A stretch of 64,000 nucleotides of DNA from Chloroflexota bacterium (GTDB taxonomy: Bacteria; Chloroflexota; Limnocylindria; Limnocylindrales; CSP1-4). Below are positions 1 through 64,000 of the stretch, in pieces. Both the position numbers and the translations under genes were made by a program. Positions within the stretch are counted from its first letter, which is position 1. Each line of letters opens with the position of its first letter. The stretch spans positions 124,001 to 188,000 of the forward strand of contig JAJZRG010000001.1 in NCBI GenBank assembly GCA_021802825.1. Direction: 5' to 3'. The notes beneath the pieces were generated by a model. That model saw only the letters and a list, made by a program, of their open reading frames with translations. It searched no databases and was not told the origin of the DNA.

Positions 1-723
1 CGTCTTGCCGGTGCCCGGTGGCCCTGACAGGAGCACGCCACGCACCGGCCGGGCGCCGACCGCCGTGAACCGGGCGGGGTTGCGCAGGAACTCGATGGTC
101 TCGAGCAGCTCGGTCTTCGCCTCGTCCACGCCCGCCACCTCGTCGAGGCGCACCGATGGCACGCGCGCCTGGATCGAGGGGCTGGAGGGCCGGCCGATCG
201 TGGTGAAACGCCGGCCACGACCCTCGCGCACCAGGCGCAGGACCTGCGGGGCGAGGGCCACCAGCCCCAGGGCCACCAGCGCGATGATGAGGATCGTGAA
301 CACCGTCGTCAGCGGTGACGGCGTCCCCCCGACCGCACCCGAGAGCGACTGGGCCTCAGCGGTCAGCAGCCGACCGTAGCCCATCGCCCGCAGCGCATCG
401 GCCGCGTCGCCCGCCGGAACCCCGGCCACGACGGCGACGTGCTGCCCCCCAGTGGTCAGCGCAACGAGCTGCGGGATGCCGCCGTCCCCGTCCGCCGCCG
501 CGCTGATCGCCACGACGTCGCCCGCCTCGACGTGGCGGACCAACTCCGGGAGCGTCCACGAGCCGGTGTACGTGAAGCCGCTGCCCGAGGGGCGGTTCTG
601 CAGCGATAGCCCGCCAACGAGGATGAGACCGATGCCGAGCACGACGAGCGTGACCGTCACGACCGTGGTGCGGGACACGCGACGGGGGCGCAGGCGGCGC
701 AGGCGGCGGAGGCGATCGCGCAC
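1..723 (-). CDS. FtsH-like AAA+ protein, N-terminal part (cut by window edge)
   Basis: The first 241 codons of a membrane-anchored AAA+ protein of the FtsH type; the rest lies beyond the window. It starts at a GTG (721-723) with MRDRLRR, followed by a hydrophobic segment (VVTVTLVVLGIGLILVGG), an extracytoplasmic region, and a second hydrophobic segment (LTTVFTILIIALVALGLVAL). Next comes the FtsH-like lead-in VRLDEVAGVDEAKTELLETI and a Walker A loop GPPGTGKT in the last eight codons (bases 1-24). There is no Shine-Dalgarno site; a TACGCT box lies 8 nt before the GTG (732-737), so the mRNA is probably leaderless. FtsH proteins extract and degrade membrane proteins using ATP. Whether the M41 protease domain is present cannot be seen. 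Confidence 0.85.
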   Translation of the reverse strand, partial: MRDRLRRLRRLRPRRVSRTTVVTVTLVVLGIGLILVGGLSLQNRPSGSGFTYTGSWTLPELVRHVEAGDVVAISAAADGDGGIPQLVALTTGGQHVAVVAGVPAGDAADALRAMGYGRLLTAEAQSLSGAVGGTPSPLTTVFTILIIALVALGLVALAPQVLRLVREGRGRRFTTIGRPSSPSIQARVPSVRLDEVAGVDEAKTELLETIEFLRNPARFTAVGARPVRGVLLSGPPGTGKT

Positions 724-828
724 GGCTGCTAAGCGTAGCCCGCGGGCGTTCGGGGCGCCGGCCGCCTACCCCAGCGCGCCGGCCGCCGGCCCGCCTCGCT
801 GGGGAAAGCCGGCGACTCGGAAGGCCGC

Positions 829-1350
829 TCACCCCTGGTTGGGCCTGCGGCCGCGCCACCGCCTTCTTCGGGGGGCTTGGGACCCGTCGGACTTCGGCAC
901 CACGCTGATGCTCCCGTCCTCCTCGAGCACCACGAGGCGCGCCTCCTCGATTTTCTCGACGCCGTGGCTGCGGAGCGCGGCACCCAGATCCTCGTCGTCG
1001 AGCCCTTCGCGGTCGATCGCGGCCTGGTCCCAGACGCCATCCCTGGCCAGCACGGTCGGGTCGCTCTCGAACAGGCGCCGCACGGCACGAAGCCTGCGGC
1101 GCGCAGCTGCGACCAGGCCGTTGAGCGCGAAGATGGTCACCAGAATGACCAGGCCTCCGCCGACGCTGTTGTCGGGGCCGGTCATCGCCGGCTGGAGCGC
1201 GTTCGTCGCGAGCAGCAGGAGCGCGAGGTCGAAGATCGTGAACTGGCCCAGCTCGCGCTTGCCGGTCAGCCGGAGGATGACGATGAACGTGAGGTACACG
1301 AGCGCCGTGCGCAGCACGAGCTCGGGGATGCTGATACTTGGCAGGAGCAT
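829..1350 (-). CDS. DUF421 (YetF/YcaP-like) membrane protein
   Basis: 173 aa. Two to three membrane segments fill the N-terminal half (VLRTALVYLTFIVILRLTGKRELGQFTIFDLALLLLATNALQ in outline), followed by a hydrophilic cytosolic domain. The LTGKRELGQFTIFDL stretch is the hallmark of the DUF421 family (B. subtilis YetF, E. coli YcaP). The molecular function of the family is poorly known; in Bacillus it is linked to spore germination or membrane stress. The C-terminus ends in an Arg-rich tail. It lies head-to-tail with the DUF3072 gene upstream, with a 32-bp gap. Confidence 0.85.
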   Translation of the reverse strand: MLLPSISIPELVLRTALVYLTFIVILRLTGKRELGQFTIFDLALLLLATNALQPAMTGPDNSVGGGLVILVTIFALNGLVAAARRRLRAVRRLFESDPTVLARDGVWDQAAIDREGLDDEDLGAALRSHGVEKIEEARLVVLEEDGSISVVPKSDGSQAPRRRRWRGRRPNQG

Positions 1351-1382
1351 GGCTGGGCCCTACCGGCGGCTGGGCTGCCGGG

Positions 1383-1790
1383 TCAGCCGATGCCGTCTGA
1401 TGGGTTGGCGCCTCGGCCGCTGCGCGCCTGGAGCTCGTCGATGAGGCGCAACGCATCGGCCTTCGAGAGGTTGTCCGGCACGGTTTCGCCAGCCTCCCGA
1501 GCCAGTGTGTGGAGGTAGGAGCGCTGCGGCCCGGTCATCGGCTCGTCGCCGGTGGTCCAGTCACCGGGGTCCTTGGTCGGGTTTGCGTTGGGTGGCGAGC
1601 CGCCCGCCGCGTCCGGCGTCCAGCGCGATCCCTGGTCCGTGGCGGGCCCTGGCAGGCGGCTGCCCGCGGATCGCCCGCTGCCGCGCCGCTCAGCGATCCG
1701 ACGCTCCTGCTCCGGCCGCTCCACCAGCGCCGTCCGCAGGTCGCCGCCGGATCGGCGCTCCTGCCCCTGCCAGTCCGCTTTGCTGGCCAT
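1383..1790 (-). CDS. DUF3072 domain protein
   Basis: 135 aa starting at MASKADWQG; GGAGGT lies 5 nt upstream of this ATG (1788-1790), which decides the start over longer in-frame options. The first ~85 residues are polar, Arg/Gly/Pro-rich and look disordered. The C-terminal ~50 residues (MTGPQRSYLHTLAREAGE...LSKADALRLIDELQ) match the small DUF3072 helical domain found in high-GC bacteria. Function unknown. It may be co-transcribed with the DUF421 gene downstream. Confidence 0.7.
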   Translation of the reverse strand: MASKADWQGQERRSGGDLRTALVERPEQERRIAERRGSGRSAGSRLPGPATDQGSRWTPDAAGGSPPNANPTKDPGDWTTGDEPMTGPQRSYLHTLAREAGETVPDNLSKADALRLIDELQARSGRGANPSDGIG

Positions 1791-1926
1791 GCCGCACCTC
1801 CATGCTGGTTGCGCTAACCATTCGGGGCAGGCAGGGCAGGATCCCGTCCACCGGCCGGGCGTGGCGTCACAGATGCCTAGCAACAGCGGGCTGGGGAGCG
1901 TATGGGTGGGCCCGGAGCAGCCCCGG

Positions 1927-2823
1927 TCAGGCCCCGGTCTCGGGCTCGGCTTCGGCATCCGCCTCGTCGAGCCCGAGGAGCGCCTCGACATCGCCGCCAT
2001 AGGGCGTGATCTCGTAAAGCCGCGGCCGCAGGCTGATCGCATGGCGGAGCGCTTCGGAGACCTGCGCGTCAGAGCGGTCGATGTCGCCCACCAGGAGCTT
2101 GACGGGCAGGATGTGGCCGAGATCCTCGGGGTGCGGGTCGCCCGGCAACTCGAAGTAGTACGGGCCGACCACGCGGCAGACGGAGATCCGCCCCTGTCGG
2201 GGCAGGTTCTGGGTCACCACGAGGTCGCCAACGCGCATTCCCGCGGACTCGGTCGCGAGCATTCGGTGCGCCCGCCAGGCCTGGAGCTCGGCCGCCGACA
2301 GCTCGGCCTTTGCCCGCCGCCGCTCGGCGATCCGCCGGAGGTCCTGCTCCTGCATCCACCCCCAACCCTGGCGCAGGCGCCCCGCCTTGACCTCGGCCCA
2401 CATGAAGTCCGGGTTGTGCTGGCTGGTGCGCATGGCCCAGTAGCGGCGGCCGGGCTGCCCTGCCTGCCCCTGCGGCGCGGCCTGGCCCGCTTTCGCGGGC
2501 CGCTTTGCCGGCGGCCGCTTCACCCCGAGGCGAACGAACACCTCGTCGATGTCGTGGATGACCTCGCGCGACTCCGCGTCCTCGCGCCCGGCAAGGAGGG
2601 CCTCGACCGCCGCCTCGTGGCTGTCCTCGCGCTGCGCCAGCCGCTCGAGGGCTCGAACGGCAAAGCGCGAGTACTCCGGGTGGCCGATCCAGTCGGCCAT
2701 GGGGGCGACCGCAGCCGGCCCTTCCGCGACCACCAGGTCGCGCAGGTCCATTCGGTTGAGCTTGTCCGCGGCACGGACCTTGGCGAGCAGGCGGTCTAGG
2801 CTGTTCAACGAGGCGAACCTCAC
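1927..2823 (-). CDS. Hypothetical protein with a possible PUA/EVE-like C-terminal domain
   Basis: 298 aa, GTG start (2821-2823). Residues 1-100 look helical (LAKVRAADKLNRMDLRDLVV..., possibly HEAT-like). A basic Pro/Ala/Gly linker follows (about 100-125), then a C-terminal domain beginning RRYWAMRTSQHNPDFMW and containing GMRVGDLVVTQNLPRQGRI. That beta-rich pattern resembles the PUA-like EVE/YTH fold of modified-base readers, but the match is by eye only. No catalytic motif is visible. A 16-bp direct repeat lies just upstream of the start. Confidence 0.6.
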   Translation of the reverse strand: MRFASLNSLDRLLAKVRAADKLNRMDLRDLVVAEGPAAVAPMADWIGHPEYSRFAVRALERLAQREDSHEAAVEALLAGREDAESREVIHDIDEVFVRLGVKRPPAKRPAKAGQAAPQGQAGQPGRRYWAMRTSQHNPDFMWAEVKAGRLRQGWGWMQEQDLRRIAERRRAKAELSAAELQAWRAHRMLATESAGMRVGDLVVTQNLPRQGRISVCRVVGPYYFELPGDPHPEDLGHILPVKLLVGDIDRSDAQVSEALRHAISLRPRLYEITPYGGDVEALLGLDEADAEAEPETGA

Positions 2824-2845
2824 GAGATCGATCGGCGCGGGACGG

Positions 2846-2881
2846 CGGCGGCGATCACCAAACGTCGGCGGCGATCACCAA
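2846..2881. repeat. Short tandem direct repeat (CGGCGGCGATCACCAA x2)
   Basis: Two identical 16-base copies separated by 4 bases lie immediately upstream of the start of the preceding minus-strand gene. They could be paired protein-binding sites or a small slippage duplication; nothing else supports a function. Confidence 0.6.
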
Positions 2882-2978
2882 TAGGATCGCCCCGTTCGGC
2901 CGCGAGCGCTTGCCGATCCCGCGCGCCGCGTGATCGACACTCAATCGCATGGTTCGGGAAGCGCACCGCCGCGGGCGA

Positions 2979-3575
2979 TCAGGCCACGGTGGTACCCGTG
3001 GGCCCGTCGCGGTCGAGGTGGAAGACCAGCTCCTCGCCGTCGATCTCGTCCATCTGGCTGCCCACCTGCTCGAAGCCGAAGGAGCGCACGACCGCGAGCG
3101 AGGCGACGTTGTCTGGCGCGACCGACGCCCGGAACCGGTGGATGCCCTGCGCCTCAGCCCAGCCCAGGAGCGCCCTGACGCATTCCGTGACGATTCCCTG
3201 GCGCCGGAACGCGGGCTCCACGCGATAGCCGATCTCGACCCGCCCCGTCTCGTCGGGCGGCGCGTGGAACCCGATCGTGCCGATGACCTCGCGCCGGCCG
3301 TCGGGGTGCGTCAGCACCATCGAGCGGCCGAGCCACGGCCGACTCGAGGGGTCCGCGGTCAGCATCGGGATCCGGTAGCCGAGGAAGCTGGCGAGGTCTT
3401 GCGCCATGTCAGCCGGCAGCGTCGCGTCGACCTCGCGCGAGGCCGTCGCGAGGTCTCCCGCGGCGAGCGCCCGCATGAAGGGGAGCGACATCGAGACCAG
3501 TTCGAGGCGCTCCGTGCGGATGGCGGGCGCGGGGCCGTCAGCGTCGGCGTCGGGGTCAGCGGTCGGGTGGGGCAT
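2979..3575 (-). CDS. GNAT family N-acetyltransferase (RimJ/RimL type)
   Basis: 198 aa from MPHPTADPD; longer in-frame starts give an unrelated leader. The pattern is that of RimJ/RimL-type acetyltransferases: N-terminal IRTERLELVSMSLPFMRALAAGD, then VIGTIGFHAPPDETGRVEIGYRVEPAFRRQGIV, where the RRQGI loop binds acetyl-CoA pyrophosphate, and RFRASVAPDNVASLAVVRSFGFE in motif B. The substrate cannot be inferred. It is followed 43 bp upstream by a second, dissimilar GNAT gene on the same strand, so the two may be co-transcribed. Confidence 0.85.
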   Translation of the reverse strand: MPHPTADPDADADGPAPAIRTERLELVSMSLPFMRALAAGDLATASREVDATLPADMAQDLASFLGYRIPMLTADPSSRPWLGRSMVLTHPDGRREVIGTIGFHAPPDETGRVEIGYRVEPAFRRQGIVTECVRALLGWAEAQGIHRFRASVAPDNVASLAVVRSFGFEQVGSQMDEIDGEELVFHLDRDGPTGTTVA

Positions 3576-3618
3576 CAGCCAAGCATGGCCGTCCGCGGGC
3601 GGCGGGCCCACGACGGGC

Positions 3619-4152
3619 TCACGCCGGCCCCACGAGCGACTTCCGGTAGCGGACCTCGGGGATCTCGCGTCCCGCGATGTCAAGCGTCTTTCTCGCGCCG
3701 TCCGGCCGCCACCCGCCGATCTCGTAGAACCGGCGCGCCCGGCGGTTCGCCTCGAGCACCCAGAGCAGCGCCTCGGTGAAGCCCATCTCGATCAGCAGCC
3801 GCTCGCCCTGGGCCATGAGGGCCCGCCCCACCCCGGTACCCCACGCGTCGGGGTGGACGTACAGCGAGCGGACCTCGCCCAGGCCTGGCAGGTCCTCGTC
3901 CCGGCTCGGGCTCACGGTCACCCCACCGAGCACGCGGTCGCCCTCGGTCGCGATCCACGTCCGGGGATCGGCCGGCCCGGTGGCCCCGAGCGTGTAGCGC
4001 GCGGCGCGGGCGACCACGTCCATCGTGTCGAGGAAGCCGTCCGGGACGATGCCGCGATAGGCCACCTGCCAGGCGCGGACGTGCATCGCCGCGATCGCCA
4101 TGGCGTCGCTGGGTGCCGCGCGCCGAATGCGCCGTGTCGTCGTCTCGGCCAT
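3619..4152 (-). CDS. GNAT family N-acetyltransferase
   Basis: 177 aa from MAETTTRRIRRAAPSDAMAIAAMH. Motif A is EVRSLYVHPDAWGTGVGRALM (acetyl-CoA loop Q/R-x-x-G-x-G/A seen as WGTGVG), and motif B is ALLWVLEANRRARRFYEIGGW. Both are typical of GNATs that act on small molecules or protein N-termini. There is no Shine-Dalgarno site; CACAAT lies 6 nt upstream, consistent with a leaderless transcript. Substrate unknown. Confidence 0.85.
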   Translation of the reverse strand: MAETTTRRIRRAAPSDAMAIAAMHVRAWQVAYRGIVPDGFLDTMDVVARAARYTLGATGPADPRTWIATEGDRVLGGVTVSPSRDEDLPGLGEVRSLYVHPDAWGTGVGRALMAQGERLLIEMGFTEALLWVLEANRRARRFYEIGGWRPDGARKTLDIAGREIPEVRYRKSLVGPA

Positions 4153-4288
4153 GGTCCGATTGTGGCAGGGGCGGCGTGCACCAGCGAGACCAGCTGGGCC
4201 CAGGAGATCCCGGTTCCGACCGATCTGGTGCGCGCGCACGGCTCGCAGATTCGGCTCGCAGATTCGCCTCGCGGTTTCCTTCGCCAGC

Positions 4289-4519
4289 TCAGAAGAGCCG
4301 GCGCCCGGGCGGCAGGAGGGCATCGGGGTCGCGCTCGGCGCGGGCCTCGGCATGACGCCCGCAGCCTGCTTCGAGGTCCCAGCCGATCTGCTCGAGCTCC
4401 TCGGCCCGACGGTGCTCGCTCCGTGCGATGACCCAGATGGCGACCCTCTCGGCGAGCCCCCGGCGATGTCCCCTCGGGATGCGCGCTGCGCGCGTGGACG
4501 TTGCGGACATGTCGACCAT
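4289..4519 (-). CDS. Small hypothetical protein divergent from a MarR gene
   Basis: 76 aa, MVDMSATSTRAAR..., with GGAGGG 6 nt before the ATG supporting translation. It is hydrophilic with many Arg, Glu and Ala, and has no recognised domain. It is transcribed divergently from the MarR-family gene and shares the intergenic region that holds a long inverted repeat, so it is a plausible regulatory target. It could still be a chance ORF. Confidence 0.4.
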   Translation of the reverse strand: MVDMSATSTRAARIPRGHRRGLAERVAIWVIARSEHRRAEELEQIGWDLEAGCGRHAEARAERDPDALLPPGRRLF

Positions 4520-4612
4520 CACCGGCCCTCCGACGCTGACCCTGGAGCGTGTGTTCTCAAAGTAAAGACTCTTCATATCGAACGAAACGGATGCTAGCCC
4601 GCACAAACCTTG

Positions 4613-4646
4613 ATGTCAAGAGGTATGATGTAAAGAATCTTGACAT
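4613..4646. promoter_or_regulatory. Inverted repeat, candidate MarR operator
   Basis: The 9-base arms ATGTCAAGA (4613-4621) and TCTTGACAT (4638-4646) are perfect inverted repeats 16 nt apart. The left arm is itself part of the palindrome CTTGA-TG-TCAAG. It lies between the divergent small gene (start 4519) and the MarR gene (start 4676). The surrounding region is AT-rich compared with the rest of the window, as expected for a promoter. Autoregulation by the MarR protein is inference. Confidence 0.55.
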
Positions 4647-4675
4647 GACACGTTATCGGACAGATACTTCGGGCC

Positions 4676-5281
4676 ATGGACGCAGACGACGACGAACTGG
4701 ACGCGATCGACGCCTCACTGGCGGCCTGGAAGCGCGAGATCCCGGACTTGGACCCGGTCACAGAGGGGATCGTCGAGCGCATCCAGAACCTCGCCAAGGC
4801 ACTCGACCGGTCCATGGGGGAGACGCTGGCCGAGCACGGGCTCGACCATCGCTCGTATCACCTGCTGGGGAAGCTGCGTCGCTACGGTGCGCCCTATCAG
4901 CGGACGCCCGGGCAGCTGGCTGCGGACATGAACCTCTCGAGCGGCGCGATGACCAATCGCCTCGACCGCATGGAGCGCGCAGGCCTGATCCGCCGCCTGC
5001 CAGACCCAGCCGATCGACGCGGCATCCTCATCGAGCCCACCGAGCTCGGGCACGCCATGTGGGACCGGACGACCGGTACCCAGGCCCAGCGCGAGGCGAA
5101 GTTCGCGTCCGTCCTCGACCCGGCCGAGCGCGAGGAGCTCCACCGCCTCCTACGCCGCCTCATGCGCGCGTTCCCCAGCCGGTTCCACGGGCACCACGCC
5201 GAACACGACGGGCGCCACGCGGAACACGACGAGTCGATGGGCGAGGGGAGCCCGACGGCGGGCGGAGCCCTCGGCGACTGA
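4676..5281 (+). CDS. MarR family transcriptional regulator with His-rich tail
   Basis: 201 aa. It has a winged-helix DNA-binding core: helices around YHLLGKLRRYG, the recognition segment TPGQLAADMNLSSGAMTNRLDRMERAGLI and the wing RRLPDPADRRGI. It is longer than typical MarR proteins (about 140-160 aa) because of an acidic N-terminus (MDADDDELDAID) and a C-terminal tail with many histidines (HGHHAEHDGRHAEHDE), which might bind metal. The upstream palindrome at 4613-4646 suggests autoregulation. The ligand and targets are unknown. Confidence 0.88.
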   Translation: MDADDDELDAIDASLAAWKREIPDLDPVTEGIVERIQNLAKALDRSMGETLAEHGLDHRSYHLLGKLRRYGAPYQRTPGQLAADMNLSSGAMTNRLDRMERAGLIRRLPDPADRRGILIEPTELGHAMWDRTTGTQAQREAKFASVLDPAEREELHRLLRRLMRAFPSRFHGHHAEHDGRHAEHDESMGEGSPTAGGALGD

Positions 5282-5308
5282 ACGAGGTCGGTCGCCGTAT
5301 TGGCCCGG

Positions 5309-6274
5309 TTACGCGCGGTCGGCCTTCTCCGCCGACGCGCGCAGGCAGGCCAGCACCCGCGGGTCGATCCAGCCCGGCGCGGCCGTCCGCTCCTCGAGGT
5401 TCTCGACGCCCATCCAGGCAAGCAGGCGCTCCTGCCAGGCCGCGTCCCAGCCCTCCGGGAGGGGCCTCGGCTCGCCCACGCTCGGGCGCTGCTCGTCGTC
5501 ATCGGCGCCCGCACCGGCCTCGTCGGGCCACATGGGCGCGTAGACCGGCTCGCCCACCGTGGTCGGATCCCAGCCGAGGCGCCGGAGGCGCCCGCGCATC
5601 TCCGTTGCGAGGCTCCCGTCCAGCGGGACCAGCTCGTCCGGCGACGGCCGCTCGAGGTACAGGTGCGTGAGGTCGAGCAGTCGGGCGAGCTCGCCGATCG
5701 GGTCCTCGTGGTCGTCCACGCGGAGGTCGATCCAGCGGTCATTGCCGCCGCCGTACCCGCCGCGCTCGCGCACGATGAGCAGCGCGGCTGATTCCCGCCC
5801 GCGCCGGTCGCCGCCCTGCGCGTCCGCGGCCACGAGGCACGCCACCAGGAGCTCCGGGAAGGGGAGGCCCCCGCTCTCGAACGTCTCCGCCAGCGCGTCG
5901 ACCACGGCCGCCCCCGCGAGGATGTTCCCCTGTGCTGCGTAGTTCGGGCCCGTGCGGCCCCCCGCCCAGGCGAAGCACGAACGGCCGGTGTAGCTGGCCG
6001 AACGCCCGCTCGCGTCCACGATGCCCAGCTGGCGCTGCCCTCGCAGCCCGTCTGACTCGGTGAGGCGCGCGACGGCCGCCTCGGCGTCTGCCCCGCCGGC
6101 GAGAAGCGCCAGGCCGTCCGGGCCATAGGCGACGTTGGCGAAGGACTGGGTCGCGATGGCGCCGACGCCCGCGCGCGCCCAGGGCACCACGGAACCGACA
6201 GCGAGGAACCGCGACTGGACCGCGACGCCGAGGTCGCCGGTCGCCGAATCGCGGGCGACGATCGAGTAGGTCAC
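5309..6274 (-). CDS. DUF1028 domain protein (Ntn-hydrolase-like) with C-terminal PG-binding-like domain
   Basis: 321 aa, GTG start preceded by GAGGAGG. The N-terminal ~200 residues (MTYSIVARDSATGDLGVAVQ, VPWARAGVGAIATQSFAN, LGIVDASGRSASYTG, AQGNILAG) are a clear DUF1028 domain, a family with an Ntn-hydrolase-like fold and unknown substrate. Residues ~195-245 (DDHEDPIGELARLLDLTHLY...LRRLGW) match the putative peptidoglycan-binding domain that often follows DUF1028. There is no signal peptide, so the protein is probably cytosolic. No partner genes are adjacent. Confidence 0.87.
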   Translation of the reverse strand: MTYSIVARDSATGDLGVAVQSRFLAVGSVVPWARAGVGAIATQSFANVAYGPDGLALLAGGADAEAAVARLTESDGLRGQRQLGIVDASGRSASYTGRSCFAWAGGRTGPNYAAQGNILAGAAVVDALAETFESGGLPFPELLVACLVAADAQGGDRRGRESAALLIVRERGGYGGGNDRWIDLRVDDHEDPIGELARLLDLTHLYLERPSPDELVPLDGSLATEMRGRLRRLGWDPTTVGEPVYAPMWPDEAGAGADDDEQRPSVGEPRPLPEGWDAAWQERLLAWMGVENLEERTAAPGWIDPRVLACLRASAEKADRA

Positions 6275-6547
6275 GGTGGCTCCTCCTCAGGCGGGCCTTG
6301 GTCGCCCCGGTGGCTGTCCGCCCACACGGCAGCCCTAGGTCCATCATCGGGCAGGCGGGCCAAGACCGCGACCTGGCACCGCTCCAAACCTGACGAAGCG
6401 CGGTTCGCGCAGCGCCGCACCTGAAACAAGACCGCAAGCCCACCCCGCCACCCGTTGTGGCCCCTGACCCCGGACAGGACGTCTACCGGATACGCCCCAG
6501 GAGAGGTTCTCGCCCCGCCGTGCGCGGGGCCGATCGGAGGTGCCGAG

Positions 6548-6916
6548 ATAGCCCATGAGCTCAGGGGCAAGCGGATCGCAGTCCTCGCGACGGACGGTGT
6601 CGAGGCGACCGAGCTTCAGAAGCCGTGCGATGCGGCAGAGCAGGTCGGCGCCAGTGTCGAGCTATTCTCGATCAGGCCGTGTGCCATCCAGGGCGTGGAC
6701 GGTATGGACAAGGCCAACACCTTCCCCGTGACGAGCACCGTCGAGATGGCGAGCCCCGATGCGTTCGACGGCCTGGTGCTGCCGGGCGGCGTCGCCGACC
6801 CGGACAAGCTGCGTGTCAACAAGGCGGCCGTGGCGTTCGCCAAGTCGTTCTTCGAGGGCCCCCACCGCCCGCGAATCGGCCGCGAGTCACTCCAGACTCG
6901 TCGCGGCCCCTCTTGA
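6548..6916 (+). pseudogene. Decayed DJ-1/PfpI family gene (start codon ATA, 3' end lost)
   Basis: The reading frame AHELRGKRIAVLATDGVEATEL...DKANTFPVTSTVE...FDGLVLPGGVADPDKLRVNKAAVAFAKSFFEG is the N-terminal ~105 residues of a PfpI/DJ-1 protein. The frame then runs into unrelated sequence and stops. The nucleophile-elbow segment that carries the catalytic Cys (AICHG in relatives) is absent. A GGAGG site (6536-6540) sits 7 nt before ATA (6548-6550), where relatives have ATG. A single base change therefore seems to have removed the normal start. ATA could act as a rare start, but without the Cys the product would be inactive. Confidence 0.75.
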
Positions 6917-6993
6917 GCGTGGCCGCCGGCCCGGTTCGGGTTTCTGCGGGGGCCCCGTGCGCGGCCCTCGCCCATGCGAGTCTGGCATGACTC
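6884..6993. repeat. Imperfect inverted repeat pair at the broken end of the PfpI gene
   Basis: GAGTCACTCCAGACTCG (6884-6900) and CGAGTCTGGCATGACTC (6977-6993) are near-perfect inverted copies (one substitution plus alignment wobble at the centre) about 76 nt apart. They begin where PfpI homology ends. They may be the remains of a small mobile element (MITE-like) or a deletion junction, but no target-site duplication is evident. Confidence 0.4.
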
Positions 6994-7278
6994 ACGTCGC
7001 GGGGCGAGGGCACTCGCCGCCCGCCGCCCGCGCGCGTGGCCATCCGCGAGCCCTCGCGAGGCTCGCGGGTCGTGGGGCCTGAAGCAGGGGGCCACCGTGC
7101 CAGGACCTTCTGCGGGGTCAACGGCCCAGTCGCCCTGTTCGTCGCCTACGCCGCGGCGGGCGAGGTCTGGAGCCTCCGCTCCGCGGTCGCCCGAGTCCGC
7201 ATCGTGACCGCCCACCCGCGCCTGGCCGCTGTCCTCACCCTCCTCGGCTGACAGCCCTCGCCGCTCCGCTCCTTGTTG

Positions 7279-7310
7279 AGAGAGCAGGCCGTCTCCCCGG
7301 CCTGCTCTCT
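7279..7310. terminator. Strong stem-loop, probable transcription terminator
   Basis: Perfect 13-bp stem, AGAGAGCAGGCCG pairing with CGGCCTGCTCTCT around a 6-nt loop. It is followed on the plus strand by TGTTGATT, which is only weakly T-rich. TTGTTGA also flanks the hairpin on both sides. It could terminate transcription on either strand. Confidence 0.55.
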
Positions 7311-7622
7311 TGTTGATTCCCGGGCGCAGGAGGATCAGCCTTCGGTCCCGAACACGTAAAGCTGTCGACGCCCGACACGGCCAGGCCGAGCCGCTCGACC
7401 AGCCGGCATCCGCTCCGCCCATGATCGCCCGCACTGCGTCGGCCGGCGTCGCATGGCCGAACCAGCCGGTCGGGACGCCTGGCCCGGCCCCGGGAGTGGC
7501 GACTCGGCCCATGCCGCGAGCTGCCCGCGGAGCTGCGCGAAGTGGCCGTCGCGATCCCGGATGTGGCGGGAAGTCGTGGAGAGGCAGACGAGGTCAACGG
7601 CTTGGGCTAGGTCAACGGCCTG

Positions 7623-7714
7623 GGGCAGGGCAGGATCGTGGGGCCGGGCAGGGCAGGATCGTGGGGCCGGGCCAGGCAGGATCGTGGGGCCGGGCCAGGC
7701 AGGATCGTGGGGCC
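7623..7714. repeat. 23-bp minisatellite, four copies
   Basis: Four consecutive 23-base units at 7623, 7646, 7669 and 7692, each containing GCAGGATCGTGGGGCC. The first pair and second pair differ by a few bases near the 5' side. Just before the array, a related pair of ~18-base units starting AGGTCAACGGC lies at 7591 and 7609. The array is G-rich on the plus strand. The core CAGGATCGTGGG recurs at 52524-52535. Confidence 0.9.
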
Positions 7715-7939
7715 GGGCAGCGGTAGGCGGAGACCGTCTCGTCGCGACGCATCGCCGAGCAGTGCGGGTTGACGTGGGAGCGATGGCGTACGAGGTGCGG
7801 CCAGCCAGGGTGAGAGGATCGACACCGACACCGCGCCCCTCGTGGCAGCTCGAGGCACGAGGTTCCAGCCACGGCTGCTCCCCGCTCCCTCCCGCCCTCT
7901 GCTGGCTTGGGCTCACCAGGGCGGCCGGCGGACTTGGGT

Positions 7940-8896
7940 CTAGCGGGTTGCGGATCGTCCTTGTTCGGCTAGGAAGGCGTCTGCCTGGCTTCGATCGGGG
8001 AATGAGATCTGCGTGCCAATCCTCGTCACGGTGAGGGAGGCGATCCGGACGGCTCGATCCGTGGCCTGGCGGAGGTCGCAGCCTTCAGCGATGAAGACGG
8101 CCAGGCTGCCCACGAATGCGTCACCAGCTCCGGTCGGATCGATTGCCTCGACCTTCATTGCGGAGACGTGGTGGGCACCCTCGGCATCGACCACCAATGC
8201 CCCGCGGTCGCCGAGCGTTAGCACGACCGCTGCCGGTCCGCGGCCTAGCAGTTCGCGAGCGGCCTCCTCCGCCTGCTGCAAGGTGGCGCATTCGAGTCCC
8301 GTGAGCTGCTGGATCTCCACCTCGTTTGGGATGCAGATGTCGGTCAGACTCAGCAGCTCATCAGGGAGGGGCATCGCTGGTGCCGGGTTGAGGATGGTGC
8401 GCACACCCCCAGCTCGGGCGATTCGGAAGGCTTCGAGCGTCGTCTCGACCGGGATCTCGAGCTGACAGCAGAGAACATCCGCGGCGAGAATCGCACCCCG
8501 CGCGGCGAGTGCGTCGCCCGGTGTGAGGCCCGCGTTGGCGCCCGGAATGATGACGATGAAGTTGTCAGCGTGTTCATCGACAAAGATGGGCGCGACGCCC
8601 GACGATCGCTCGTCGTCAAAGGCAACGTGCCGGGTGTCGATCCCTTGATCGTTGTAGTTCTTCAGCGTCCCCTCGCCGAAGACGTCACGCCCGACCCGCG
8701 TCACCATGGTGACTCGCGCTCCGAGCCTAGCAGCCATGACTGCCTGGTTGGCCCCCTTGCCGCCGTAGCCCATGTGGAAGGAACGACCGATCAGGGTTTC
8801 GCCCAGACGGGGGAGGCGGGGCACCCGGGAGATCAGGTCGATGTTCGAGCTGCCGACGACGCAGATCGTTGCCTGATGGGATCGCTCGTCGCTCAA
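7940..8896 (-). CDS. rbsK: Ribokinase / PfkB family sugar kinase
   Basis: 318 aa. The start is TTG (8894-8896) with GGAGG 7 nt upstream; it overlaps the stop of the preceding EthD-like gene by four bases (TTGA). PfkB features: N-terminal ICVVGSSNIDLISRVPRLPRLGETL, the substrate-binding glycines GYGGKGANQAVMAARLGA, and the C-terminal active site EAIDPTGAGDAFVGSLAVF with the catalytic Asp in GAGD. It would phosphorylate ribose or another sugar imported by the upstream ABC transporter. It is the last gene of the LacI-regulated cassette. The exact sugar is not determined by sequence. Confidence 0.88.
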   Translation of the reverse strand: MSDERSHQATICVVGSSNIDLISRVPRLPRLGETLIGRSFHMGYGGKGANQAVMAARLGARVTMVTRVGRDVFGEGTLKNYNDQGIDTRHVAFDDERSSGVAPIFVDEHADNFIVIIPGANAGLTPGDALAARGAILAADVLCCQLEIPVETTLEAFRIARAGGVRTILNPAPAMPLPDELLSLTDICIPNEVEIQQLTGLECATLQQAEEAARELLGRGPAAVVLTLGDRGALVVDAEGAHHVSAMKVEAIDPTGAGDAFVGSLAVFIAEGCDLRQATDRAVRIASLTVTRIGTQISFPDRSQADAFLAEQGRSATR

Positions 8897-9231
8897 GGTA
8901 CGGCCTCCACGGCAATGACATGCTCGTCCGTGTACAGGTGGATGCGCACCTCGGCGAACTCGTCGGCATCCGCACCGGCCAGCCGACCGACTTCCGTGTC
9001 GAACGCGGCTTCCATTGCCTCGATGCTTTCCCACCACATCTCTGCGGTCCCGTCGTACAGCGGCTCCTCGCCCACGCCAACTGGCTGTCGCTCCGACGAT
9101 ATGTTGATCCGATAGCTCGCGAGGCCCGGCAGACGCGATGAGATGCGGGTGTGATCCTCGACCCAGCGGCGCGCGAACTCCTCGCGGCTGATGCCGGGCT
9201 TGCGCTTGAGCAGGGCAATCAACTTGATCAC
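8893..9231 (-). CDS. EthD-like small protein
   Basis: 112 aa with GTG start (9229-9231); GGAGG at 6 nt favours this GTG over the one immediately before it. The sequence IKLIALLKRKPGISREEFARRWVEDHTRI...LPGLASYRIN fits the EthD ferredoxin-like family (dimeric alpha-beta barrel), which includes proteins accompanying degradative enzymes. It is translationally coupled to the ribokinase and follows the permease gene by 22 bp, so it belongs to the sugar operon. It might act on, or isomerise, the imported sugar. Confidence 0.75.
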   Translation of the reverse strand: MIKLIALLKRKPGISREEFARRWVEDHTRISSRLPGLASYRINISSERQPVGVGEEPLYDGTAEMWWESIEAMEAAFDTEVGRLAGADADEFAEVRIHLYTDEHVIAVEAVP

Positions 9232-9253
9232 CACGAACCTCCGCAGTTGCGAG

Positions 9254-10084
9254 CTATGACTTGACGGCGCCCAGGGTGAGCCCGCGGACCAGGTAACGCT
9301 GCAGCACGGTCGCCAGGACGATGCCGGGGATGATTGCGATCGTGCCCACCGCGGCGACCTCGCCCCACAGGATCTCGTGTCCGCCGACAAGGCTGGGCAC
9401 GATGACCGTCAGGGTCCTGACCTCGTTGCGGGTGAGCAATAGGGCGAACATGAACTCATTCCAACTGAAGATGAATGAGAAGAGACCGGTGGCGACCAGC
9501 CCGGGCGTCACGAGCGGCAGCACGATGCGACGGAGGGCGCCGAAGTGCGAACACCCATCAATCAGGGCCGCCTCCTCGAGGTCCATTGGCAGGTCCTCGA
9601 AGAAGCCCTTCATGAGCCAGATAACGAAGGGGAGGTTGAACACCGTGTTGGCAATGATGAGAGCCATGTGCGTATCGAGGAGGTGGATCTGGCGGAACAG
9701 GAGGAATAGCGGGAGCGCGGATGCCACCGGCGGGAACATCCGGGTCGAGAGCACCCAGAACGAGAGGTTCTCGCCCCCGGTCCGGAATCGTGCGAAGCCG
9801 TACGCGGCAAGGGACCCGATGACCACCGAGGCCGCGGTAGAGCCGATGGCGATGATCAGGCTGTCGCGCAGTCCCTGCAATCCGCCTCGGCCATCCGGCG
9901 GGAACGCCAAGGCATTCACATAGTTCTTCAGATCGAAGCTGTGCGGGAGGAAGAGGGGAGGGTTAGCGAAGTACTCCGTCTGCGTCTTGAACGACGTGAG
10001 GACCATCCAGACGACGGGGAAGAGGAAGAACAGCAGGGCGATCATGATGAGCGCGCCGGGCACGACGCGTCGCACACCGCTCAC
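9254..10084 (-). CDS. Carbohydrate ABC transporter permease (MalG family)
   Basis: 276 aa with six predicted membrane helices. The EAA loop EEAALIDGCSHFGALRRIVLPL contacts the ATPase. This is the usual length for a MalG/CUT1 inner-membrane subunit. The start overlaps the stop of the upstream permease by four bases. No ATPase gene is in this cassette, so a shared MsmK/UgpC-type ATPase elsewhere is likely. Confidence 0.92.
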   Translation of the reverse strand: MSGVRRVVPGALIMIALLFFLFPVVWMVLTSFKTQTEYFANPPLFLPHSFDLKNYVNALAFPPDGRGGLQGLRDSLIIAIGSTAASVVIGSLAAYGFARFRTGGENLSFWVLSTRMFPPVASALPLFLLFRQIHLLDTHMALIIANTVFNLPFVIWLMKGFFEDLPMDLEEAALIDGCSHFGALRRIVLPLVTPGLVATGLFSFIFSWNEFMFALLLTRNEVRTLTVIVPSLVGGHEILWGEVAAVGTIAIIPGIVLATVLQRYLVRGLTLGAVKS

Positions 10085-11022
10085 AGGGAGCCTCGATTCT
10101 GCGTGCGTTTCTGGTAGCCGAGGAACACCCGGGCGACGATCGTGATGACCGCCAGCTGGATGAAGGCCATCGCGGCGGTGTAGCCGAGGCTGAAGTACTT
10201 GAAGCCCTGCAGGTACGTGTAGTACGCGATCGTTTCCGTGGTGCTGCCTGGTCCGCCAGCGGTCAGCTGATAGACGATGTCGAAGAGCTTGAACGTGTCC
10301 ATCATCCGTACCAGGATGCCGATCACGATCACCGGCACGATCAGGGGCAGGGTGATATGCGTCGCCTGCTGCCGTGGCGTGGCGCCATCAACCAGGGCCG
10401 CCTCGTGGATCTCCTCAGGGATGGCCTGGAGCCCAGCCAGGACGATCAGGATCATGAACGGCGTCCACTGCCAGACATCCGCGAGGAGGATCGAGATGAG
10501 CGCGACCGATGGGTCGGCGAGCCACGCGGTACCGTGCCACAGCCCGCCGGTCAGCAGGCCGATCAGGTAGTTGAGCGGCCCGGACTGGTCGTTGTAGATC
10601 ATCCGAAACTGGAAGCCGGCGACGACGGGTGCGATCATGACCGGGATCAGGAGCAGCGAGACGATCAGCGTTCGACCGCGGCGGACTCGGTTGACGAGCA
10701 GCGCCAGGCCCGTGCCCAAGATCACCTGCAGGCCCACCCCGACGACGACAAGCACGGCAGTGTTGCGCATCGCGTTCCAGAATCGCGAGTCCTCGAAGAG
10801 GACCGTCGCGAAGTTGCCGAGGGCGACGAACCGCGCCGGGGCATTCGTCGTCAGCTCCCAGGAGAGCACAGTCAGGGTCGCCGTGAACAGCAGCGGGAAG
10901 ATTGTGATCGCCAGCAGGACGACGAATGCCGGCAGGACGAGCAGAGTTGGCAGGTAGCGGGGCCGGATCGGACTCGCCTTGCCGAGGCGTGGAAGCCGTC
11001 TGCGTGACGTGAGCGCAGCCAT
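10081..11022 (-). CDS. Carbohydrate ABC transporter permease (MalF/UgpA family)
   Basis: 313 aa, six membrane helices after a basic N-terminus (MAALTSRRRLPRLGKASPIR). The EAA motif is HEAALVDGATPRQQATHITLPL. It lies between the binding-protein gene (64-bp gap) and the MalG-type permease (4-bp overlap). Together they form the membrane channel of a CUT1 sugar importer. Confidence 0.92.
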   Translation of the reverse strand: MAALTSRRRLPRLGKASPIRPRYLPTLLVLPAFVVLLAITIFPLLFTATLTVLSWELTTNAPARFVALGNFATVLFEDSRFWNAMRNTAVLVVVGVGLQVILGTGLALLVNRVRRGRTLIVSLLLIPVMIAPVVAGFQFRMIYNDQSGPLNYLIGLLTGGLWHGTAWLADPSVALISILLADVWQWTPFMILIVLAGLQAIPEEIHEAALVDGATPRQQATHITLPLIVPVIVIGILVRMMDTFKLFDIVYQLTAGGPGSTTETIAYYTYLQGFKYFSLGYTAAMAFIQLAVITIVARVFLGYQKRTQNRGSL

Positions 11023-11086
11023 CGTTTGCCGTCAATCCTCCGGAAGGGGAGGCACGGGAATCCGCACCTCCCCTCCGTGTGTCGCC

Positions 11087-12649
11087 TTACTTGATCAGGC
11101 CGAGGGACCGGTACCCTGCGAGCGCGGAGAGCCACAACTGCGTCTGCTTGTCGCGTCCGAGGTTGTCGGTGATCTTGTTCCATTCGGCGGCGACCGTGTC
11201 GAGTGCCACCTGCGGTGTCTCTTCGCCGGCCAGGGCCTTGCTGACGTGCAGGTCGAGGATGTCGTCGTACTGGGCAGCTCCCGGGATCAGGATCTCCGGG
11301 AAGCCATCAGCCAGGGCGACTTTGAGCCCATCGAGATAGGTCTGAGCCCCGGCCTTGTCTGCGAACATGGTGTATGCCTCGGGGTGCCCGAGCTGACTGG
11401 TCCGGTACGGGTCGAGACCTGTCAAGGGGGTTGACACGTCCTCGAGGCTGCGGTCGTAGGCGACGTGCTTGGCCACCCAATAGGCGGCATCCTTGTTCTT
11501 TGAGTCGGCGGCGACGGCCACGACTCGTCCCACTGGCATCGCGCCTCGATGGATCACCTGTCCGCCGACGTTGGTACCCGGGACTCGCCCGACGGCGAGC
11601 TTGCCGACAACAGACGACACGCTGGGATCGGCACCCTTCTTGGGGACGTCCGTCCACTGCACGACCATCGCGACGTTGCCTTTGATCAGCGCGTCCTTGA
11701 GCTCATCGTATCCATAGGCGCGGACGTCGGGCGGCGCGCTCTTGAGGCTGTCGACGAAGTTCTGGAGTGCCGCGACCGCCTCGGGGGTATTGATCTGTGG
11801 GGTCATCTTGTTGTCGAAGTAGAGCTGCCCGCTGCTTGACCAGCGATCGACGAACCATGCGTAGCTGAATCCGCGCTTCGCGAATTCGGCGGACCCGTAG
11901 AAGTCATGATCCAGTGTCTGGCCAGCGAGCTTCTCGCCCGACTTGCGCGTGAAGAAGGCCCCGACCTGGAGCCAGTCGGCCCACGTCTCCGGCGGCTTGA
12001 GCTGTGTCCCGTACTTGGCCTTGTAGGCGGCCTGCTCGTCTGGATTGGTGAACAGATCGTTGCGATAGACCATGACGTGAGCGTCGCCGTCGATCGTCAG
12101 CGCGTAGGTCTTGCCCGCCCACTTGTCGTACAGCTCCCTGTAGACGGGAAGAACGTCCTGCTGATTGGGATCCCAGACGGCCGCCGGCTGCTTGGCCATG
12201 TAGGAGTCGAGCGGCTCGAGATAGCCGTTGCTGGCGAAGTCCCCGATGTAGGAGGGGTAGAAGGTCACGACGTCGAACGCACCGGTCCCGGCCACGAACT
12301 CGGTCTTGAGCTTCTCGTAGACGCCGTCAAAGGGCACTTCAGTGACCTTGGTCGTGATGCCGGCCTTCGCGAAGTCGTCCTTCCAGAACTGGTAGGGCAG
12401 GAGATTCTGCCCGGCATCGCCGACCACGTTGATCGTGACGTTGCCGAAGCTCGGCGGCGAATCCCACTTGACCACATCGAGCGTCTTGGGCGCGGCCGCA
12501 GCCGGCGCAGACGCGCTTGCGGCCGCCGGCGGTGCTGACACGCTTGCGGCTGTCGATGCCGACGGACCCGTTGATCCACCACAGGCAGTCACACCAAGGG
12601 CAATGGCGATCAGGCCGACGGCGGCCCGGTTGCGTCCGGAGTGGGCCAT
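11087..12649 (-). CDS. Sugar ABC transporter substrate-binding lipoprotein
   Basis: 520 aa from MAHSGRNRAAVG, with AGGAGGAC upstream of the ATG. The lipoprotein signal peptide VGLIAIALGVTACGG has Cys as lipid-anchored residue, followed by a Ser/Ala/Pro linker and an SBP type 1 fold (INVVGDAGQNLLPYQFWKDDF; KTYALTIDGDAHVMVYRND; GNVAMVVQWTDVP). It delivers the sugar to the two permeases encoded downstream. At 520 aa it is longer than most CUT1 binding proteins (~430), so the substrate may be larger than a simple hexose. Confidence 0.9.
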   Translation of the reverse strand: MAHSGRNRAAVGLIAIALGVTACGGSTGPSASTAASVSAPPAAASASAPAAAAPKTLDVVKWDSPPSFGNVTINVVGDAGQNLLPYQFWKDDFAKAGITTKVTEVPFDGVYEKLKTEFVAGTGAFDVVTFYPSYIGDFASNGYLEPLDSYMAKQPAAVWDPNQQDVLPVYRELYDKWAGKTYALTIDGDAHVMVYRNDLFTNPDEQAAYKAKYGTQLKPPETWADWLQVGAFFTRKSGEKLAGQTLDHDFYGSAEFAKRGFSYAWFVDRWSSSGQLYFDNKMTPQINTPEAVAALQNFVDSLKSAPPDVRAYGYDELKDALIKGNVAMVVQWTDVPKKGADPSVSSVVGKLAVGRVPGTNVGGQVIHRGAMPVGRVVAVAADSKNKDAAYWVAKHVAYDRSLEDVSTPLTGLDPYRTSQLGHPEAYTMFADKAGAQTYLDGLKVALADGFPEILIPGAAQYDDILDLHVSKALAGEETPQVALDTVAAEWNKITDNLGRDKQTQLWLSALAGYRSLGLIK

Positions 12650-12741
12650 TCTCTGTCCTCCTCTAAAGTCGCGTGGCGCCCTGCCGCAGGCGCGACGCGC
12701 GAGCCTTTGACCGCCCCGTGCACCGTCGGCTGGACCCATTA

Positions 12742-12757
12742 ACCCCATGACTGGGGT
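12742..12757. promoter_or_regulatory. Palindrome upstream of the sugar cassette, candidate operator
   Basis: ACCCCA-TGAC-TGGGGT, perfect 6-bp arms, 93 bp upstream of the binding-protein start and between it and the LacI gene. It could be the LacI operator or a weak terminator for lacI; there is no T-run. The rest of the 216-bp intergenic region shows no clearer palindrome. Confidence 0.35.
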
Positions 12758-12865
12758 GTCGACGTTCTCCTTCGAGTGTTGCGCTCCTTCCTCGCGGACC
12801 CGCCTCCCTGGTCCAGCGCTCAGTCAAAACGGGCGAGCAGCAATCCTGCCCGCGCGCATCAGGGG

Positions 12866-13909
12866 CTAGGGATGCGGCGGCGCGCAGGAGGCGCCCTCAA
12901 TGAGCTTCACCTCCATTCGGATGGTTCGAGGCGACCCCATCTCGCGACGCTCCATTCGGCTGAGGAGAAGGCGCATCGCGAGGATGCCCTGCTCCTCAGC
13001 CGGTCGGTCGATGAACGTGAGCGGCGGGTTCAGGAGCTCGCCGAGGTCCAGCTTGTCGAAGCTGAGGAACGACACATGCTCCGGTATCCGGAGGCCCAGG
13101 TCGTGGATCGCACGAAGCGCCCCCATGGCCATGAGGTTGTTGGCGACGAAGACGGCCGTGGGCTGCGGCCGTGCCGCAAGGAGCCGGAGCATCGATTGGT
13201 ATCCGCCGCCGGCGCGGAAATCGGAGAACTCCGTGTAGAGGTCGCTCAGTTCAAGCCCGGCGCCGTGCAGGCCCTCGACGAAGCCCTCGTATCGCTCCCG
13301 GCCAGGTGTCGTCTCGAGCGACCCGCTGATCATCCCAATCCGCCTGTGGCCCAGGGCCGCAAGGTGAGCTGCGGCTTGGGCGGCACCCCCAAGGTTGTCG
13401 ACCAAGATGCAGTCGAAGGCTCCCTCTGCAAGTTGGCGATCGATGAAGACCGTCGGCACGCCGGTCGAGAGGAGATAGCTCGGCGGCTCACCGTGCTCTG
13501 TCGCGGGGGCCATGAGCAGGCCATCGACCTTCTTCGCGATCAGCGTCGCGACGACCCGGCGCTCGCGGTCAACACTCTCGTCGGTGTTGCACAGGAGGAG
13601 GTCGTAGTCGTCGTCCCGGGTGACGGACTCAATTCCTTTGACCACGGCCGCGAAGTACGGGTTGGTGATGTCCGGCACGACAACGCCGATCGCCCGCGTG
13701 GTTCCGGACTTGAGGCTTCTCGCCAACGCGCTCGGGTGAAAAGCCAACTCCTCGATGGCCTTGGCAATCGCCTCGCCCTGTCGGACCCGCCCGCCGTTCA
13801 GGTAGCGCGACACGGTCGCCGCCGACACCCTCGCCTTCGCCGCCACATCGTGGATGGTGGGCGCCTTGCCCGCGGCTCTGATATCGGTTTCTGCAATCGA
13901 TTCGGGCAT
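12866..13909 (-). CDS. LacI family transcriptional regulator
   Basis: 347 aa. The helix-turn-helix TIHDVAAKARVSAATVSR and hinge region ALARSLKSGTTRAIGVVVPDI precede a periplasmic-binding-protein-like effector domain (NPYFAAVVKGIE; LGHRRIGMISGS; TAVFVANNLMAMGALRA). It is the first gene of the sugar cassette on the same strand and most likely represses the transporter genes until the sugar or its phosphate binds. Confidence 0.92.
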   Translation of the reverse strand: MPESIAETDIRAAGKAPTIHDVAAKARVSAATVSRYLNGGRVRQGEAIAKAIEELAFHPSALARSLKSGTTRAIGVVVPDITNPYFAAVVKGIESVTRDDDYDLLLCNTDESVDRERRVVATLIAKKVDGLLMAPATEHGEPPSYLLSTGVPTVFIDRQLAEGAFDCILVDNLGGAAQAAAHLAALGHRRIGMISGSLETTPGRERYEGFVEGLHGAGLELSDLYTEFSDFRAGGGYQSMLRLLAARPQPTAVFVANNLMAMGALRAIHDLGLRIPEHVSFLSFDKLDLGELLNPPLTFIDRPAEEQGILAMRLLLSRMERREMGSPRTIRMEVKLIEGASCAPPHP

Positions 13910-14571
13910 GGAGATACACTAGTCGGCCTGTCAAGTGGGCCCTACGTGCCGGATCGGGCGGCCCTCGCCACCCGTCAAGGACGGTCGGTGATTCCCGCCT
14001 GCCCCGAGACCAAGGGATCCCCGCCCCGTCGCCCGCCACGTCCACGCGCTAGGCCCCCGGCAGTGGGGAGGGGCCCGCGAGCTTCTGCAGCAACGCGCCG
14101 CTGAGTGAGACGGTGGCCCAGTGAGTGACGTCGAGGGGGGCAGCGACACGTGATCGCATCTGCCGGCCTCGAACGGCCGCGCGGTTCGGAGCCCGATGGG
14201 CCCGCTTGCTCACGTGGACGACGACCTGACACGCCGAGTCGGGCGACCTGGCGACCCAGAATGGGCAGACGGCCCGCCGTCGCGCCCACGACGCCGGGAG
14301 CCCCCTGACTTTGGTCTCGGCTTGTGGATGTCGCCAGCGGGAACGTGCGCTCGAGACCGGACATCCTCCTGCCGGGTCTGCTCCTCAGGGACTTCCTGCC
14401 GCTCCTCGAGAGGTGCGTACCAGCCATCGGCTGTGGTGGCCGGCCGCAGATGCCATGGTCCCGCCGCTGGCCGACCACCAGAACGTGCCCGGGATCATCA
14501 TGCTGCCGGCGAACGGGTCGCCGTCGCGGATGATCGCCGTCGGCGTGGGCGCTCTCTGGAGTTCGTGACCC
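13910..14571. other. 660-bp stretch without a recognisable gene
   Basis: It contains only short overlapping ORFs of shadow type. A plus-strand frame ending at 14568 (NVPGIIMLPANGSPSRM...) looks protein-like for about 30 residues and may be a gene remnant, but I cannot assign it. No RNA gene or repeat was recognised. Confidence 0.5.
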
Positions 14572-14811
14572 TCAGGCGGGGATCAGGTCGTCCACGAGGG
14601 CCTCGAGGTCGCCGAAGGTGCGGACGCCGCGCATTCCGTCCTCGAGGCTGATGTCGAAGGCGTCCTCCACCGCGACGAAGAGGTCGGCCAGGTCCTCGCG
14701 GTCGAGGTTGAGGTCATCGGTGAAGTCGGTCTCGCTGTCGAGCTCGTCGGGCTCGAGGCCGATCACCGAGAGACAGAGGGAGAGCAGGCGCGCTTGGTCG
14801 GCGGAGTTCAC
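14572..14811 (-). CDS. Acyl-carrier-protein-like protein lacking the carrier serine
   Basis: 79 aa, with AGGAGG upstream of the start. It has ACP length, acidity and fold pattern: LCLSVIGLEPDELDSETDFTDDL, then the helix II region and the end TFGDLEALVDDLI. Where ACPs have the DSL motif with the phosphopantetheine serine, this protein reads DLNLDREDL; the serine position is Arg. It therefore should not carry a 4'-phosphopantetheine arm. It stands alone, with no fatty-acid or polyketide genes nearby. It may be a regulatory or structural ACP homologue. Confidence 0.75.
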   Translation of the reverse strand: MNSADQARLLSLCLSVIGLEPDELDSETDFTDDLNLDREDLADLFVAVEDAFDISLEDGMRGVRTFGDLEALVDDLIPA

Positions 14812-15041
14812 GCTGGCCTCCTTCTCCGCGTACGACGCCGTTGCAGGCGGTTTGGCTGCGACAGCAGCCCGGATCGGCTCGATCCCCCGACGTTGCCGAG
14901 CCTATCAGACCGAACAGGCGATGGGGAACGAGCTCGCGGTCCCTCCTCGCGGTGTCGCTCACACCCCTCCTCGCCGTCGAGGGGCCAGCCGCCACCGCGG
15001 GGTGCTCGACGAGAATCGGCGCGCTGACTAGTATCCGCGCG

Positions 15042-15362
15042 ATGGATCAGCGTCCCGATCCTGACCGGTTGCCGACATTGGTCGCGGAGTGGTCCCGGCC
15101 GGAGGTGGACCTCGCGCGCCTGCGCATCACCCTGCCGACGCTCGGAGCCGTCGCCCGCCAACTGACGGCCGAGGGGACGCGGGCCGAGCACCAGCGCTCG
15201 ACCCTCACGCCCGTGGGCCGCGTGGCCTCCTCCCCGATCACCACCAGCGGCCAGCAACTCCTCCGCGTGTTCAACCCCCACGCCAGCCTGCCTGCCGACC
15301 GGATCGCGACGGCGAGTGCACTCCTGTCGCGCCCAGCCGGATCGGCCGATGACAACCCCTGA
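15042..15362 (+). CDS. Hypothetical protein
   Basis: 106 aa (MDQRPDPDRLPTLVAEW...). There is no Shine-Dalgarno site; TAGTAT lies 7 nt before the ATG (15029-15034), a leaderless arrangement seen at several genes in this window. No known domain. It is soluble, with Arg, Thr and Ser abundant. It lies 24 bp before a lipoprotein gene on the same strand and may form an operon with it. Confidence 0.5.
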   Translation: MDQRPDPDRLPTLVAEWSRPEVDLARLRITLPTLGAVARQLTAEGTRAEHQRSTLTPVGRVASSPITTSGQQLLRVFNPHASLPADRIATASALLSRPAGSADDNP

Positions 15363-15386
15363 GAAGTCCCCCGAGGAGGCTCTGCC

Positions 15387-16091
15387 ATGCGCGCCGCGCT
15401 CCGCCCGTCGTCACGCTGCTCGGTCACGGCGCTTGTCGCCGTCGTCGCCCTTGGACTTGCGGCCTGCTCGGGCTCGGCATCGCCCACCAACCCGCCCGTC
15501 TCCGCGGCCGTGGCGAGCGAGGGCTCGGCGGCGCCCTCCGCGGCGAGTCCGACCCAGACGGGCTCGATGAGCCCAGCGCCGACCGATTCCGGCGGCACCG
15601 CCTCCGCCCCCGCCAGCGGGCCGACCGCGGTCCCGACCGCCCTCGACCCATGCCAGCTCATCACGAGCCAGGAGGCCGGGCGGCTCGCGAGCACCAGCTT
15701 TGGCGCGGGCAAGGAAGAGAAGCTGAGCGGCAACAGCAAGATGTGCACCTACGGCTACCAGACCAAGAACGTGTTCGAGGTGATCGTGGCCGTGGCGCCC
15801 GACGTGGCCACCGCGAAGAAGCAAGAGGCCTCCGCGGAGGCCGACCTGCAGGCCAACGCCGCGAAACTGAACCAGGGCCTGACCATCACGAAGCTGCCCG
15901 GGTTCACCAGCGACAGCGATGCCGTCCTGCTGGAGCTGAAGCCCAACAGCATCGGCGTCAGCGGACGCGCGATCTACGTCCTGCGCGGCACCGTGTTCTT
16001 CGGCTTCAGCGATCTCGTCCTGCTTGGGAGCGCGCCGTCGGCTGACGCGATGAAGGCGGAGGCGATGACGGTCCTCGGCCGGCTGCCCTGA
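15387..16091 (+). CDS. Putative lipoprotein (DUF3558-like)
   Basis: 234 aa with GAGGAGG before the ATG. The signal peptide SVTALVAVVALGLAACSG has a lipobox Cys, then a ~60-residue Ser/Thr/Pro/Ala-rich linker, then a globular domain DPCQLITSQEAGRLAST...MCTYGYQ...VFEVIVAVAP. The 'DPC-L-t-eA' opening and the second Cys resemble DUF3558-type lipoproteins of high-GC bacteria. It is probably exposed on the outer face of the cytoplasmic membrane. Function unknown. Confidence 0.75.
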   Translation: MRAALRPSSRCSVTALVAVVALGLAACSGSASPTNPPVSAAVASEGSAAPSAASPTQTGSMSPAPTDSGGTASAPASGPTAVPTALDPCQLITSQEAGRLASTSFGAGKEEKLSGNSKMCTYGYQTKNVFEVIVAVAPDVATAKKQEASAEADLQANAAKLNQGLTITKLPGFTSDSDAVLLELKPNSIGVSGRAIYVLRGTVFFGFSDLVLLGSAPSADAMKAEAMTVLGRLP

Positions 16092-16094
16092 CCG

Positions 16095-18053
16095 TCAGCG
16101 GTGGGGCAGCCGCCTCGTGGCGATCGCTGTCCGGAGCACCGGCATGAGACGGCCGCGGAGGATGCGCTCCCGGTGCCGCTCCTCGATCAGGAGCCGATCG
16201 CGCGCCCGGAGCAGGTCAGCCTGCGCGACCAGTCCGACGAGACCACCCGTCCCGTCGGCATCCACCACCGGCATGACGCCAACGCGCGCCTCCACCATGC
16301 GGTCGGCGGCATGGCGGAGGGTCTCGTCCGCCCTGGCCACCACGGGCCGCTGCATCACGTCGCCCACCCGCATCGGCGTGCCCGCGTGGCGGCTGTCGAC
16401 CAACGGCTCGTCAGCGTGGGTCCGCCGGGCGCGGCCACGCTGCGAGGCGCGGCTGGCCGCCGCCAGCAGTTCTCGTCGGCCCACGACGCCGACGAGACGC
16501 GAACTCAAGTCGACGACCGGAAACAGCCGCTGGCGGCCGTGGCTCGGGTTCGCGAGTTCGGTGTGCAGCGAGGACAGCGTCTGCTCGGGGCGGAGGAGCA
16601 GGATGCTCGTCGCCATGACATCGCGAACGAACAGGGCCTCAAGCGGGTCCACCGCATACTCGCGCGTCACGTGGAAGCCGCGGCGGGCGACCTTCTCGGT
16701 CAGGATCGAGCGGCGGAGCGCGAGCACCGAGACGAGGTCCGCGGTCACGCAGGCGCCGAGCAGCAGCGGCAGGACGCCGAGGTCGCCGGTGAGCTCAAGC
16801 GCGAACACGATGGCCGTAAACGGCGAGCGAGTCGTGCCCGCGAGCGTCGCCGCCATACCGAGGAGCGCCGCTTCGGGAGCGACATTGCCCGGTAGGAGCC
16901 CACCGACCATGCCGCCGGCCGCGCCGCCGAGCAGGAGCAGGGGTGCGAGGATGCCTCCGCTCGTGCCGGAACCCAGCGAGATCGCCCATACCGCCAGCTT
17001 CACGACGAACAGGACCGCAAGGGACTGGAGCGCCAGCGAGCCGGCGATCTCGGCGCCGATGGAGTCGTAGCCGACGCCCAGCACGTGCGGGTCGACGAGC
17101 CCGCCGATCCCGATCACGAGGCCACCGACCGCCGGCCACCACATCCAGTGGACCGGCAGGCGCCCGAACGCATCCTCCGAAGCGTAGACGGCGATGGTCG
17201 CCAGCCATGCCACCAGCCCCCCGACGAGGCCCAGACCGACGGCCGCGAGGACGGCGCCGGCATCGACCTGCGGGAGCGTCCCAGTCGCCACGGCCAACGG
17301 GAACAGCGGTGCCGGCGCGACGAGGCCGCCCGCCGAGAGGCTCGACCGGAGGACTGCGGCCAGAAGGCTCGCGGCCGCGACGGGGATGAGCGACCGGGGC
17401 TTCCACTCGAAGAGCAGGAGCTCCACGGCGAGCAGCACTGACGCGACCGGCGTGCCGAAGACCGCCGTCATGCCGGCGGCGGCGCCGGCGACCAGGAGCG
17501 TCTTGCGCTCGGCGGCCGTCAGGTGGATGAACTGCCCGACCATCGATCCGAACGCGCCACCGGTCAGGATGATCGGGCCCTCGGCGCCGAACGGGCCGCC
17601 GGACCCGATGCTGATCGCGCTCGAGATCGGCTTCAGGACCGCCAGGCGCGGCTCGACCCGACTGCCGCCGGTCAGGATCGTCTCCATCGCCTCGGGGATC
17701 CCGTGGCCGCGGATCTGCCGACTGCCGAAGCGGGCGATGAGCCCGATCACGAGGCCGCCGGCAACCGGGATAGCGATCGCTGTCGGCCCCGGCGAGTAGA
17801 TGACGGGCGACACGAGCTCGACCGACAGGCGGTGGCCGTAGAAAAGGTTCGTGAACAGGCCGATCAGGTCAAGCAGGACCAGCGCGGTTGCCGTGGCGAT
17901 CGCGCCGACCAGGAGGGCGAGCGGGATCAGCTTCAGCGCGTCGCGACCCATCGAGAAGTCACGGAGGCGCGTCCCGGCCGCAGCGAAGACTGGCGCAGCG
18001 CCCGCCCCGGCGAGCGGCGGTGGCTCCTCGCGGAGGCCGACGGCGTCAGTCAA
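16095..18053 (-). CDS. ClC family chloride channel/transporter with C-terminal CBS pair
   Basis: 652 aa if it starts at TTG (18051-18053), just inside the end of the MarR gene; relatives begin with the RLRDFS segment soon after. ClC signature loops are present: GHGIPEAM, SIGSGGPFGAEGPI (with the gating Glu) and GTSGGILAPLLLLGG. About 440 residues of membrane domain are followed by two CBS domains (VRDVMATSILLLRPEQTL; VGDVMQRPVVARADETL), which usually bind adenine nucleotides. The selectivity position Ser of E. coli ClC (GSGIP) is His here, as in many CBS-containing relatives. It is translationally coupled to the MarR gene. Confidence 0.9.
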   Translation of the reverse strand: MTDAVGLREEPPPLAGAGAAPVFAAAGTRLRDFSMGRDALKLIPLALLVGAIATATALVLLDLIGLFTNLFYGHRLSVELVSPVIYSPGPTAIAIPVAGGLVIGLIARFGSRQIRGHGIPEAMETILTGGSRVEPRLAVLKPISSAISIGSGGPFGAEGPIILTGGAFGSMVGQFIHLTAAERKTLLVAGAAAGMTAVFGTPVASVLLAVELLLFEWKPRSLIPVAAASLLAAVLRSSLSAGGLVAPAPLFPLAVATGTLPQVDAGAVLAAVGLGLVGGLVAWLATIAVYASEDAFGRLPVHWMWWPAVGGLVIGIGGLVDPHVLGVGYDSIGAEIAGSLALQSLAVLFVVKLAVWAISLGSGTSGGILAPLLLLGGAAGGMVGGLLPGNVAPEAALLGMAATLAGTTRSPFTAIVFALELTGDLGVLPLLLGACVTADLVSVLALRRSILTEKVARRGFHVTREYAVDPLEALFVRDVMATSILLLRPEQTLSSLHTELANPSHGRQRLFPVVDLSSRLVGVVGRRELLAAASRASQRGRARRTHADEPLVDSRHAGTPMRVGDVMQRPVVARADETLRHAADRMVEARVGVMPVVDADGTGGLVGLVAQADLLRARDRLLIEERHRERILRGRLMPVLRTAIATRRLPHR

Positions 18054-18480
18054 GGCCGTCGAACGCTGCGGCGATCGCGGCGAGCCCTCCTTCGAGGTCC
18101 TTGGGCACATGGCGATCGCTGAGCAGACGCGCCATCGCGTCGCGCCGGTGTTGGACGACTGTGTCATGCAGTTCGAGGCCGGCGTGCGTGACGCGCAGGA
18201 GGGTGACCCTGCGGTCGTGCTCGTCGCGCTCCGCGGTGGCGAGGCCGTGGCGCTCGAGGCGGCGCGCGAGTCGGCTCGCCGAGGGCAGCGACATGAGGAG
18301 CCGGGCCGCCACCTCGCCGACGCGGATCGGCTCGCCCCGGCCCTCCGCGACGACGGCCAGCGCCCGCCACTGGACGAGGGTGAGGTCAGCCCGCTTGCCC
18401 ACAACGAGGGAGGCGGCGGTCAGCCCTACGGCTCCCCGCGCGAGCCTGTCGAGTGCGTCGAGTTCGGCACTGGTTACCAT
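18046..18480 (-). CDS. MarR family transcriptional regulator
   Basis: 144 aa. Winged-helix features: LTLVQWRALAVVAEGRGEPIRVGEVAARLLMSLPSASRLARRLERHGL and the wing ERDEHDRRVTLLRVT. There is no Shine-Dalgarno; TATGAT lies 8 nt before the ATG (18489-18494), so it is likely leaderless. It overlaps the ClC start downstream, so it probably controls its own operon through the palindrome that covers this promoter. Confidence 0.9.
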   Translation of the reverse strand: MVTSAELDALDRLARGAVGLTAASLVVGKRADLTLVQWRALAVVAEGRGEPIRVGEVAARLLMSLPSASRLARRLERHGLATAERDEHDRRVTLLRVTHAGLELHDTVVQHRRDAMARLLSDRHVPKDLEGGLAAIAAAFDGLD

Positions 18481-18489
18481 GGGAAGCGA

Positions 18490-19257
18490 TCATACGACAA
18501 TAGTTGTCATATGGTCCATATCCGCCGCGGACATGCTGCCGGCGCTCGTCGGCGGGCGACGGGCACGCGCAGCCGGGTGGATCGCAATCTCACATGCGCC
18601 TCGGCGATAGGTACTTGAGGATCCTCCGTGGGACGCCGAGTCGAAGCCCCAGAGCGCACGCTGCCAGCGGCCCCTAAGCAGTGCCGTCGTGCCCAGGCCG
18701 TCGCCGCGTCGACGCTCTGCCTTGATCCATTCGGCCGATGACCAGTCGTACAGACCAAGGATGTCGTTCGTCAGTCGCGTTCCGGACGCGATGCAGGCTT
18801 CGACCAGCGCTCTTGGACGCAGCAGGAGCAAGTCTCCCAGGTCAAGGGTCGCGATCTCCCCGAGCTGGTCGGCGGCGTAGCACTCGGTTCCGGTCCACAG
18901 CTTGTACGTGGACTCCGCCTTCCAGACCCAAATGGCGACCATCTCCGGACCCTTCATGGTCCGCTCGTACTTCACGGCTCTGACCGCTCCGAACTCCAAG
19001 CCATCTCGATGATCCGCCAGGTTTCGGATTGCACGAATGGCGAGAGCCCGCCGCGTTGCAGATCCATCCGGCGCGGCACGGAGGTGCGCGATCGGCCGGG
19101 CAGCCTCGCACGCCGCACCGGGGGTCTGTGAGACGAGGCGGTCGAAACCGATCGCCGTCGGCTTCGCAGCGATGCCCTCGCGTGCCGAGACGACCCAGGC
19201 AAGGTTGTCAAGCGTCGCCGTGAATGCGTTCAGGGCGGCGGTCACGTGGTAGCTCAT
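18490..19257 (-). CDS. Unknown protein B of a two-gene island unit
   Basis: 255 aa if it starts at ATG 19255-19257, overlapping the end of unknown protein A by 50 bp in another frame. The sequence (MSYHVTAALNAFTATLDNLAWVVS...RAIRNLADHRDGLEFGAVRAV...YKLWTGTECYAADQLGEIATLDLGDLLLL) is globular and predicted mostly helical in the N-terminal half. I recognise no family. The last ~30 residues translate the promoter/operator region of the adjacent marR gene, so the native C-terminus may have been lost at a recombination junction. Confidence 0.55.
   Translation of the reverse strand: MSYHVTAALNAFTATLDNLAWVVSAREGIAAKPTAIGFDRLVSQTPGAACEAARPIAHLRAAPDGSATRRALAIRAIRNLADHRDGLEFGAVRAVKYERTMKGPEMVAIWVWKAESTYKLWTGTECYAADQLGEIATLDLGDLLLLRPRALVEACIASGTRLTNDILGLYDWSSAEWIKAERRRGDGLGTTALLRGRWQRALWGFDSASHGGSSSTYRRGACEIAIHPAARARRPPTSAGSMSAADMDHMTTIVV
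18492..18512. promoter_or_regulatory. MarR operator over the marR-clc promoter
   Basis: Arms ATACGACAA and TTGTCATAT flank a TAG centre (21 bp, one mismatch). They overlap the TATGAT -10 box (18489-18494) of the MarR gene, so binding would block transcription directly. This is the classic position and size of a MarR-dimer site. Confidence 0.75.
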
Positions 19258-20242
19258 TGCGATAGACGAGGTCGTTTCCCGAGCCGCCCTCGATCGGCCG
19301 ATCCCGGGGTGCGTGCTTGGGCCAGTCCGGTCCCATCGCTTCGCGCCTCTCGATACGAACCAATTCGTCGCGGGCCAACAGGAGGTCACGGACGAGGCCG
19401 CGAATCGCCAGGAGATGAGGCACCGACAGTTGTTCAGTTCGGTCCGCAGTAGGGCCGAGCGCGCCCGCCAACGCCCGCCTCAGTCGCGGCACGAGGGCGA
19501 GGGCGGCGTAGTCGAGGACCCAGCCCGTGTTGACCGAGACGTGCGCTTTGGAGAGCGCATTCGTCCGCGTCATCCGGTACATGCGCGCCTTCACGCCTGC
19601 GAGGAACGACGCCTCCTCCGGGGTTGCTGTCCCGACGGCTCCGCCCCAGAAGGCTGTGGTGGCCCGGTGCCTCGCAAGCATGGGGCTCACGAGGTAGTCG
19701 TTGCCGAGTGCTTCGTGCACCGCAATGTCGCGCGTCAGCAGGAATGAGCGGTCCAGGCCCAACCGAAGCTGCGAGTCGAGGGTCTGGTGCCAGTCAGGTC
19801 CTTGGAAACCGCCGAATGTCGTCGTCGGCTGGAGCGTCGTCCGCACGTCGACGTACTCGTCCCTGGGCTGGACTGTTACCAGACCCACGCCTTTGGGAGG
19901 GTGGGCGAGCGATCCCGGAAGCGCGTGGACTTCGACCCCATGTAGCCCACCGAGCCCAGCGAGGATGGCCCGCTCTCGATGGGGCAGCTCCGAGACGTCG
20001 CTCGCGAGGGAGATCCGGAGTGGCCGATTCGGATCGCTGAAAGGATCCCCGTCCGCCGATCGGATGCGACCGCTCGGGCTTGCCCCCGTTGGCATCGGCA
20101 GGTGCGCTCCGGGAATCTCAGAGGCTCCGATCCCGTCGATCAGCGCGAGGACTTGGTGGAGGCCATGCACATACACGGCGAACCGATCTGTCGCTGAGGA
20201 ACGAAAGGGGGGCTGGATGCGATCCGCCACGTTCTCGGTCAC
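19208..20242 (-). CDS. Unknown protein A of a two-gene island unit
   Basis: 344 aa from GTG 20240-20242 (MTENVADRIQPPF), chosen because AGGAG lies ~11 nt upstream; a GTG at 20254 overlaps that AGGAG. It includes an N-terminal helix (FAVYVHGLHQVLALIDGIGA), Gly/Pro loops, and a helical C-terminal half (VNTGWVLDYAALALVPRLRRALAGALG; HLLAIRGLVRDLLLARDELVRI). No known domain recognised. The palindrome at 20275-20297 is the same as the two sites in front of the Fic gene. It overlaps protein B, implying coupled expression. Confidence 0.6.
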   Translation of the reverse strand: MTENVADRIQPPFRSSATDRFAVYVHGLHQVLALIDGIGASEIPGAHLPMPTGASPSGRIRSADGDPFSDPNRPLRISLASDVSELPHRERAILAGLGGLHGVEVHALPGSLAHPPKGVGLVTVQPRDEYVDVRTTLQPTTTFGGFQGPDWHQTLDSQLRLGLDRSFLLTRDIAVHEALGNDYLVSPMLARHRATTAFWGGAVGTATPEEASFLAGVKARMYRMTRTNALSKAHVSVNTGWVLDYAALALVPRLRRALAGALGPTADRTEQLSVPHLLAIRGLVRDLLLARDELVRIERREAMGPDWPKHAPRDRPIEGGSGNDLVYRNELPRDRRPERIHGDA

Positions 20243-20274
20243 CGATCGAACCACTCCTAACGCATCGCTTGACC

Positions 20275-20297
20275 TACTAATCTAGGAGCCGTTAGTA
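20275..20297. promoter_or_regulatory. TACTAA-N11-TTAGTA palindrome, site 1 (before unknown protein A)
   Basis: Arms TACTAA (20275-20280) and TTAGTA (20292-20297) with exactly 11 nt between, 33 bp upstream of the chosen start of protein A. The right side also contains CGTTAGTAACGCG (20290-20302), identical to 13 bases of the LacI-type operator at 30754-30770. Confidence 0.7.
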
Positions 20298-20309
20298 ACG
20301 CGTTGTCAG

Positions 20310-21644
20310 CTAGCGAGCCGCGAGGCGGTCCGAGAGGTCGGCGACCGGGCGGAACACGAAGCGCTGGCCGACGGTCCGTCGATTGAGCAGGCCGCGTTGC
20401 TCGAGATCGAGAAGGTCAGTCCTCGCGGATTGGTAAACGACTCCGTGACTCGTCTGGTGGGAGCGGAAGGAGTACTCCGCATCGGGATGCCGGAGGGCGT
20501 GGCTCAGCAGCGCGATCTGGCGATGGTTGAGGTCCGCCTGGCGGAGCAGCCTCTCGGTCTCGCGGACCTGGCGGGCCTTCCGGGCGAGGTACGCGTGGAG
20601 CTCCTCGATCGCGCGGCAGATGACGTTCAGCTGGTTCAGGACGAAGTAGGTCGTATCGAGTCCATCGGTCTCGGTGTACAGGAACGCACGCCCGTATTGT
20701 CCCGGCGCCCGCTTGAGGATTGTCGAGATCGACAGGAACTCGGTGAGCCAGTACCCGTGCTTGAGCATCGACCAGTAGAAGATCGCCCGAGCCGTCCTGC
20801 CGTTGCCGTCCTCGAATGGATGGTCGTAGGCGAGCCAGAAGTGGAGCAGGATCGACCGGATCACGGGGTGGAGGAACCCCTCCGTCGGCTCGTTGTTGGC
20901 GAAGGCGCACATCGCCTCGAGCCGCGCGGGCAGCTGCTCCGCTGGCGGAGGCGTGTGGCGCAGCTCGCCGGTGGCTCTGTCGAAGACGCGGACGCGCTCC
21001 TCGTCGGGGCGCTGCAGACGGCCGGCAGCATCTGGGTCGTCCAGCGTTCCGTCGGTCACGATCCGGTGGAGCTGGAGGACGCGGTCCGGGGAGAGCGGCT
21101 GGTCCTTCCAGCTGCGGACGGCGTTCATCGCCCGGTAGTTGTTGAAGATCATCTGCTCGCTGCGGTCCCGAGGCTGCCGCCCGGAGCGGAGCATCTCCTT
21201 GGCCACCGCGCGGCTTGTGCTCGCGCCCTCGAGCTGGCTCGAGGTGACCGCCTCCTCGATCAGGGAGCTGACCAGGTAGCGGTTCCGCATCTCCGGACTG
21301 GTGACGACCTCGCTGATCGCGATCTCGCCGCTCGCTTGCCGGTCAACGAGGTGCGCCATCTCGTAGACAGGATCCGGCATGCAGTACCCGAAGTTGCGTC
21401 CCTGGCTGTCGGTGAGTGGGAGGCTGTGCCAGAGGTTCCCGCGGGCGAGTTTGATGCCGAGCCACCACTCCTCTGTGGTCAGGTCACCTGGCGGCGTCAT
21501 CTGCCGGAGCGTATCCCAGTGACGGTACTTGCCGTCCACCGTCGGCCGAATGGCGGCGGTCACGATGGCGGTCAGGCGCTCGTCGCTGTCGGCGGCTTTG
21601 GCGATGAGGCTGTCGATCGAAGGTGGCGGCAAGGGGAGTTTCAC
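20310..21644 (-). CDS. Fic family protein (putative AMPylase) with autoinhibitory motif and C-terminal winged helix
   Basis: 444 aa, GTG start with GGAG 5 nt upstream. The Fic core motif HPFEDGNGRTAR (HxFx[D/E]GNGRxxR) is complete (~residues 275-286), so nucleotidyl transfer should be possible. An N-terminal inhibitory helix with SSQLEGA ([S/T]xxxE[G/N]) puts it in the class II autoinhibited group. The C-terminal ~90 residues (LNHRQIALLSHALRHPDAEYSFRSHQTSHGVVYQSARTDLLDLEQRGLL) look like a winged-helix DNA-binding domain. Fic enzymes usually AMPylate host or toxin targets. The two palindromes upstream, plus one in front of protein A, suggest that it regulates both units. Confidence 0.9.
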   Translation of the reverse strand: MKLPLPPPSIDSLIAKAADSDERLTAIVTAAIRPTVDGKYRHWDTLRQMTPPGDLTTEEWWLGIKLARGNLWHSLPLTDSQGRNFGYCMPDPVYEMAHLVDRQASGEIAISEVVTSPEMRNRYLVSSLIEEAVTSSQLEGASTSRAVAKEMLRSGRQPRDRSEQMIFNNYRAMNAVRSWKDQPLSPDRVLQLHRIVTDGTLDDPDAAGRLQRPDEERVRVFDRATGELRHTPPPAEQLPARLEAMCAFANNEPTEGFLHPVIRSILLHFWLAYDHPFEDGNGRTARAIFYWSMLKHGYWLTEFLSISTILKRAPGQYGRAFLYTETDGLDTTYFVLNQLNVICRAIEELHAYLARKARQVRETERLLRQADLNHRQIALLSHALRHPDAEYSFRSHQTSHGVVYQSARTDLLDLEQRGLLNRRTVGQRFVFRPVADLSDRLAAR

Positions 21645-21668
21645 GGAGGCTCCAAGCGGTTCGTTACC

Positions 21669-21691
21669 TACTAATGCATGCCAGTTTAGTA
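21669..21691. promoter_or_regulatory. TACTAA-N11-TTAGTA palindrome, site 2 (proximal to fic)
   Basis: Perfect arms TACTAA (21669-21674) and TTAGTA (21686-21691) with 11 nt between, 25 bp upstream of the Fic start codon. Confidence 0.7.
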
Positions 21692-21709
21692 CACCACGGA
21701 CTGAATGGC

Positions 21710-21732
21710 TACTAAGTTGATGGCCACTAGTA
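21710..21732. promoter_or_regulatory. TACTAA-N11-CTAGTA palindrome, site 3 (distal to fic)
   Basis: Arms TACTAA (21710-21715) and CTAGTA (21727-21732), one mismatch, same 11-nt spacing. The centre lies 41 bp from site 2, about four helical turns, so two dimers could bind on the same DNA face. Confidence 0.65.
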
Positions 21733-21888
21733 ACCCCGTAGTCAGTCGACGTCCGTGCCTCCGGGCGGTCTTTCTACGCTGCTCGCTCGCTGGATCGCGC
21801 AGGCGCGGGCCGGGACATCAGGTTCAGACGGGCCCGTTTCCGAAGAGCTTGGGCCACGCCTTTGTGAGTGTGTCCACGGCTTCGTCAG

Positions 21889-22311
21889 TCAGGGCCTCGT
21901 GTCGCCACGCGTAGCCGTGCATACCTCGTCGGCGTCATCCACCGCGACGGCGAGGGCATCTAGGTGCGCCATCACCTCGTCGAGCGAGAGCCGCAAGTCC
22001 AGGTCCGACCATCCGAACGTCTTCTTGTCGCGCTTCGCGTCGTTTCCGGTCTTGAGCGCACGGCCGCGATGCGTCAACAGGTGGCGGATCGACCTGGCGC
22101 CCTTCACGGGCTCGGTCTCGATTGACACCCCGATGGATCGATAAGCCACGACGAGGCCGAGATGGAGCCTCTCGTAGTCGGGCTGCGACAGAGTGATCTT
22201 CTCGTCGAATCGACCCCCGATCTCCATGAGCCGGTCGATGCCCTCGGCTCTTGAGGCAGCCGTCTCCGTCGTGGCCTCAGCCCACCTTTGTCGGTAGGCA
22301 TCCTCGGCCAA
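21889..22311 (-). CDS. HEPN-like small protein, possibly a truncated gene
   Basis: 140 aa from TTG 22309-22311 without a Shine-Dalgarno site. The C-terminal half is helical and holds RHLLTH, an R-x4-H motif as in HEPN ribonucleases, in the segment ARSIRHLLTHRGRAL. An in-frame TAG sits 14 codons upstream of the TTG. A different frame just upstream (SNRERQVHRRFSDDTAHACLRRLAARRTDPP) looks protein-like, so a longer ancestor may have suffered a frameshift. Either an intact small HEPN protein or a remnant. Confidence 0.45.
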   Translation of the reverse strand: MAEDAYRQRWAEATTETAASRAEGIDRLMEIGGRFDEKITLSQPDYERLHLGLVVAYRSIGVSIETEPVKGARSIRHLLTHRGRALKTGNDAKRDKKTFGWSDLDLRLSLDEVMAHLDALAVAVDDADEVCTATRGDTRP

Positions 22312-22594
22312 TCCGAGGCCAAAGTGCAGCTAGGAGCGGAGGGTCCGTTCGGCGGGCCGCCAGTCGTCGAAGGCACGCGTGGGCCGTGTCGTCGGAGAAC
22401 CGCCGGTGGACCTGGCGCTCGCGGTTCGACAGTCGAGCCCGGGGCCTGTCGTGGGGATCGACGGGACCTAGAGCTCTGAAGGGCCCAGGACACGGAATCG
22501 TCGAATAGGAGCGCGGTCGTCCGACACGCTGACACACCACGGTCCCAACCTGTCGCCCTTCTTAGGATGTCCTACTTGTCACGGGCCCTGCCGG

Positions 22595-23536
22595 TCAGAG
22601 CTTGTCGCCCGGGCTCATCCGCCGGTACGTCGCCCGCGCGCGCTCGCCGAGCGCCGACGCGCCGTAGCGCTGGGCCATCTGGGTGCTCGACCAGCCGGCC
22701 AGGTGCATGAGCTGGGTCTCCTGCATGCCGTCCGCGCTCAGGAGGTGAGCCCAGGTGTGGCGGAACTGGTGGGGGTGGACGCCCTCGAGCCCGGCCTTCT
22801 TCGCCCGCCGCTCGATCGCCTCGTAGATGCCGTTGTCGGTCATCCGCCCGGCATGGCCCAGCCACAGGGCGTCGGTGTCGCGGGCCAGCGGGTGGCGCGA
22901 GCGCGCCTTGCGCAGGTAGCGGTCGAGCGCCTGGGCCGCCTTGACGCCGAACGGCACCTCGCGCACGCGGCCGCCCTTGCCGGTCACCCGGACCGAGCCG
23001 CGCTTGAGGTCGAGGTCGTCGAGCGCGATCCCGCCCAGCTCCGCGCGCCGCAGCCCCGCGGCCAGCAGCAGCCGCACGATGGCCATGTCGCGGTAGTCGG
23101 CGAACGCCGTCCCCTCGCACGCCTTGAACAGGGCAGCCAGCTCGTCCTCCCTGAGCACCGGGACCGGGGTCACCGGCACCCGCGGCGGCTTCATGTGCTC
23201 CATCGGGCTGCGCTCGATCTCCTCCTCCTCCACGGCCCAGCGGAAGAAGGACTGCAGGGCGCGGTAGCGGTTGGAGGCGGTGGCCGGGCTCTGGGTGTCG
23301 AGGAGGTCCTTCACGAAGGCCTCGAGGTGCGCCCGCTGGAGGGCGGTCACGTCGTGGGGCAGTCCGCTGCGGACGAGGAAGGAATCCAGCCGCGCGATCG
23401 CCTCGAGGTACGTCTGGACGGTCCTGGCGCTCTTGTTCTGGGCCTCGAGCGAGAGCCGGAACGACTCCGCGAGGACGGGCAGGGAGGTGAACGAGGGCTG
23501 CGAAGCCGGGCTCTTGAGGCGGGTGATGGTCGCCAT
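22595..23536 (-). CDS. Tyrosine recombinase/integrase (XerC/D-like)
   Basis: 313 aa from MATITRLKSPASQ, with GGAGGAGC before the ATG. It has an N-terminal SAM-like core-binding domain (SFRLSLEAQNKSARTVQTYLEAI) and a catalytic domain with all key residues: Arg in LLLAAGLRRAELGG, Lys in VTGKGGRVREVP, HQFRH (HxxR), HLAGW and the nucleophile in MAQRYG. It lies 120 bp from the 3' end of tRNA-Gly, the usual position for an island integrase. It cannot be separated from a phage-type integrase by sequence alone. Confidence 0.9.
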   Translation of the reverse strand: MATITRLKSPASQPSFTSLPVLAESFRLSLEAQNKSARTVQTYLEAIARLDSFLVRSGLPHDVTALQRAHLEAFVKDLLDTQSPATASNRYRALQSFFRWAVEEEEIERSPMEHMKPPRVPVTPVPVLREDELAALFKACEGTAFADYRDMAIVRLLLAAGLRRAELGGIALDDLDLKRGSVRVTGKGGRVREVPFGVKAAQALDRYLRKARSRHPLARDTDALWLGHAGRMTDNGIYEAIERRAKKAGLEGVHPHQFRHTWAHLLSADGMQETQLMHLAGWSSTQMAQRYGASALGERARATYRRMSPGDKL

Positions 23537-23553
23537 GGCGCTCCTCCAAACGT

Positions 23554-23565
23554 CGATAATTATCG
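23554..23565. promoter_or_regulatory. Palindrome CGATAATTATCG upstream of the integrase
   Basis: Perfect 12-bp palindrome centred ~24 bp before the integrase start codon. It includes a GATAAT -10-like sequence, so a repressor bound here could control excision. Confidence 0.45.
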
Positions 23566-23610
23566 TGTCTGGGAGCGCTGCGCACAAGCCCCGATGGCCC
23601 GAGAATCAGT

Positions 23611-23635
23611 CGAGACACCCAGTTAGGGTGTCTCG
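23611..23635 (-). terminator. Hairpin downstream of tRNA-Gly
   Basis: Perfect 10-bp stem CGAGACACCC / GGGTGTCTCG with loop AGTTA, 21 bp past the 3' end of the tRNA. Likely the tRNA terminator. There is no T-run after it, and it could also be part of the recombination site. Confidence 0.5.
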
Positions 23636-23655
23636 CCGAGCGTGGATCGTGGTGT

Positions 23656-23731
23656 TGGAGCGGGAGACGGGATTCGAACCCGCGACATTCTGCTTGGGAA
23701 GCAGACACTCTGCCAGCTGAGTTACTCCCGC
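23656..23731 (-). tRNA. tRNA-Gly (anticodon CCC)
   Basis: 76 nt including an encoded 3' CCA (23656-23658). Acceptor arm GCGGGAG/CTCCCGC, D-arm with CTCAGCTGGCAGAG, anticodon stem TCTGC/GCAGA with loop TTCCCAA (anticodon CCC, glycine), T-arm GGGTTCGAATCCC. All arms pair. Decodes GGG. It is the likely insertion target of the neighbouring recombinase. Confidence 0.95.
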
Positions 23732-23840
23732 TCGGGAGGACGCGATTCTAGCCGCGGACCGCCGCCGGCGCAATCTGCCCGTCCGGTCGCGCCCCCTCCC
23801 GAACGGATGCGCCCCGAGGGCGGCGTCAGTCGTCCGCCTG

Positions 23841-24686
23841 TCAGTCGTCCGCCTGTCCGATCTGGTAGGAGCTCAGGCGGCGCACCGCGATCACGGCGGC
23901 GATGACGATCGAGACGCCGGAGAGGACGAGCGCCGCAGGGAGGTCGAGCAGGTTCGGGTTCGTGACGCCGGGGTGGGTGATCGCATCCGTGATCCCCAGC
24001 GTGTACTGCCGGATGCTGAGGGCGCGGATGCCTGCGAGCAGCCCGGCCAGGACCCCCTCCCAGACGAGGACGTAGATGAGGCCGAACGCGAGCGCGCGCC
24101 CGGTGACGAGGCTGAGGGCGAAGAACACGGTCGCGTAGACGGTCGCGCCGACCGCGGTCCCGACCGCCGCCCCAATGGCCCCGGACCAGCCCGGCCCGCC
24201 CACCTGGAGGATGGCCGCGGCCACGAACGAGGCCGGCGCCACGAACACGATCGACAGCCCCACGGCGACGAGCAGCTTGGCCACGACGATCCGCCAGCGG
24301 GCAATCGGCTTGATGAGCAGGAAGATGGCCGTCCCGTCCTCCAGTTCGGCGCCGAGCACGGCGGTCCCGAAGACGAGGCCGACGATCGGGAGCAGCGTGG
24401 TCACGATGAGCCGGTCCATGATCGCGGTCGCCACCGCCTCGTCGTCGATGCCGGCCCGCCCCGACAGCCGGACGAGGGCGGCCACCGCAACCGGCAGCGT
24501 CGCCAGCAGCGCGAGGAGCAGGCTGCGCCTTCGGCTCAGGAGGCTGCGCGCCGTCAGGGCCGCGATCGTCAGGATGACCGAGCGACGACCGCTCGCCGCG
24601 GTCGGCCGGGACGCCGGTGGCAGGGCTGGCGCGAGTCCCGACGGCGGGGCGCCCGTCATCGGCCCGTCTCCCGGCGGCAGGCTCAT
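23841..24686 (-). CDS. ABC-2 type transporter permease
   Basis: 281 aa with a ~40-residue Pro/Ala-rich N-terminus and six hydrophobic segments (LTARSLLSRRRSLLLALLATLPV; LIVTTLLPIVGLVFGTAVLGAELEDGT; VVAKLLVAVGLSIVFVAPASFVAAAI). The phrase AELEDGTAIFLLIKPIARWRIVVAK is typical of ABC-2 permeases of the NatB/gliding type. The ATG overlaps the stop of the ATPase gene (ATGA). It is the last gene of a four-gene export operon. Substrate unknown. Confidence 0.88.
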   Translation of the reverse strand: MSLPPGDGPMTGAPPSGLAPALPPASRPTAASGRRSVILTIAALTARSLLSRRRSLLLALLATLPVAVAALVRLSGRAGIDDEAVATAIMDRLIVTTLLPIVGLVFGTAVLGAELEDGTAIFLLIKPIARWRIVVAKLLVAVGLSIVFVAPASFVAAAILQVGGPGWSGAIGAAVGTAVGATVYATVFFALSLVTGRALAFGLIYVLVWEGVLAGLLAGIRALSIRQYTLGITDAITHPGVTNPNLLDLPAALVLSGVSIVIAAVIAVRRLSSYQIGQADD

Positions 24687-25681
24687 CGCTGGACCAGGTA
24701 GCCGAACACGCTCTCGAGGTCCTCGTCGGTCGGGCGCAGCTCCCAGATCGAGACCTCGCCCGCCCGGGCGATCACCGGCAGCGCGCGCGCGAACCCGGCG
24801 TAGTCCGAGGTCCGGACCGCGAGCCGACCGCCGTCGAGCTGGACGCCGAACACGGACGGATGGCCGACGAGCGCTGCCGCGAGCCTCCGGTCGTCAGAGG
24901 AGCGCAGCGTGAACGTGTGCGGCCGGTCGGTCATGAGCCGCCGGATCTCGCGGAAGTCGCCCGCCGCCGCGAGGCGGCCGGACACGATCACCAGCACATT
25001 CTGGGCGAGCCGCTCGACCTCCTCGAGGATGTGCGAGCTGAACAGGATGACCCGCCCCGCCTCGGCCATCCGCCCGAGCAGCTCCATCATCTGCAGGCGC
25101 TGGCGGGGGTCCATCCCGTTGAACGGCTCGTCGAGGAGCAGGATGGACGGGTCGTGGACCAGGGCGCCCGCGATCTTCGCCCGCTGGCGCATCCCCTTGG
25201 AGTACGTGCCGACCGCGCGGTCGGCGGCTTCGGTCAGGCCCACCATCTCGATCGCGTGCCTCGCGGCGCCGTCTGGGTCGGGCAGCCGCTGGAGCCGGGC
25301 GTTCAGCTGGGCGAACTCGAAGCCGGTGAGGAACGAGTGGACCGACTCACGCTCCGGGACCAGGCCCACGTCGCGATAGACCGTCGGGTTCCGCCAGCTC
25401 GGGGCGCCGTGGATGTTGACGAGGCCGTCTGAGGGCTGGAGCAGGCCCGCGAGCATGTGCAGGATCGTGGACTTGCCGGCGCCGTTCGGGCCGAGCAGGC
25501 CCGTGACCCCCCCGCCGAGGACGAACGAGATGTCGTTGACGGCCACCACGTTGCCGTACCACCGCGACGCGCCCAGGAGCTCAACTGCCGCCCCGGGAGT
25601 GGGCACCCGGGGCGCGGGCGCGCCGCTCCAGCCGGCGCCTGACGCCGGCCCCCAGAGCGGCACCCGACCGTTGCCACTCAC
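24683..25681 (-). CDS. ABC transporter ATP-binding protein
   Basis: 332 aa from GTG 25679-25681, overlapping the end of the permease gene. Walker A LLGPNGAGKST, signature YSKGMRQRAKIAGAL (SKGMRQR in place of LSGGQ, as in NatA-type exporters), Walker B ILLLDEPFNGMDP, H-loop LFSSHILEEVE. The C-terminal ~90 residues form a DUF4162-like domain. It powers the permease encoded immediately downstream. Confidence 0.92.
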   Translation of the reverse strand: MSGNGRVPLWGPASGAGWSGAPAPRVPTPGAAVELLGASRWYGNVVAVNDISFVLGGGVTGLLGPNGAGKSTILHMLAGLLQPSDGLVNIHGAPSWRNPTVYRDVGLVPERESVHSFLTGFEFAQLNARLQRLPDPDGAARHAIEMVGLTEAADRAVGTYSKGMRQRAKIAGALVHDPSILLLDEPFNGMDPRQRLQMMELLGRMAEAGRVILFSSHILEEVERLAQNVLVIVSGRLAAAGDFREIRRLMTDRPHTFTLRSSDDRRLAAALVGHPSVFGVQLDGGRLAVRTSDYAGFARALPVIARAGEVSIWELRPTDEDLESVFGYLVQR

Positions 25682-26601
25682 GCCGCGATCGTCCGGTAGC
25701 GCTGGACCAGGATCCCGCCGGCTCCAAGCGCGATGACGCATGCGGTGATAACGCCGAGCACGGCGGGCAGGCCGGTCTTCGGCCACACGGGAGGCGACGG
25801 GGCGACGCCGAAGAACCAGGCGTTCGCGGCATCGAGGACGGTGCCGAGGTCGAGCAGGACGACCCACCGCGAGGCCGAACCGAGGTCGAGCCCCATGATG
25901 ACCAGGACGATGATCCCCGGCACGATGAACAGCGCGAAGACCGTGACCGTGGCGTAGGCGCGGCGCGTGATGTAGGCGGCGACCACGAGGGCGACGCCAG
26001 CCGTCGCCGCGGCCGTCAGCACGACCGAGCCCAGAATGGCCGGCCACGCGCCGGCCTCGCGTCCCAACGCGCCCGCGATGTCGGACGTGAGCAGGACCTT
26101 CCCCACGGTCAGGATGGCGTGGGGCACTAGCAGCAGGACGACGACCGCGAGGGACAGGCCCGCGAGCTTGGCGAGCGCGTAGTCCGCGCGCAGCAGCGCC
26201 CGCGAGAAGTAGAGGCTCAGGACCCGGTAGCGGACGTCGCGACCGAGGAGCTCGGGTGCCTGGACGGCCACCAGGATCGTCGCGAACAGGCCGACCGCGC
26301 TCGCCATGTCCGGGTGGTCTGGGATCTGGCTCAGCCCGCTCACGCCGAAGCGGGCGGCGAACGCGTTCATGGCCACGATGATCACGGCGACGATCGCCGG
26401 GAGCACGAGGCAGAAGGCCGGCAGGATCTTCGCCCGGGCGGGCCGCCCCACCCCGTACGCGGCCCGGAGCGCGCCGACGAACAGCGTCGTGAACGCGTGC
26501 CGCCGGCCCAGGCGCGGGCCCTCGTACCGGCGATAGCCGATGTCGTAGATGCTGCCAGCGGGACTCGGTCCGGTGGTCATCCGATGGCCCCCGGCCGTCA
26601 T
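25678..26601 (-). CDS. ABC-2 type transporter permease
   Basis: 307 aa, starting at MTAGGH (or MTTGPS seven codons in). YDIGYRRYEGPRLGRRHAF precedes six hydrophobic segments; this N-terminal motif is common in permeases paired with the ATPase type found here. It overlaps both neighbours by four bases (ATGA/GTGA), so the operon is ATPase-permease-ATPase-permease and could form one heteromeric exporter. Confidence 0.88.
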   Translation of the reverse strand: MTAGGHRMTTGPSPAGSIYDIGYRRYEGPRLGRRHAFTTLFVGALRAAYGVGRPARAKILPAFCLVLPAIVAVIIVAMNAFAARFGVSGLSQIPDHPDMASAVGLFATILVAVQAPELLGRDVRYRVLSLYFSRALLRADYALAKLAGLSLAVVVLLLVPHAILTVGKVLLTSDIAGALGREAGAWPAILGSVVLTAAATAGVALVVAAYITRRAYATVTVFALFIVPGIIVLVIMGLDLGSASRWVVLLDLGTVLDAANAWFFGVAPSPPVWPKTGLPAVLGVITACVIALGAGGILVQRYRTIAA

Positions 26602-27614
26602 GACGGACCTCCGCGACCGCTGCCCGCGGACGTGCCCGCGGAGGCCTGAGCCGGATCGCCGGCGGCGGTCCGGGCCGCGACGTCGTCGCGGAACAGGTCC
26701 TCAAGCGAGTGGCGGCCCTGCTCGACGCGGACCAGCGGCAGGCCGAGATCGGCCGCCAGGTCGCGAACCGCGTCGAACGGCGCTCCGCCGCCGAGGGCGA
26801 TCCGCACGGTCCGGTCGGCGCGGCCGGAGCCCTCCAGGAGTCGCAGGCCCCGAGCGGCCAGGCCGGCGGCGAGTGCCTCGCGCCCCTCCTCCACCTCGAC
26901 AGTCAGGACCCCGGTCTCGGCGGTGAACTCGGCCATCGGTGCCGCACGGAGGAGGCGGCCGGCATCGATCGCGACGAGGTGGTCGCACACCTCCTCGATC
27001 TCGCCCAGCAGGTGGCTGGCGAGCACGATGGCGATCCCGAACTCGGTCCCCGTCCGCCGGATCAGCCCCAGCATCTCCTCGCGTCCTGCCGGGTCGAGGC
27101 CGTTGGTGGGCTCATCGAGGAGGAGGAGCCGAGGATCGTGGACGATGGCCTGGGCGAGCTGGACGCGCTGGCGCATTCCAGTGGAGTAGCCGCCGATCGG
27201 ACGGTAGCGCTCCTCGGCCAGCCCCACGTGGCGAAGGACATCCGCAGTCCGCTCGCGGGCAGCCTTGGCGGGCAGGCCCGACAGCTGGCCGGCCTGGGCG
27301 ACGAACTCGGTGGCGCTCACGTCCGGCGGCAGGGCCGGATGCTCGGGCATGTAGCCGACAAAGCGCCGGAGCTGGGTGCCCTCGCTCCACGGGACATAGC
27401 CCATGACCTCCGCGCGGCCGCTTGTGGGCGCCAGCAACCCGAGCAGGATCTTGAGGAACGTGCTCTTGCCGGCGCCGTTCGCACCGACCAAGCCGACGAT
27501 CCCGGCCGGGATGTCGAGCGTCAGGGCGTCGAGCGCGACGACACCCGGAAACCGCTTGGTCAGCTCTCCGACCCGGATCAGCGGCTCCGCCGTTGCGGCG
27601 TTGGCTTCGAGCAT
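26598..27614 (-). CDS. ABC transporter ATP-binding protein
   Basis: 338 aa from MLEANAATAEPLIRVGEL. Walker A VGANGAGKST, signature YSTGMRQRVQLAQAI, Walker B LLLLDEPTNGLDP, H-loop VLASHLLGEIE. There is no Shine-Dalgarno; TACCAT lies 8 nt upstream of the ATG (27623-27628), suggesting a leaderless mRNA. First gene of the ABC-2 operon. Confidence 0.92.
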   Translation of the reverse strand: MLEANAATAEPLIRVGELTKRFPGVVALDALTLDIPAGIVGLVGANGAGKSTFLKILLGLLAPTSGRAEVMGYVPWSEGTQLRRFVGYMPEHPALPPDVSATEFVAQAGQLSGLPAKAARERTADVLRHVGLAEERYRPIGGYSTGMRQRVQLAQAIVHDPRLLLLDEPTNGLDPAGREEMLGLIRRTGTEFGIAIVLASHLLGEIEEVCDHLVAIDAGRLLRAAPMAEFTAETGVLTVEVEEGREALAAGLAARGLRLLEGSGRADRTVRIALGGGAPFDAVRDLAADLGLPLVRVEQGRHSLEDLFRDDVAARTAAGDPAQASAGTSAGSGRGGPS

Positions 27615-27628
27615 GGTGATTGATGGTA

Positions 27629-27671
27629 GCCCCCCAGCCGGGTCGGCTTGGCCGTCACTCGGCTGGGGGGC
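27629..27671. terminator. Long inverted repeat between the PNPOx-like gene and the ABC operon
   Basis: GCCCCCCAGCCG (27629-27640) and CGGCTGGGGGGC (27660-27671) form a perfect 12-bp stem with a 19-nt loop. It lies downstream of the PNPOx-like gene and just upstream of the TACCAT box of the ABC operon, so it probably ends the former transcript; no T-run follows. Confidence 0.6.
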
Positions 27672-27693
27672 CACTCCCTTGGCGCCACGTGCG

Positions 27694-28083
27694 CTAGAGG
27701 AGCGTCAGCACCTCATCGGCGCGCACGACGAGCGCTGCGCGAGCCCATGGGAACGTGCGGCGGACGGCCTCGGCCCGCGCCCCGGTCGCCTCGACCGTGC
27801 CATGCCCGCGAAGCAGGCAGCCCCGGCCGGCCCCGCTGTTTCCCGCGACCGACCGCGAGGCGGCCATCAGCTCAACGCGGCTGCCCTGGGCGAGGTTCGC
27901 CTCGGTTCGGGCCATGCCGCCCATGGGGATCAAGACGACGCCCGCCTCCCAGTCCACGCCCAACACGCGGACGTAGTCACCCCAGGTGGCGGAGAGGTGC
28001 GGCCCGTCCGCTCCCGCCGTGGCGACGGTCACCCACTCCGTTGCCTCGAGGACTGCCCTGCACGCGCCATCGATCCTTGCCAC
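27694..28083 (-). CDS. Pyridoxamine 5'-phosphate oxidase-like flavoprotein
   Basis: 129 aa from GTG 28081-28083, with GAGGAGG 6 nt upstream. The split-barrel pattern ATEWVTVATAGADGPHLSATWGDYVRVLG...VLIPMGGMARTEANLAQGSRVELMAASR...GCLLRGHGTVEATG is that of small PNPOx-like FMN-, F420- or heme-binding proteins. Cofactor and substrate cannot be told from sequence. Confidence 0.82.
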   Translation of the reverse strand: MARIDGACRAVLEATEWVTVATAGADGPHLSATWGDYVRVLGVDWEAGVVLIPMGGMARTEANLAQGSRVELMAASRSVAGNSGAGRGCLLRGHGTVEATGARAEAVRRTFPWARAALVVRADEVLTLL

Positions 28084-28364
28084 CGCATCCTCCTCGTCGC
28101 TGGGGCGACGCCCGCGATGGCTCAGCCGCGGGCGCGACCGCGACGGACGGTCCATCGCGAGCTCGCCGACATGATGCCCCACGGTGGACGGCATCCGAGG
28201 TCGCACCCACACTGCCCCTCGCCGTGCGCTCCGCAGGTCGAGCAGCGCGCACCGAACTGCTGCCGTCCCAAGTCTCGACCGCACGCCTCGCCGAACCGGG
28301 GCGCGGCGCCCGGGCGGGACCCATCGGCCGGACCAACAGCCTTGCTGGCCGTGAGCCCGCCGCG

Positions 28365-28757
28365 TCAGCCGGTCGAGGCGGTCATCTGGCCGGGCGAGAC
28401 GATGGTGATCGAGCCACCCCAGGCGCACATGCACTGGCTGTCGCTGGTCAGCGCGGGCGTGCCGCCCAAAGACACGGTGGGGGAGCCGGGCGCCCACGGC
28501 GCGGTCGTCACGGGGATGCACGGCTGCGGCGTGAGGACACCCTGCGCGGCGGATGTCGCCGCGGCGACCTGCGGGTTGGACAGCGTCATGCACATCCCGA
28601 ACGGCGCGATATTCGCGTTCGGCGCCTGGTCCGTGATCCGCGCCACGAGCTGACCGCCACCCTGGACGGGCTGCCCGGCGGGGACGACGGTGAGCGCCGA
28701 GGGCGTCGTGCCGAAGCTGCAGGCGATCTGGGCGCCGCTGACCACGACGGTGGACAT
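28365..28757 (-). CDS. DUF4280 (PAAR-like) protein
   Basis: 130 aa, MSTVVVSGAQIACSFGTTPSAL, then PNANIAPFGMCMTLSNPQVAAATSAAQGVLTPQPCIP and a C-terminal CMCAWGGSITIVSPGQ. This is a nearly complete DUF4280 domain, a PAAR-like cone that caps spikes of contractile injection systems and some toxins. Cys residues are conserved. No tail-sheath, tube or baseplate gene is in the window. Confidence 0.85.
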   Translation of the reverse strand: MSTVVVSGAQIACSFGTTPSALTVVPAGQPVQGGGQLVARITDQAPNANIAPFGMCMTLSNPQVAAATSAAQGVLTPQPCIPVTTAPWAPGSPTVSLGGTPALTSDSQCMCAWGGSITIVSPGQMTASTG

Positions 28758-28762
28758 GTCCG

Positions 28763-29149
28763 CTACACCTTGCCGGCGGCGGCGAGGGCCGTCCGCAACC
28801 GAGCATGCTCATCGCTGCCCAGGACCAGCCGCCCGTCGAGCGTGGTGTAGAGCAGGTTGATGTTGACACCGGCCTCCGCGACCAGCCGCAGGACAGCAGC
28901 GGCACCGCCGGGCCGGTTCTGCACCTCCACGACCACCACGGGTCGCTCGGCCTCGATCTCGACACCCCCGTTGAGGAGCGTCCGCCGCCCGCGCTCCGCG
29001 TCGAGGACGAGGACGTGGAGGAGTCCTGTCTCGCCGGTCTCGTAGCCGCAGGCGGCTTCGATGTTCACGCCCCCGCGCCCGAGCGCGTCGGCCACCTGGA
29101 GCAGCGTTCCGGGACGGTTCGGGACCCGGACCTCGAGATCGATCGCCAT
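28763..29149 (-). CDS. Tandem ACT domain protein
   Basis: 128 aa from MAIDLEVRVPNRPG, with GGAGGTTGC before the ATG. Two ACT repeats: residues 1-65 (VPNRPGTLLQVADALGRGGVNIEAACGYE) and 66-128 (VVVEVQNRPGGAAAVLRLVAEAGVNINLLY). ACT domains bind amino acids and regulate enzymes or transcription. It lies only 6 bp from the DUF4280 gene on the same strand. A target enzyme is not encoded nearby. Confidence 0.85.
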   Translation of the reverse strand: MAIDLEVRVPNRPGTLLQVADALGRGGVNIEAACGYETGETGLLHVLVLDAERGRRTLLNGGVEIEAERPVVVVEVQNRPGGAAAVLRLVAEAGVNINLLYTTLDGRLVLGSDEHARLRTALAAAGKV

Positions 29150-29572
29150 CCCGCAACCTCCGCTGCGGGCACCGGGAGGGGCGCCCTCGACCCGCAGCCT
29201 ACGCGCCTCCGCCCGGCGCGTCCATCGCTTCCGACACCTCGGCCTGTGAGGCCACCGGCTCGCTCGCCTCCTGTCCCCGCCCGCAGTCCCGAACGTCACC
29301 GACATCCGCCCGCCGGCGCGTGCCGCCTGGAGGGCCAACGCGGACGGGGTTGCCCTGATCAACGCGATCAGCTCGCCCATCGGGGTGAACCTCGACACCT
29401 GAGCGCCCAACCCGGACGCTGGCCGGTGGCCGTCGCGGCCATCGTCCGGTCCACCGCGTCGGCCGTCACGCCCCTAAGCAGCGCGAAAGCGACCGAAGGT
29501 GTCGCCGGCCGGGTTTCGGCTACGCTAGCGCGAGGGATCCGGCATCGATCCAACTTGAGCTCGGGAGGCCAC
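29150..29572. other. 423-bp stretch before lacI without a gene
   Basis: No ORF with a recognisable domain. TACGCT (29521-29526) may be the -10 box of the downstream lacI gene, giving a ~40-nt leader with a Shine-Dalgarno site. Confidence 0.5.
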
Positions 29573-30601
29573 GTGGCCGGCAAGCGGCGGGCGACCAGTG
29601 CGGACGTGGCGCGTCTCGCAGGCGTGTCGCGGACGACCGTCTCGTTCGTGCTCAACGACCGACCCGCAACGAACATCGGCGAGGACACGAGGCAGCGCGT
29701 GCATGCCGCTGCGGCCGAGCTCGGCTACCACGTCCACGGCGCCGCGCGGGCCCTCGCCGGCGGCGCGTCGCAGACGATCGGCCTGGTCCTCCGCCAGCAG
29801 CCCGACCAGGCGGCCGCCGACGCGCTGCTGGCGGACACGCTGTGGGGGATCGGGCAGGAGGTCCACAAGCGCGGCTACCGGGTGCTCGTGGAGCCCCTGC
29901 CGCCCGAGGGGGGCTCGTACGCGGGGCTGGTCCATTCGCAGCGCGTGGACGGGCTGATCGTGTCCGGCCCGCGCAGCGACGACACGGAGCTCGCGGCGCT
30001 GATCGCGGACGAGTTCCCGATCATCCTGCAGGGCTCGCTGCCGGGACTGGCCGCCCCCAGCGTGGACGTGGACAACCGAGCGGGCGCGAACGCGGCTGTC
30101 AGCCACCTCATCGGCCTGGGGCACCGGCGGATCGCCTGCATCACCAACGCACCCCGCGCCTACACCGCGGCGGAGGAGCGGCTGGCCGGATACCGCGACG
30201 CGATCGACGCGGGCGGGATCGGCTTCGACGAGGCGCTCGTGGTTGAGGGCGGCTTCGATGCCACGAGCGGCTGGGTGGCGATGCGCAACCTGCTCGGCCG
30301 CGGCGAGCCGTTCACGGCCGTGTTCGTCGCCAGTGACATCGTGGCCTTCGGGGCGCTGCGGGCGCTCCGCGAGGCGGGGCGCCGCGTGCCGGCCGACGTG
30401 TCCGTGGCGGGCTTCGACGACATCCCGCTCGCACGCCACTTCGACCCCCCGCTGACCACGGTCCACCTGCCGGCCCGCGCGCTGGGTGAGGCAGCCGGGC
30501 GCGCCCTGGTCGAGCGCCTGGCGGGCCTGCCCGGGACGCCCCGCCTGCTGCTCGAGACCGAGCTCATCGTCCGCGAATCGACCGCGGCGCCGCGCCCCTG
30601 A
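29573..30601 (+). CDS. LacI family transcriptional regulator
   Basis: 342 aa from GTG 29573-29575 with GGGAGG upstream. HTH TSADVARLAGVSRTTVSFVLN, hinge AARALAGGASQTIGLVL and an effector domain (VDGLIVSGPRSDD; LGHRRIACITNAPRA; TAVFVASDIVAFGALRALREAG; FDDIPLARHFDPPLTTV). It precedes a sugar transport-phosphorylase cassette on the same strand. The perfect palindrome at 30754-30770, placed at the cassette promoter, is its likely operator. Confidence 0.93.
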   Translation: MAGKRRATSADVARLAGVSRTTVSFVLNDRPATNIGEDTRQRVHAAAAELGYHVHGAARALAGGASQTIGLVLRQQPDQAAADALLADTLWGIGQEVHKRGYRVLVEPLPPEGGSYAGLVHSQRVDGLIVSGPRSDDTELAALIADEFPIILQGSLPGLAAPSVDVDNRAGANAAVSHLIGLGHRRIACITNAPRAYTAAEERLAGYRDAIDAGGIGFDEALVVEGGFDATSGWVAMRNLLGRGEPFTAVFVASDIVAFGALRALREAGRRVPADVSVAGFDDIPLARHFDPPLTTVHLPARALGEAAGRALVERLAGLPGTPRLLLETELIVRESTAAPRP

Positions 30602-30725
30602 CCCCCGGCACGCAGGCGGCGCGGCCCACAAGGCGACCACGTTGTTCCTCGCTGCTGTTGACCGGCCCCTGCCCACACGGCGCGAGTCGACACGAATTCT
30701 CCGCGCTTCCCGGCACGGCTGCGAC

Positions 30726-30770
30726 TTGACTGCTGCGCCCCATGGTTGATAATGCGCGTTAGTAACGCGC
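30726..30770 (+). promoter_or_regulatory. Sugar-cassette promoter with LacI-type operator
   Basis: TTGACT (30726-30731), a 16-nt spacer and GATAAT (30748-30753, within TGATAAT) form a sigma-70-like promoter. Immediately after the -10 box lies the perfect 17-bp palindrome GCGCGTTA-G-TAACGCGC (30754-30770), covering the expected start of transcription. A further half-site GTTAGCGCG follows. This is a textbook arrangement for repression by the LacI protein encoded just upstream. Confidence 0.8.
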
Positions 30771-30782
30771 GTTAGCGCGTGC

Positions 30783-32180
30783 ATGGAGGAGCGAACGTTG
30801 TCTCCCGCAACCCGTGTCACGCTGGCGCGCGCCGGCGTGTTCGTGGCTTCGCTCGCGCTGGTTGTCAGCGCCTGCTCTTCGTCGTCGTCCCCCAGCCCGG
30901 CCGCTTCCTCTGCGGCGGCCCCAACCACTGCCGGGTCGGTGGCGCCGCCGTCGACAGCCCCATCCGAGTCGCCGTCCGCCTCCGGCGCGGCTGGCTCGCT
31001 CAGCGGCCAGTCGGTGACCGTGATCGGCACCTGGGGCGGCAGCGAGCAGGACGCCTTCCTCGCGATGGTCAAGCCCTGGGAGGACCAGACGGGCGCGACC
31101 GTGAAGTACACCGGCACCCGCGACCTCAACACGGTGCTGACCACGGGTGTGGCCTCGGGCGTGCTTCCCGACCTCGCCGGCCTGCCAGGCCCCGGCCAGA
31201 TGCAGGAGTGGGCGGGCAGCCTGACTGACCTCTCCACCGTGCTCGACATGAACACCTACCAGTCTGAGACGGCTGCGCCGCTGGTCCAGCTGGGCCAGGT
31301 GAACGGCAAGACCGTGGGCGTGTTCATCAAGACCGCGGTCAAGGGCCTCATCTGGTACAACCCCAAGACCGTCGGCGACCTCTCGTCGAGCGCGCCGACC
31401 ACGTGGGACGCGCTCCAGCAGCTGATCACGACCGACAAGAGCAAGGCCGCGGCACCCTGGTGCCTTGGCGTTGAGAGCGGCGCCGCCTCCGGCTGGCCGG
31501 GCACCGACTGGATCGAGGACATCGTCCTGCGCCAGTCCGGTCCGGACGTCTACAACAGTTGGTGGCAGGGCAAGACCAAGTGGACCGACCCCGCGATCAA
31601 GCAGGCCTGGCAGACGTTCGGCCAGGTCGTGGCGACCAGCTACGGCGGCCCGACTGCGGTCAACGCCACCAACTTCGCCAACGCCGGAGACCCGCTGTTC
31701 AAGAACCCGCCCGGCTGCCTCTTCCTGCACCAGGCGAGCTTCATCACTGGCCTCGGCGCGTTCAAGACGGCCAAGGCGGGGACCGACTACAACTTCTTCC
31801 CGTTCCCCGACATGAACCCGCAGTACTCCGGCGCGATCGAGGGCGCCGGTGACCTGTTCGGCATGTTCCACAACACGCCCGCCGCAGCGTCGCTCATGAG
31901 GTATCTCGTGACCGCCAAGGCTCAGGACATCTGGGTCAAGGCAGGCGGCGCCCTGTCCGCCAACAAGAACGCGACCGACTACCCCGACGACATCAGCAAG
32001 CGCTCCGCGCAGCTGCTCCAGAGTGCGAAGACCTTCGTGTTCGACGCATCCGACCTGATGCCGACCACGATGAACGACGCGTTCTGGAAGGGAATCGTCC
32101 AGTACGTGAAGAGCCCCGACCAGCTCGACTCGATCCTGGCCAGTCTCGACAAGGCCCAGGCTGACGCCTACAGCCAGTAG
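30783..32180 (+). CDS. Sugar ABC transporter substrate-binding lipoprotein
   Basis: 465 aa, GGAGG upstream. Lipoprotein signal GVFVASLALVVSACSSS, a ~55-residue Ser/Pro/Ala linker, then an SBP type 1 domain (SVTVIGTWGGSEQDAFLAMVKPWEDQTGATVKY; NGKTVGVFIKTAVKGLIWYNP; DAFWKGIVQYVKSPDQLDSILASLDKAQADAY), as in alpha-glucoside binding proteins. First gene of the cassette under the operator at 30754-30770. With the GH65 phosphorylase downstream, an alpha-linked disaccharide is the likely cargo. Confidence 0.92.
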   Translation: MEERTLSPATRVTLARAGVFVASLALVVSACSSSSSPSPAASSAAAPTTAGSVAPPSTAPSESPSASGAAGSLSGQSVTVIGTWGGSEQDAFLAMVKPWEDQTGATVKYTGTRDLNTVLTTGVASGVLPDLAGLPGPGQMQEWAGSLTDLSTVLDMNTYQSETAAPLVQLGQVNGKTVGVFIKTAVKGLIWYNPKTVGDLSSSAPTTWDALQQLITTDKSKAAAPWCLGVESGAASGWPGTDWIEDIVLRQSGPDVYNSWWQGKTKWTDPAIKQAWQTFGQVVATSYGGPTAVNATNFANAGDPLFKNPPGCLFLHQASFITGLGAFKTAKAGTDYNFFPFPDMNPQYSGAIEGAGDLFGMFHNTPAAASLMRYLVTAKAQDIWVKAGGALSANKNATDYPDDISKRSAQLLQSAKTFVFDASDLMPTTMNDAFWKGIVQYVKSPDQLDSILASLDKAQADAYSQ

Positions 32181-32255
32181 CCCACGATCTGGGGCGGGCG
32201 GCCGGACCTCCTCCCGCCGCCCGCCCCGCGTCCCAGCGCTCGAGAGAGGGACCCG

Positions 32256-33227
32256 ATGGATCCTCGGCTGGTCACTGCCATCATCGTCCTGGTCGGCGTG
32301 CCGGCCGTTCTGATCGGCTACATCTGGCTCACCGAGGTTGTCCTGCGCCTGGTCGGGGAGCGCTCCAGGGGATCCATCCGGCCGTGGCTGTGGCTGGCTC
32401 CGGCGCTCGCGTTCCTCACGGTGTTCCTGGTCTACCCGACGATCGGCACCATCATCCGCAGCTTCCAGAACAAGGCCGGCACCAGCTTCATCGGCATCGA
32501 CAACTACAGCTGGTTCTTCAGCAGCGACTCGGCGCTGATCGCGCTCCGCAACAGCCTCATCTGGCTGGTGGCGCTCACGGCGATCACGGTGGGCCTCGGC
32601 CTGCTGATCGCGCTCGTCGTCGACCGCGTCCGCTACGAGACCGTCGCCAAGACCGTGATCTTCGTGCCGCTCGCGATCTCGATGGTCGCCGCGTCCGTGA
32701 TCTGGACGTTCATGTACTACTACATCACGCCGCCGGACCCGCAGGTCGGGACGCTGAACGCGGCGCTGAGCACCGTGGGCATCCCGCCCGTGGCCTGGGT
32801 CCAGCAGAGCCAGTTCGGGTTCAACTCGATCCTGCTGGTGATCGTCATGGCCTGGATGTGGACAGGCTTCGCGATGGTGATCCTGTCCGCCGCGCTCAAG
32901 GGGATCAACCCCGAGCTCCTTGAGGCCGCCCGCGTGGACGGCGCGCGCGAGGGCCAGGTCTTCCGCTACATCACCCTGCCGCTGCTCGCCCCAACCGTCG
33001 CGGTGGTCACCACGACGATGATCATCACGGCGCTCAAGGCCTTCGACATCGTGTACGTCATGACGAACGGCAACTTCGACACCCAGGTCGTGGCGTCCCT
33101 GATGTACCAGCAGATGACGCCAAGTCCCGGCCGGGCGAGTGCGATCGCGGTCATCCTGCTGCTGGCGATCGTCCCGGTCATGGCCCTCAACATCCGCCGG
33201 TTCCGCGCCCAGGAGGCCATCCGATGA
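32256..33227 (+). CDS. Sugar ABC transporter permease (MalF type)
   Basis: 323 aa, seven to eight hydrophobic segments including an N-terminal extra helix (LVTAIIVLVGVPAVLIGYIWLTEVVL). EAA loop LEAARVDGAREGQVFRYITLPLL. The ATGA overlap with the next permease shows coupled translation. Confidence 0.92.
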   Translation: MDPRLVTAIIVLVGVPAVLIGYIWLTEVVLRLVGERSRGSIRPWLWLAPALAFLTVFLVYPTIGTIIRSFQNKAGTSFIGIDNYSWFFSSDSALIALRNSLIWLVALTAITVGLGLLIALVVDRVRYETVAKTVIFVPLAISMVAASVIWTFMYYYITPPDPQVGTLNAALSTVGIPPVAWVQQSQFGFNSILLVIVMAWMWTGFAMVILSAALKGINPELLEAARVDGAREGQVFRYITLPLLAPTVAVVTTTMIITALKAFDIVYVMTNGNFDTQVVASLMYQQMTPSPGRASAIAVILLLAIVPVMALNIRRFRAQEAIR

Positions 33228-34174
33228 CGACGCCGTCCGAACGCATGGCGGAGCGCGCGGCGGGCCGGCCGGACGCGCGAGCAGCCGAGGAGCGCAGCGG
33301 CGTCCGCAAGGTGCAGGGGCGCCGCCGCTCGAAGCTGTTGAGCCGCCTCCCGCTGCACCTCCTGATCGTGTTCCTGATGGTCGTCTGGCTCATCCCCACG
33401 ATCGGCCTGCTGGTCAACTCGTTCCGACCCCCGGAGGAGGTCACGCAGTCCGGATGGTGGACGGCGTTCTTCAAGCCCAGCCAGTTCACGCTGGACAACT
33501 ACGCCCACGTGCTGGCACAGCAGAACATCACCAGCGGGTTCATCAACAGCCTGTTCATCGCGATCCCGTCCACCGTCATCCCGATCCTGGTGGCAGCCTT
33601 CGCTGCCTACGCCTTCGCGTGGATGAGCTTCCCCGGCCGCAACCTGCTGTTCATCTTCGTGGTGGGGCTGCTCGTCGTGCCCCTGCAGTCCACGTTCATC
33701 CCGCTGCTCCAGCTGTTCGGGCCGCGTGGGATCGGCATCACCGGCTCATTCCTTGTCGTGTGGATGGCGCACACCGGGTACGGCCTGCCGTTCGCGATCT
33801 TCCTGCTGCGCAACTTCATGGGCGAGCTGCCGCGCGAGGTGTTCGAGTCGGCCGCGATCGACGGCGCGAGCCCGGTCACGGCGTTCCTCCGGCTCGCGCT
33901 GCCGATGACGGTCCCCGCCATCGCGGCGCTGGCGATCTTCCAGTTCCTGTTCACCTGGAACGACCTCCTGGTGGCGATCGTCTACCTCGGGGCCCAGAAC
34001 CCCGACAACGCCCCGTTGACCATCGCCGTCTCCAACCTGGTCTCCTCCCTTGGCGGCGGCTGGCAGTACCTGGCCGCGGCTGCGTTCGTGACCATGGCCG
34101 TGCCGCTCGTGGTGTTCCTCGCGCTCCAGCGCTACTTCGTGCGCGGCATCGTGGGCGGCTCGGTAAAGGGATGA
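33224..34174 (+). CDS. Sugar ABC transporter permease (MalG type)
   Basis: 316 aa. After a polar N-terminus of ~45 residues come six helices and the EAA loop FESAAIDGASPVTAFLRLALPM, near the usual position. It ends 91 bp before the phosphorylase gene. No ATPase is in the cassette, so the shared-ATPase idea also applies here. Confidence 0.92.
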   Translation: MTTPSERMAERAAGRPDARAAEERSGVRKVQGRRRSKLLSRLPLHLLIVFLMVVWLIPTIGLLVNSFRPPEEVTQSGWWTAFFKPSQFTLDNYAHVLAQQNITSGFINSLFIAIPSTVIPILVAAFAAYAFAWMSFPGRNLLFIFVVGLLVVPLQSTFIPLLQLFGPRGIGITGSFLVVWMAHTGYGLPFAIFLLRNFMGELPREVFESAAIDGASPVTAFLRLALPMTVPAIAALAIFQFLFTWNDLLVAIVYLGAQNPDNAPLTIAVSNLVSSLGGGWQYLAAAAFVTMAVPLVVFLALQRYFVRGIVGGSVKG

Positions 34175-34265
34175 GCGCAGTCCAGACGAGGAGCGTGGGC
34201 CGGCTATGGGCCACGCGCAGGGTGATGGACTCAGCCCCGGGCCGAGGAACGTGCCCGAGCGAGGA

Positions 34266-37200
34266 ATGACGTCGTTCGCTGGACAGCCGAACCCGCGCGC
34301 GCCGCTGCTGTCGCTCTACCCGGTCGAGCCGTGGCGTGTGCGGGAACAGGGGTTCGACCCGCCCAACGCCGCCCGCAGCGAGTCCGTGTTCGCGCTCGGC
34401 AACGGCCACCTCGGGCTGCGCGGCAACCTTGAGGAGGACGCCGGGAACGCCGTCCACGGCACCTACCTCAACGGCTTCTATGAGGAGGCGCCCATCGTCT
34501 ACCCGGAGGGCGCCTTCGGTTTCGCGCGCAACCACCAGGTCCAGCTCAACATCGCCGACGGGAAGCGGATCCGGCTTGAGGTGGATGGGGAGCCGCTGGA
34601 CCTCTCGACGGGCGAGGTCGAGTACCACGAGCGCTCGCTCGACCTGCGCGCGGGCATCCTGCACCGGCGCCTTCGCTGGCGGTCCCCGGGCGGGCGACGG
34701 ATCGAGCTGACGACGCGGCGCCTGGTGTCGTTCACCCGCCGCGCGGTGGCGATGATCGACTACCGGGTGACGCTGCTCGAGGCGCCGCGCGGCGACGCGG
34801 ACGTGCGCCTGGTGTCAACGCTCGTGGAGGGGCCGGGCAATATCGCCGCGTCCGACGACCCGCGGGTGGGCTCCCACGTCCGCGCGGGCTCGCTCGTGCT
34901 CGAGCGGCGCGAGGGAGACGAGGCCGGCAGTCTGCTGGTCCAGCGCACCCGGACGACGCAGCTTGCCCTCGCAGCCGCCGCCCGCCAGTCGGCCGTTTGG
35001 CTGCGCGGCCCGGCCTACGACCCCGAGACGCCCCGCACGGTGTCCGATGCCGACGACGGATTGAGCGTCGCGCCCGGGCCCCAGGGCCCGCACGGCGACA
35101 TCGTCCCGGAGACAGCTCTGCTCGCTGACGGGATCGCCCACACGTTCCACGAGCGGCTGGCGGCGGGCGACGGGATCCACCTGGTGAAGGCGCTCGCGTA
35201 CTGCAGCTCGCTCGACCTGCCGGAAGGCGAGCTTGCCGACGAGGCGGTTGCCCAGGCGGCGGCGGCCCTGGCCGACGGCTTCGACACCCTCGCGCACGAG
35301 CAGGCGGGGGTGCTCGACGCGTTCTGGCACGACTCGGACGTGGAGCTCGAAGGGGACGACGCGCTGCAGCAGGGCCTGCGGTTCAACCTGTTCACGATCT
35401 TCGGGTCCGCGGGCCGAGACGGCCGGACCAACCTGGCGGCGAAGGGCCTCACCGGCGAGGGGTACGAGGGGCACGTCTTTTGGGACACGGAGGTGTTCGC
35501 CCAGCCGTTCTTCGCGTACACCCAGCCAGAACTCGCCCGGGCGCTGCTCGAGTTCCGCATCGGCACGCTGCCGGCCGCCCGTGAGCGGGCCGCGGAGATG
35601 GGCGAGCACGGTGCGCTGTTCCCGTGGCGGACGATCAACGGGCGCGAGGCGTCGGCCTACTTCCCGGCGGGCACGGCGCAGTACCACATCAACGCCGACA
35701 TCGCGCTCGCCCTCGCGCGCTACGTCCAGGTGACCGGCGACCGCTCGCTGCTCCTCGACGGTGGCGCTGAGCTGCTGTTCGAGACCGCCCGGCTGTGGAT
35801 CGGTCTGGGTGCCTACATCCCAGCCCAGGGTGGGGCGTTCTGCCTCAACGAGGTCACTGGGCCGGACGAGTACACGGCGCTGGTCAACAACAACCTGTAC
35901 ACGAACCTCATGGCCCGCGCCCACCTGCGCCATGCCGCCCGGGTCGCGGACGAGCTCGCGCGCGACGAGCCGCGGGCGTGGGCGCGGCTGTCGGGCGCGA
36001 TCGGGTTGAGCCTGACCGAGGTTGACGGGTGGCGCGAGGCGGCCGAACGGATGCGGGTCCCGCGCGACCCCGCCCTAGGGATCCACCTCCAAGACGACGC
36101 GTTCCTGGACCGCGAGCCGTGGGACTTCGCGGCCACCCCGGCCGACCGCTACCCCCTGCTGCTCCACTACCACCCGCTGGTCATCTACCGCCACCAGGTC
36201 CTCAAGCAGCCCGACGTCGTGCTTGCTCAGGTGCTGCTCAGCCACGAGTTCACGACCGCCGAGAAGCGCCGCAACTTCGCCTTCTACGACCCGCTGACCA
36301 CCGGCGACTCGTCGCTCGCGCCGTGCATCCAGAGCGTGGCCGCGGCGGAGCTGGGCCAGGCCGAGGTCGCCCGACGCTACTTCGTCTCCACCGCGCGCAT
36401 GGACCTCGACGACGTCAATGGCAACACCCGCGACGGGGTCCACATTGCGGCGATGGCGGGCACGTGGGTCTCGGTGGTCAACGGCTTCGCGGGCCTCCGC
36501 GACGATGACGGCGGCCCATCGTTCGCGCCCCGGCTGCCCGACGCCTGGCAGCGGCTCGCCTTCCGGCTGCGCGTGGGGGCATCGCGGCTGCGCGTCGCGC
36601 TCACGCCTGACGAGGCCACATACACCGTGGAGTCCGGACCGCCGGTGGAGCTGCGCCACTTCGGCAAGCCGGTGACGGTGCTGGCCGGGCAGCCAGCCGC
36701 TTTCGACCTGCGCCCCAGGCTGCGCGGGGTCGTGTTTGACCTCGACGGCGTCCTCACCGACACGGCCGAGCTCCACTTCCAGGCCTGGGCGCGCATGGCA
36801 GCCGAGGAGGGGCTCCCGTTCAGCCGGGAGCTCAACGAGCGGCTCAAGGGCATTGGCCGGATGGAGAGCCTCGAGATCATCCTCTCGGGCGCGCGGGGGG
36901 CCTCGCTCGACGCGGCGGCCAAGTCGCGCCTGGCCGAGCGCAAGAATGCCTACTTCGGCGAGCTGATCGCGCGGATCACGCCCGCCGACCTGCTGCCCGG
37001 GATCGCCGACCTGCTGGCCGACCTGCGGGCCCACGGCATCCGGACGGCCATCGCGTCGGCCAGCCACAACGCGGCCGAGGTCGTGCGGCGGCTGGGCATC
37101 GGGGGCGACGTGGACGCAATCGTGGACCCCTCGACCATCGTGAAGGGCAAGCCGGACCCGGAGATCTTCCTGGCCGCCGCGGAGCGCCTCCGCCTTCGGC

Positions 37201-37373
37201 CCGACGACTGCACGGGGGTCGAGGACGCGCGGGCCGGGATCCAGGCGATCAACGCTGCGGGGATGGTGTCGGTGGGTGTCGGGACGGGCCTGACGGAGGC
37301 GGACTGGGCAGTGGAAGACACACGGCAGATCACGCGCGTCGCCCTCGCCCGGCTGTTCTCCAGGCGCGGCTGA
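34266..37373 (+). CDS. GH65 disaccharide phosphorylase fused to beta-phosphoglucomutase
   Basis: 1035 aa from MTSFAGQPNP (AGGA before the ATG). Residues ~1-800 are a GH65 phosphorylase (trehalose/maltose/kojibiose type): N-terminal FALGNGHLGLRGNLEE, an (alpha/alpha)6 core with HVFWDTEVF and the general acid Glu in LNEVTGPDEY (~528), and a phosphate-site-like GDSSLAPCIQSV. Residues ~820-1035 are a HAD-type beta-phosphoglucomutase: VVFDLDGVLTDTAELHFQAW, ASASHNAAEVVRRLG, KGKPDPEIFL, GVEDARAGIQAI. Phosphorolysis gives beta-glucose 1-phosphate, which the fused mutase would convert to glucose 6-phosphate. The exact disaccharide is not decided by sequence. Confidence 0.92.
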   Translation: MTSFAGQPNPRAPLLSLYPVEPWRVREQGFDPPNAARSESVFALGNGHLGLRGNLEEDAGNAVHGTYLNGFYEEAPIVYPEGAFGFARNHQVQLNIADGKRIRLEVDGEPLDLSTGEVEYHERSLDLRAGILHRRLRWRSPGGRRIELTTRRLVSFTRRAVAMIDYRVTLLEAPRGDADVRLVSTLVEGPGNIAASDDPRVGSHVRAGSLVLERREGDEAGSLLVQRTRTTQLALAAAARQSAVWLRGPAYDPETPRTVSDADDGLSVAPGPQGPHGDIVPETALLADGIAHTFHERLAAGDGIHLVKALAYCSSLDLPEGELADEAVAQAAAALADGFDTLAHEQAGVLDAFWHDSDVELEGDDALQQGLRFNLFTIFGSAGRDGRTNLAAKGLTGEGYEGHVFWDTEVFAQPFFAYTQPELARALLEFRIGTLPAARERAAEMGEHGALFPWRTINGREASAYFPAGTAQYHINADIALALARYVQVTGDRSLLLDGGAELLFETARLWIGLGAYIPAQGGAFCLNEVTGPDEYTALVNNNLYTNLMARAHLRHAARVADELARDEPRAWARLSGAIGLSLTEVDGWREAAERMRVPRDPALGIHLQDDAFLDREPWDFAATPADRYPLLLHYHPLVIYRHQVLKQPDVVLAQVLLSHEFTTAEKRRNFAFYDPLTTGDSSLAPCIQSVAAAELGQAEVARRYFVSTARMDLDDVNGNTRDGVHIAAMAGTWVSVVNGFAGLRDDDGGPSFAPRLPDAWQRLAFRLRVGASRLRVALTPDEATYTVESGPPVELRHFGKPVTVLAGQPAAFDLRPRLRGVVFDLDGVLTDTAELHFQAWARMAAEEGLPFSRELNERLKGIGRMESLEIILSGARGASLDAAAKSRLAERKNAYFGELIARITPADLLPGIADLLADLRAHGIRTAIASASHNAAEVVRRLGIGGDVDAIVDPSTIVKGKPDPEIFLAAAERLRLRPDDCTGVEDARAGIQAINAAGMVSVGVGTGLTEADWAVEDTRQITRVALARLFSRRG

Positions 37374-37509
37374 GGCGCCTGCGGATCCCGCCGCTCGACC
37401 GTCACAGGAGCCACTTCCCGATTCGCCCGGGCGCGACTACGCTAGACGGCCGAAGCCCCCGCAGCCCGCGTCCCAAGGCGGCCAGCCTGCCCGCACCACG
37501 GAGGTCCAG

Positions 37510-38583
37510 ATGTCCCGCGTCCTGCTGATGGTCGGCACCAAGAAGGGCGCCTACCTGCTCGACTCCGATGAAGCCCGTCGCGACTGGCAGGTCCGCGGCC
37601 CGTTCTGCGACGGCTTCGAGGTGCGCGACGTCAGCTACAACCCCGCTGATGGCGCGGTCTACGCCGCCGCCACCTCGCCCTGGTTCGGCCCGGCGGTGTT
37701 CCGCTCGCCCGACCTAGGCGAGACGTGGACCCATTCGTCCGCGGGGCTGACCTACGGCGATGACGGGCCGAAGCTGACCCGCGTCTGGAGCGTGACCCCG
37801 GGCCACGGCCGCCTGTACGCCGGCGTCGAGCCGGCGGGCCTGTTCCGCAGCGATGACCAGGGTGCCACCTGGCGGCACGTTGAGGGGCTGCGCGGTCACC
37901 CGTCCACGCCCGACTGGATGCCCGGCAACGGTGGCCTCATCCTCCACACGATCGTCCCGCAGCCCGCCGACCCGCAGCGGCTGTGGGTGGGGGCGAGCTC
38001 GGTGGGCGTGTTCGAGACCACGGACGGGGGCGAGACCTGGACCGCCCGCAACCGCGGCGTCCGACAGGACTACAACCCCGGGCCGCCCGCCGAGGTGGGC
38101 AGCTGCGTCCACAAGTTCGCGCTGGCGGCAGGGACCGAGCAGACGCTCTTCCAGCAGAATCACTGCGGCGTGTACCGCTCGGACGACGGCGGCGCGAGCT
38201 GGCAGGAGATCACCGGCAACCTGCCGACCGACTTCGGCTTCGTGATGGGCGTCCACCCCCGCGACCCGCAGACTGCTTGGGTCATCCCGCTCACCACGCC
38301 GGAGAAGGGCCGCTACACGCCGGACGCGAAGGCGGCCGTGTGGCGGACGCGCGATGGCGGCGGGTCCTGGGCGCGCCTGGCGAGCGGGCTGCCGCAGGAG
38401 AACGCCTGGCTCTCGGTCCTGCGCGAGGCGATGGGCGTGGACTCGCTCGACCGGGCAGGCGTGTACTTCGGCTCCCAGTCGGGGCAGTTGTTCGCGTCCG
38501 CGGACGAGGGCGACTCGTGGCGCGAGATCGCCTCGTACCTACCGCAGATCGCGTCCGTTGACGTCACGGTCCTCGCGGACTAG
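37510..38583 (+). CDS. BNR/Asp-box repeat beta-propeller protein
   Basis: 357 aa, GGAGG upstream. It has six Asp-box copies of the S-x-D-x-G-x-T/S-W pattern: SPDLGETW, SDDQGATW, TTDGGETW, SDDGGASW, TRDGGGSW, SADEGDSW, evenly spaced as in a six-bladed propeller. No signal peptide, so cytosolic. Related to exo-alpha-sialidase/VPS10-like propellers, but sialidase catalytic residues are not evident. It is followed 21 bp later by a MoaD/ThiS-like gene, implying joint function. Confidence 0.82.
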   Translation: MSRVLLMVGTKKGAYLLDSDEARRDWQVRGPFCDGFEVRDVSYNPADGAVYAAATSPWFGPAVFRSPDLGETWTHSSAGLTYGDDGPKLTRVWSVTPGHGRLYAGVEPAGLFRSDDQGATWRHVEGLRGHPSTPDWMPGNGGLILHTIVPQPADPQRLWVGASSVGVFETTDGGETWTARNRGVRQDYNPGPPAEVGSCVHKFALAAGTEQTLFQQNHCGVYRSDDGGASWQEITGNLPTDFGFVMGVHPRDPQTAWVIPLTTPEKGRYTPDAKAAVWRTRDGGGSWARLASGLPQENAWLSVLREAMGVDSLDRAGVYFGSQSGQLFASADEGDSWREIASYLPQIASVDVTVLAD

Positions 38584-38604
38584 CGGCAGAGGGCCTACAC
38601 CACC

Positions 38605-38868
38605 ATGCCCGAGGTGCGCCTGCCCGGGAACCTCGTCGACCTGTTCCCCGGCACGCCACGAAGACTGGAGCTGGCGGGCGGCAACGTCCAGGAGCTGCTC
38701 GCCTCGCTCGACGCGCGCGTCCCCGGGATGCACGATCGGCTGCTGACCACCGGGCCTGAGATCCGCGAGCACATCAGGGTGTTCGTGGACGGGCGGCAGG
38801 CGGACCTGGCCACGCCCGTCGGCCCTGAGTCGGTGGTGCACGTGATCCCGGCGGTGTCGGGCGGGTAG
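38605..38868 (+). CDS. MoaD/ThiS-like ubiquitin-fold protein
   Basis: 87 aa, MPEVRLPGNLVDLFPG...VQELLASLDARVPG...IRVFVDGRQADLATPVGPESVVHVIPAVSGG. The beta-grasp pattern and C-terminal GG tail match MoaD/ThiS sulfur carriers, which are activated at the GG by an E1-like enzyme. There are no moaE, moeB or thi genes nearby; the partner is the propeller gene upstream. Confidence 0.85.
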   Translation: MPEVRLPGNLVDLFPGTPRRLELAGGNVQELLASLDARVPGMHDRLLTTGPEIREHIRVFVDGRQADLATPVGPESVVHVIPAVSGG

Positions 38869-38916
38869 CTGTGGGTCGCCGCTCGACGCGGCGGATCGGC
38901 GATCCGGGGCGGGGCG

Positions 38917-40038
38917 TCAGCCCACGCTCGACGCCGGGTAGCGCACCCGGAAGGCCGTCCAGCCCGGCTCGGAGGTGACGCTCACCTCGCCCCCGTCCCC
39001 CTCGACCAGCTGGCGCACGATCGTAAGGCCGATGCCGGCCCCGCCTCGCGCCCGGTCGCGCGACGGCTCCACGCGGTAGAAGCGGTCGAACACGCGTGAG
39101 AGGGCCTCCGGGGGGATGCCGGGTCCCGAGTTGCCCACCACGATCTCGATCCACGCACCGCCTTCGCGGCCTCCGTGGGAGCCGGCAGCCCTCGAGTCGC
39201 CTGCCGCCAGCGACGCGACGGCGACCCGGCCTCCGTCGGGCGTGTACCGCTCCGCGTTCTGGAGCAGGTTCGCGAGCACGCCGGTCAGCGCATCCGGGCG
39301 CACGCGCGCGATCGCGGGTCCCGGGGCGTCCACCTCGACCGCCACCGACCGGCGGGTCAGGGCCGGCGCCACCAACTCCGTCGCACCCCGCAGGGCGGCC
39401 GCCACGTCGACATCGGTCGGCTCGGTCCGCACGGCCGTCCACGGAGCGCCGGCCAGCACGTCGAGCGAGGCCGCGAGCCGCTTTAGGCGGTCCACCTCCT
39501 CGCGAAGCGAGTCGAACACGCGTGGGTCCGGCTCGATGACGCCGTCGCGGAGCGCCTCAAGGTAGCCTTGGAGGTTCGTCAGCGGGGTGCGGAGCTCGTG
39601 GCTCGCGTTGACGATGAACTCGCGCCGCAGAGCCTCCTGCTGGTCGAGCCGAGCGGCCATCGCGTTGTACGCGGCGGCCAGGCGCCGGAACTCTGCGGGA
39701 CCGTCCTCGGGAACGCGTTCCGCCGGGCCGTCGGCGGCGACCCGGTCGGCGGCTTCGGCCAGGCGCTCGATCGGTCGGGCGAGCATCCGCGCCAGCACGA
39801 GGGCCAGCGTCAGCGCCACCAGAGCCGCCACGACCGCGGTGACGATGACGACCCCGGCGACGCTGCTGCCGAACATCTGCCGGGCGTGGTCGGCGGAGTC
39901 GCCGGCGGCCATCATCAACGCCTCGAACGCGTCGCCGCCCACGCGCAGGACGCCGACCGCGAGGATCGCGATCGACACCGCCGCCACGACCAGCGCGGCG
40001 ACCAGGATCCGCGCCGACAGACCGGTGAGCCGTCTCAC
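38917..40038 (-). CDS. Sensor histidine kinase (HAMP-HisKA-HATPase)
   Basis: 373 aa from GTG 40036-40038, overlapping the response-regulator stop (GTGA). Two membrane helices (ARILVAALVVAAVSIAILAVG; VAGVVIVTAVVAALVALTLAL) flank a short extracytoplasmic loop of ~25 residues, then HAMP, HisKA with the phospho-His in NASHELRTPL, N box NLLQNAERYTP and G boxes NSGPGIPP and GGAGIGL. The small sensor loop suggests sensing within the membrane or via a partner. Cognate to the OmpR-type regulator upstream. Confidence 0.92.
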   Translation of the reverse strand: MRRLTGLSARILVAALVVAAVSIAILAVGVLRVGGDAFEALMMAAGDSADHARQMFGSSVAGVVIVTAVVAALVALTLALVLARMLARPIERLAEAADRVAADGPAERVPEDGPAEFRRLAAAYNAMAARLDQQEALRREFIVNASHELRTPLTNLQGYLEALRDGVIEPDPRVFDSLREEVDRLKRLAASLDVLAGAPWTAVRTEPTDVDVAAALRGATELVAPALTRRSVAVEVDAPGPAIARVRPDALTGVLANLLQNAERYTPDGGRVAVASLAAGDSRAAGSHGGREGGAWIEIVVGNSGPGIPPEALSRVFDRFYRVEPSRDRARGGAGIGLTIVRQLVEGDGGEVSVTSEPGWTAFRVRYPASSVG

Positions 40039-40808
40039 GGCTCCTCCCGCCGCCTTGCCACCCGGCCGGCCGCGCGGTACCCCGTGCCGCGCACGGTGTC
40101 GACGTACCGCGGCGCAGCGGGGTCGTCGCGCAGCTTCTCGCGCAGGCGCCGCACGTACTGGTCGATCGCCCGGTCGGTCACGTCGCCCTCGGCCTCGCCG
40201 TACACCGCGTCGAGCAGCTGGAGGCGCGACAGCACGCGCCCGTCCGCGTCGAGGAGCGCCGCCAGCAGCCGGAGCTCGAGCGCCGAGAGGCCGACATCGA
40301 CCCCGCCGACCGTCGCGCGGTGGCGCCCGGGGTCGAGGGCCAGGTCGCCCAGCGTGAGCACCTCGCCGGCTCCCACCGCCGCGATCCCCGCCGGCCGTTC
40401 GGTTCGCCGCAGGATCGTCTTGACGCGCAGGACCAGCTCGGCGGGGGAGAAGGGCTTGGGGAGGTAGTCGTCCGCGCCCTCGGACAGGCCCTGGATCCGG
40501 TCGCCGACAGCGCCGCGCGCCGACAGGATCAGGATCGGCACGTCGCCCATGGCGCGCACCCGGCGGATGACGGCATACCCGTCGAGCTCGGGGATCATGA
40601 GGTCCAGGACCACGAGGCGCGGCGAGCGCTCCTCGATCTCGCGGATCGCCGACCGCCCATCGGCCGCCGTGACGACCGCGAATCGCTCCCGCTCGAGGTA
40701 CATGCGCACCAGCTCGACGATCTTGGGGTCGTCGTCCACGACCAGGATGGGGCCATAGGGCTGGTTCGGCACGGAGGGCAGCATGACCGGCCCAAGCGTT
40801 CCCGGCAA
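40035..40808 (-). CDS. OmpR family response regulator
   Basis: 257 aa; MLPSVPNQ (40784) is an alternative start eight codons in. Receiver domain with acidic pocket VVDDDPK, phospho-Asp in VVLDLMIPELDGY, Thr/Ser in LILSARG and Lys in YLPKPFSPAEL. C-terminal winged helix with SALELRLLAALLDADGRVLSR and DQYVRRLREKL...TVRGTGYR. Targets unknown; the divergent secreted-protein gene at 40930 shares its upstream region. Confidence 0.93.
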   Translation of the reverse strand: MPGTLGPVMLPSVPNQPYGPILVVDDDPKIVELVRMYLERERFAVVTAADGRSAIREIEERSPRLVVLDLMIPELDGYAVIRRVRAMGDVPILILSARGAVGDRIQGLSEGADDYLPKPFSPAELVLRVKTILRRTERPAGIAAVGAGEVLTLGDLALDPGRHRATVGGVDVGLSALELRLLAALLDADGRVLSRLQLLDAVYGEAEGDVTDRAIDQYVRRLREKLRDDPAAPRYVDTVRGTGYRAAGRVARRREEP

Positions 40809-40929
40809 CCGTGACGGCTCCGTGACACCGCGTCATCGCCACGTCGCACGACCCGGCGAGTCTGACCGCCGTCCCGGTCGCCGGGAACGCCCGCCGGCAG
40901 CGCCTCGCCGGCCCAGGAGGATCTCCCTG

Positions 40930-41337
40930 ATGCTTCGTCGTCTCGCCGCCGCCCTCACGGCCACCGCCCTGCTCACATCCGTAGCCGCAAGCTCGGTCTT
41001 CGCCGGCAGCGCGCCCCACATCGGCTTCTACGCCGACGGCACCTTGTGGCGCACCGTGGGCACGCCTACCGACTTCTCGAACACCGGCGCCCCGGCCTCG
41101 TCCTTCGAGGCGATCTACGCACTGGGCAACGGTCTGGTCAACGTGGCCGCGGCCGCGCCGGGCGACCCCGGTTTCCGAGGTGGACGCTGGATGGTCCTGC
41201 CGATCACCTGGAGCACGACGCCGGTGCAGCTGACCAGTGGCGACCAGGTGCTCGCCTACGCCTCGGCCGGGATGCTGACGATCGCGTCGACGCCGGTCAA
41301 GGAATTCGAGTGCCCGGTGATCCCTCTCCAGGGCTGA
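40930..41337 (+). CDS. Secreted hypothetical protein
   Basis: 135 aa from MLRRLAAALTATALLTSVAASSVFAGS, with AGGAGG upstream and a Sec signal peptide ending at VFA. The mature part (APHIGFYADGTLWRTVGTPTDFSNTGAPASSFEAIYALGNGLVNVAAAAPGDPGF) has no recognised domain. Divergent from the OmpR-type regulator, thus a candidate member of its regulon. Confidence 0.75.
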   Translation: MLRRLAAALTATALLTSVAASSVFAGSAPHIGFYADGTLWRTVGTPTDFSNTGAPASSFEAIYALGNGLVNVAAAAPGDPGFRGGRWMVLPITWSTTPVQLTSGDQVLAYASAGMLTIASTPVKEFECPVIPLQG

Positions 41338-41861
41338 TCGCCCGACCCGGCGCGGCACGGCGGCTCGCCTCGCCTGGCAGACCGCCGCCATCGTCCCGCC
41401 GCCTCCGCCGCAATCGCCGCCGAGTCACCCCACCTGGGTACTCGGCGGCCGCGGACTCGCCCTACACATCATCGCACGGGAGGTCGCCGGGCACGTTCGG
41501 CCGGCGTCGGGGGCAGGGCGGACATGGCGAAGCCATCGCGTCAGAGACGCTGCTGCGCCATGGGCGGGGCGCTCGGCCTGACCGTCTGGTGCCCCGATCC
41601 GCCGGCCCCTCGCCGGCTGAGTCGCGTCAGGGTCGGGAGCGCCCCCCGCGCGCACGGGCCGCGCCGCGGACCCCCGGCTCGGGCCGGGACCCGCGCACGC
41701 CGCTGCCCCTGGCGACCCCGGCACGACTCGGCCGCCGGCGCGCGGGGGTCCCGGGCGGCAGCCGGCGGGCGGCTTCAGGGACGGGACGCTAGGGCGACCG
41801 CCCGTTCCCCCGGGCATGTCCGGCACGCTCCCGCCCGCTCACCTACCATCGGTGCTCCGAC
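41338..41861. other. 524-bp stretch without a gene
   Basis: No supported ORF, RNA gene or repeat. TACCAT (41844-41849) near its right end may be the promoter -10 of the glycosyltransferase gene. Confidence 0.5.
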
Positions 41862-43397
41862 ATGACGAGGGGAGGACCCGAGAGCCCGATGGTCGCACCC
41901 GAGGTGGCGGGGGCGGCGCTGCGCCGGTCTAGGGTCCAGTGGCCGAGCCGTGAGGCTGTAGCGCTCGTCGGCATCGCCGTCGCTGTGGTGGTGGTCATGC
42001 TCGCCTTCCTCGGCGCGGACCCAGCGTTCGGCGTGACGACGAGCAACGGGCCCTTCACCGACGAGTCCTGGGACGTCATGAACGCCCGGAACCTCGTGCT
42101 CCTTGGTACCTGGGCGACCGACGACTGGATGCTCCACCTGGTGAACCTCCCGTTCAGTGTCAGCGTGGCGGCCGTGTTCACCGTGCTGGGGGTGGGCATC
42201 GAGCAGGCACGGCTGGTCTCGATAGCCGCCACGGGGGTCACGGTCGCAGCGCTGGGCCTCGGCCTCCGGCGCTGGGTTGGCGCCCGCCCCGCTGCGCTCG
42301 CCGCGATCGCCTACGGTGGGGCCACCCTGGTGCTGTATTACGGCCGGCTCGCGTTCCTGGAGCCGATGGTCGCGATGTGGCTCACGCTCGGGGCGCTGAC
42401 GGTCCTGCGCGCAGGGTCGCACCGGGCCGGTCGGGTCGGGTTGCTTGGGGGCCTGCTCCTCGCCCTGGCCGTCGGGACGAAGCCCTCGGCACTGGCCGCG
42501 ACCGCCGGGATCCTGCTCGCCGTCGCGATCGCCGGGTGGCGGCAGCCCCCGGTCCGGCGCTGGGCCGGCGGGGCGGCGCTGTCGATCGCGGTGCTCGGTG
42601 CCGGCTGGATCGGCCTGATCTGGCTGCCCAATCGGTCAGGGATCAGCGATGTGCTGCGGATCTGGGCCTCGGAGCCGATCATCGCTCCGCTCCGCACGGT
42701 GCTGCGTCGGATCGACACGTTCCCCGACTCGGACGGGTTCGTGGCGCTCTCGGCCCCGCTCCTCGCGGCTGGTACCGCCGGCTGGGCGATGGCGATCACG
42801 CGCTGGCGGGCCTTGACGCCCGAACTGCGCCTGCTGCTGGCCGCCGCGACCGGTTGGCTCGTCTTCGGCCTCGGCCTTCTCGCAGTCGCGCCTTATCGGC
42901 CGAACCGGTATGACCTGCCGCTCCTGCCCGCGCTGGCGATCCTGGTTGGGATCGGTGCGCGGCTGGCGTCGTCGGCGATCGCGCGGCCCGCGACGGGCCG
43001 GGGGCGGAGGACTACGTGGGCTGCGGCAACCGCCCTCGCGCTGGTGCTGGTGGTGCCGGGCCTGTTGTCGTACGGGTCCTGGATGCGCAGCGCCACCTAC
43101 CGCCTGCCGGCGCTGCAGGCGTTGATCGCGGGCGTGATCCCGGCGGGCAGCGCCACGCAGGGGGACTACGCGCCCGCGTTCGCGATGCGGGCCCGCGCCC
43201 TGACGATCGTGAGCCGGCCGGCCACCGGCATCTCTCCGGGCGACCTGTACGCGAGCCGGGGGGTCCGGTGGTTCGTCGGCCGACCCGGTCAGGCGCCGGC
43301 TTGGGCGAGCCTGCACCAAGCCGCCTGGGACGCGCGCCAGTCGGTTGTCTGCTCACCTTGGGGAAGCGAGCAAGTGTGCCTGTGGCGCCTGCCCTGA
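41862..43397 (+). CDS. GT-C family membrane glycosyltransferase (GT39/PMT-like)
   Basis: 511 aa with ~10-11 hydrophobic segments. The first extracytoplasmic loop holds GPFTDESWDVMNARNLVLLGTW, where the DE pair is the catalytic signature of GT-C enzymes (ArnT/PMT type) using polyprenyl-phosphate sugars. A soluble C-terminal part of ~90 residues lies outside the membrane. No Shine-Dalgarno. Acceptor and sugar unknown. Confidence 0.78.
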   Translation: MTRGGPESPMVAPEVAGAALRRSRVQWPSREAVALVGIAVAVVVVMLAFLGADPAFGVTTSNGPFTDESWDVMNARNLVLLGTWATDDWMLHLVNLPFSVSVAAVFTVLGVGIEQARLVSIAATGVTVAALGLGLRRWVGARPAALAAIAYGGATLVLYYGRLAFLEPMVAMWLTLGALTVLRAGSHRAGRVGLLGGLLLALAVGTKPSALAATAGILLAVAIAGWRQPPVRRWAGGAALSIAVLGAGWIGLIWLPNRSGISDVLRIWASEPIIAPLRTVLRRIDTFPDSDGFVALSAPLLAAGTAGWAMAITRWRALTPELRLLLAAATGWLVFGLGLLAVAPYRPNRYDLPLLPALAILVGIGARLASSAIARPATGRGRRTTWAAATALALVLVVPGLLSYGSWMRSATYRLPALQALIAGVIPAGSATQGDYAPAFAMRARALTIVSRPATGISPGDLYASRGVRWFVGRPGQAPAWASLHQAAWDARQSVVCSPWGSEQVCLWRLP

Positions 43398-43767
43398 GCG
43401 TCCGCGCGCCCCGTCGACAGCGGCGCACCGCCGAGCCTCCGGAGGTGCCGTGTTCGCGAAACAGACGGACCCGGGCGCGGTTCCGACGCTCCCGGGTCCT
43501 CGCCCGGGTCGCGTGGCTGCGCTTGCCGGGTTGCGAACAGCCTACCAGCCGCGGTCGCGAACCCCCGGGCGCCTATCCCGGCGCCGCCCTCAAGGCCCGG
43601 GCCGGCGGCGAGGCTGGGGGAGGAGGGCGGGTCGCCGGGGTCGGCGCCTGCACGATCGCAGCTTGACCCTCTCACGCTCCACCGGAGGGGCGCGGTGCGC
43701 CGCGCGAATCGCCGGCGCCGCCATCCGATAAGGGCCCCGAGGGATCGCCCTGCTATCGTCAATCCGC
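43398..43767. other. 370-bp stretch without a gene
   Basis: It holds no supported ORF. It contains several CCCGGG-rich short inverted repeats (43470-43515), and TATCGT (43754-43759), which is probably the lipB -10 box, 8 nt before its ATG. Confidence 0.5.
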
Positions 43768-44535
43768 ATGGACGCACGTCACCCCGCGAGCGCGGCGCCG
43801 CTGGTGGCACGCTGGTTTGGCCGGGTCGCCTACCGCGACGCCTGGGACCTTCAGAAGGCCCTTGCCGTCGCCCGCGCGGCGGACGCAGTCCCCGACCAGC
43901 TCCTGCTCCTCGAGCACCCGCCAGTCCTCACCCTCGGCCGCCAGGCGGACGACGCCCACGTGCTCGCCCCGGCGGCCGTGCTCGCGGCGCGCGGTATCGA
44001 GGTGATCCGCGTGGAGCGTGGCGGCGAGGTGACGTACCACGGGCCAGGGCAGCTGGTGGCCTATCCGATCGTCCGACTCTCGGACCGCGGCGTCTACCTG
44101 CGCGAGTACGTGCGAGCGCTCGAGACGGCGATGGCCGACGCGTGCGCGGCTGAGGGCGTGAGCGCCGGCCGCCGCGATGGGCACCCGGGCTGCTGGGTTG
44201 GCGCCGAGGGGCCGCTGGCGCGCAAGGTTGGCGCGCTGGGCGTCCGCGTGGAGCGGGGCGTGACCTACCACGGCATCGCGCTCAACGTGACGACGAACCT
44301 CGTGGACTTCGACCTCATCGACCCCTGCGGCACGCCCGGCCTCCGGTCCACCTCGATCGCCGCCGAGCTTGGGTGCCGTGGCGGTTCGCCCAGCACGGAG
44401 AGCGTCGAGATCGTGGCCAAGGTCTTCGCCCCCGCGCTCGCCGAGCGCCTCGGCGCCACCCTCGCCTGGGCCGACGACGACCCCCGCGTGGCCTTGGCAG
44501 TGACGGCCGGCGAGGCGGCCCGGGGCGCCCCATGA
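43768..44535 (+). CDS. lipB: Lipoyl(octanoyl) transferase LipB
   Basis: 255 aa. LipB transfers octanoyl from ACP to lipoyl-dependent enzymes. Family motifs: EHPPVLTLGRQA, ERGGEVTYHGPGQLVAYP, the catalytic Lys in LARKVGALGV, YHGIALNVTTNL and the catalytic Cys in DLIDPCGTPGLRSTS. The mRNA is probably leaderless. It overlaps the next gene by four bases (ATGA). lipA is not in the window. Confidence 0.93.
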   Translation: MDARHPASAAPLVARWFGRVAYRDAWDLQKALAVARAADAVPDQLLLLEHPPVLTLGRQADDAHVLAPAAVLAARGIEVIRVERGGEVTYHGPGQLVAYPIVRLSDRGVYLREYVRALETAMADACAAEGVSAGRRDGHPGCWVGAEGPLARKVGALGVRVERGVTYHGIALNVTTNLVDFDLIDPCGTPGLRSTSIAAELGCRGGSPSTESVEIVAKVFAPALAERLGATLAWADDDPRVALAVTAGEAARGAP

Positions 44536-45536
44536 GCCAGGGCCTGTTCGAGCTGCGCAAGGACGCGATCACCGGCTGGTGGGTGGCCACGGTCATCGAC
44601 CGGACGTTCGCGCGCGAGCGCTTCGCCCAGGCTGCGGCCCCGGTGCCCGATCGCGGCGACTGCTTCAACTGCCGCATCCCGTCGGGCGACGGCATCCGCC
44701 TCCGCGTGCTGAAGGACTTCGCGTTCACGGTCGCGGGGACCGAGGAGGAGGTCCGCGCGAGGAGCGGCACCGTTGCCCAGGTCTCGCTCGTTGACGCCAG
44801 GGCGGCGGGGTCGTGGCGCACGGTCGTGGCCCCGCCGAGCGAGCATCGCGCGCTGCACGCCGTGGGCAGCAGCACCATCGAGGAGCTGCTGGCGCGATGC
44901 CGGGACGAGATCGTCGGCGCGCGCAGGGCCGGCCTCACCCAATACCTCCAGGTGCTCCAGAACTGGGGTGCTCAGGCTGGCGCGCGGACCAACCACCTGT
45001 GCTTCGACCTGTACGACCTGCCGCAGATCCCGCACCGCATCGCGGAGGAGCTGGGCGGCTCGGCACGGTTCCTCATCCGGGAGGGCGAGTGCCCCTACTG
45101 CCGGCTCGTGCGCGACGAGGTCCGCCGGCCGGAGCGCCTGCTCTACGCGGACGACCACGCGGTCGCCTTCGCGCCGTACGCGAGCCGCTCGCCGTTCGAG
45201 GTCTGGGTCGTCCCGCGCCGCCACGACGCGGACTTCGCCCGGGCCGACAATCGCGACGTCATCGCCACTGCGGAGGCGCTCCGCCAGGTTCTCGGCAAGC
45301 TGGCGGCCAGCCTCGACGGGCCGCCCTACAACTTGGTCCTCCACAGCTCGCCGCTGCGCGAGCAGGTGGACGCGACCTACCACTGGCACTGGGAGATCCA
45401 CCCCCGACTCCGCGAGATCGCGGGCCTCGAACTGGGCACGGGCCTGCCAGTCAACTCGGTGTCGCCGGAGGATGCGGTCGAGGAGTTGCGGGCCGGTCGC
45501 GTAGACGTCGGGCCACCGGAGCACCCACTGCGATGA
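44532..45536 (+). CDS. GalT-like (HIT superfamily) nucleotidyltransferase
   Basis: 334 aa from ATG 44532, overlapping the lipB stop. Cys pairs for zinc, GDCFNC and GECPYC, and the HIT-like C-terminal YHWHWEIHPRL (H-x-H-x3-H) are as in galactose-1-phosphate uridylyltransferases. DLYDLPQIPHRIAEEL and SPFEVWVVPRRHDADF fit the GalT fold. The canonical GalT active-site HPH-Q is not evident in this order, so it may use another sugar 1-phosphate or nucleotide. Co-translation with lipB is unusual. Confidence 0.78.
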   Translation: MSQGLFELRKDAITGWWVATVIDRTFARERFAQAAAPVPDRGDCFNCRIPSGDGIRLRVLKDFAFTVAGTEEEVRARSGTVAQVSLVDARAAGSWRTVVAPPSEHRALHAVGSSTIEELLARCRDEIVGARRAGLTQYLQVLQNWGAQAGARTNHLCFDLYDLPQIPHRIAEELGGSARFLIREGECPYCRLVRDEVRRPERLLYADDHAVAFAPYASRSPFEVWVVPRRHDADFARADNRDVIATAEALRQVLGKLAASLDGPPYNLVLHSSPLREQVDATYHWHWEIHPRLREIAGLELGTGLPVNSVSPEDAVEELRAGRVDVGPPEHPLR

Positions 45537-45642
45537 CCATGCGACGGGTCCGGCGTCACACGCCGGGGGGAGGCACCGTCACAGGGCCTCGGGAGGGGCG
45601 AACCGCGGTCGGGCCGATACGGCCGCATCCCATGGAGCGAAC

Positions 45643-46269
45643 GTGGCCTTCGACCCGGTCCAAGTCGAGCGGCATGTCATGCCCGGCGGGCGTGCGATGA
45701 GCGTCTCCTGGGACCACGACGAGGCGTACCGCTTCGTCGAGGAGCTGTTCGCCAAGCACCAGACCGAGATCTACGCCTACCTGCTCCGCATGCTCCGCGA
45801 CCCCGACCTCGCTGCCGACCTCACCCAGGACGCGTTCGTGAAGGCGTACAAGGCCTACGACGCGCTCCAGAGGCCCGAGAACGCACGGGCGTGGCTCTAC
45901 CAGATCGCCCACCGCGTGGCGCTCGACGACCTCCGCCGCCGCCGGATCGTGCGGTTCGTGCCGCTCGTCGGCGAGGCGCGCAGCAGCGCCCCCTCGGCCG
46001 AGCACCTCGTGATGGACGCGCGGCTCTCCGGCGACCTGCAGCGCGCGCTCGAGAAGATCCCCGAGCGCCAGCGAGCAGCCCTGCTGCTGGCCGAGCTCCA
46101 CGACATGACCGGCCTCGAGCTCGCGGCCACGCTCGGCGTCTCGCACGTCGCCGCGCGGGCGCTGCTCACCCGGGCCCGCGAGAGCCTCAGGCAGGCGCTG
46201 GCCGCCGAGAAGGCCGCCGACGCGCAGCGCGAGGCAGAGCGCGACGCCGCGCGGGGGAATGGCTCGTGA
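45643..46269 (+). CDS. ECF-type RNA polymerase sigma factor
   Basis: 208 aa from GTG 45643 (GGAG at 6 nt); MSVSWDHDEAYR at 45697 is an alternative start. Sigma region 2: LFAKHQTEIYAYLLRMLRDPDLAADLTQDAFVKAYKAYD and ARAWLYQIAHRVALDDLRRRR. Region 4: IPERQRAALLLAELHDMTGLELAATLGVSHVAARALLTRARESLRQ. The next gene, overlapping by four bases, encodes its anti-sigma factor. Confidence 0.92.
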   Translation: MAFDPVQVERHVMPGGRAMSVSWDHDEAYRFVEELFAKHQTEIYAYLLRMLRDPDLAADLTQDAFVKAYKAYDALQRPENARAWLYQIAHRVALDDLRRRRIVRFVPLVGEARSSAPSAEHLVMDARLSGDLQRALEKIPERQRAALLLAELHDMTGLELAATLGVSHVAARALLTRARESLRQALAAEKAADAQREAERDAARGNGS

Positions 46270-48146
46270 GCGGCCGGGACGCGTTCAGCGGCGCCGATCA
46301 CGTGCGTGCCCGCGAGCTCGCCGCCGCCCGTATCGACGAGGTCCTCCCGCCGGGCGACGAGGCCTGGCTGGCGGACCATCTCGGGGCGTGTTCCCCTTGC
46401 AGGTCGGTTGCGGCGGAGTACGCGGCCCACCACGAGCGCCTCGGCGCCCTGCGCCAGACGATGCCGCAGCCCCCGCGCGACCTGTGGGCGCGCACCGCGG
46501 CCGCGATCCAGGGAGAGCGTCGCCGCGGTGCCGGGACCGGCCGCTTCCGACGCCTGCGCCGCTCGCCCCGCCGGTCGCGGCCCCTCGCGCTTGCGCCCGT
46601 GGTCGCCATGGTGGCCGTCGTGGCTGTGGTCGGGGCGAGCCTGCTCGGTGGGCGGCTGACCGTCCCAGACGGAACGGCCGGCGCGACGCCGATCGCGATC
46701 AAGGGCGCCGCAGACCTCCAGGTCCTCGCCCTCGACAGTGCGGGCAACCTCCAGCTCCTCAGCCGCCGCGTGGACGAGGTGTGCCCGACCGGCGTCGTCG
46801 ACTGCGGCGTCTCGCCCACCTTCGCGGTCACCAATATCAGCTCGTTCGGCCAGGCAACCGGCCTGCTGGGTGCCATCTCGCCCTCGGGCGGCCAAATGGT
46901 CGTCATCAGCCGCGATCCCGGCAGCCAGGGCGTGTACGTGGTCCCGGTCAAGGCCGTCTCCACGCCGGCGGCGTCACCGGCAGCCACGAGCGGGTCCGTC
47001 GCCCCTTCGGCGACCGCCTCCGGCCCGGTCACGGCTGCCACGAGCCCGACCCCGCCGCCGGGCGCGAGCGGCGCGGCTTCACCCTCCTACGCTGCCTCGA
47101 CCGCCTCCGCCAGCCCGTCCGCTGTGTCCACCCCTCCTGAGACCCCGACGCCCCCGGCCTCGGAGGACGAATCCCCCGAGAGAACCGCGTCGGCCTCGCC
47201 GTCCGACGTCTCCGCCAGCGGATCGCCCTCGGGGGAGCCCACCTCCACGCCATCGCCCGCGATCGTGACCGCATTGGCTTCGGATAGCGGCCTTTGGCGC
47301 ACGCCGTTGTCCCCCTCGGCATCTGCGTCCCCGGCCCTCGCCTCGGCTGACATCCCGCCGGCCCCAGACGGGGCCATCAGGATCGCCAGCGGGGTCATGG
47401 TCGTCGGCGCGCCCACGTACTCGCCCGACGGCACCCGCGTCGCGTTCTCGGCCATGCCGTCCGACGGCTCGTCCGGTCCCGACATCTACGTCTGGTCGCC
47501 GGGCGATCAGGAGGCCGAGCCGATCACCACCGACCACGACAGCTGGTTGGCGGGCTGGGCCGCCTCGGGCATCCTCGCCAGTCGAGTGGACGCGGGGATC
47601 CCCTCCACCTACCAGCTCGACTCCGAGACCGGGCACGCGCTGCCGATCGGCACGCCGGGGACGTGGCTCCCCGCGGTGTCACCCAGCGGGACTGCCGCGG
47701 GCTGGTGGTCAGGGACCGTGAAGCTGGCCGCCGACGGCGTGAGCTGGGTTCCCGACCAGGGCCGGCTCGTCGTGGGACCGTGGCCGAGCACCGCTGACCC
47801 GGCCGCCGCCCCGCAGGTCCTCGCAAAGGGCCCGCTCGACGCGTGGCAGGTGCGCTGGGACGACACGGGCGCCGTTGTCGCGGCCTGGGTGGCCCAGGGC
47901 GGCGGGCCGAATGGCCGGCTCAGCCTCTACCGGGTGGACGAGGTCACAGGCGCGCCGGACGTGGCAAGCCCGATGCTCGACGGAGCGCCGGCCGAGCCCG
48001 ACTTCTCGCTCCGCGCGGGACGCGTCGCCTGGACCCCGCCCCAGCATGGCCCGCGGCAGACCGTTGAGGTCCTCGCGTGGTCTGGCAAGACCGTCTACCC
48101 GACGATGGAATTGCCCGCCGACGGGAGCGGCACCGTCGTTCCCTGA
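46266..48146 (+). CDS. Anti-sigma factor with zinc finger, one TM helix and extracytoplasmic propeller-like domain
   Basis: 626 aa from GTG 46266. The N-terminal cytosolic zinc-finger anti-sigma domain has LADHLGACSPCRSVAAEY (HxxxCxxC), followed by one membrane helix (~105-126, LALAPVVAMVAVVAVVGASLL). A large outer part contains a long Ser/Thr/Pro/Ala-rich linker (~240-375) and WD40/PD40-like blades (YSPDGTRVAFSAMPSDG; AVSPSGTAAGWWSG). It would hold the upstream sigma factor until an external signal is sensed. It is much larger than usual ZAS proteins (~200-250 aa). Confidence 0.85.
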   Translation: MSGRDAFSGADHVRARELAAARIDEVLPPGDEAWLADHLGACSPCRSVAAEYAAHHERLGALRQTMPQPPRDLWARTAAAIQGERRRGAGTGRFRRLRRSPRRSRPLALAPVVAMVAVVAVVGASLLGGRLTVPDGTAGATPIAIKGAADLQVLALDSAGNLQLLSRRVDEVCPTGVVDCGVSPTFAVTNISSFGQATGLLGAISPSGGQMVVISRDPGSQGVYVVPVKAVSTPAASPAATSGSVAPSATASGPVTAATSPTPPPGASGAASPSYAASTASASPSAVSTPPETPTPPASEDESPERTASASPSDVSASGSPSGEPTSTPSPAIVTALASDSGLWRTPLSPSASASPALASADIPPAPDGAIRIASGVMVVGAPTYSPDGTRVAFSAMPSDGSSGPDIYVWSPGDQEAEPITTDHDSWLAGWAASGILASRVDAGIPSTYQLDSETGHALPIGTPGTWLPAVSPSGTAAGWWSGTVKLAADGVSWVPDQGRLVVGPWPSTADPAAAPQVLAKGPLDAWQVRWDDTGAVVAAWVAQGGGPNGRLSLYRVDEVTGAPDVASPMLDGAPAEPDFSLRAGRVAWTPPQHGPRQTVEVLAWSGKTVYPTMELPADGSGTVVP

Positions 48147-48263
48147 CCCTGTCGGCAGGGCCCGAAACCAGGCCACAGCGGCTATCTGCAGGCTCGTCGG
48201 TGCTCCACTGCACGCGCCGGCCGACTTGCGCGCGCCGCGGGATCCGCTTATTGTCCCCGGGTC

Positions 48264-48815
48264 ATGCGACGCAGAATGGTCGTCGCGGCCTCGGCGCTCA
48301 TCGCCGCAGCCGCCCTGATCGGCCTGCCAGCGCCCGCCGGCTCGACAGTTCCGTCGACAGCGCGGACGCTCCAGGCGTCGGCCTTCGTCCAGGTGCCCAT
48401 CCTCTCTGGCGTCCCGGCATCGCTGCCGGTGGCGACGCCCGACGCCGCCCTTCGCTCCGAGGGGTTCCTAGGCGAGGGCGGGCGGCTCGTGGAGCGGGGC
48501 AGCGCCCCGGCCGGGCCCACGGCGCGACCGCGGGTGGCCCAGCCCGCCGTGAGCGCCGGGACGGCTTGGAAGCCGCCCCGCTTCAAGCTCAGCGGCCTGG
48601 GCTCGTTCTACGACAACGGCACCACCGCCATGCGCCTGCCGCGGGGAACGATCGTGCGCATCTGCGGCGCTGGGGGCTGCATCCTGCGGACCGTGACCGA
48701 CTGGGGGCCGCAGGATCCGGCCCGCGTCGTGGACCTCTACCGGCCGGACTTCTTCGCGATCTGCGGCTGCGCCTCCTGGTCGGGCCTGACAAGGGTGACC
48801 GTCTCGGTCTACTGA
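48264..48815 (+). CDS. Secreted RlpA-like double-psi beta-barrel protein
   Basis: 183 aa with a Sec signal peptide (MVVAASALIAAAALIGLPAPAGS), a linker and a C-terminal double-psi beta-barrel: GLGSFYDNGTTAMRLPRGTIVRICGAGGCILRTVTDWGPQDPARVVDLYRPDFFAI. The Asp of TDWGP and of VVDL occupy the positions conserved in RlpA/expansin-type domains. Likely acts on peptidoglycan outside the cell. Probably leaderless: TATTGT (48249-48254) lies 9 nt before the ATG. Confidence 0.8.
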   Translation: MRRRMVVAASALIAAAALIGLPAPAGSTVPSTARTLQASAFVQVPILSGVPASLPVATPDAALRSEGFLGEGGRLVERGSAPAGPTARPRVAQPAVSAGTAWKPPRFKLSGLGSFYDNGTTAMRLPRGTIVRICGAGGCILRTVTDWGPQDPARVVDLYRPDFFAICGCASWSGLTRVTVSVY

Positions 48816-48855
48816 CGGCGTCGGCCGACCGCGACCGGTGACCGTCTCGGTCTGC
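48795..48855. repeat. 17-bp direct repeat at the end of the RlpA-like gene
   Basis: GGTGACCGTCTCGGTCT occurs inside the last codons of the RlpA-like gene (starting near 48794) and again 44 bp later, just past the stop. It looks like a small duplication of the gene end; no function is apparent. Confidence 0.6.
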
Positions 48856-48998
48856 GACGGTATCGCCGACCCGACCGCGCCGGCCGCCCTGAGCGCGCTA
48901 GACTGGACGCCGATTTCCGTGCCGGTCCCGTGAGGCCGGGTGGCCCCGTGAGGCCGGGAAGGAGGAGCGAGCCGCGTGCGACGCTACGGGTTGACCCG

Positions 48999-49565
48999 AT
49001 GACGGGCCGCCGGATCATGACGGCGGAGGACATCCGCCGGGCGACCATCAGAATCTCCCACGAGATCGTGGAGAAGCACGCCGGCACTGGGGGCCTGGCG
49101 CTGGTGGGCATCCAGCGCCGCGGGGTCCCGCTGGCGAGGCGCCTCGCCGCCTCCATCCGGGACAACGAAGGCGTGGACATCCCCGTGGGCGCGCTGGACA
49201 TCACGTTCTACCGCGATGACCTCTCGCTCGTCGCCCAGCAGCCCATCGTCAAGGGCACTGACATAGCCTTCGACCTCAACGGCAAGACGATCGTGCTGGT
49301 CGACGACGTGCTCTACACGGGCCGCACGATCCGGGCAGCGATGGACGCCCTGATCGACTACGGGCGGCCGCAGGCGATCCGCCTCGCGGTGCTGGTGGAC
49401 CGCGGCCACCGAGAGCTGCCCATCCGCGCCGACCACGTGGGCAAGAACGTCCCCACGTCGCGCGAGGAGGTCGTCAAGGTCACGCTCGAGGAGGTTGACG
49501 GCGACGACGCGGTCGAGATCGAGCGGCGGCCGGGGCTGGCGGCGGTTGGCGGGACGGCAGCATGA
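48999..49565 (+). CDS. pyrR: PyrR bifunctional regulator/uracil phosphoribosyltransferase
   Basis: 188 aa from [29 protein letters not shown] 49017 is an alternative. PRPP-binding loop [23 protein letters not shown], plus [15 protein letters not shown] and DITFYRDDL typical of PyrR. It regulates pyr expression by binding mRNA in some phyla. No clear PyrR-binding attenuator was seen upstream; TAGACT near 48899 may be a -10 box. First gene of the pyr cluster, overlapping pyrB. Confidence 0.92.
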
Positions 49566-50584
49566 GCGCCGGGTCGGAGCGTCCGGAGGGGGCGATCGAG
49601 GCCCCTGCTGCCGCCCCAGCGCACTGGGCGCATCGCCACCTCCTCGACGTTGATGCGCTGACCCGCCCCGACATCGAGCTGGTCATGCGCACCGCCGACG
49701 AGATGCACGACGTGCTCGAGCGGCCCATCCCCAAGGTGCCCGCCCTGCGGGGCCTGGGCGTGACCATCCTGTTCTACGAGGCGTCCACGCGCACCCGTGT
49801 CTCGTTCGAGGTCGCCGCCAAGAACCTGTCCGCCGACGTTGTCAACATCGCGGCCGCGTCGTCGTCGGTGTCCAAGGGCGAGTCGCTGGTGGACACCGTG
49901 CGCACGGTGGAGGCCTTGGGCGCGGACATGCTCGTGATCCGCCACAGCGTGTCGGGTGCGCCGTACCTAGCGGCGGAGATCTTCAGCGGCTCGGTGCTCA
50001 ATGGCGGCGACGGGTGGCACGCGCACCCCTCGCAGGCGCTGCTTGACCTCTACACGCTGCGCTCGCGGCTGCCCGGCGGGTTGCTGGAGGGGCGCAAGGT
50101 GGTGATCCTCGGCGACGTGCTCCACTCGCGGGTGGCGCGGTCAAACGTGTGGACCCTGACGGCGATGGGCGCGGACCTCTGGATCTGCGGCCCCTCCACG
50201 CTCCTGCGGGGCTTCGAGGCCTGGGCGGCGCGGGGCGCGGCGGGGCGTCGCTTCACCGTGACCTCCGACGCGGGCGCCGCGCTGCAGGACGCGGACGCGG
50301 TCATGGCGCTGCGCATCCAGAAGGAGCGCATGGCGTCGGGGCTGCTGCCCTCGCTGCGCGAGTACGCCGCGCGGTACGGCCTCACGAACGAGCGGCTGCG
50401 CGCCGCCAGGCCGGACGCGATCGTGATGCACCCGGGGCCCATGAACGAGGGCGTGGAGATCGCGGCGGACGTGGCAGCGGGGCCGCGCTCGATGGTGACA
50501 GACCAGGTGCACAACGGCGTGGCGGTGCGGATGGCGCTGCTGTACCTGCTGGCCGGGACGCGCCGGACGGAGGCGGGCGCGTGA
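49562..50584 (+). CDS. pyrB: Aspartate carbamoyltransferase catalytic subunit
   Basis: 340 aa; overlaps pyrR and pyrC by four bases each. The second step of UMP synthesis. Carbamoyl-phosphate loop [45 protein letters not shown] and [11 protein letters not shown] are all in place. The N-terminus is ~25 residues longer than usual and Ala/Pro-rich. A regulatory pyrI subunit is not present. Confidence 0.95.
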
Positions 50585-51978
50585 GCGGGAGTGGCGGCCA
50601 CGACACGACGATCCGCGGCTGGGCTGTGGACCCGGGCACTGGCCACGAGGGGGCAGCAGTGCTCGAGGTGCGCGATGGCGTGCTGGAGCGGCTGGTCTGG
50701 CTCTCCGGTGCCGACGCGGAGGGCCTGACCCCGGGCGCCGCCCTGATCCTGCCGGGCCTCATCGACCTCCACGCGCACTTCCGCGAGCCGGGCAACGAGG
50801 ACGCGGAGACCGTCGCGACGGGCCTGGCCGCGGCCGCCCACGGCGGGTTCACGACGGTCGCGCTGATGCCCAACACCACGCCCGCGCTCGATGAGCCGTC
50901 GGTGCTGGGCCGGGTCCTGGCTGCTGCCGGGGCCTCCGGCTCGCCGGTCCGAGTTCTCGCGCACGGCGCGGTCACCACGGGCCGCAAGGGCGAGACGCTG
51001 TCCGCGATGGGCGAGTTGGCCGACGCGGGCGTGGTCGGCTTCTCCGACGACGGCGCGCCCGTCCGCTCGGCGACGGTCCTGCGCAACGCCCTCGCCTATG
51101 CGGGTGCGCTGGGCATCCCGATCGTGGACCACCCGGAGGACCTGTCCCTGACCGAGGGCGCCGAGGCCTCCGAGGGCTACGTGGCGACGGTGTTGGGCCT
51201 CAAGGGCTGGCCGGCAGCCGGCGAGGCGGGCTCCGTGGCGCGCTCGCTGGCGGTCCTCGCCGACGTCGTGCGCGACGTTCCCGGCGCGCGGTTGCACCTG
51301 ACGCACGTCTCAACGGCTTCGTCCCTCGAGCACGTCCGGGCCGCGAAGGCGGCGGGTCTGCCGGTGACCTGCGACATCACGCCGCACCACCTCGCCCTCG
51401 CCGACGAGTGGATCGCGGGAGCCCGGCGCTGGGCCTGGGAGGCGCTCGACGGGGACGGCCGGGCGCGCGATCCCTGGGCGGACGGCGCGCTCGTCGCCAG
51501 GCCCTATGACACGTCGCTGCGCGTGAACCCGCCGCTGCGCTCCGCGCAGGATGCGGCCGCATGCCGCGCGGCGCTCCGGGACGGCACGGCGGACGCCATC
51601 GCGACCGACCACGCGCCGCATACCGAGGTGGACAAGCACGTCGAGTTCGGCTGGGCCGCCAACGGGATCAGCGGGATCGAGACGGCGCTCTCGGTCGTGC
51701 TCGCGGCCGTGGCTGCGGGCGAGCTGCCGCTGGCGACGGCCGTCGCGCTGCTGACGACCGGACCCGCGCGAGTGCTCGGCGCGCGCGGCGGGACTGCGCC
51801 CGGGCTGCGCGCCGGCGAGCCGGCCGACCTCGTGGTGGTTGACGCTAGCGGGGCCTGGACGCCGAGCGCGGCGTCACTCGTCTCGAAGGGCAAGAACACG
51901 CCGCTGCTCGGGCGGGTGCTGCCCGGCGTGGTGCGCCTCGTCCTCGCCGGCGGCCGACTGGCGTACGCCGGGGACTGA
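50581..51978 (+). CDS. pyrC: Dihydroorotase
   Basis: 465 aa from GTG 50581. Amidohydrolase motifs: DLHAHFREPGNEDAET (first two zinc His), GGFTTVALMPNTTP, VDHPEDLS, CDITPHHLAL, RVNPPLR and ATDHAPHTEVDK (catalytic Asp). Type I dihydroorotase, third step of pyrimidine synthesis. Translation coupled to pyrB (GTGA). Confidence 0.95.
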   Translation: MSGSGGHDTTIRGWAVDPGTGHEGAAVLEVRDGVLERLVWLSGADAEGLTPGAALILPGLIDLHAHFREPGNEDAETVATGLAAAAHGGFTTVALMPNTTPALDEPSVLGRVLAAAGASGSPVRVLAHGAVTTGRKGETLSAMGELADAGVVGFSDDGAPVRSATVLRNALAYAGALGIPIVDHPEDLSLTEGAEASEGYVATVLGLKGWPAAGEAGSVARSLAVLADVVRDVPGARLHLTHVSTASSLEHVRAAKAAGLPVTCDITPHHLALADEWIAGARRWAWEALDGDGRARDPWADGALVARPYDTSLRVNPPLRSAQDAAACRAALRDGTADAIATDHAPHTEVDKHVEFGWAANGISGIETALSVVLAAVAAGELPLATAVALLTTGPARVLGARGGTAPGLRAGEPADLVVVDASGAWTPSAASLVSKGKNTPLLGRVLPGVVRLVLAGGRLAYAGD

Positions 51979-51987
51979 GGGCCTCCG

Positions 51988-52197
51988 ATGTCAATCCGGC
52001 GGATCATGGGCTGGGTGGTGATCGTGGCCGCGATTGGCGTGCTCGCCTACGTGGGCCTCGAGGCGATGCTCATCCTGCGGGGCCAGCACGAGCCGGGGCC
52101 GTTCCGCCTCGCGACCCTCGCCCTCAACGTCGTGACGGCGATTGCCCTGCTGTTCCTCGGCCGCATCACACTGCGCTCGCGCCCGCCTCGCAGGTAG
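51988..52197 (+). CDS. Small two-helix membrane protein
   Basis: 69 aa (MSIRRIMGWVVIVAAIGVLAYVGLEAML...FRLATLALNVVTAIALLFLGRI) with two membrane helices and a basic tail. It starts 9 bp after pyrC, so it is likely co-transcribed. No family recognised. Confidence 0.6.
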   Translation: MSIRRIMGWVVIVAAIGVLAYVGLEAMLILRGQHEPGPFRLATLALNVVTAIALLFLGRITLRSRPPRR

Positions 52198-52801
52198 GCT
52201 CGAGCCGCGCGTCGCGGCGAGTGGGGACCAGGCCCACGGAGCCGCGTCCGCGCATCGGATCCGGCGCCAGGCCGATCGGCGGCTGGTGATGGAGACGTCA
52301 CGCGGCGCCATCATCGCTGTGGCCGCGGCCGAGCTCGGCCCGCCCGCGCGAGACCGTCCCCGGCTACGAACCTGCTTCGTGCAGCCGGCGCCCCGCGGCG
52401 AGCCTCGGCCCGGCGACGAACCTGCTTCGTGCAGCCGGCGTCGAAGCGTCACCGGCGCCCCAATGACGATCCTGCTTCGTGCTCGGCGCGGGCGCGCCGC
52501 CAGCCGTGCACCGAGCACGAACCAGGATCGTGGGCGGCGCCAGTGCCAGCGCCAGCACGCACGGCGCGGCGGGGGCAGACCGCCCGACGCCTCATCTTGG
52601 CTGGCGGGTGCGGACCTGGTACGAGGAGGCTTCGTTGATGGCACGGATCGCCTCGCCCCCCTTGGTGCCGTCGGTCCGGCGAGGGGTCGCGGAACCTCCG
52701 CCCCGCGGACAGGTTCGACGCGTGGCCCCGGCCGAGGACGACCCCGGCCGATGGCGACCGCGACCGGCGCCGGCGGCAAGCCGAGAGCGAGCCCAGCGCT
52801 C
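52198..52801. other. 600-bp intergenic region holding a 50-bp-period repeat
   Basis: No supported gene. It separates the pyrRBC unit from the convergent decarboxylase gene and contains the stem-loop repeat array at 52366-52531. Confidence 0.6.
52366..52635. repeat. Regularly spaced stem-loop repeats (period 50-52 bp)
   Basis: ACGAACCTGCTTCGT (stem ACGAA/TTCGT, 5-nt loop) occurs at 52366-52380 and 52416-52430. A variant ACGATCCTGCTTCGT lies at 52466-52480, ACGAACCAGGATCGT at 52517-52531, and ACGAGGAGGCTTCGT at 52621-52635. Distances are 50, 50, 51 and 104 (2 x 52). The first two copies extend to ~30 nearly identical bases (…GCAGCCGGCG). The bases between copies differ. Confidence 0.8.
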
Positions 52802-54415
52802 CTAGAGCGACGCCGCCAGCCGCCGGAGCGTGGCGAGCAGCCGGTCGATGTCGGCCTCCGTGGTGAGGTAGTTCACGACCCCGGCGCGCAGCCATGTTCG
52901 GCCTCGCAGCGTGGTCGTCGAGAGCCACCCGTCGCCGTCGAGCTCGAGCGCTGCGCACAGGCGGTCTTGGTGCGCGTCGAGCGCCGGCGGGTCCATCGCC
53001 GCGGCGACCGCCGAACCGCCTGGCAGATGCCGGAAGCACACGACGCTGAGCTCGGGCACGGCCGGCAGCGCCTCGAGGTCGTCGGATTCGGCGCAGCGGG
53101 CGGCGAGGTAGGCAGCAACGTCATCGTTGGACTCGATCAGCCGGCCGAACCCCGACGTGCCGAGATGCTTCCACGAAGCCCACAGCTTGAGGGCGCGGAA
53201 GCGGCGCGTGCCCTCGAAGCCCAGCTTGTAGAAGTTGAGCTGGCCGGCTTGGGCGTCGTGGGGGTCGTGGTCGCCGGCATCGTCGGTCGCGATGTCGGCG
53301 CGCGGCTGCGCCGCCTCGCCGCCCCGGTAGTACTCCGGCGAGCGGTCGAAGGTCTGGCGCAGGTGGTCGCCATTGCGGACCACGAGCGCGCCCAGGTCGT
53401 ACGCCTGGAAGAACCACTTGTGCGGGTCCACCGTCACCGAGTCCGCGAGCTCGAGGCCGGGGACCCGGGTCGCGTCGCGGGCGGACAGCCGCGCCGCCCC
53501 GCCGTACGCGGCGTCAACGTGGAACCACAGGCCCTCGCGAGCCGCGACCCCCGCCAGCTCAGGCACCAGGTCCACGGACCCGGTGTTCGTGGATCCCGCC
53601 ACCGCGCAGACCGCGACCGGCCGCAGGCCTCGCGAGCGGTCGTCGGCGATCGCCTCGGCCACGGGCCCGGCATGCAGCCGGAAGGCGTCGTCGGTGGGCA
53701 GCACCACGAGCGTCTCGGGCGGGAAGCCCAGCTCGTCGAGCGCCCTGGCGATCGAGAAGTGGGTCTGGTCGCCGGTGTAGACGCGGACGCCCTCGAGCCT
53801 CGACCCGCGGGGCGGCCGATCGAGGCCCGCCAGGCGACGCAGGTGCACGTCGCGGACGAGCGCCATCGCGATGAAGTTGGCCATCACGCCACCGGACGTG
53901 CACAGCCCGAAGCTGGACGGGCCGTACCCCACGAGGTCGCACAGCCAGCGCACGACCTCCTCCTCCACGAACGCCGCGACCGGCCCGCAGTGCCAGACGT
54001 CGATGCCCTGGTTGGTCCACTGGGCGAGGACCTCGCCCGCGATCGAGGCGACGAGTGGCGGCGGCGTGAAATAGGACAGCGCCCTGGGGTGATAGCTGTT
54101 GAGCGTGTGGGGGGCGATCCGCTCGCGGAACTCGGAGAGGACTGCGTCGAGGGTCGTGGGGTTGGCCGGGGCTGGGCCAGGCCCGCCTGTCTCGCCGTAG
54201 TGCAGCCGCCGGATCGTCGGGTAGTCGATGGGCAGGCCGACGCCGCGGGCCATCGCCTCGTCGTACAGCCAGTCGAGCGACGCTTCCCAAGTGGCCTCCC
54301 CGGCACGTCGAAGCGCCTCGCGGGAGGTGGCGGCGTCGCGGAGGCCGATCAGCTCCGGCTCGGGGTGCCAGCGGAACGGGGCAAGGGGGTCGAGCGGCGT
54401 CGTGGGGTCGTCCAT
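52802..54415 (-). CDS. PLP-dependent group II decarboxylase
   Basis: 537 aa from MDDPTTPLDPLAPF, with GGAG before the ATG. Motifs of aromatic-L-amino-acid/glutamate-type decarboxylases: HPRALSYFTPPPLVASIAGEVLAQWTNQ, TSGGVMANFIAMALVR, AGSTNTGSVDLV, WFHVDAAYGG (Asp binding the PLP ring N) and the Schiff-base Lys in VDPHKWFFQ (~residue 333). The substrate (Dopa, Tyr, Trp, diaminobutyrate or Glu) cannot be fixed by eye. It faces the pyr genes and splits the pyr cluster. Confidence 0.88.
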   Translation of the reverse strand: MDDPTTPLDPLAPFRWHPEPELIGLRDAATSREALRRAGEATWEASLDWLYDEAMARGVGLPIDYPTIRRLHYGETGGPGPAPANPTTLDAVLSEFRERIAPHTLNSYHPRALSYFTPPPLVASIAGEVLAQWTNQGIDVWHCGPVAAFVEEEVVRWLCDLVGYGPSSFGLCTSGGVMANFIAMALVRDVHLRRLAGLDRPPRGSRLEGVRVYTGDQTHFSIARALDELGFPPETLVVLPTDDAFRLHAGPVAEAIADDRSRGLRPVAVCAVAGSTNTGSVDLVPELAGVAAREGLWFHVDAAYGGAARLSARDATRVPGLELADSVTVDPHKWFFQAYDLGALVVRNGDHLRQTFDRSPEYYRGGEAAQPRADIATDDAGDHDPHDAQAGQLNFYKLGFEGTRRFRALKLWASWKHLGTSGFGRLIESNDDVAAYLAARCAESDDLEALPAVPELSVVCFRHLPGGSAVAAAMDPPALDAHQDRLCAALELDGDGWLSTTTLRGRTWLRAGVVNYLTTEADIDRLLATLRRLAASL

Positions 54416-54477
54416 CACTCCGCATGGTACGGGGGCGCCGCTTGGCGATGGCGGCCCAGCGCGTGCCGCGGCCGGCT

Positions 54478-55581
54478 TCAGCCGAGGCGAGGCGCCTCCG
54501 GGGGCGGGGGAGGCGGCCCAGGAGGTGAGGCGGGCGCCGAATCCGAGCCCGGCGCGCCACCGGGCCACGGCCGACCGGCCGGCCAGCTCGGCTGGTAGGG
54601 GGTCGAGGCGACGACGCTGCCCGGACCCATGCTGCCGGTCGGACCGTTCGGGCCAGCCGCCGCGCCAGCCGCCCCCGGCGACGACCAGTTCGGCCCTGCA
54701 GGCGGCGTGGGCGCCCCGGTCGCCGACATCCGCTCGCGGATCTCGCGGTCCCGGGCGGCGCAGCGGGACTCGATCCGGATCATGATCCCGGCCAGCACGA
54801 TCGTGCCGAAGGCGATCATCACCTCGACCACGACGGCGAGCCAGAACTGCCGGTCGAGCACCGTCCCGAAGATCGCCAGCAGCGCCGCATCGTCGTGCGC
54901 CGGGGCAGCGGCGATCAGCGAGCGGATCGCGAGCGTCCTGATCGCCCAGTTGCCGAGGACGCTGACGAAGACGGAGCCGACGAGGCCGAGCCACGCGGCC
55001 AGCACCATGAATGCGCCGCCCTCGCGCGGGTCCGTCCGGTAGAGCACGTCCTGGATCATCCCGGGCACCTTGAACAGGTGCCACAGGGGGATCACGGTGA
55101 AGACGAACACCCGGACCGGGCTCCGGGAGGGGACGCCACCGCCCAGCAGCGGTACGTTGCGGGTGACCAGCGCCAGCCATCCGGCGAAGGTCAGCAGCGC
55201 GAGCAGCACCAGACCGAGGCGCACGCTGCCCAGCAGCGCGGCCTGGACCGACTCGACCGACATGGACAGCTCGGACCGCGTGCTGTCGTTGGCGATCGCG
55301 TCCACGAAGGCCTGTCGGAGGCGCGGGTAGTCGTCCACCTGGAGCTTGAGGACGATCAGCCCCAGCACGGCGACCGCGATCAGGACGACCACCGAGATGA
55401 GCGCCAGGGGCCACGAGATGACGTAGGTTCGCGCGCTCCGCTCGCGTGCTGCGTTGTCCGCGCGCAGGTCGAGGCCCGGCGTGTCCATGGCGCTCGAGCG
55501 CGGCGCCCGGCAGTGGTAGCACTGCGTGTCGCGCATGCGGTTGATCGACCGACAGCTGTCGCAGACCCAGACGTCGTTCAT
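54478..55581 (-). CDS. DUF4328-like membrane protein with RanBP2-type zinc finger
   Basis: 367 aa. N-terminal RanBP2-type finger with WVCDSCRSIN...CYHCRAPR (W-x-C-x2-C-x3-N-x6-C-x2-C, complete). Then four to five membrane helices, with the DUF4328-like segment FVFTVIPLWHLFKVPGMIQDVL, and a Pro/Gly-rich C-terminal tail of ~85 residues. Function unknown. No Shine-Dalgarno; TAGCAT (55590-55595 on the minus strand) lies 8 nt upstream of the ATG. Confidence 0.8.
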   Translation of the reverse strand: MNDVWVCDSCRSINRMRDTQCYHCRAPRSSAMDTPGLDLRADNAARERSARTYVISWPLALISVVVLIAVAVLGLIVLKLQVDDYPRLRQAFVDAIANDSTRSELSMSVESVQAALLGSVRLGLVLLALLTFAGWLALVTRNVPLLGGGVPSRSPVRVFVFTVIPLWHLFKVPGMIQDVLYRTDPREGGAFMVLAAWLGLVGSVFVSVLGNWAIRTLAIRSLIAAAPAHDDAALLAIFGTVLDRQFWLAVVVEVMIAFGTIVLAGIMIRIESRCAARDREIRERMSATGAPTPPAGPNWSSPGAAGAAAGPNGPTGSMGPGSVVASTPYQPSWPAGRPWPGGAPGSDSAPASPPGPPPPPPEAPRLG

Positions 55582-55705
55582 TCAGGCGAATGCTAGGCCT
55601 TCCGGCGACGAACAGAACGCGGATTTCGCCACGGATTTGACCCGGCAAGCCGGGACCGAGCCGGCCCAACCCGGATGGCCCCGGCGCAGACGGTACAGTG
55701 GCGCG

Positions 55706-56140
55706 GTGACTTCCCAGGAGAACCCGCGGCCGGTGCAGCCGGTCGAGTACAAGGGCGAGCCTCTCGACCCGGCCCGAGGCCCCGGGCTGGGCTGCTTCTG
55801 GTTCCAGATGCTGCTGCTCCTGGCGCTGGTCATCGTCACGCCGCTGTCGGCCACGAGCTGGGGCTGGCCCACCTGGGCGACGACCGTGCTGTTCGTGGTG
55901 ATGATCCTGCTGCTCCTGATCAGCGGCCAGACGATGATCTTCCTGCTGCGGCTGGTCGCCGCGGGTCGGGGCGAGGGGCGGCGCCGGCCGCTCGCCAGCC
56001 GGACGCCCACGGTCGGCGAGATCGAGGACGACGCGCCGGCCGGAGGCCTGCCGGGCGTTCGGGACGCCGACACCGAGGCTCCCCGGCACGCGCACCCGCC
56101 TGCGACTCTAGGGAGCGACGGCCCCGGCATGCGACAATAG
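55706..56140 (+). CDS. Hypothetical two-helix membrane protein
   Basis: 144 aa from GTG 55706, TACAGT 6 nt upstream (55694-55699), leaderless. Two hydrophobic segments (MLLLLALVIVTPLSATSWGW; TTVLFVVMILLLLISGQTMIFLL) and a polar acidic tail. Divergent from the DUF4328 gene with a 124-bp gap. Confidence 0.65.
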   Translation: MTSQENPRPVQPVEYKGEPLDPARGPGLGCFWFQMLLLLALVIVTPLSATSWGWPTWATTVLFVVMILLLLISGQTMIFLLRLVAAGRGEGRRRPLASRTPTVGEIEDDAPAGGLPGVRDADTEAPRHAHPPATLGSDGPGMRQ

Positions 56141-56180
56141 CCGTCCGTCCCGCCAGCGCTACCGGAGGCCTGCCAGCTTC

Positions 56181-56507
56181 GTGCCCGTCCTCGCCACGTA
56201 CTTCTCCGTCCGCCGCGGCCGCGACCCGTTCTTCAAGTTCTTCATGAAGACGCTGTTCCCGCGCCAGGTGAAGGAGTACGAGCAGAAGTTCGGGATCAGG
56301 TTCCTCGGCTGGTACAACGTGGCCCATGGCTGGGACTTTGACAACGTGATCATGTTCGACTTGCCCGACTACGCGACCCTGGACAAGCTGGAGGCCGATG
56401 AGGCCACCCGCGCCCTGGGCCATCGGGCCGGCGAGTGGGTGTTTGAGCGTCACCATTCGATGTTTCTCCGAGAACGGCTCGGACCGGATCTCGAGTACCA
56501 CGGCTAG
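56181..56507 (+). CDS. Small alpha-beta barrel-like hypothetical protein
   Basis: 108 aa, GTG start with CCGGAGG upstream. MPVLATYFSVRRGRDPFFKFF...YEQKFGIRFLGWYNVAHGWDFDNVIMFDLPDYATLDKLEAD looks like a dimeric ferredoxin-like (antibiotic-monooxygenase/NIPSNAP-like) fold. No catalytic residues assigned. Ends 13 bp before the next gene, so likely co-transcribed. Confidence 0.7.
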   Translation: MPVLATYFSVRRGRDPFFKFFMKTLFPRQVKEYEQKFGIRFLGWYNVAHGWDFDNVIMFDLPDYATLDKLEADEATRALGHRAGEWVFERHHSMFLRERLGPDLEYHG

Positions 56508-56519
56508 AGGAGGCGACTG

Positions 56520-57500
56520 ATGGACGTGAGCCGCAACGACACGCTGAGCGCGCTCGCCAACGACGCCGCCCTAGAGCGGACGGCCTTCCTGGTCGAGGCG
56601 ACGGACCAGCTGCACAAGTTCCTGGACCGCAACGCGAACCGGATCAAGGACCTCGGTGGCCTGACCCTGATCGACGAGGACCCGGACTACCTGTCCATCG
56701 CCCCGGACGGCACGTTTCGCGTGCGCAGCCGGTACGAGGACCCCGACACGGGTGAGTGGGTGTCCGAGACCGAGGTCGTGGAGTCGGCGTCGGAGCTGAT
56801 CGAGCTGTTCAACCCGGCGGAGATCTACACCGCGTTCGCCGAGGCTGCGCGAGAGGCTGCCGGCTTCGAGCCAGAGCCCACCGCGACCGATGACCTGCTC
56901 CAGACGGCGGGCGTGCCGCCCGAGGATTCGTTCTCGCTGGCGACCGACGACGATGAGGGCTATGCCGCCGCTGCCGACACCTGGGCGGCGGGCCGCGCGC
57001 CCACGCTTGAGGCGGACGACGAGGAGGGCGCGGCGGCCGCGATCTACTCGCTGGCACTCGACTACCAGGAGAAGAGCCAGCAGAACGAGGCTGCGCTACT
57101 CGAGCAGTTCGAGGAGTCGGTGGGCAAGCTCGCCGGGATGGTGGGCGACCTCGTCATCATCGACGACGAGGACGAGCGGCTCATCCTGGGCTCGTCGGGC
57201 CGCTTCCGCGCCGAGGTCCTGCCCGAGGACGGCGACGGGGAATGGCGCGAGCTGACCGCCCCGGATGACATCGTCGAGTTCTACGACCCGACCGACGTCT
57301 TCGGCGACCTGGCCGATTCGCTTGCCGAGGCCTATCCCTCCGTCGCGCCCGAGCTGGCGGACGAGGACGAGGCCGAGGGCGATGCCGACGACGAGGCCGA
57401 CGACGACGAGGCCGACCACGACGAGGCCGACGACGACGAGGCCGACGCGGAGGCCGCCACGGGCGGTGCCGACGGCGCCGAGGCCGGCAAGGACCGCTAG
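56520..57500 (+). CDS. Acidic protein with duplicated domain
   Basis: 326 aa, GAGG upstream. Two similar halves: residues ~35-115 (DLGGLTLIDEDPDYLSIAPDGTFRVRSRYE...GEWVS...ELFNPAEIYTAFAEA) and ~200-275 (GDLVIIDDEDERLILGSSGRFRAEVLPED...GEWRE...EFYDPTDVFGDLADS). They are joined by a linker; a very acidic tail rich in Asp, Glu and Ala (about 45 residues) ends the protein. Cytosolic. Function unknown; located just before pyrK. Confidence 0.7.
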   Translation: MDVSRNDTLSALANDAALERTAFLVEATDQLHKFLDRNANRIKDLGGLTLIDEDPDYLSIAPDGTFRVRSRYEDPDTGEWVSETEVVESASELIELFNPAEIYTAFAEAAREAAGFEPEPTATDDLLQTAGVPPEDSFSLATDDDEGYAAAADTWAAGRAPTLEADDEEGAAAAIYSLALDYQEKSQQNEAALLEQFEESVGKLAGMVGDLVIIDDEDERLILGSSGRFRAEVLPEDGDGEWRELTAPDDIVEFYDPTDVFGDLADSLAEAYPSVAPELADEDEAEGDADDEADDDEADHDEADDDEADAEAATGGADGAEAGKDR

Positions 57501-57505
57501 CCCCG

Positions 57506-58375
57506 GTGCGCCCCTTCGGCGCGGAGCTTGTCGATCGCCGGGAGATCGGGCCAGGGCAGTGGCTGCTGGCGTGGCACGCCCCGGCCATCGCCTCGTCCGC
57601 GCGCGCCGGGCAGGCGCTGCACGTCCGGACCGTCGAGGCGGGAGGGATGCCCCTGCGTCGGCCGTACGCGATCGCCACGGCGGACGCGTCATCGGGCACG
57701 CTGACGATCCAGGCTGCGGGGCGCTCGGGCCCGTCCGGCAGTTCGCCTCCGCCGTGGGCGTCGTCGCTCCGGCCGGGTGACCGGCTGGACCTCGCCGGGC
57801 CGGTCGGGCGGCCGCTCGAGGTGGACCCGCGGGCGCGCCACCTGCTCTTGATCGCCGAGGGGCCCGCCATCGCGAACCTGCGCCTGCTGATCGACGAGGC
57901 GGTGCGGGAGGGGCGCTCGGTCGTGCTGCTGTACGGCGCCGCGACCGCCGCCTCGGTCTACCCCTCGAGCCTGCTCCCCGACGAGGTGGAGTACGTGGTG
58001 GCCACGGCCGACGGCTCGCTGGGGCACGCCGGGACGGTGGCCGACCTGGTGTTCGAGTACGAGGGGTGGGCCGACCAGTCGTTCGCCGCGGGACCCACGC
58101 CATTGCTGGGCGGGCTGACCCAGCTGGCCGCGGGGCGCAAGCAGCGGCTGGGGGTGGCGACGCTGGGGCGCAAGCGGGGCGGCGGCCGCCCCATCCAGCC
58201 CGGCTCTCCGGAGGCGCGACGCAAGTCGTTCCTCCAGGTGGTGCTCGCCCAGACCGTGGCGTGCGCTGCCGGGACGTGCCTCGGCTGCGTGGCACCCGGC
58301 GCCAGCGGCTCCGTGCGGGTGTGCCGCGAGGGGCCGTCCTTCGCCGCCGACGAGCTGGACTGGGGGCCGGTGTGA
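57506..58375 (+). CDS. pyrK: Dihydroorotate dehydrogenase electron transfer subunit (PyrK-like)
   Basis: 289 aa, GTG start. N-terminal FAD domain with PLRRPYAIATAD and DLAGPVGRPLEV. NAD-side domain with LLIAEGPAIANLRLLIDEAV. The [2Fe-2S] cluster motif has CAAGTCLGCVAPGA...VCREGP (C-x4-C-x2-C...C). It passes electrons from PyrD to NAD+. An insert of ~35 basic residues (about 210-245) precedes the cluster. Overlaps the DUF998 gene by four bases; pyrD follows. Confidence 0.9.
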   Translation: MRPFGAELVDRREIGPGQWLLAWHAPAIASSARAGQALHVRTVEAGGMPLRRPYAIATADASSGTLTIQAAGRSGPSGSSPPPWASSLRPGDRLDLAGPVGRPLEVDPRARHLLLIAEGPAIANLRLLIDEAVREGRSVVLLYGAATAASVYPSSLLPDEVEYVVATADGSLGHAGTVADLVFEYEGWADQSFAAGPTPLLGGLTQLAAGRKQRLGVATLGRKRGGGRPIQPGSPEARRKSFLQVVLAQTVACAAGTCLGCVAPGASGSVRVCREGPSFAADELDWGPV

Positions 58376-59094
58376 GCCTCAATGCGCGACGGTGGCCGGA
58401 CCTGGAGCGTGTGGGCGCCAGCGCGGGCATCGTGGCCTTCGCGGCGATCGCGGCATCCTGCCTCGTGGCCGCGGTCGCCTACACGGGCACCCGCGGCGAG
58501 GCCTACAGCCCGCTCAGCCACTGGATCAGCGAGCTCGGCGAGCCTGGCGTCTCGCGCTACGCGGGTGCCATGAACACCGCCCTGGTGCTCGCCGGCATCG
58601 CCTTCCTCGTGTTCGTCGCGGGGCTGGCGAGGACCAGCCCGTCGCGGCTGCGCTGGCTGTTCGGTCCCGTGGGCGTCCTGGCGGGCGCTGGCGGCTCCCT
58701 CGTCGGCATCTTCCCGATGGACCACCCCAGTCAGCATGTGGCTGCCGCGACGGCGTTCTTCGAGCTCGGCTGGGTCTTCGTGGCCCTAGCATCCGTCTCG
58801 TTCGTGCGAACCCGGGACCCGCGGTTCCCGCCTTGGCTGGCCGGTAGCGGCGCTGTTGCGGTCGTCGCGTCGATCGCGTTCCTCGCCTCGCTCCGCGTGG
58901 ACGAGTTCTCGCGGGAGCGCATGGCGTCCGGCGGGCCGAACCTGGGCCGCCCGGACGTCTGGGTCGCGCCGCTCCTCGAGTGGGCGACGCTCGTGGCGAT
59001 CATGGCCTGGGTGCTCCTGACGTCGCTGGCATGGTGGCGGCGGCTGCGGCGCGAGGCCAGCGCGGGTGCCGTGGCTGCGGGGCCGGCCGCATGA
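58372..59094 (+). CDS. DUF998 membrane protein
   Basis: 240 aa from GTG 58372. Six hydrophobic segments and the family phrase YSPLSHWISELGEPGVSRYAGAMNTALV, plus GSLVGIFPMDHPSQHVAAATAFF. DUF998 proteins are of unknown function. Its start overlaps pyrK and its stop overlaps pyrD, so it is embedded in the pyr operon. Confidence 0.85.
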   Translation: MSLNARRWPDLERVGASAGIVAFAAIAASCLVAAVAYTGTRGEAYSPLSHWISELGEPGVSRYAGAMNTALVLAGIAFLVFVAGLARTSPSRLRWLFGPVGVLAGAGGSLVGIFPMDHPSQHVAAATAFFELGWVFVALASVSFVRTRDPRFPPWLAGSGAVAVVASIAFLASLRVDEFSRERMASGGPNLGRPDVWVAPLLEWATLVAIMAWVLLTSLAWWRRLRREASAGAVAAGPAA

Positions 59095-60338
59095 AGGCGA
59101 AGCGCAAGGGTGTGGCCGCCAACTCCAAGCGCACCCCGACGGTTCGGCGGATCCGACCGGCGATCGCCCCGGTATCGCGCCCGAGGGGGCCGGCGCCCTT
59201 CCCGCCGCCCGGGGGCCGCGCGGGGCCGTCGTCGGCCTCGATTGCGGGATCGTCCGCAGTTTCGTCGGCTTCGGCATCGGCCCCGCGCCAGTCGTCGGCT
59301 TCCTCGTCTTCGGCTTCTTCCCCGGGCTCGCCGTCCGCCCAGGCGGGCGCGCCCGCACTCGACGCGCTCGGCGGCCGGCCCGTGGACCTCGGCGTGGACC
59401 TGGGTCGCGGCCTTGCGCTGGCGAACCCTGTCATCGTCGCCTCCGGGCCGTTCGGGTACGGCGCCGAGGTGACGGACCTCGTCGACCTGCCGCGGCTCGG
59501 CGGGCTCGTGACCCGGAGCACGTCGCTCAAGCCCAAGGCCGGCCAGCCGGCACCGCGGATGGCCGAGGTCCCGGCCGGGCTGCTGCTGGGGATGGGGCCG
59601 CAGAACCCGGGGCTGGAGCTGGTCCTCGAGCGGTACGCCAGCGTCTGGGCGCGCTGGCAGGCACCGGTGATCCTGTCGCTGTGCGCGGACTCGGCGGGGG
59701 AGCTGGGCGAGGCGGTCCGGCGGATCGAGGGGGAGGCGGGGATCGCCGGGCTCGAGATCAACCTGTCATGCGGAGGCGGGGGGCGCGGCGGCGCCATCCC
59801 GGGGCTCGACGCGGATGCGGCGGCGTCGTACGTCGCCGCGGCACGCCGGGGGACCGACCTGCCGATCATCGCCAAGCTGACGGCCCAGGCGGCCGACGTC
59901 CGGGCCATCGCCAGGTCTGTCGAGGGCGCGGGCGCCGACGCGATCTCGGCCATCAACACACTGCCCGGTTTCGCGCTGGCCGCCGACCGTCGCGGCCCGG
60001 CCCTCGGCTCCGGGTACGGCGGGCTGTGCGGCCCTGCGATCCGCCCCATCGCGCTGCGGGTCGTCTGGGAGGTGGCGCAGGCGGTGGACGTGCCCGTCAT
60101 CGGCGTGGGCGGGGTCGCGAGCGTGGACGATGTGCTCGACTTCCTCGCTGCCGGGGCGAGCGCGGTGGGCGTGGGCGTGGCGGCACTGGCGGACCCGATG
60201 CTGCCCGTGCGCCTGGCGGACGAGCTCGCAGACGTCTGCAGGTCGCTCGGCGTGGCGGCGGTCGGCGACCTCGTCGGGACGGCCCTCCCCGCACGTACCG
60301 GCCCAGCCTCCACGCGTGGCGCCGAGTGGGCGCGGTGA
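59091..60338 (+). CDS. pyrD: Dihydroorotate dehydrogenase, class 1 (1B-type)
   Basis: 415 aa. The catalytic barrel begins near residue 95 (VDLGVDLGRGLALANPVIVASGPFGYG). Key parts: GLVTRSTSLKPKAGQPAPRMAEV, INLSCGGG (base Cys kept, though relatives read SCPN), AKLTAQAADV, AINTLPGFALA, GLCGPAIRPIALRVV and GVGGVASVDDVLDFLAAGASAVGVG. The first ~94 residues are a Ser/Ala/Pro-rich low-complexity extension absent in usual PyrD (~310 aa). It pairs with PyrK. Confidence 0.93.
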   Translation: MKAKRKGVAANSKRTPTVRRIRPAIAPVSRPRGPAPFPPPGGRAGPSSASIAGSSAVSSASASAPRQSSASSSSASSPGSPSAQAGAPALDALGGRPVDLGVDLGRGLALANPVIVASGPFGYGAEVTDLVDLPRLGGLVTRSTSLKPKAGQPAPRMAEVPAGLLLGMGPQNPGLELVLERYASVWARWQAPVILSLCADSAGELGEAVRRIEGEAGIAGLEINLSCGGGGRGGAIPGLDADAAASYVAAARRGTDLPIIAKLTAQAADVRAIARSVEGAGADAISAINTLPGFALAADRRGPALGSGYGGLCGPAIRPIALRVVWEVAQAVDVPVIGVGGVASVDDVLDFLAAGASAVGVGVAALADPMLPVRLADELADVCRSLGVAAVGDLVGTALPARTGPASTRGAEWAR

Positions 60339-60599
60339 GCTTCCTGCTCGCCTGGCTCGTTGGCGCCAACGCGCTCACCGCGGGTCCTCTACGCATACGA
60401 CAAACTGGCCGCCCCGCGGCGCTGGCGCCGGGTCCGCGAGCGCGCCCTGTGGGTGTGCTGCCTCGCCGGCGGCGTCCTGGGGGCGTGGCTCGTCTTCCTC
60501 GGCATGCGCCACAAGACGCGCCACCGGTCGTTCTGGCTTGCCCAGTCGCTCGCCTCGGTCGCGTGGGGGGCAGTGCTCACCTTCGCGTGGACGCGGTAG
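60335..60599 (+). pseudogene. DUF1294 membrane protein gene with a frameshift
   Basis: GTG 60335 overlaps the pyrD stop (GTGA) and opens the first helix VSFLLAWLVGANALTAG. The rest of the DUF1294 domain (VLYAYDKLAAPRRWRRVRERALWVCCLAGGVLGAWLVFLGMRHKTRHRSFWLA) continues in another frame. Removing one G from the GGG at about 60392-60394 joins both into a normal-length ~87-aa protein (LTA-VLYAYDK). It could be a sequencing error, a true pseudogene or translational frameshifting. DUF1294 proteins are small inner-membrane proteins of unknown role. Confidence 0.8.
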
Positions 60600-60647
60600 G
60601 CTCCACGCGGCCCCGGCTGGGCAAGCGAGCCTTCGGCGATGCCCCGC

Positions 60648-60653
60648 TAGAAT
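60648..60653 (+). promoter_or_regulatory. Leaderless promoter -10 box of pyrE
   Basis: TAGAAT in the context GCTAGAAT, 9 nt before the pyrE ATG, which has no Shine-Dalgarno. It gives pyrE-lipoprotein its own start of transcription, separate from the coupled pyrK-pyrD unit. Confidence 0.55.
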
Positions 60654-60662
60654 CGGCCAACG

Positions 60663-61349
60663 ATGACGACCCTGCGACGAACCCTTGACGACGCGGCCCG
60701 GCGTGCGATCGCCGCCCGAACCGAGGCGCTCTTCCGCTCGAGCGGCGCCCTGCGCGAGGGCCACTTCGCGCTCAAGAGCGGCCTCCACTCCGAGGCGTAC
60801 CTCGAGAAGTTCCAGGTGCTCCAGGACCCCGCCGCCACCAGCGAGCTGTGCGGCTTCTGGGCGCAGGGCGTCCGCGACCGCGACGGCGCGCCCATCGTGG
60901 ACCTCGTCGCCGGGCCGACGACCGGAGGCGTTCTGCTGGCCTTCGAGACGGGCCGTCAGTTGGGCACCCGGGCGATCTTCGCCGAGGAGGTGGCGGGCGA
61001 GCCGGGCGAGGCGCCGCGCCGCGAGTTCCGTCGCGGCTTCACCATCGCCGCCGGCGAGAAGGTCCTGCTCGTGGACGACATCCTCACGACCGGCGGCTCG
61101 CTGCTCGCGATGATCCCGGCGGTCGAGGCGATGGGCGGCGAGATCATCGAGTGCGCGGTGATCGTGGACCGGTCGGGCGGGATCGCCACGCTCACCTCAC
61201 CCTCAACCGGCCGCGTCTACCCGCTCCGCTCGCTGTGGACGCTCGACCTGCCGACCTACGAGCCCTGGGCCGCCACCTGCCCGAGGTGCGCCGCGGGGGA
61301 GCCCGCCATCAAGCCCGGGTCGAGTGGGACTGCGCTGGTCCCGAAATGA
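60663..61349 (+). CDS. pyrE: Orotate phosphoribosyltransferase
   Basis: 228 aa. PRPP motif KVLLVDDILTTGGSL, orotate loop FALKSGLHSEAYLEKFQVLQ, and VDLVAGPTTGGVLLAF, GTRAIFAEEV. Fifth step of UMP synthesis. It has a C-terminal extension with WAATCPRCAAGEPAIKPG, reminiscent of a half zinc ribbon. Overlaps the lipoprotein gene by four bases. Confidence 0.94.
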   Translation: MTTLRRTLDDAARRAIAARTEALFRSSGALREGHFALKSGLHSEAYLEKFQVLQDPAATSELCGFWAQGVRDRDGAPIVDLVAGPTTGGVLLAFETGRQLGTRAIFAEEVAGEPGEAPRREFRRGFTIAAGEKVLLVDDILTTGGSLLAMIPAVEAMGGEIIECAVIVDRSGGIATLTSPSTGRVYPLRSLWTLDLPTYEPWAATCPRCAAGEPAIKPGSSGTALVPK

Positions 61350-61918
61350 CCTCCGGCCGCGCAATGACCTCTGGCCGCCCTGCGATGCGCCGCGGGCGGG
61401 CGATGCCGATCGCCCTCGCGCTCGGTCTCGCGCTCGCCGCCGCCGCCTGTGCTTCATCGGGGCCCGGCGGTCCGGCGAGCACCCCCGGACCCGGCGCCAC
61501 GTCGTCGCTCGTGCCGGCCGAGGAGGGGAGCCCCGAGCCCTCCGAGTCGGCCGAGGCGTCGGACGGCCTCACCTCGCCCGTACGCGGCCTCGTGCTGCAC
61601 GTAAGCCTCGCCGGGCTGGGCAAGGTCACGGGCTTCCGACTCCTCACGCCCGACGGGACGCAACTGGACTTCACGATGGGCGTCCAGGAGAACGCCGCCG
61701 AGTTCCCGGCCGCGCACCTCTCCGAGCACATGGCGGGTGCCCAGCCGATCCTCGTCTACTTCCGGCGGTCGGGCTCGGACCTCGTGGTCTACCGGCTCGG
61801 GGACCCGCCCGACTCGGGCTCACCGCAGGCCATCCCCTCGGGCTCGGGCCTGCCGTCGGACACGCCCATGGGCTCGCCATTCCCGGCCGATCACTCGGCG
61901 GTGCCGGCCGCTTCATAG
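61346..61918 (+). CDS. Putative lipoprotein
   Basis: 190 aa; MTSGRAMTSGRPAMRRGRAMPIALALGLALAAAACASS, with a lipobox Cys after LAAAA. A Pro/Ser/Glu linker, then a short domain (LVLHVSLAGLGKVTGFRLLTPDGTQLDFTMGVQENAAEFPAAHLSEHMAGAQPILVYFRRSGSDLVVYRL) and a Pro/Ser/Gly tail. Function unknown. Coupled to pyrE by an ATGA overlap. Confidence 0.75.
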   Translation: MTSGRAMTSGRPAMRRGRAMPIALALGLALAAAACASSGPGGPASTPGPGATSSLVPAEEGSPEPSESAEASDGLTSPVRGLVLHVSLAGLGKVTGFRLLTPDGTQLDFTMGVQENAAEFPAAHLSEHMAGAQPILVYFRRSGSDLVVYRLGDPPDSGSPQAIPSGSGLPSDTPMGSPFPADHSAVPAAS

Positions 61919-61963
61919 GCGCGGCACTTCGCGTGCGCACGCAGGCGAAGGCCCTCGCCTCGA

Positions 61964-62935
61964 CTACGACGCCGCGATCTTGGCGATGATGTCTGTGAGC
62001 TCCTGCTGGCTGATCACGCCCTCGAAGGAGCCCTGGACGATCCCGTTGCGGTCCACCGCGAACACCCACGGCTCGGTCGGCAGGCCCCACGCATTGGACA
62101 CGTTGGTCGGCGTCAGGTTGCCCTGCGCGTCGAGCACCGGCTGGAGCTGGCCGTCGGCGTACTTGAGCACGTACGGCTCGACGTTGATGAACGCCACCGA
62201 GGCGGGTGCGCTCGCGCGCGCCGCCTTGACGATGTCGAGCGTGGGCCCGCACTGGGCGCTCTTGCAGAACGCCGGCGTCGCGAACACGAGGATGAACGGC
62301 GTGTGCCGGGCGAGCGCCTGGTCCACCGACACCTGGTAGAACGCCGGGTCGGGGTGCTGGTCCGTCGAGATCTGGCGGACGTCGCCGCCCACGTCGGCCA
62401 GCGTCGGGGTCTTCAGGGCTGGCGCGCGGTCGCCGATCGAGATCACCGTGGGCTTGAGCAGCACCTGGAACGGGACGCCCAGCGCCTGCTGGCTGCCGCC
62501 CTTGGGCTGGATGATGAAGATCGCCTTCCAGTCGCCGGCCGACGCGAATGTGACATGGGTGATGTACTCGCCCCGCAGGCCCTGAATCGCCCACACGAAG
62601 GTCCCGGGGACGGCCGCGGTGGGCTCGGTGGTGCCGGGGGCGATGAACGAGACCGATGCCGCGAGGTCGGGCGAGCCGACCGGCTGCTGAGTCTTGGGGT
62701 TCAGGAACGAGAACACGAACCGGTTGTCGCCCACTGCCAGCTGGGAGCTGATGATGACCGGGAAGACCGAGCCGACAGCCGTGCTGGAGCCCGGGATCGC
62801 GACCCCCGTGATCGACGGGTCAGGCGAGGCCGGACCCTGGGTGACGACGACGAAGCCGCCGGGATCGGTCGGCTTGCATGCCGAGGCGACGAATGCGACG
62901 GCGAACACGAGGGTGACGAAGGCGGAGCGGCGCAT
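61964..62935 (-). CDS. Thioredoxin-like (TlpA-type) lipoprotein
   Basis: 323 aa. Lipoprotein signal MRRSAFVTLVFAVAFVASACKP. N-terminal Ig-like domain (~45-160), then a thioredoxin fold with FILVFATPAFCKSAQCGPTLDIVK, in which two Cys are separated by five residues instead of CxxC, and the cis-Pro region GLPTEPWVFAVD. Likely an extracytoplasmic redox or cytochrome-assembly helper. Divergent from heme A synthase by 53 bp. TAGGCT lies 6 nt before its ATG. Confidence 0.82.
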   Translation of the reverse strand: MRRSAFVTLVFAVAFVASACKPTDPGGFVVVTQGPASPDPSITGVAIPGSSTAVGSVFPVIISSQLAVGDNRFVFSFLNPKTQQPVGSPDLAASVSFIAPGTTEPTAAVPGTFVWAIQGLRGEYITHVTFASAGDWKAIFIIQPKGGSQQALGVPFQVLLKPTVISIGDRAPALKTPTLADVGGDVRQISTDQHPDPAFYQVSVDQALARHTPFILVFATPAFCKSAQCGPTLDIVKAARASAPASVAFINVEPYVLKYADGQLQPVLDAQGNLTPTNVSNAWGLPTEPWVFAVDRNGIVQGSFEGVISQQELTDIIAKIAAS

Positions 62936-62988
62936 GCTGTGAGCCTAGCGCCAGCGTCCTGGATGCGCTCGCGGGCCGCCTGCGTAGA

Positions 62989-64000
62989 ATGGCGGCGTCC
63001 ACCCCGGTCCTCCCGAGGTCTGTCGTCCCTGCCGTGACCCGCTACCACAAGCTCGCCCTCGCAACCGTCGTCTCAACGATCCTGCTCGTGGCCATGGGCG
63101 TCATCGTCCGCGCCACCGGCTCCGGGATGGGCTGCCCTGACTGGCCGCTCTGCAACGGGCAGCTGATCCCGTCGACGACCGACTACCGGCCCTGGCTCGA
63201 GTGGATCCACCGCGCCATCGCCTCGATCATCGGCTTCGAGATCCTGGGTCTCGCGAACCTCGCCGTCCGCCACCTGCGCGATCGGCGATCGATCCTGTGG
63301 CCGACGCTGTTCGCCGTGGTCCTGGTCGGCTTCCAGGCGTACCTGGGCGAGGAGACCGTCCGGCTCGGCAACTCCGGCCCGTCGGTGCTGGCCCACCTCG
63401 CGAGTGCGATGGCCCTGCTCGGGCTGCTGACCTACCTGACGGTGCGGGTGCGCTACCCCGGGCGGATGGTCGGGGAGGGCGCCAGCCAGCGCTTCACGCT
63501 GGTCGCGACGCTCGCCGCCGCGTCCATCTACGCGCTGCTGCTGTTCGGCTCCAACGTGATGGCCAATGACGCGGGCGCCGTGTTCACCGACTGGCCGCTC
63601 ATGAACGGCGGGATCAGCCCCGCCACCGCGCCGGGCCTGCCGCCCGTCGTCGCGGGCCTGTACGAGATCCAGGCGCTCCACCGGTACGTCGCGGGGATCG
63701 TGGCGCTCATCGTCTGGGCCACGGCGATCGGCGCGTGGCGAACCCAGAAGGCGCGGCCGGGGATCGTGCGCGTCGCGCTCTGGATGGGCGCGCTGTTCAC
63801 CGTTCAGGTGGCCATCGGCGCGTTGCTCGTGTTCACGGCACTCGCGCCCTGGGCGCGGACGCTCCACGTCGTCGTGGGCGCCGTGGTGTGGGCACTGTCG
63901 GTCGCGCTCGCGGTGGCGTCGTACTACGAGGCGCGCACAGCGGGTGCGACGATCCCAGCCGGCGAGGGCCCGGGCACCAGCGACGGCGGCGACGGGAGCG
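62989..64000 (+). CDS. ctaA: Heme A synthase CtaA/COX15 (3' end beyond window)
   Basis: 337 codons seen, open at the window end. Membrane protein that oxidises the C8 methyl of heme O to heme A for cytochrome oxidase. GVIVRATGSGMGCPDWPLCNG holds the extracytoplasmic Cys pair. Heme-ligand His in WLEWIHRAIASIIG, VLAHLASAMALLG, IQALHRYVAGIV and ARTLHVVVGAVVWAL. About eight helices. GTG 63034 is a shorter start option. The thioredoxin-like gene beside it may serve heme/oxidase assembly. Confidence 0.92.
   Translation, partial: MAASTPVLPRSVVPAVTRYHKLALATVVSTILLVAMGVIVRATGSGMGCPDWPLCNGQLIPSTTDYRPWLEWIHRAIASIIGFEILGLANLAVRHLRDRRSILWPTLFAVVLVGFQAYLGEETVRLGNSGPSVLAHLASAMALLGLLTYLTVRVRYPGRMVGEGASQRFTLVATLAAASIYALLLFGSNVMANDAGAVFTDWPLMNGGISPATAPGLPPVVAGLYEIQALHRYVAGIVALIVWATAIGAWRTQKARPGIVRVALWMGALFTVQVAIGALLVFTALAPWARTLHVVVGAVVWALSVALAVASYYEARTAGATIPAGEGPGTSDGGDGS

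Follow-up and report, generated by a model that had tools for sequence, protein, structure and literature searches.

By analogy, the lambdoid operators are the closest described counterpart of the repeat arrays reported here with respect to the mode of reading, and the REPIN-RAYT elements with respect to genomic habit. The operators of 434, P22 c2 and 933W are dyads whose outer half-sites are fixed and whose centre is free, the 434 operator being ACAA-N6-TTGT, and the arrays of the Chloroflexota genome studied here (G000; 3.93 Mb in 98 contigs) share this anatomy, as well as the helix-turn-helix (HTH) superfamily of their putative reader. They differ, however, in having an N7 and not an N6 centre, in combining three to seven dyads in a fixed mirror layout, in being dispersed in about 16 copies per genome, in the nuclease-type domain that appears to follow the HTH, and in a site located in the 3′ end of the reader's own gene. 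REPINs and BIMEs with their RAYT genes are likewise extragenic repeats of alternating orientation with a cognate gene and thus a two-part logic, and REPs are usually found in more than 100 copies, according to excerpts of two papers (PMC2817692, PMC8049555), as compared to about 16 arrays in G000. In contrast to REPIN/RAYT, the gene adjoining the repeat in G000 codes for an XRE protein, and the dyads would be read as double strand and not as REP hairpins. MITEs resemble the solo arrays in being short, dispersed, without a gene of their own and also found inside coding sequence, but the arrays have no visible conserved ends and their internal boxes are conserved between species. The known chromosome-organising pairs of site and protein, matS/MatP and parS/ParB, finally, likewise consist of dispersed palindromic sites for one protein, whereas G000-type sites are grouped in phased arrays of several units, whose box changes from one sister species to the next. 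No description of arrays like these was found in the titles and abstract beginnings of the open-access literature searched, a body of text outside which most subscription papers lie; by its anatomy the array appears new in kind, while it would be a variant of something known if it served a plain regulon.

In the window, i.e., the whole 64-kb stretch of DNA that was analysed, five dyads begin at positions 52366, 52416, 52466, 52517 and 52621, with spacings of 50, 50, 51 and 104 bp, exactly as described in an initial annotation of this sequence. That annotation gave the unit as ACGAW-N5-WTCGT, a strict pattern to which units 1 to 4 conform, whereas the fifth (ACGAGGAGGCTTCGT) fits only the looser ACGA-N7-TCGT. 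The latter, which also includes the fifth unit, is preferred as unit definition: a 15-bp dyad with 4 + 4 fixed outer bases (the box) and seven free inner bases. The strict pattern has four matches in the window, all of them in this cluster, as compared to a mean of 0.15 and a maximum of one in 100 shuffles. Overlooked so far was that units 1 to 3 and units 4 and 5 have opposite orientations, as read from their flanks: A units tend to have CGCC-N3-T 5′ of the box and GC 3′ of it, B units have the reverse complement, and the order is A-A-A, B, long gap, B, as follows.

52366..52380, plus strand: unit A1, dyad ACGAACCTGCTTCGT, forward, exact ACGA-N7-TCGT
52416..52430, plus strand: unit A2, dyad ACGAACCTGCTTCGT, forward, 50 bp after A1
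52466..52480, plus strand: unit A3, dyad ACGATCCTGCTTCGT, forward, 50 bp after A2
52517..52531, minus strand: unit B1, dyad ACGAACCAGGATCGT, start 51 bp from that of A3, flanks opposite in direction to those of A1-A3
52532..52620, no strand: long gap from B1 to B2, 104 bp start to start
52621..52635, minus strand: unit B2, dyad ACGAGGAGGCTTCGT, inverted, as deduced from the layout common to other arrays

The array begins 169 bp beyond a 69-residue open reading frame, which itself follows a gene labelled pyrC in the initial annotation, and it stops 167 bp short of where a pyridoxal-dependent decarboxylase gene of the opposite strand ends; given the orientation of these neighbours, it is located between converging genes.

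Arrays of this kind are present elsewhere in the same genome as well as in related genomes. G000 contains 42 ACGA-N7-TCGT pairs at distances of 48-52 bp, in contrast to none for the reversed control pattern, and these belong to at least 16 arrays (about sixteen) with 80 exact dyads. Thirteen of the 16 have one layout, with three units forward and two inverted and with spacings of 40 or about 50, about 50, about 51 and then 94-104 bp, the exceptions being C4, C44 and C88. A CRISPR or CRISPR-like array, as might be suspected from the regular spacing and the dissimilar spacers, has a negligible probability, and the initial annotation was right on anatomical grounds to consider it not obvious: units differ in their inner bases and flanks and are inverted within the array, only eight bases are fixed, and 13 of the 16 loci repeat one and the same short layout.

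As one of two possible functions, processed RNA hairpins had also been suggested. However, the predicted folds of the five window units are not more stable than those of shuffled sequences (z −0.80 to 0.02), so that the foldback hairpin typical of REPIN-RAYT is missing, too. A structured RNA, i.e., a long hairpin or cruciform, between A3 and B1 would agree with the folding of window stretch 52455-52542 (z −5.57; whole array, z −2.45) and with z values below −2 against single-base shuffles in ten of 16 arrays, but the fold results from the consensus shared by A3 and B1 in inverted form. The inner bases of these two units pair at 2.38 of seven positions both within and across arrays (permutation 0.54), and the inner flanks at 7.44 of 12 within as compared to 7.20 across arrays (permutation 0.25); since there is thus no co-variation of the inner bases, and as Rfam matched nothing in the window but a distant tRNA, a functional RNA hairpin is considered very improbable.

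The invariant 4-bp half-sites, the phased spacings and the co-variation of box and recognition helix outlined below all support the other suggestion, an array of sites for a protein on one face of the helix. Over 60 distinct arrays the spacings have a period of 10.6 bp (R = 0.83), i.e., about one DNA turn, so that spacing in the relatives proceeds in steps of one turn and not at random; this sample consists of arrays found via pairs near 40-71 bp, with orthologues counted repeatedly and gaps with a decayed unit included, and with ten loci (seven tandem repeats as well as L203, L121 and L139) removed by hand beforehand. When only distinct spacing values are considered, none of 5000 random sets performs as well; with these values limited to 60 bp and above or to 85 bp and above, four and five of 3000 random sets, respectively, do so. 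In line with this, among the pairs listed in a search from 20 to 80 bp in six genomes, distances of 40-41, 49-52 and 61 bp and one of 69 bp (in G000) were found, as compared to none for the control. Neither outcome that the initial annotation named as refuting was observed: arrays occur in other places of this genome and in its relatives, and the spacings of the latter are not random.

A candidate reader of these sites is encoded on the minus strand at G000:C43:52830-53504, flanked by genes which we take to be pdhB and odhB, and an array of its own starts at the 3′ end of this xre gene. The predicted protein has an XRE helix-turn-helix (Pfam HTH_31/HTH_3), with HigA, DdrO, dh434 and P22 c2 as relatives in the PDB, followed by a D...ExK motif, the D, E and K of which are kept in 56 of 56 homologues. 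Based on this motif and on sub-threshold profile matches (PDDEXK_11, YhcG_C, NERD, HSDR_N_2, UPF0102 and Mrr_cat in five of seven proteins; also YraN and Upx), the C-terminal domain is putatively of the PD-(D/E)XK type, which would confer nuclease activity. The structure model is poor (pLDDT 62), and the Foldseek matches listed cover mainly the HTH.

The xre family is multi-copy, with ten matches in G000 and a match in 92 of the 101 family genomes searched. In 13 genomes, one array begins at the 3′ end of an xre gene. Of 13 clear array-bearing xre loci, 11 have the first dyad at an identical, fixed place within the gene's 3′ end, and the two others have it 3 and 6 bp away. Across 55 homologues, a count from which ten tblastn matches had been removed by coverage, this place has on average 2.70 of four outer pairs, in contrast to 1.19 at other offsets and 2.17 at the next best. 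The latter symmetry lies 51 bp, or one unit spacing, upstream of the 3′-end dyad within the xre coding sequence and may reflect a further site or codon conservation. The fixed-place dyad is exact in 17 of 20 arrayed xre genes, five to seven of these 20 having been accepted partly on the basis of that very dyad, as compared to two of 34 non-arrayed ones; in the 35 non-arrayed genes the fixed place is with a mean of 2.24 of four barely the top offset (next, 2.03). The assumption that the 3′-end dyad is a general trait of the xre family was therefore narrowed to array-bearing genes. Also rejected was an array beside every xre paralogue: 38 of 55 homologues have no AC-box array alongside. In G034 and G074, both of which possess arrays, no array-adjacent xre gene was found among the three of seven and one of six xre matches examined, respectively.

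With residues numbered as in the 434 repressor by our own alignment, residues 28, 29 and 33 of the recognition helix track bases 1, 3 and 4 of the box. At the fixed place of the 55 homologues, an outer G-C is found in five of seven proteins with R28 but in one of 42 with Q28 (p = 6e-5), and an outer A-T in 30 of 42 with Q28 but in none of seven with R28 (p = 6e-4), while base 3 is G in ten of 11 proteins with D29 and C in seven of ten with Q29; leaving out the arrayed genes, G accompanies R28 in four of five and Q28 in one of 25 cases (p = 9e-4). At 20 array loci, L33 coincides with A at base 4 in 12 cases and with another base in one (G041, with box ATCG), and residues other than L33 with A in none and with another base in seven (p = 1e-4). 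As the homologues are related, all these p values overstate independence. The 20-locus table omits unclear cases (the second G000 paralogue with a GCCC pair, the second G028 paralogue with a CACC box, G093 and G031) and includes G064 on the basis of two exact dyads and G016 on the basis of one exact dyad and near matches. At the fixed place, the tracking by residue 33 is imperfect, with A for L in 13 of 20 and C for R in eight of 20, and with A for L in three of seven non-arrayed genes.

This code agrees with the textbook contacts of arginine with G and of glutamine with A. According to excerpts of a study of the 933W repressor (PMC3317979), K46 (and K42) touches the methyl group of the base-4 thymine in a model, the exact role of this methyl being called unclear, and residues 21-46 of 933W were superposed on residues 12-33 of 434. 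On account of this superposition K46 can be taken as the equivalent of residue 33, so that the pairing of residue 33 and base 4 would fit the 933W model. According to the same excerpts, the P22 and 434 repressors read the central base pairs indirectly (PMC3317979), with which the free N7 centre agrees.

In some relatives the box itself is a different one, namely ACGC, ACCG, ACCA or GCCC. Thus, the odhB locus of G028 has the same kind of array with the box ACGC. An ACGC pair is present in 18 of 101 family genomes, with 0-2 control pairs per genome, and there are 14 such pairs in G028, 13 in G009 and 18 in G074 as opposed to none in G000, G076 and G058. Conversely, ACGA pairs number 42 in G000, 13 in G076 and 12 in G058 but zero in G028, and a search with a stricter pattern likewise gave none in G009 and G074. 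Genomes with arrays carried either ACGA or ACGC where both were searched genome-wide, and this mutual exclusion suggests that a single trans-acting reader serves the dispersed arrays within each genome, an argument that covers these two boxes and stands beside a second xre paralogue of G070 with a GCCC array of its own. Stray ACGC pairs in ACGA genomes (one in G044, two in G070 and one in G100) and an ACCG set in the dnaE2 gene of G044 were judged to be chance occurrences. In G001, ACCG arrays adjoin the xre gene and occupy two sites of a 314-kb sample of this genome, in which there is no ACGA or ACGC pair. Five phased ACAA-N7-TTGT pairs, as compared to four ACCG pairs, were seen in the same sample (pieces L270-L289) and may represent a plain tandem repeat or a second box. 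Second xre paralogues with adjoining boxes of their own seem to occur at L194 (G070:C7; GCCC), L183 (G000:C23; GCCC) and L187 (G028:C279; CACC), and one genome may accordingly run several xre/box systems.

Because arrays are found at the 3′ ends of xre genes and because helix residues track box bases, the window feature is read, with a probability of about 0.8, as a solo operator array whose five ACGA dyads lie on one helix face and would be bound by dimers of an XRE-HTH/PD-(D/E)XK-type protein. According to this sequence-based model, protein dimers would occupy each dyad, with neighbouring dimers 4, 5 or 6 turns apart, and roughly 9 to 15 turns across the long gap, and thus on one face of the helix. 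The A/B inversion, with three units one way and two the other, would result in a mirror complex and presumably in a single nucleoprotein assembly. The helix of the protein would set the box, which would explain why the dispersed arrays of one genome have the same one.

What purpose such operators might serve is less certain. XRE proteins are usually regulators, and several of the G000 arrays are located 150-450 bp upstream of a start codon, as would be expected for an ordinary regulon in which the arrays repress or activate neighbouring genes. However, according to our codon-usage gene finder, on which these distances are also based, the 16 arrays are found between converging (five), diverging (two) and tandem (eight) genes and in one case (C44) in-frame within a gene, i.e., in every gene orientation. 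Since five arrays thus lie between convergent genes and one within coding sequence, since the neighbours have no evident common function and since the xre gene itself harbours a dyad at its 3′ end, an ordinary regulon is regarded as unlikely. A promoter or terminator element was dropped after the survey of flanking genes. Two oppositely oriented arrays (L095 and L096; G000:C62:54194 and 64021) are only about 10 kb apart on one contig.

In seven orthologue comparisons, 277 of 280 box positions but only 115 of 244 inner bases are identical, a contrast that is partly built in because the sites were chosen by exact boxes in G000 and the relatives' arrays by the same pattern; the spacers are 62-73% identical with gaps allowed. 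Nearly all boxes are intact in five species at the odhB locus, where the inner bases are 31-41% identical, and judged from these sequences this would still be hard to get by chance. The xre-odhB array is orthologous in G000, G076, G044, G084 and G070, and a shorter form exists in another genus (G058). An array at the odhB locus in all genomes was rejected, since of 30 loci only those of G000, G028 and G058 have one in the stretch examined. A scan of genome contigs for three ACGA units yielded 21 stretches, 14 of them from Chloroflexi, and the same pattern, the only box scanned, had no match in viral contigs. The non-Chloroflexi stretches (L068, L073, L075, L076, L077, L080 and L087) were discarded as they look like plain tandem repeats of similar units. 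In four of them (L068, L075, L076 and L087, from Cohnella, Stenotrophomonas, Oscillospiraceae and an alphaproteobacterium), tandem palindromic units of about 48-53 bp are near-identical, unlike those of the G000-type array.

Box conservation, together with dispersal, phasing, the mirror-like layout and the indifference to gene orientation, would also be in line with chromosome-organising sites, i.e., with about sixteen arrays anchoring a nucleoid protein independently of the neighbouring genes. However, the exact pattern is present in five of 12 genomes of the genus, and seven of 12 have no ACGA pair, though other boxes could hide there; the box switches between sister species, which is unusual for an essential organiser, and chromosomal positions cannot be read from 98 contigs. 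Such a role is therefore just as doubtful as a regulon.

The patchy presence in the genus is in line with a mobile two-component repeat of the MITE or REPIN kind, in which the xre-nuclease would disperse the solo arrays and repeated copying would maintain them without any service to the host, a reading that is compatible with an operator array. The C44 array of G000 resides in-frame inside a DNA polymerase III alpha-type gene, which we call dnaE2; it is common to G000 and G076, in both of which it lies in-frame in a linker, G058 has dyads between the same gene blocks, and no exact dyad was found in seven other members of the genus examined, one of them incomplete. Alleles without dyads exist, the linker being too variable for ends to show. 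In this genus, dnaE2 (L092:874-5877 = G000:C44; orthologues L132-L139) has a long, hypervariable, low-complexity linker between conserved blocks, whose length varies greatly between species with or without an array. The placement of arrays in any gene orientation and the nuclease residues kept in all 56 homologues are further points in favour of mobility. On the other hand, neither fixed ends nor target duplications nor terminal inverted repeats were seen in aligned arrays inspected by eye, where conservation ceases within about 8 bp of the outer units. As the G000 copies are little alike outside the boxes (mean identity 0.407, best 0.57, 15 arrays), there has been no recent burst of copying; in addition, the odhB-side array stays at one locus across two genera, and the boxes of solo copies are conserved, unlike in dead MITEs.

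On balance, the spreading of a two-component repeat is ranked first among the purposes of the operator arrays, followed by chromosome organisation and regulation, but this preference is tentative and falls well short of an even chance. In this reading, gene plus array would constitute the complete unit on which the solo arrays depend, as REPINs do on RAYT genes. It is easier to imagine that 80 sites change in concert via copying than by point mutation. With slightly more confidence, though still somewhat below even odds, the arrays could form part of a two-component repeat system of a previously undescribed kind, in which many XRE-HTH/PD-(D/E)XK genes have a dyad in their 3′ end and a phased mirror array alongside, solo arrays are seeded genome-wide, and helix and sites switch together between sister species following a residue-to-base code.

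If binding were confirmed, these proteins would offer, within one bacterial family, a natural experiment on a DNA-reading helix that has changed several times together with scores of scattered sites, and a recognition code for helices of the 434 type could be derived from nothing but sequence. It would also raise the question whether the 80 sites of one genome switch together through copying or through selection, and hint at what a very common protein family does, the family libraries scanned having given only HTH names and weak nuclease matches for it.
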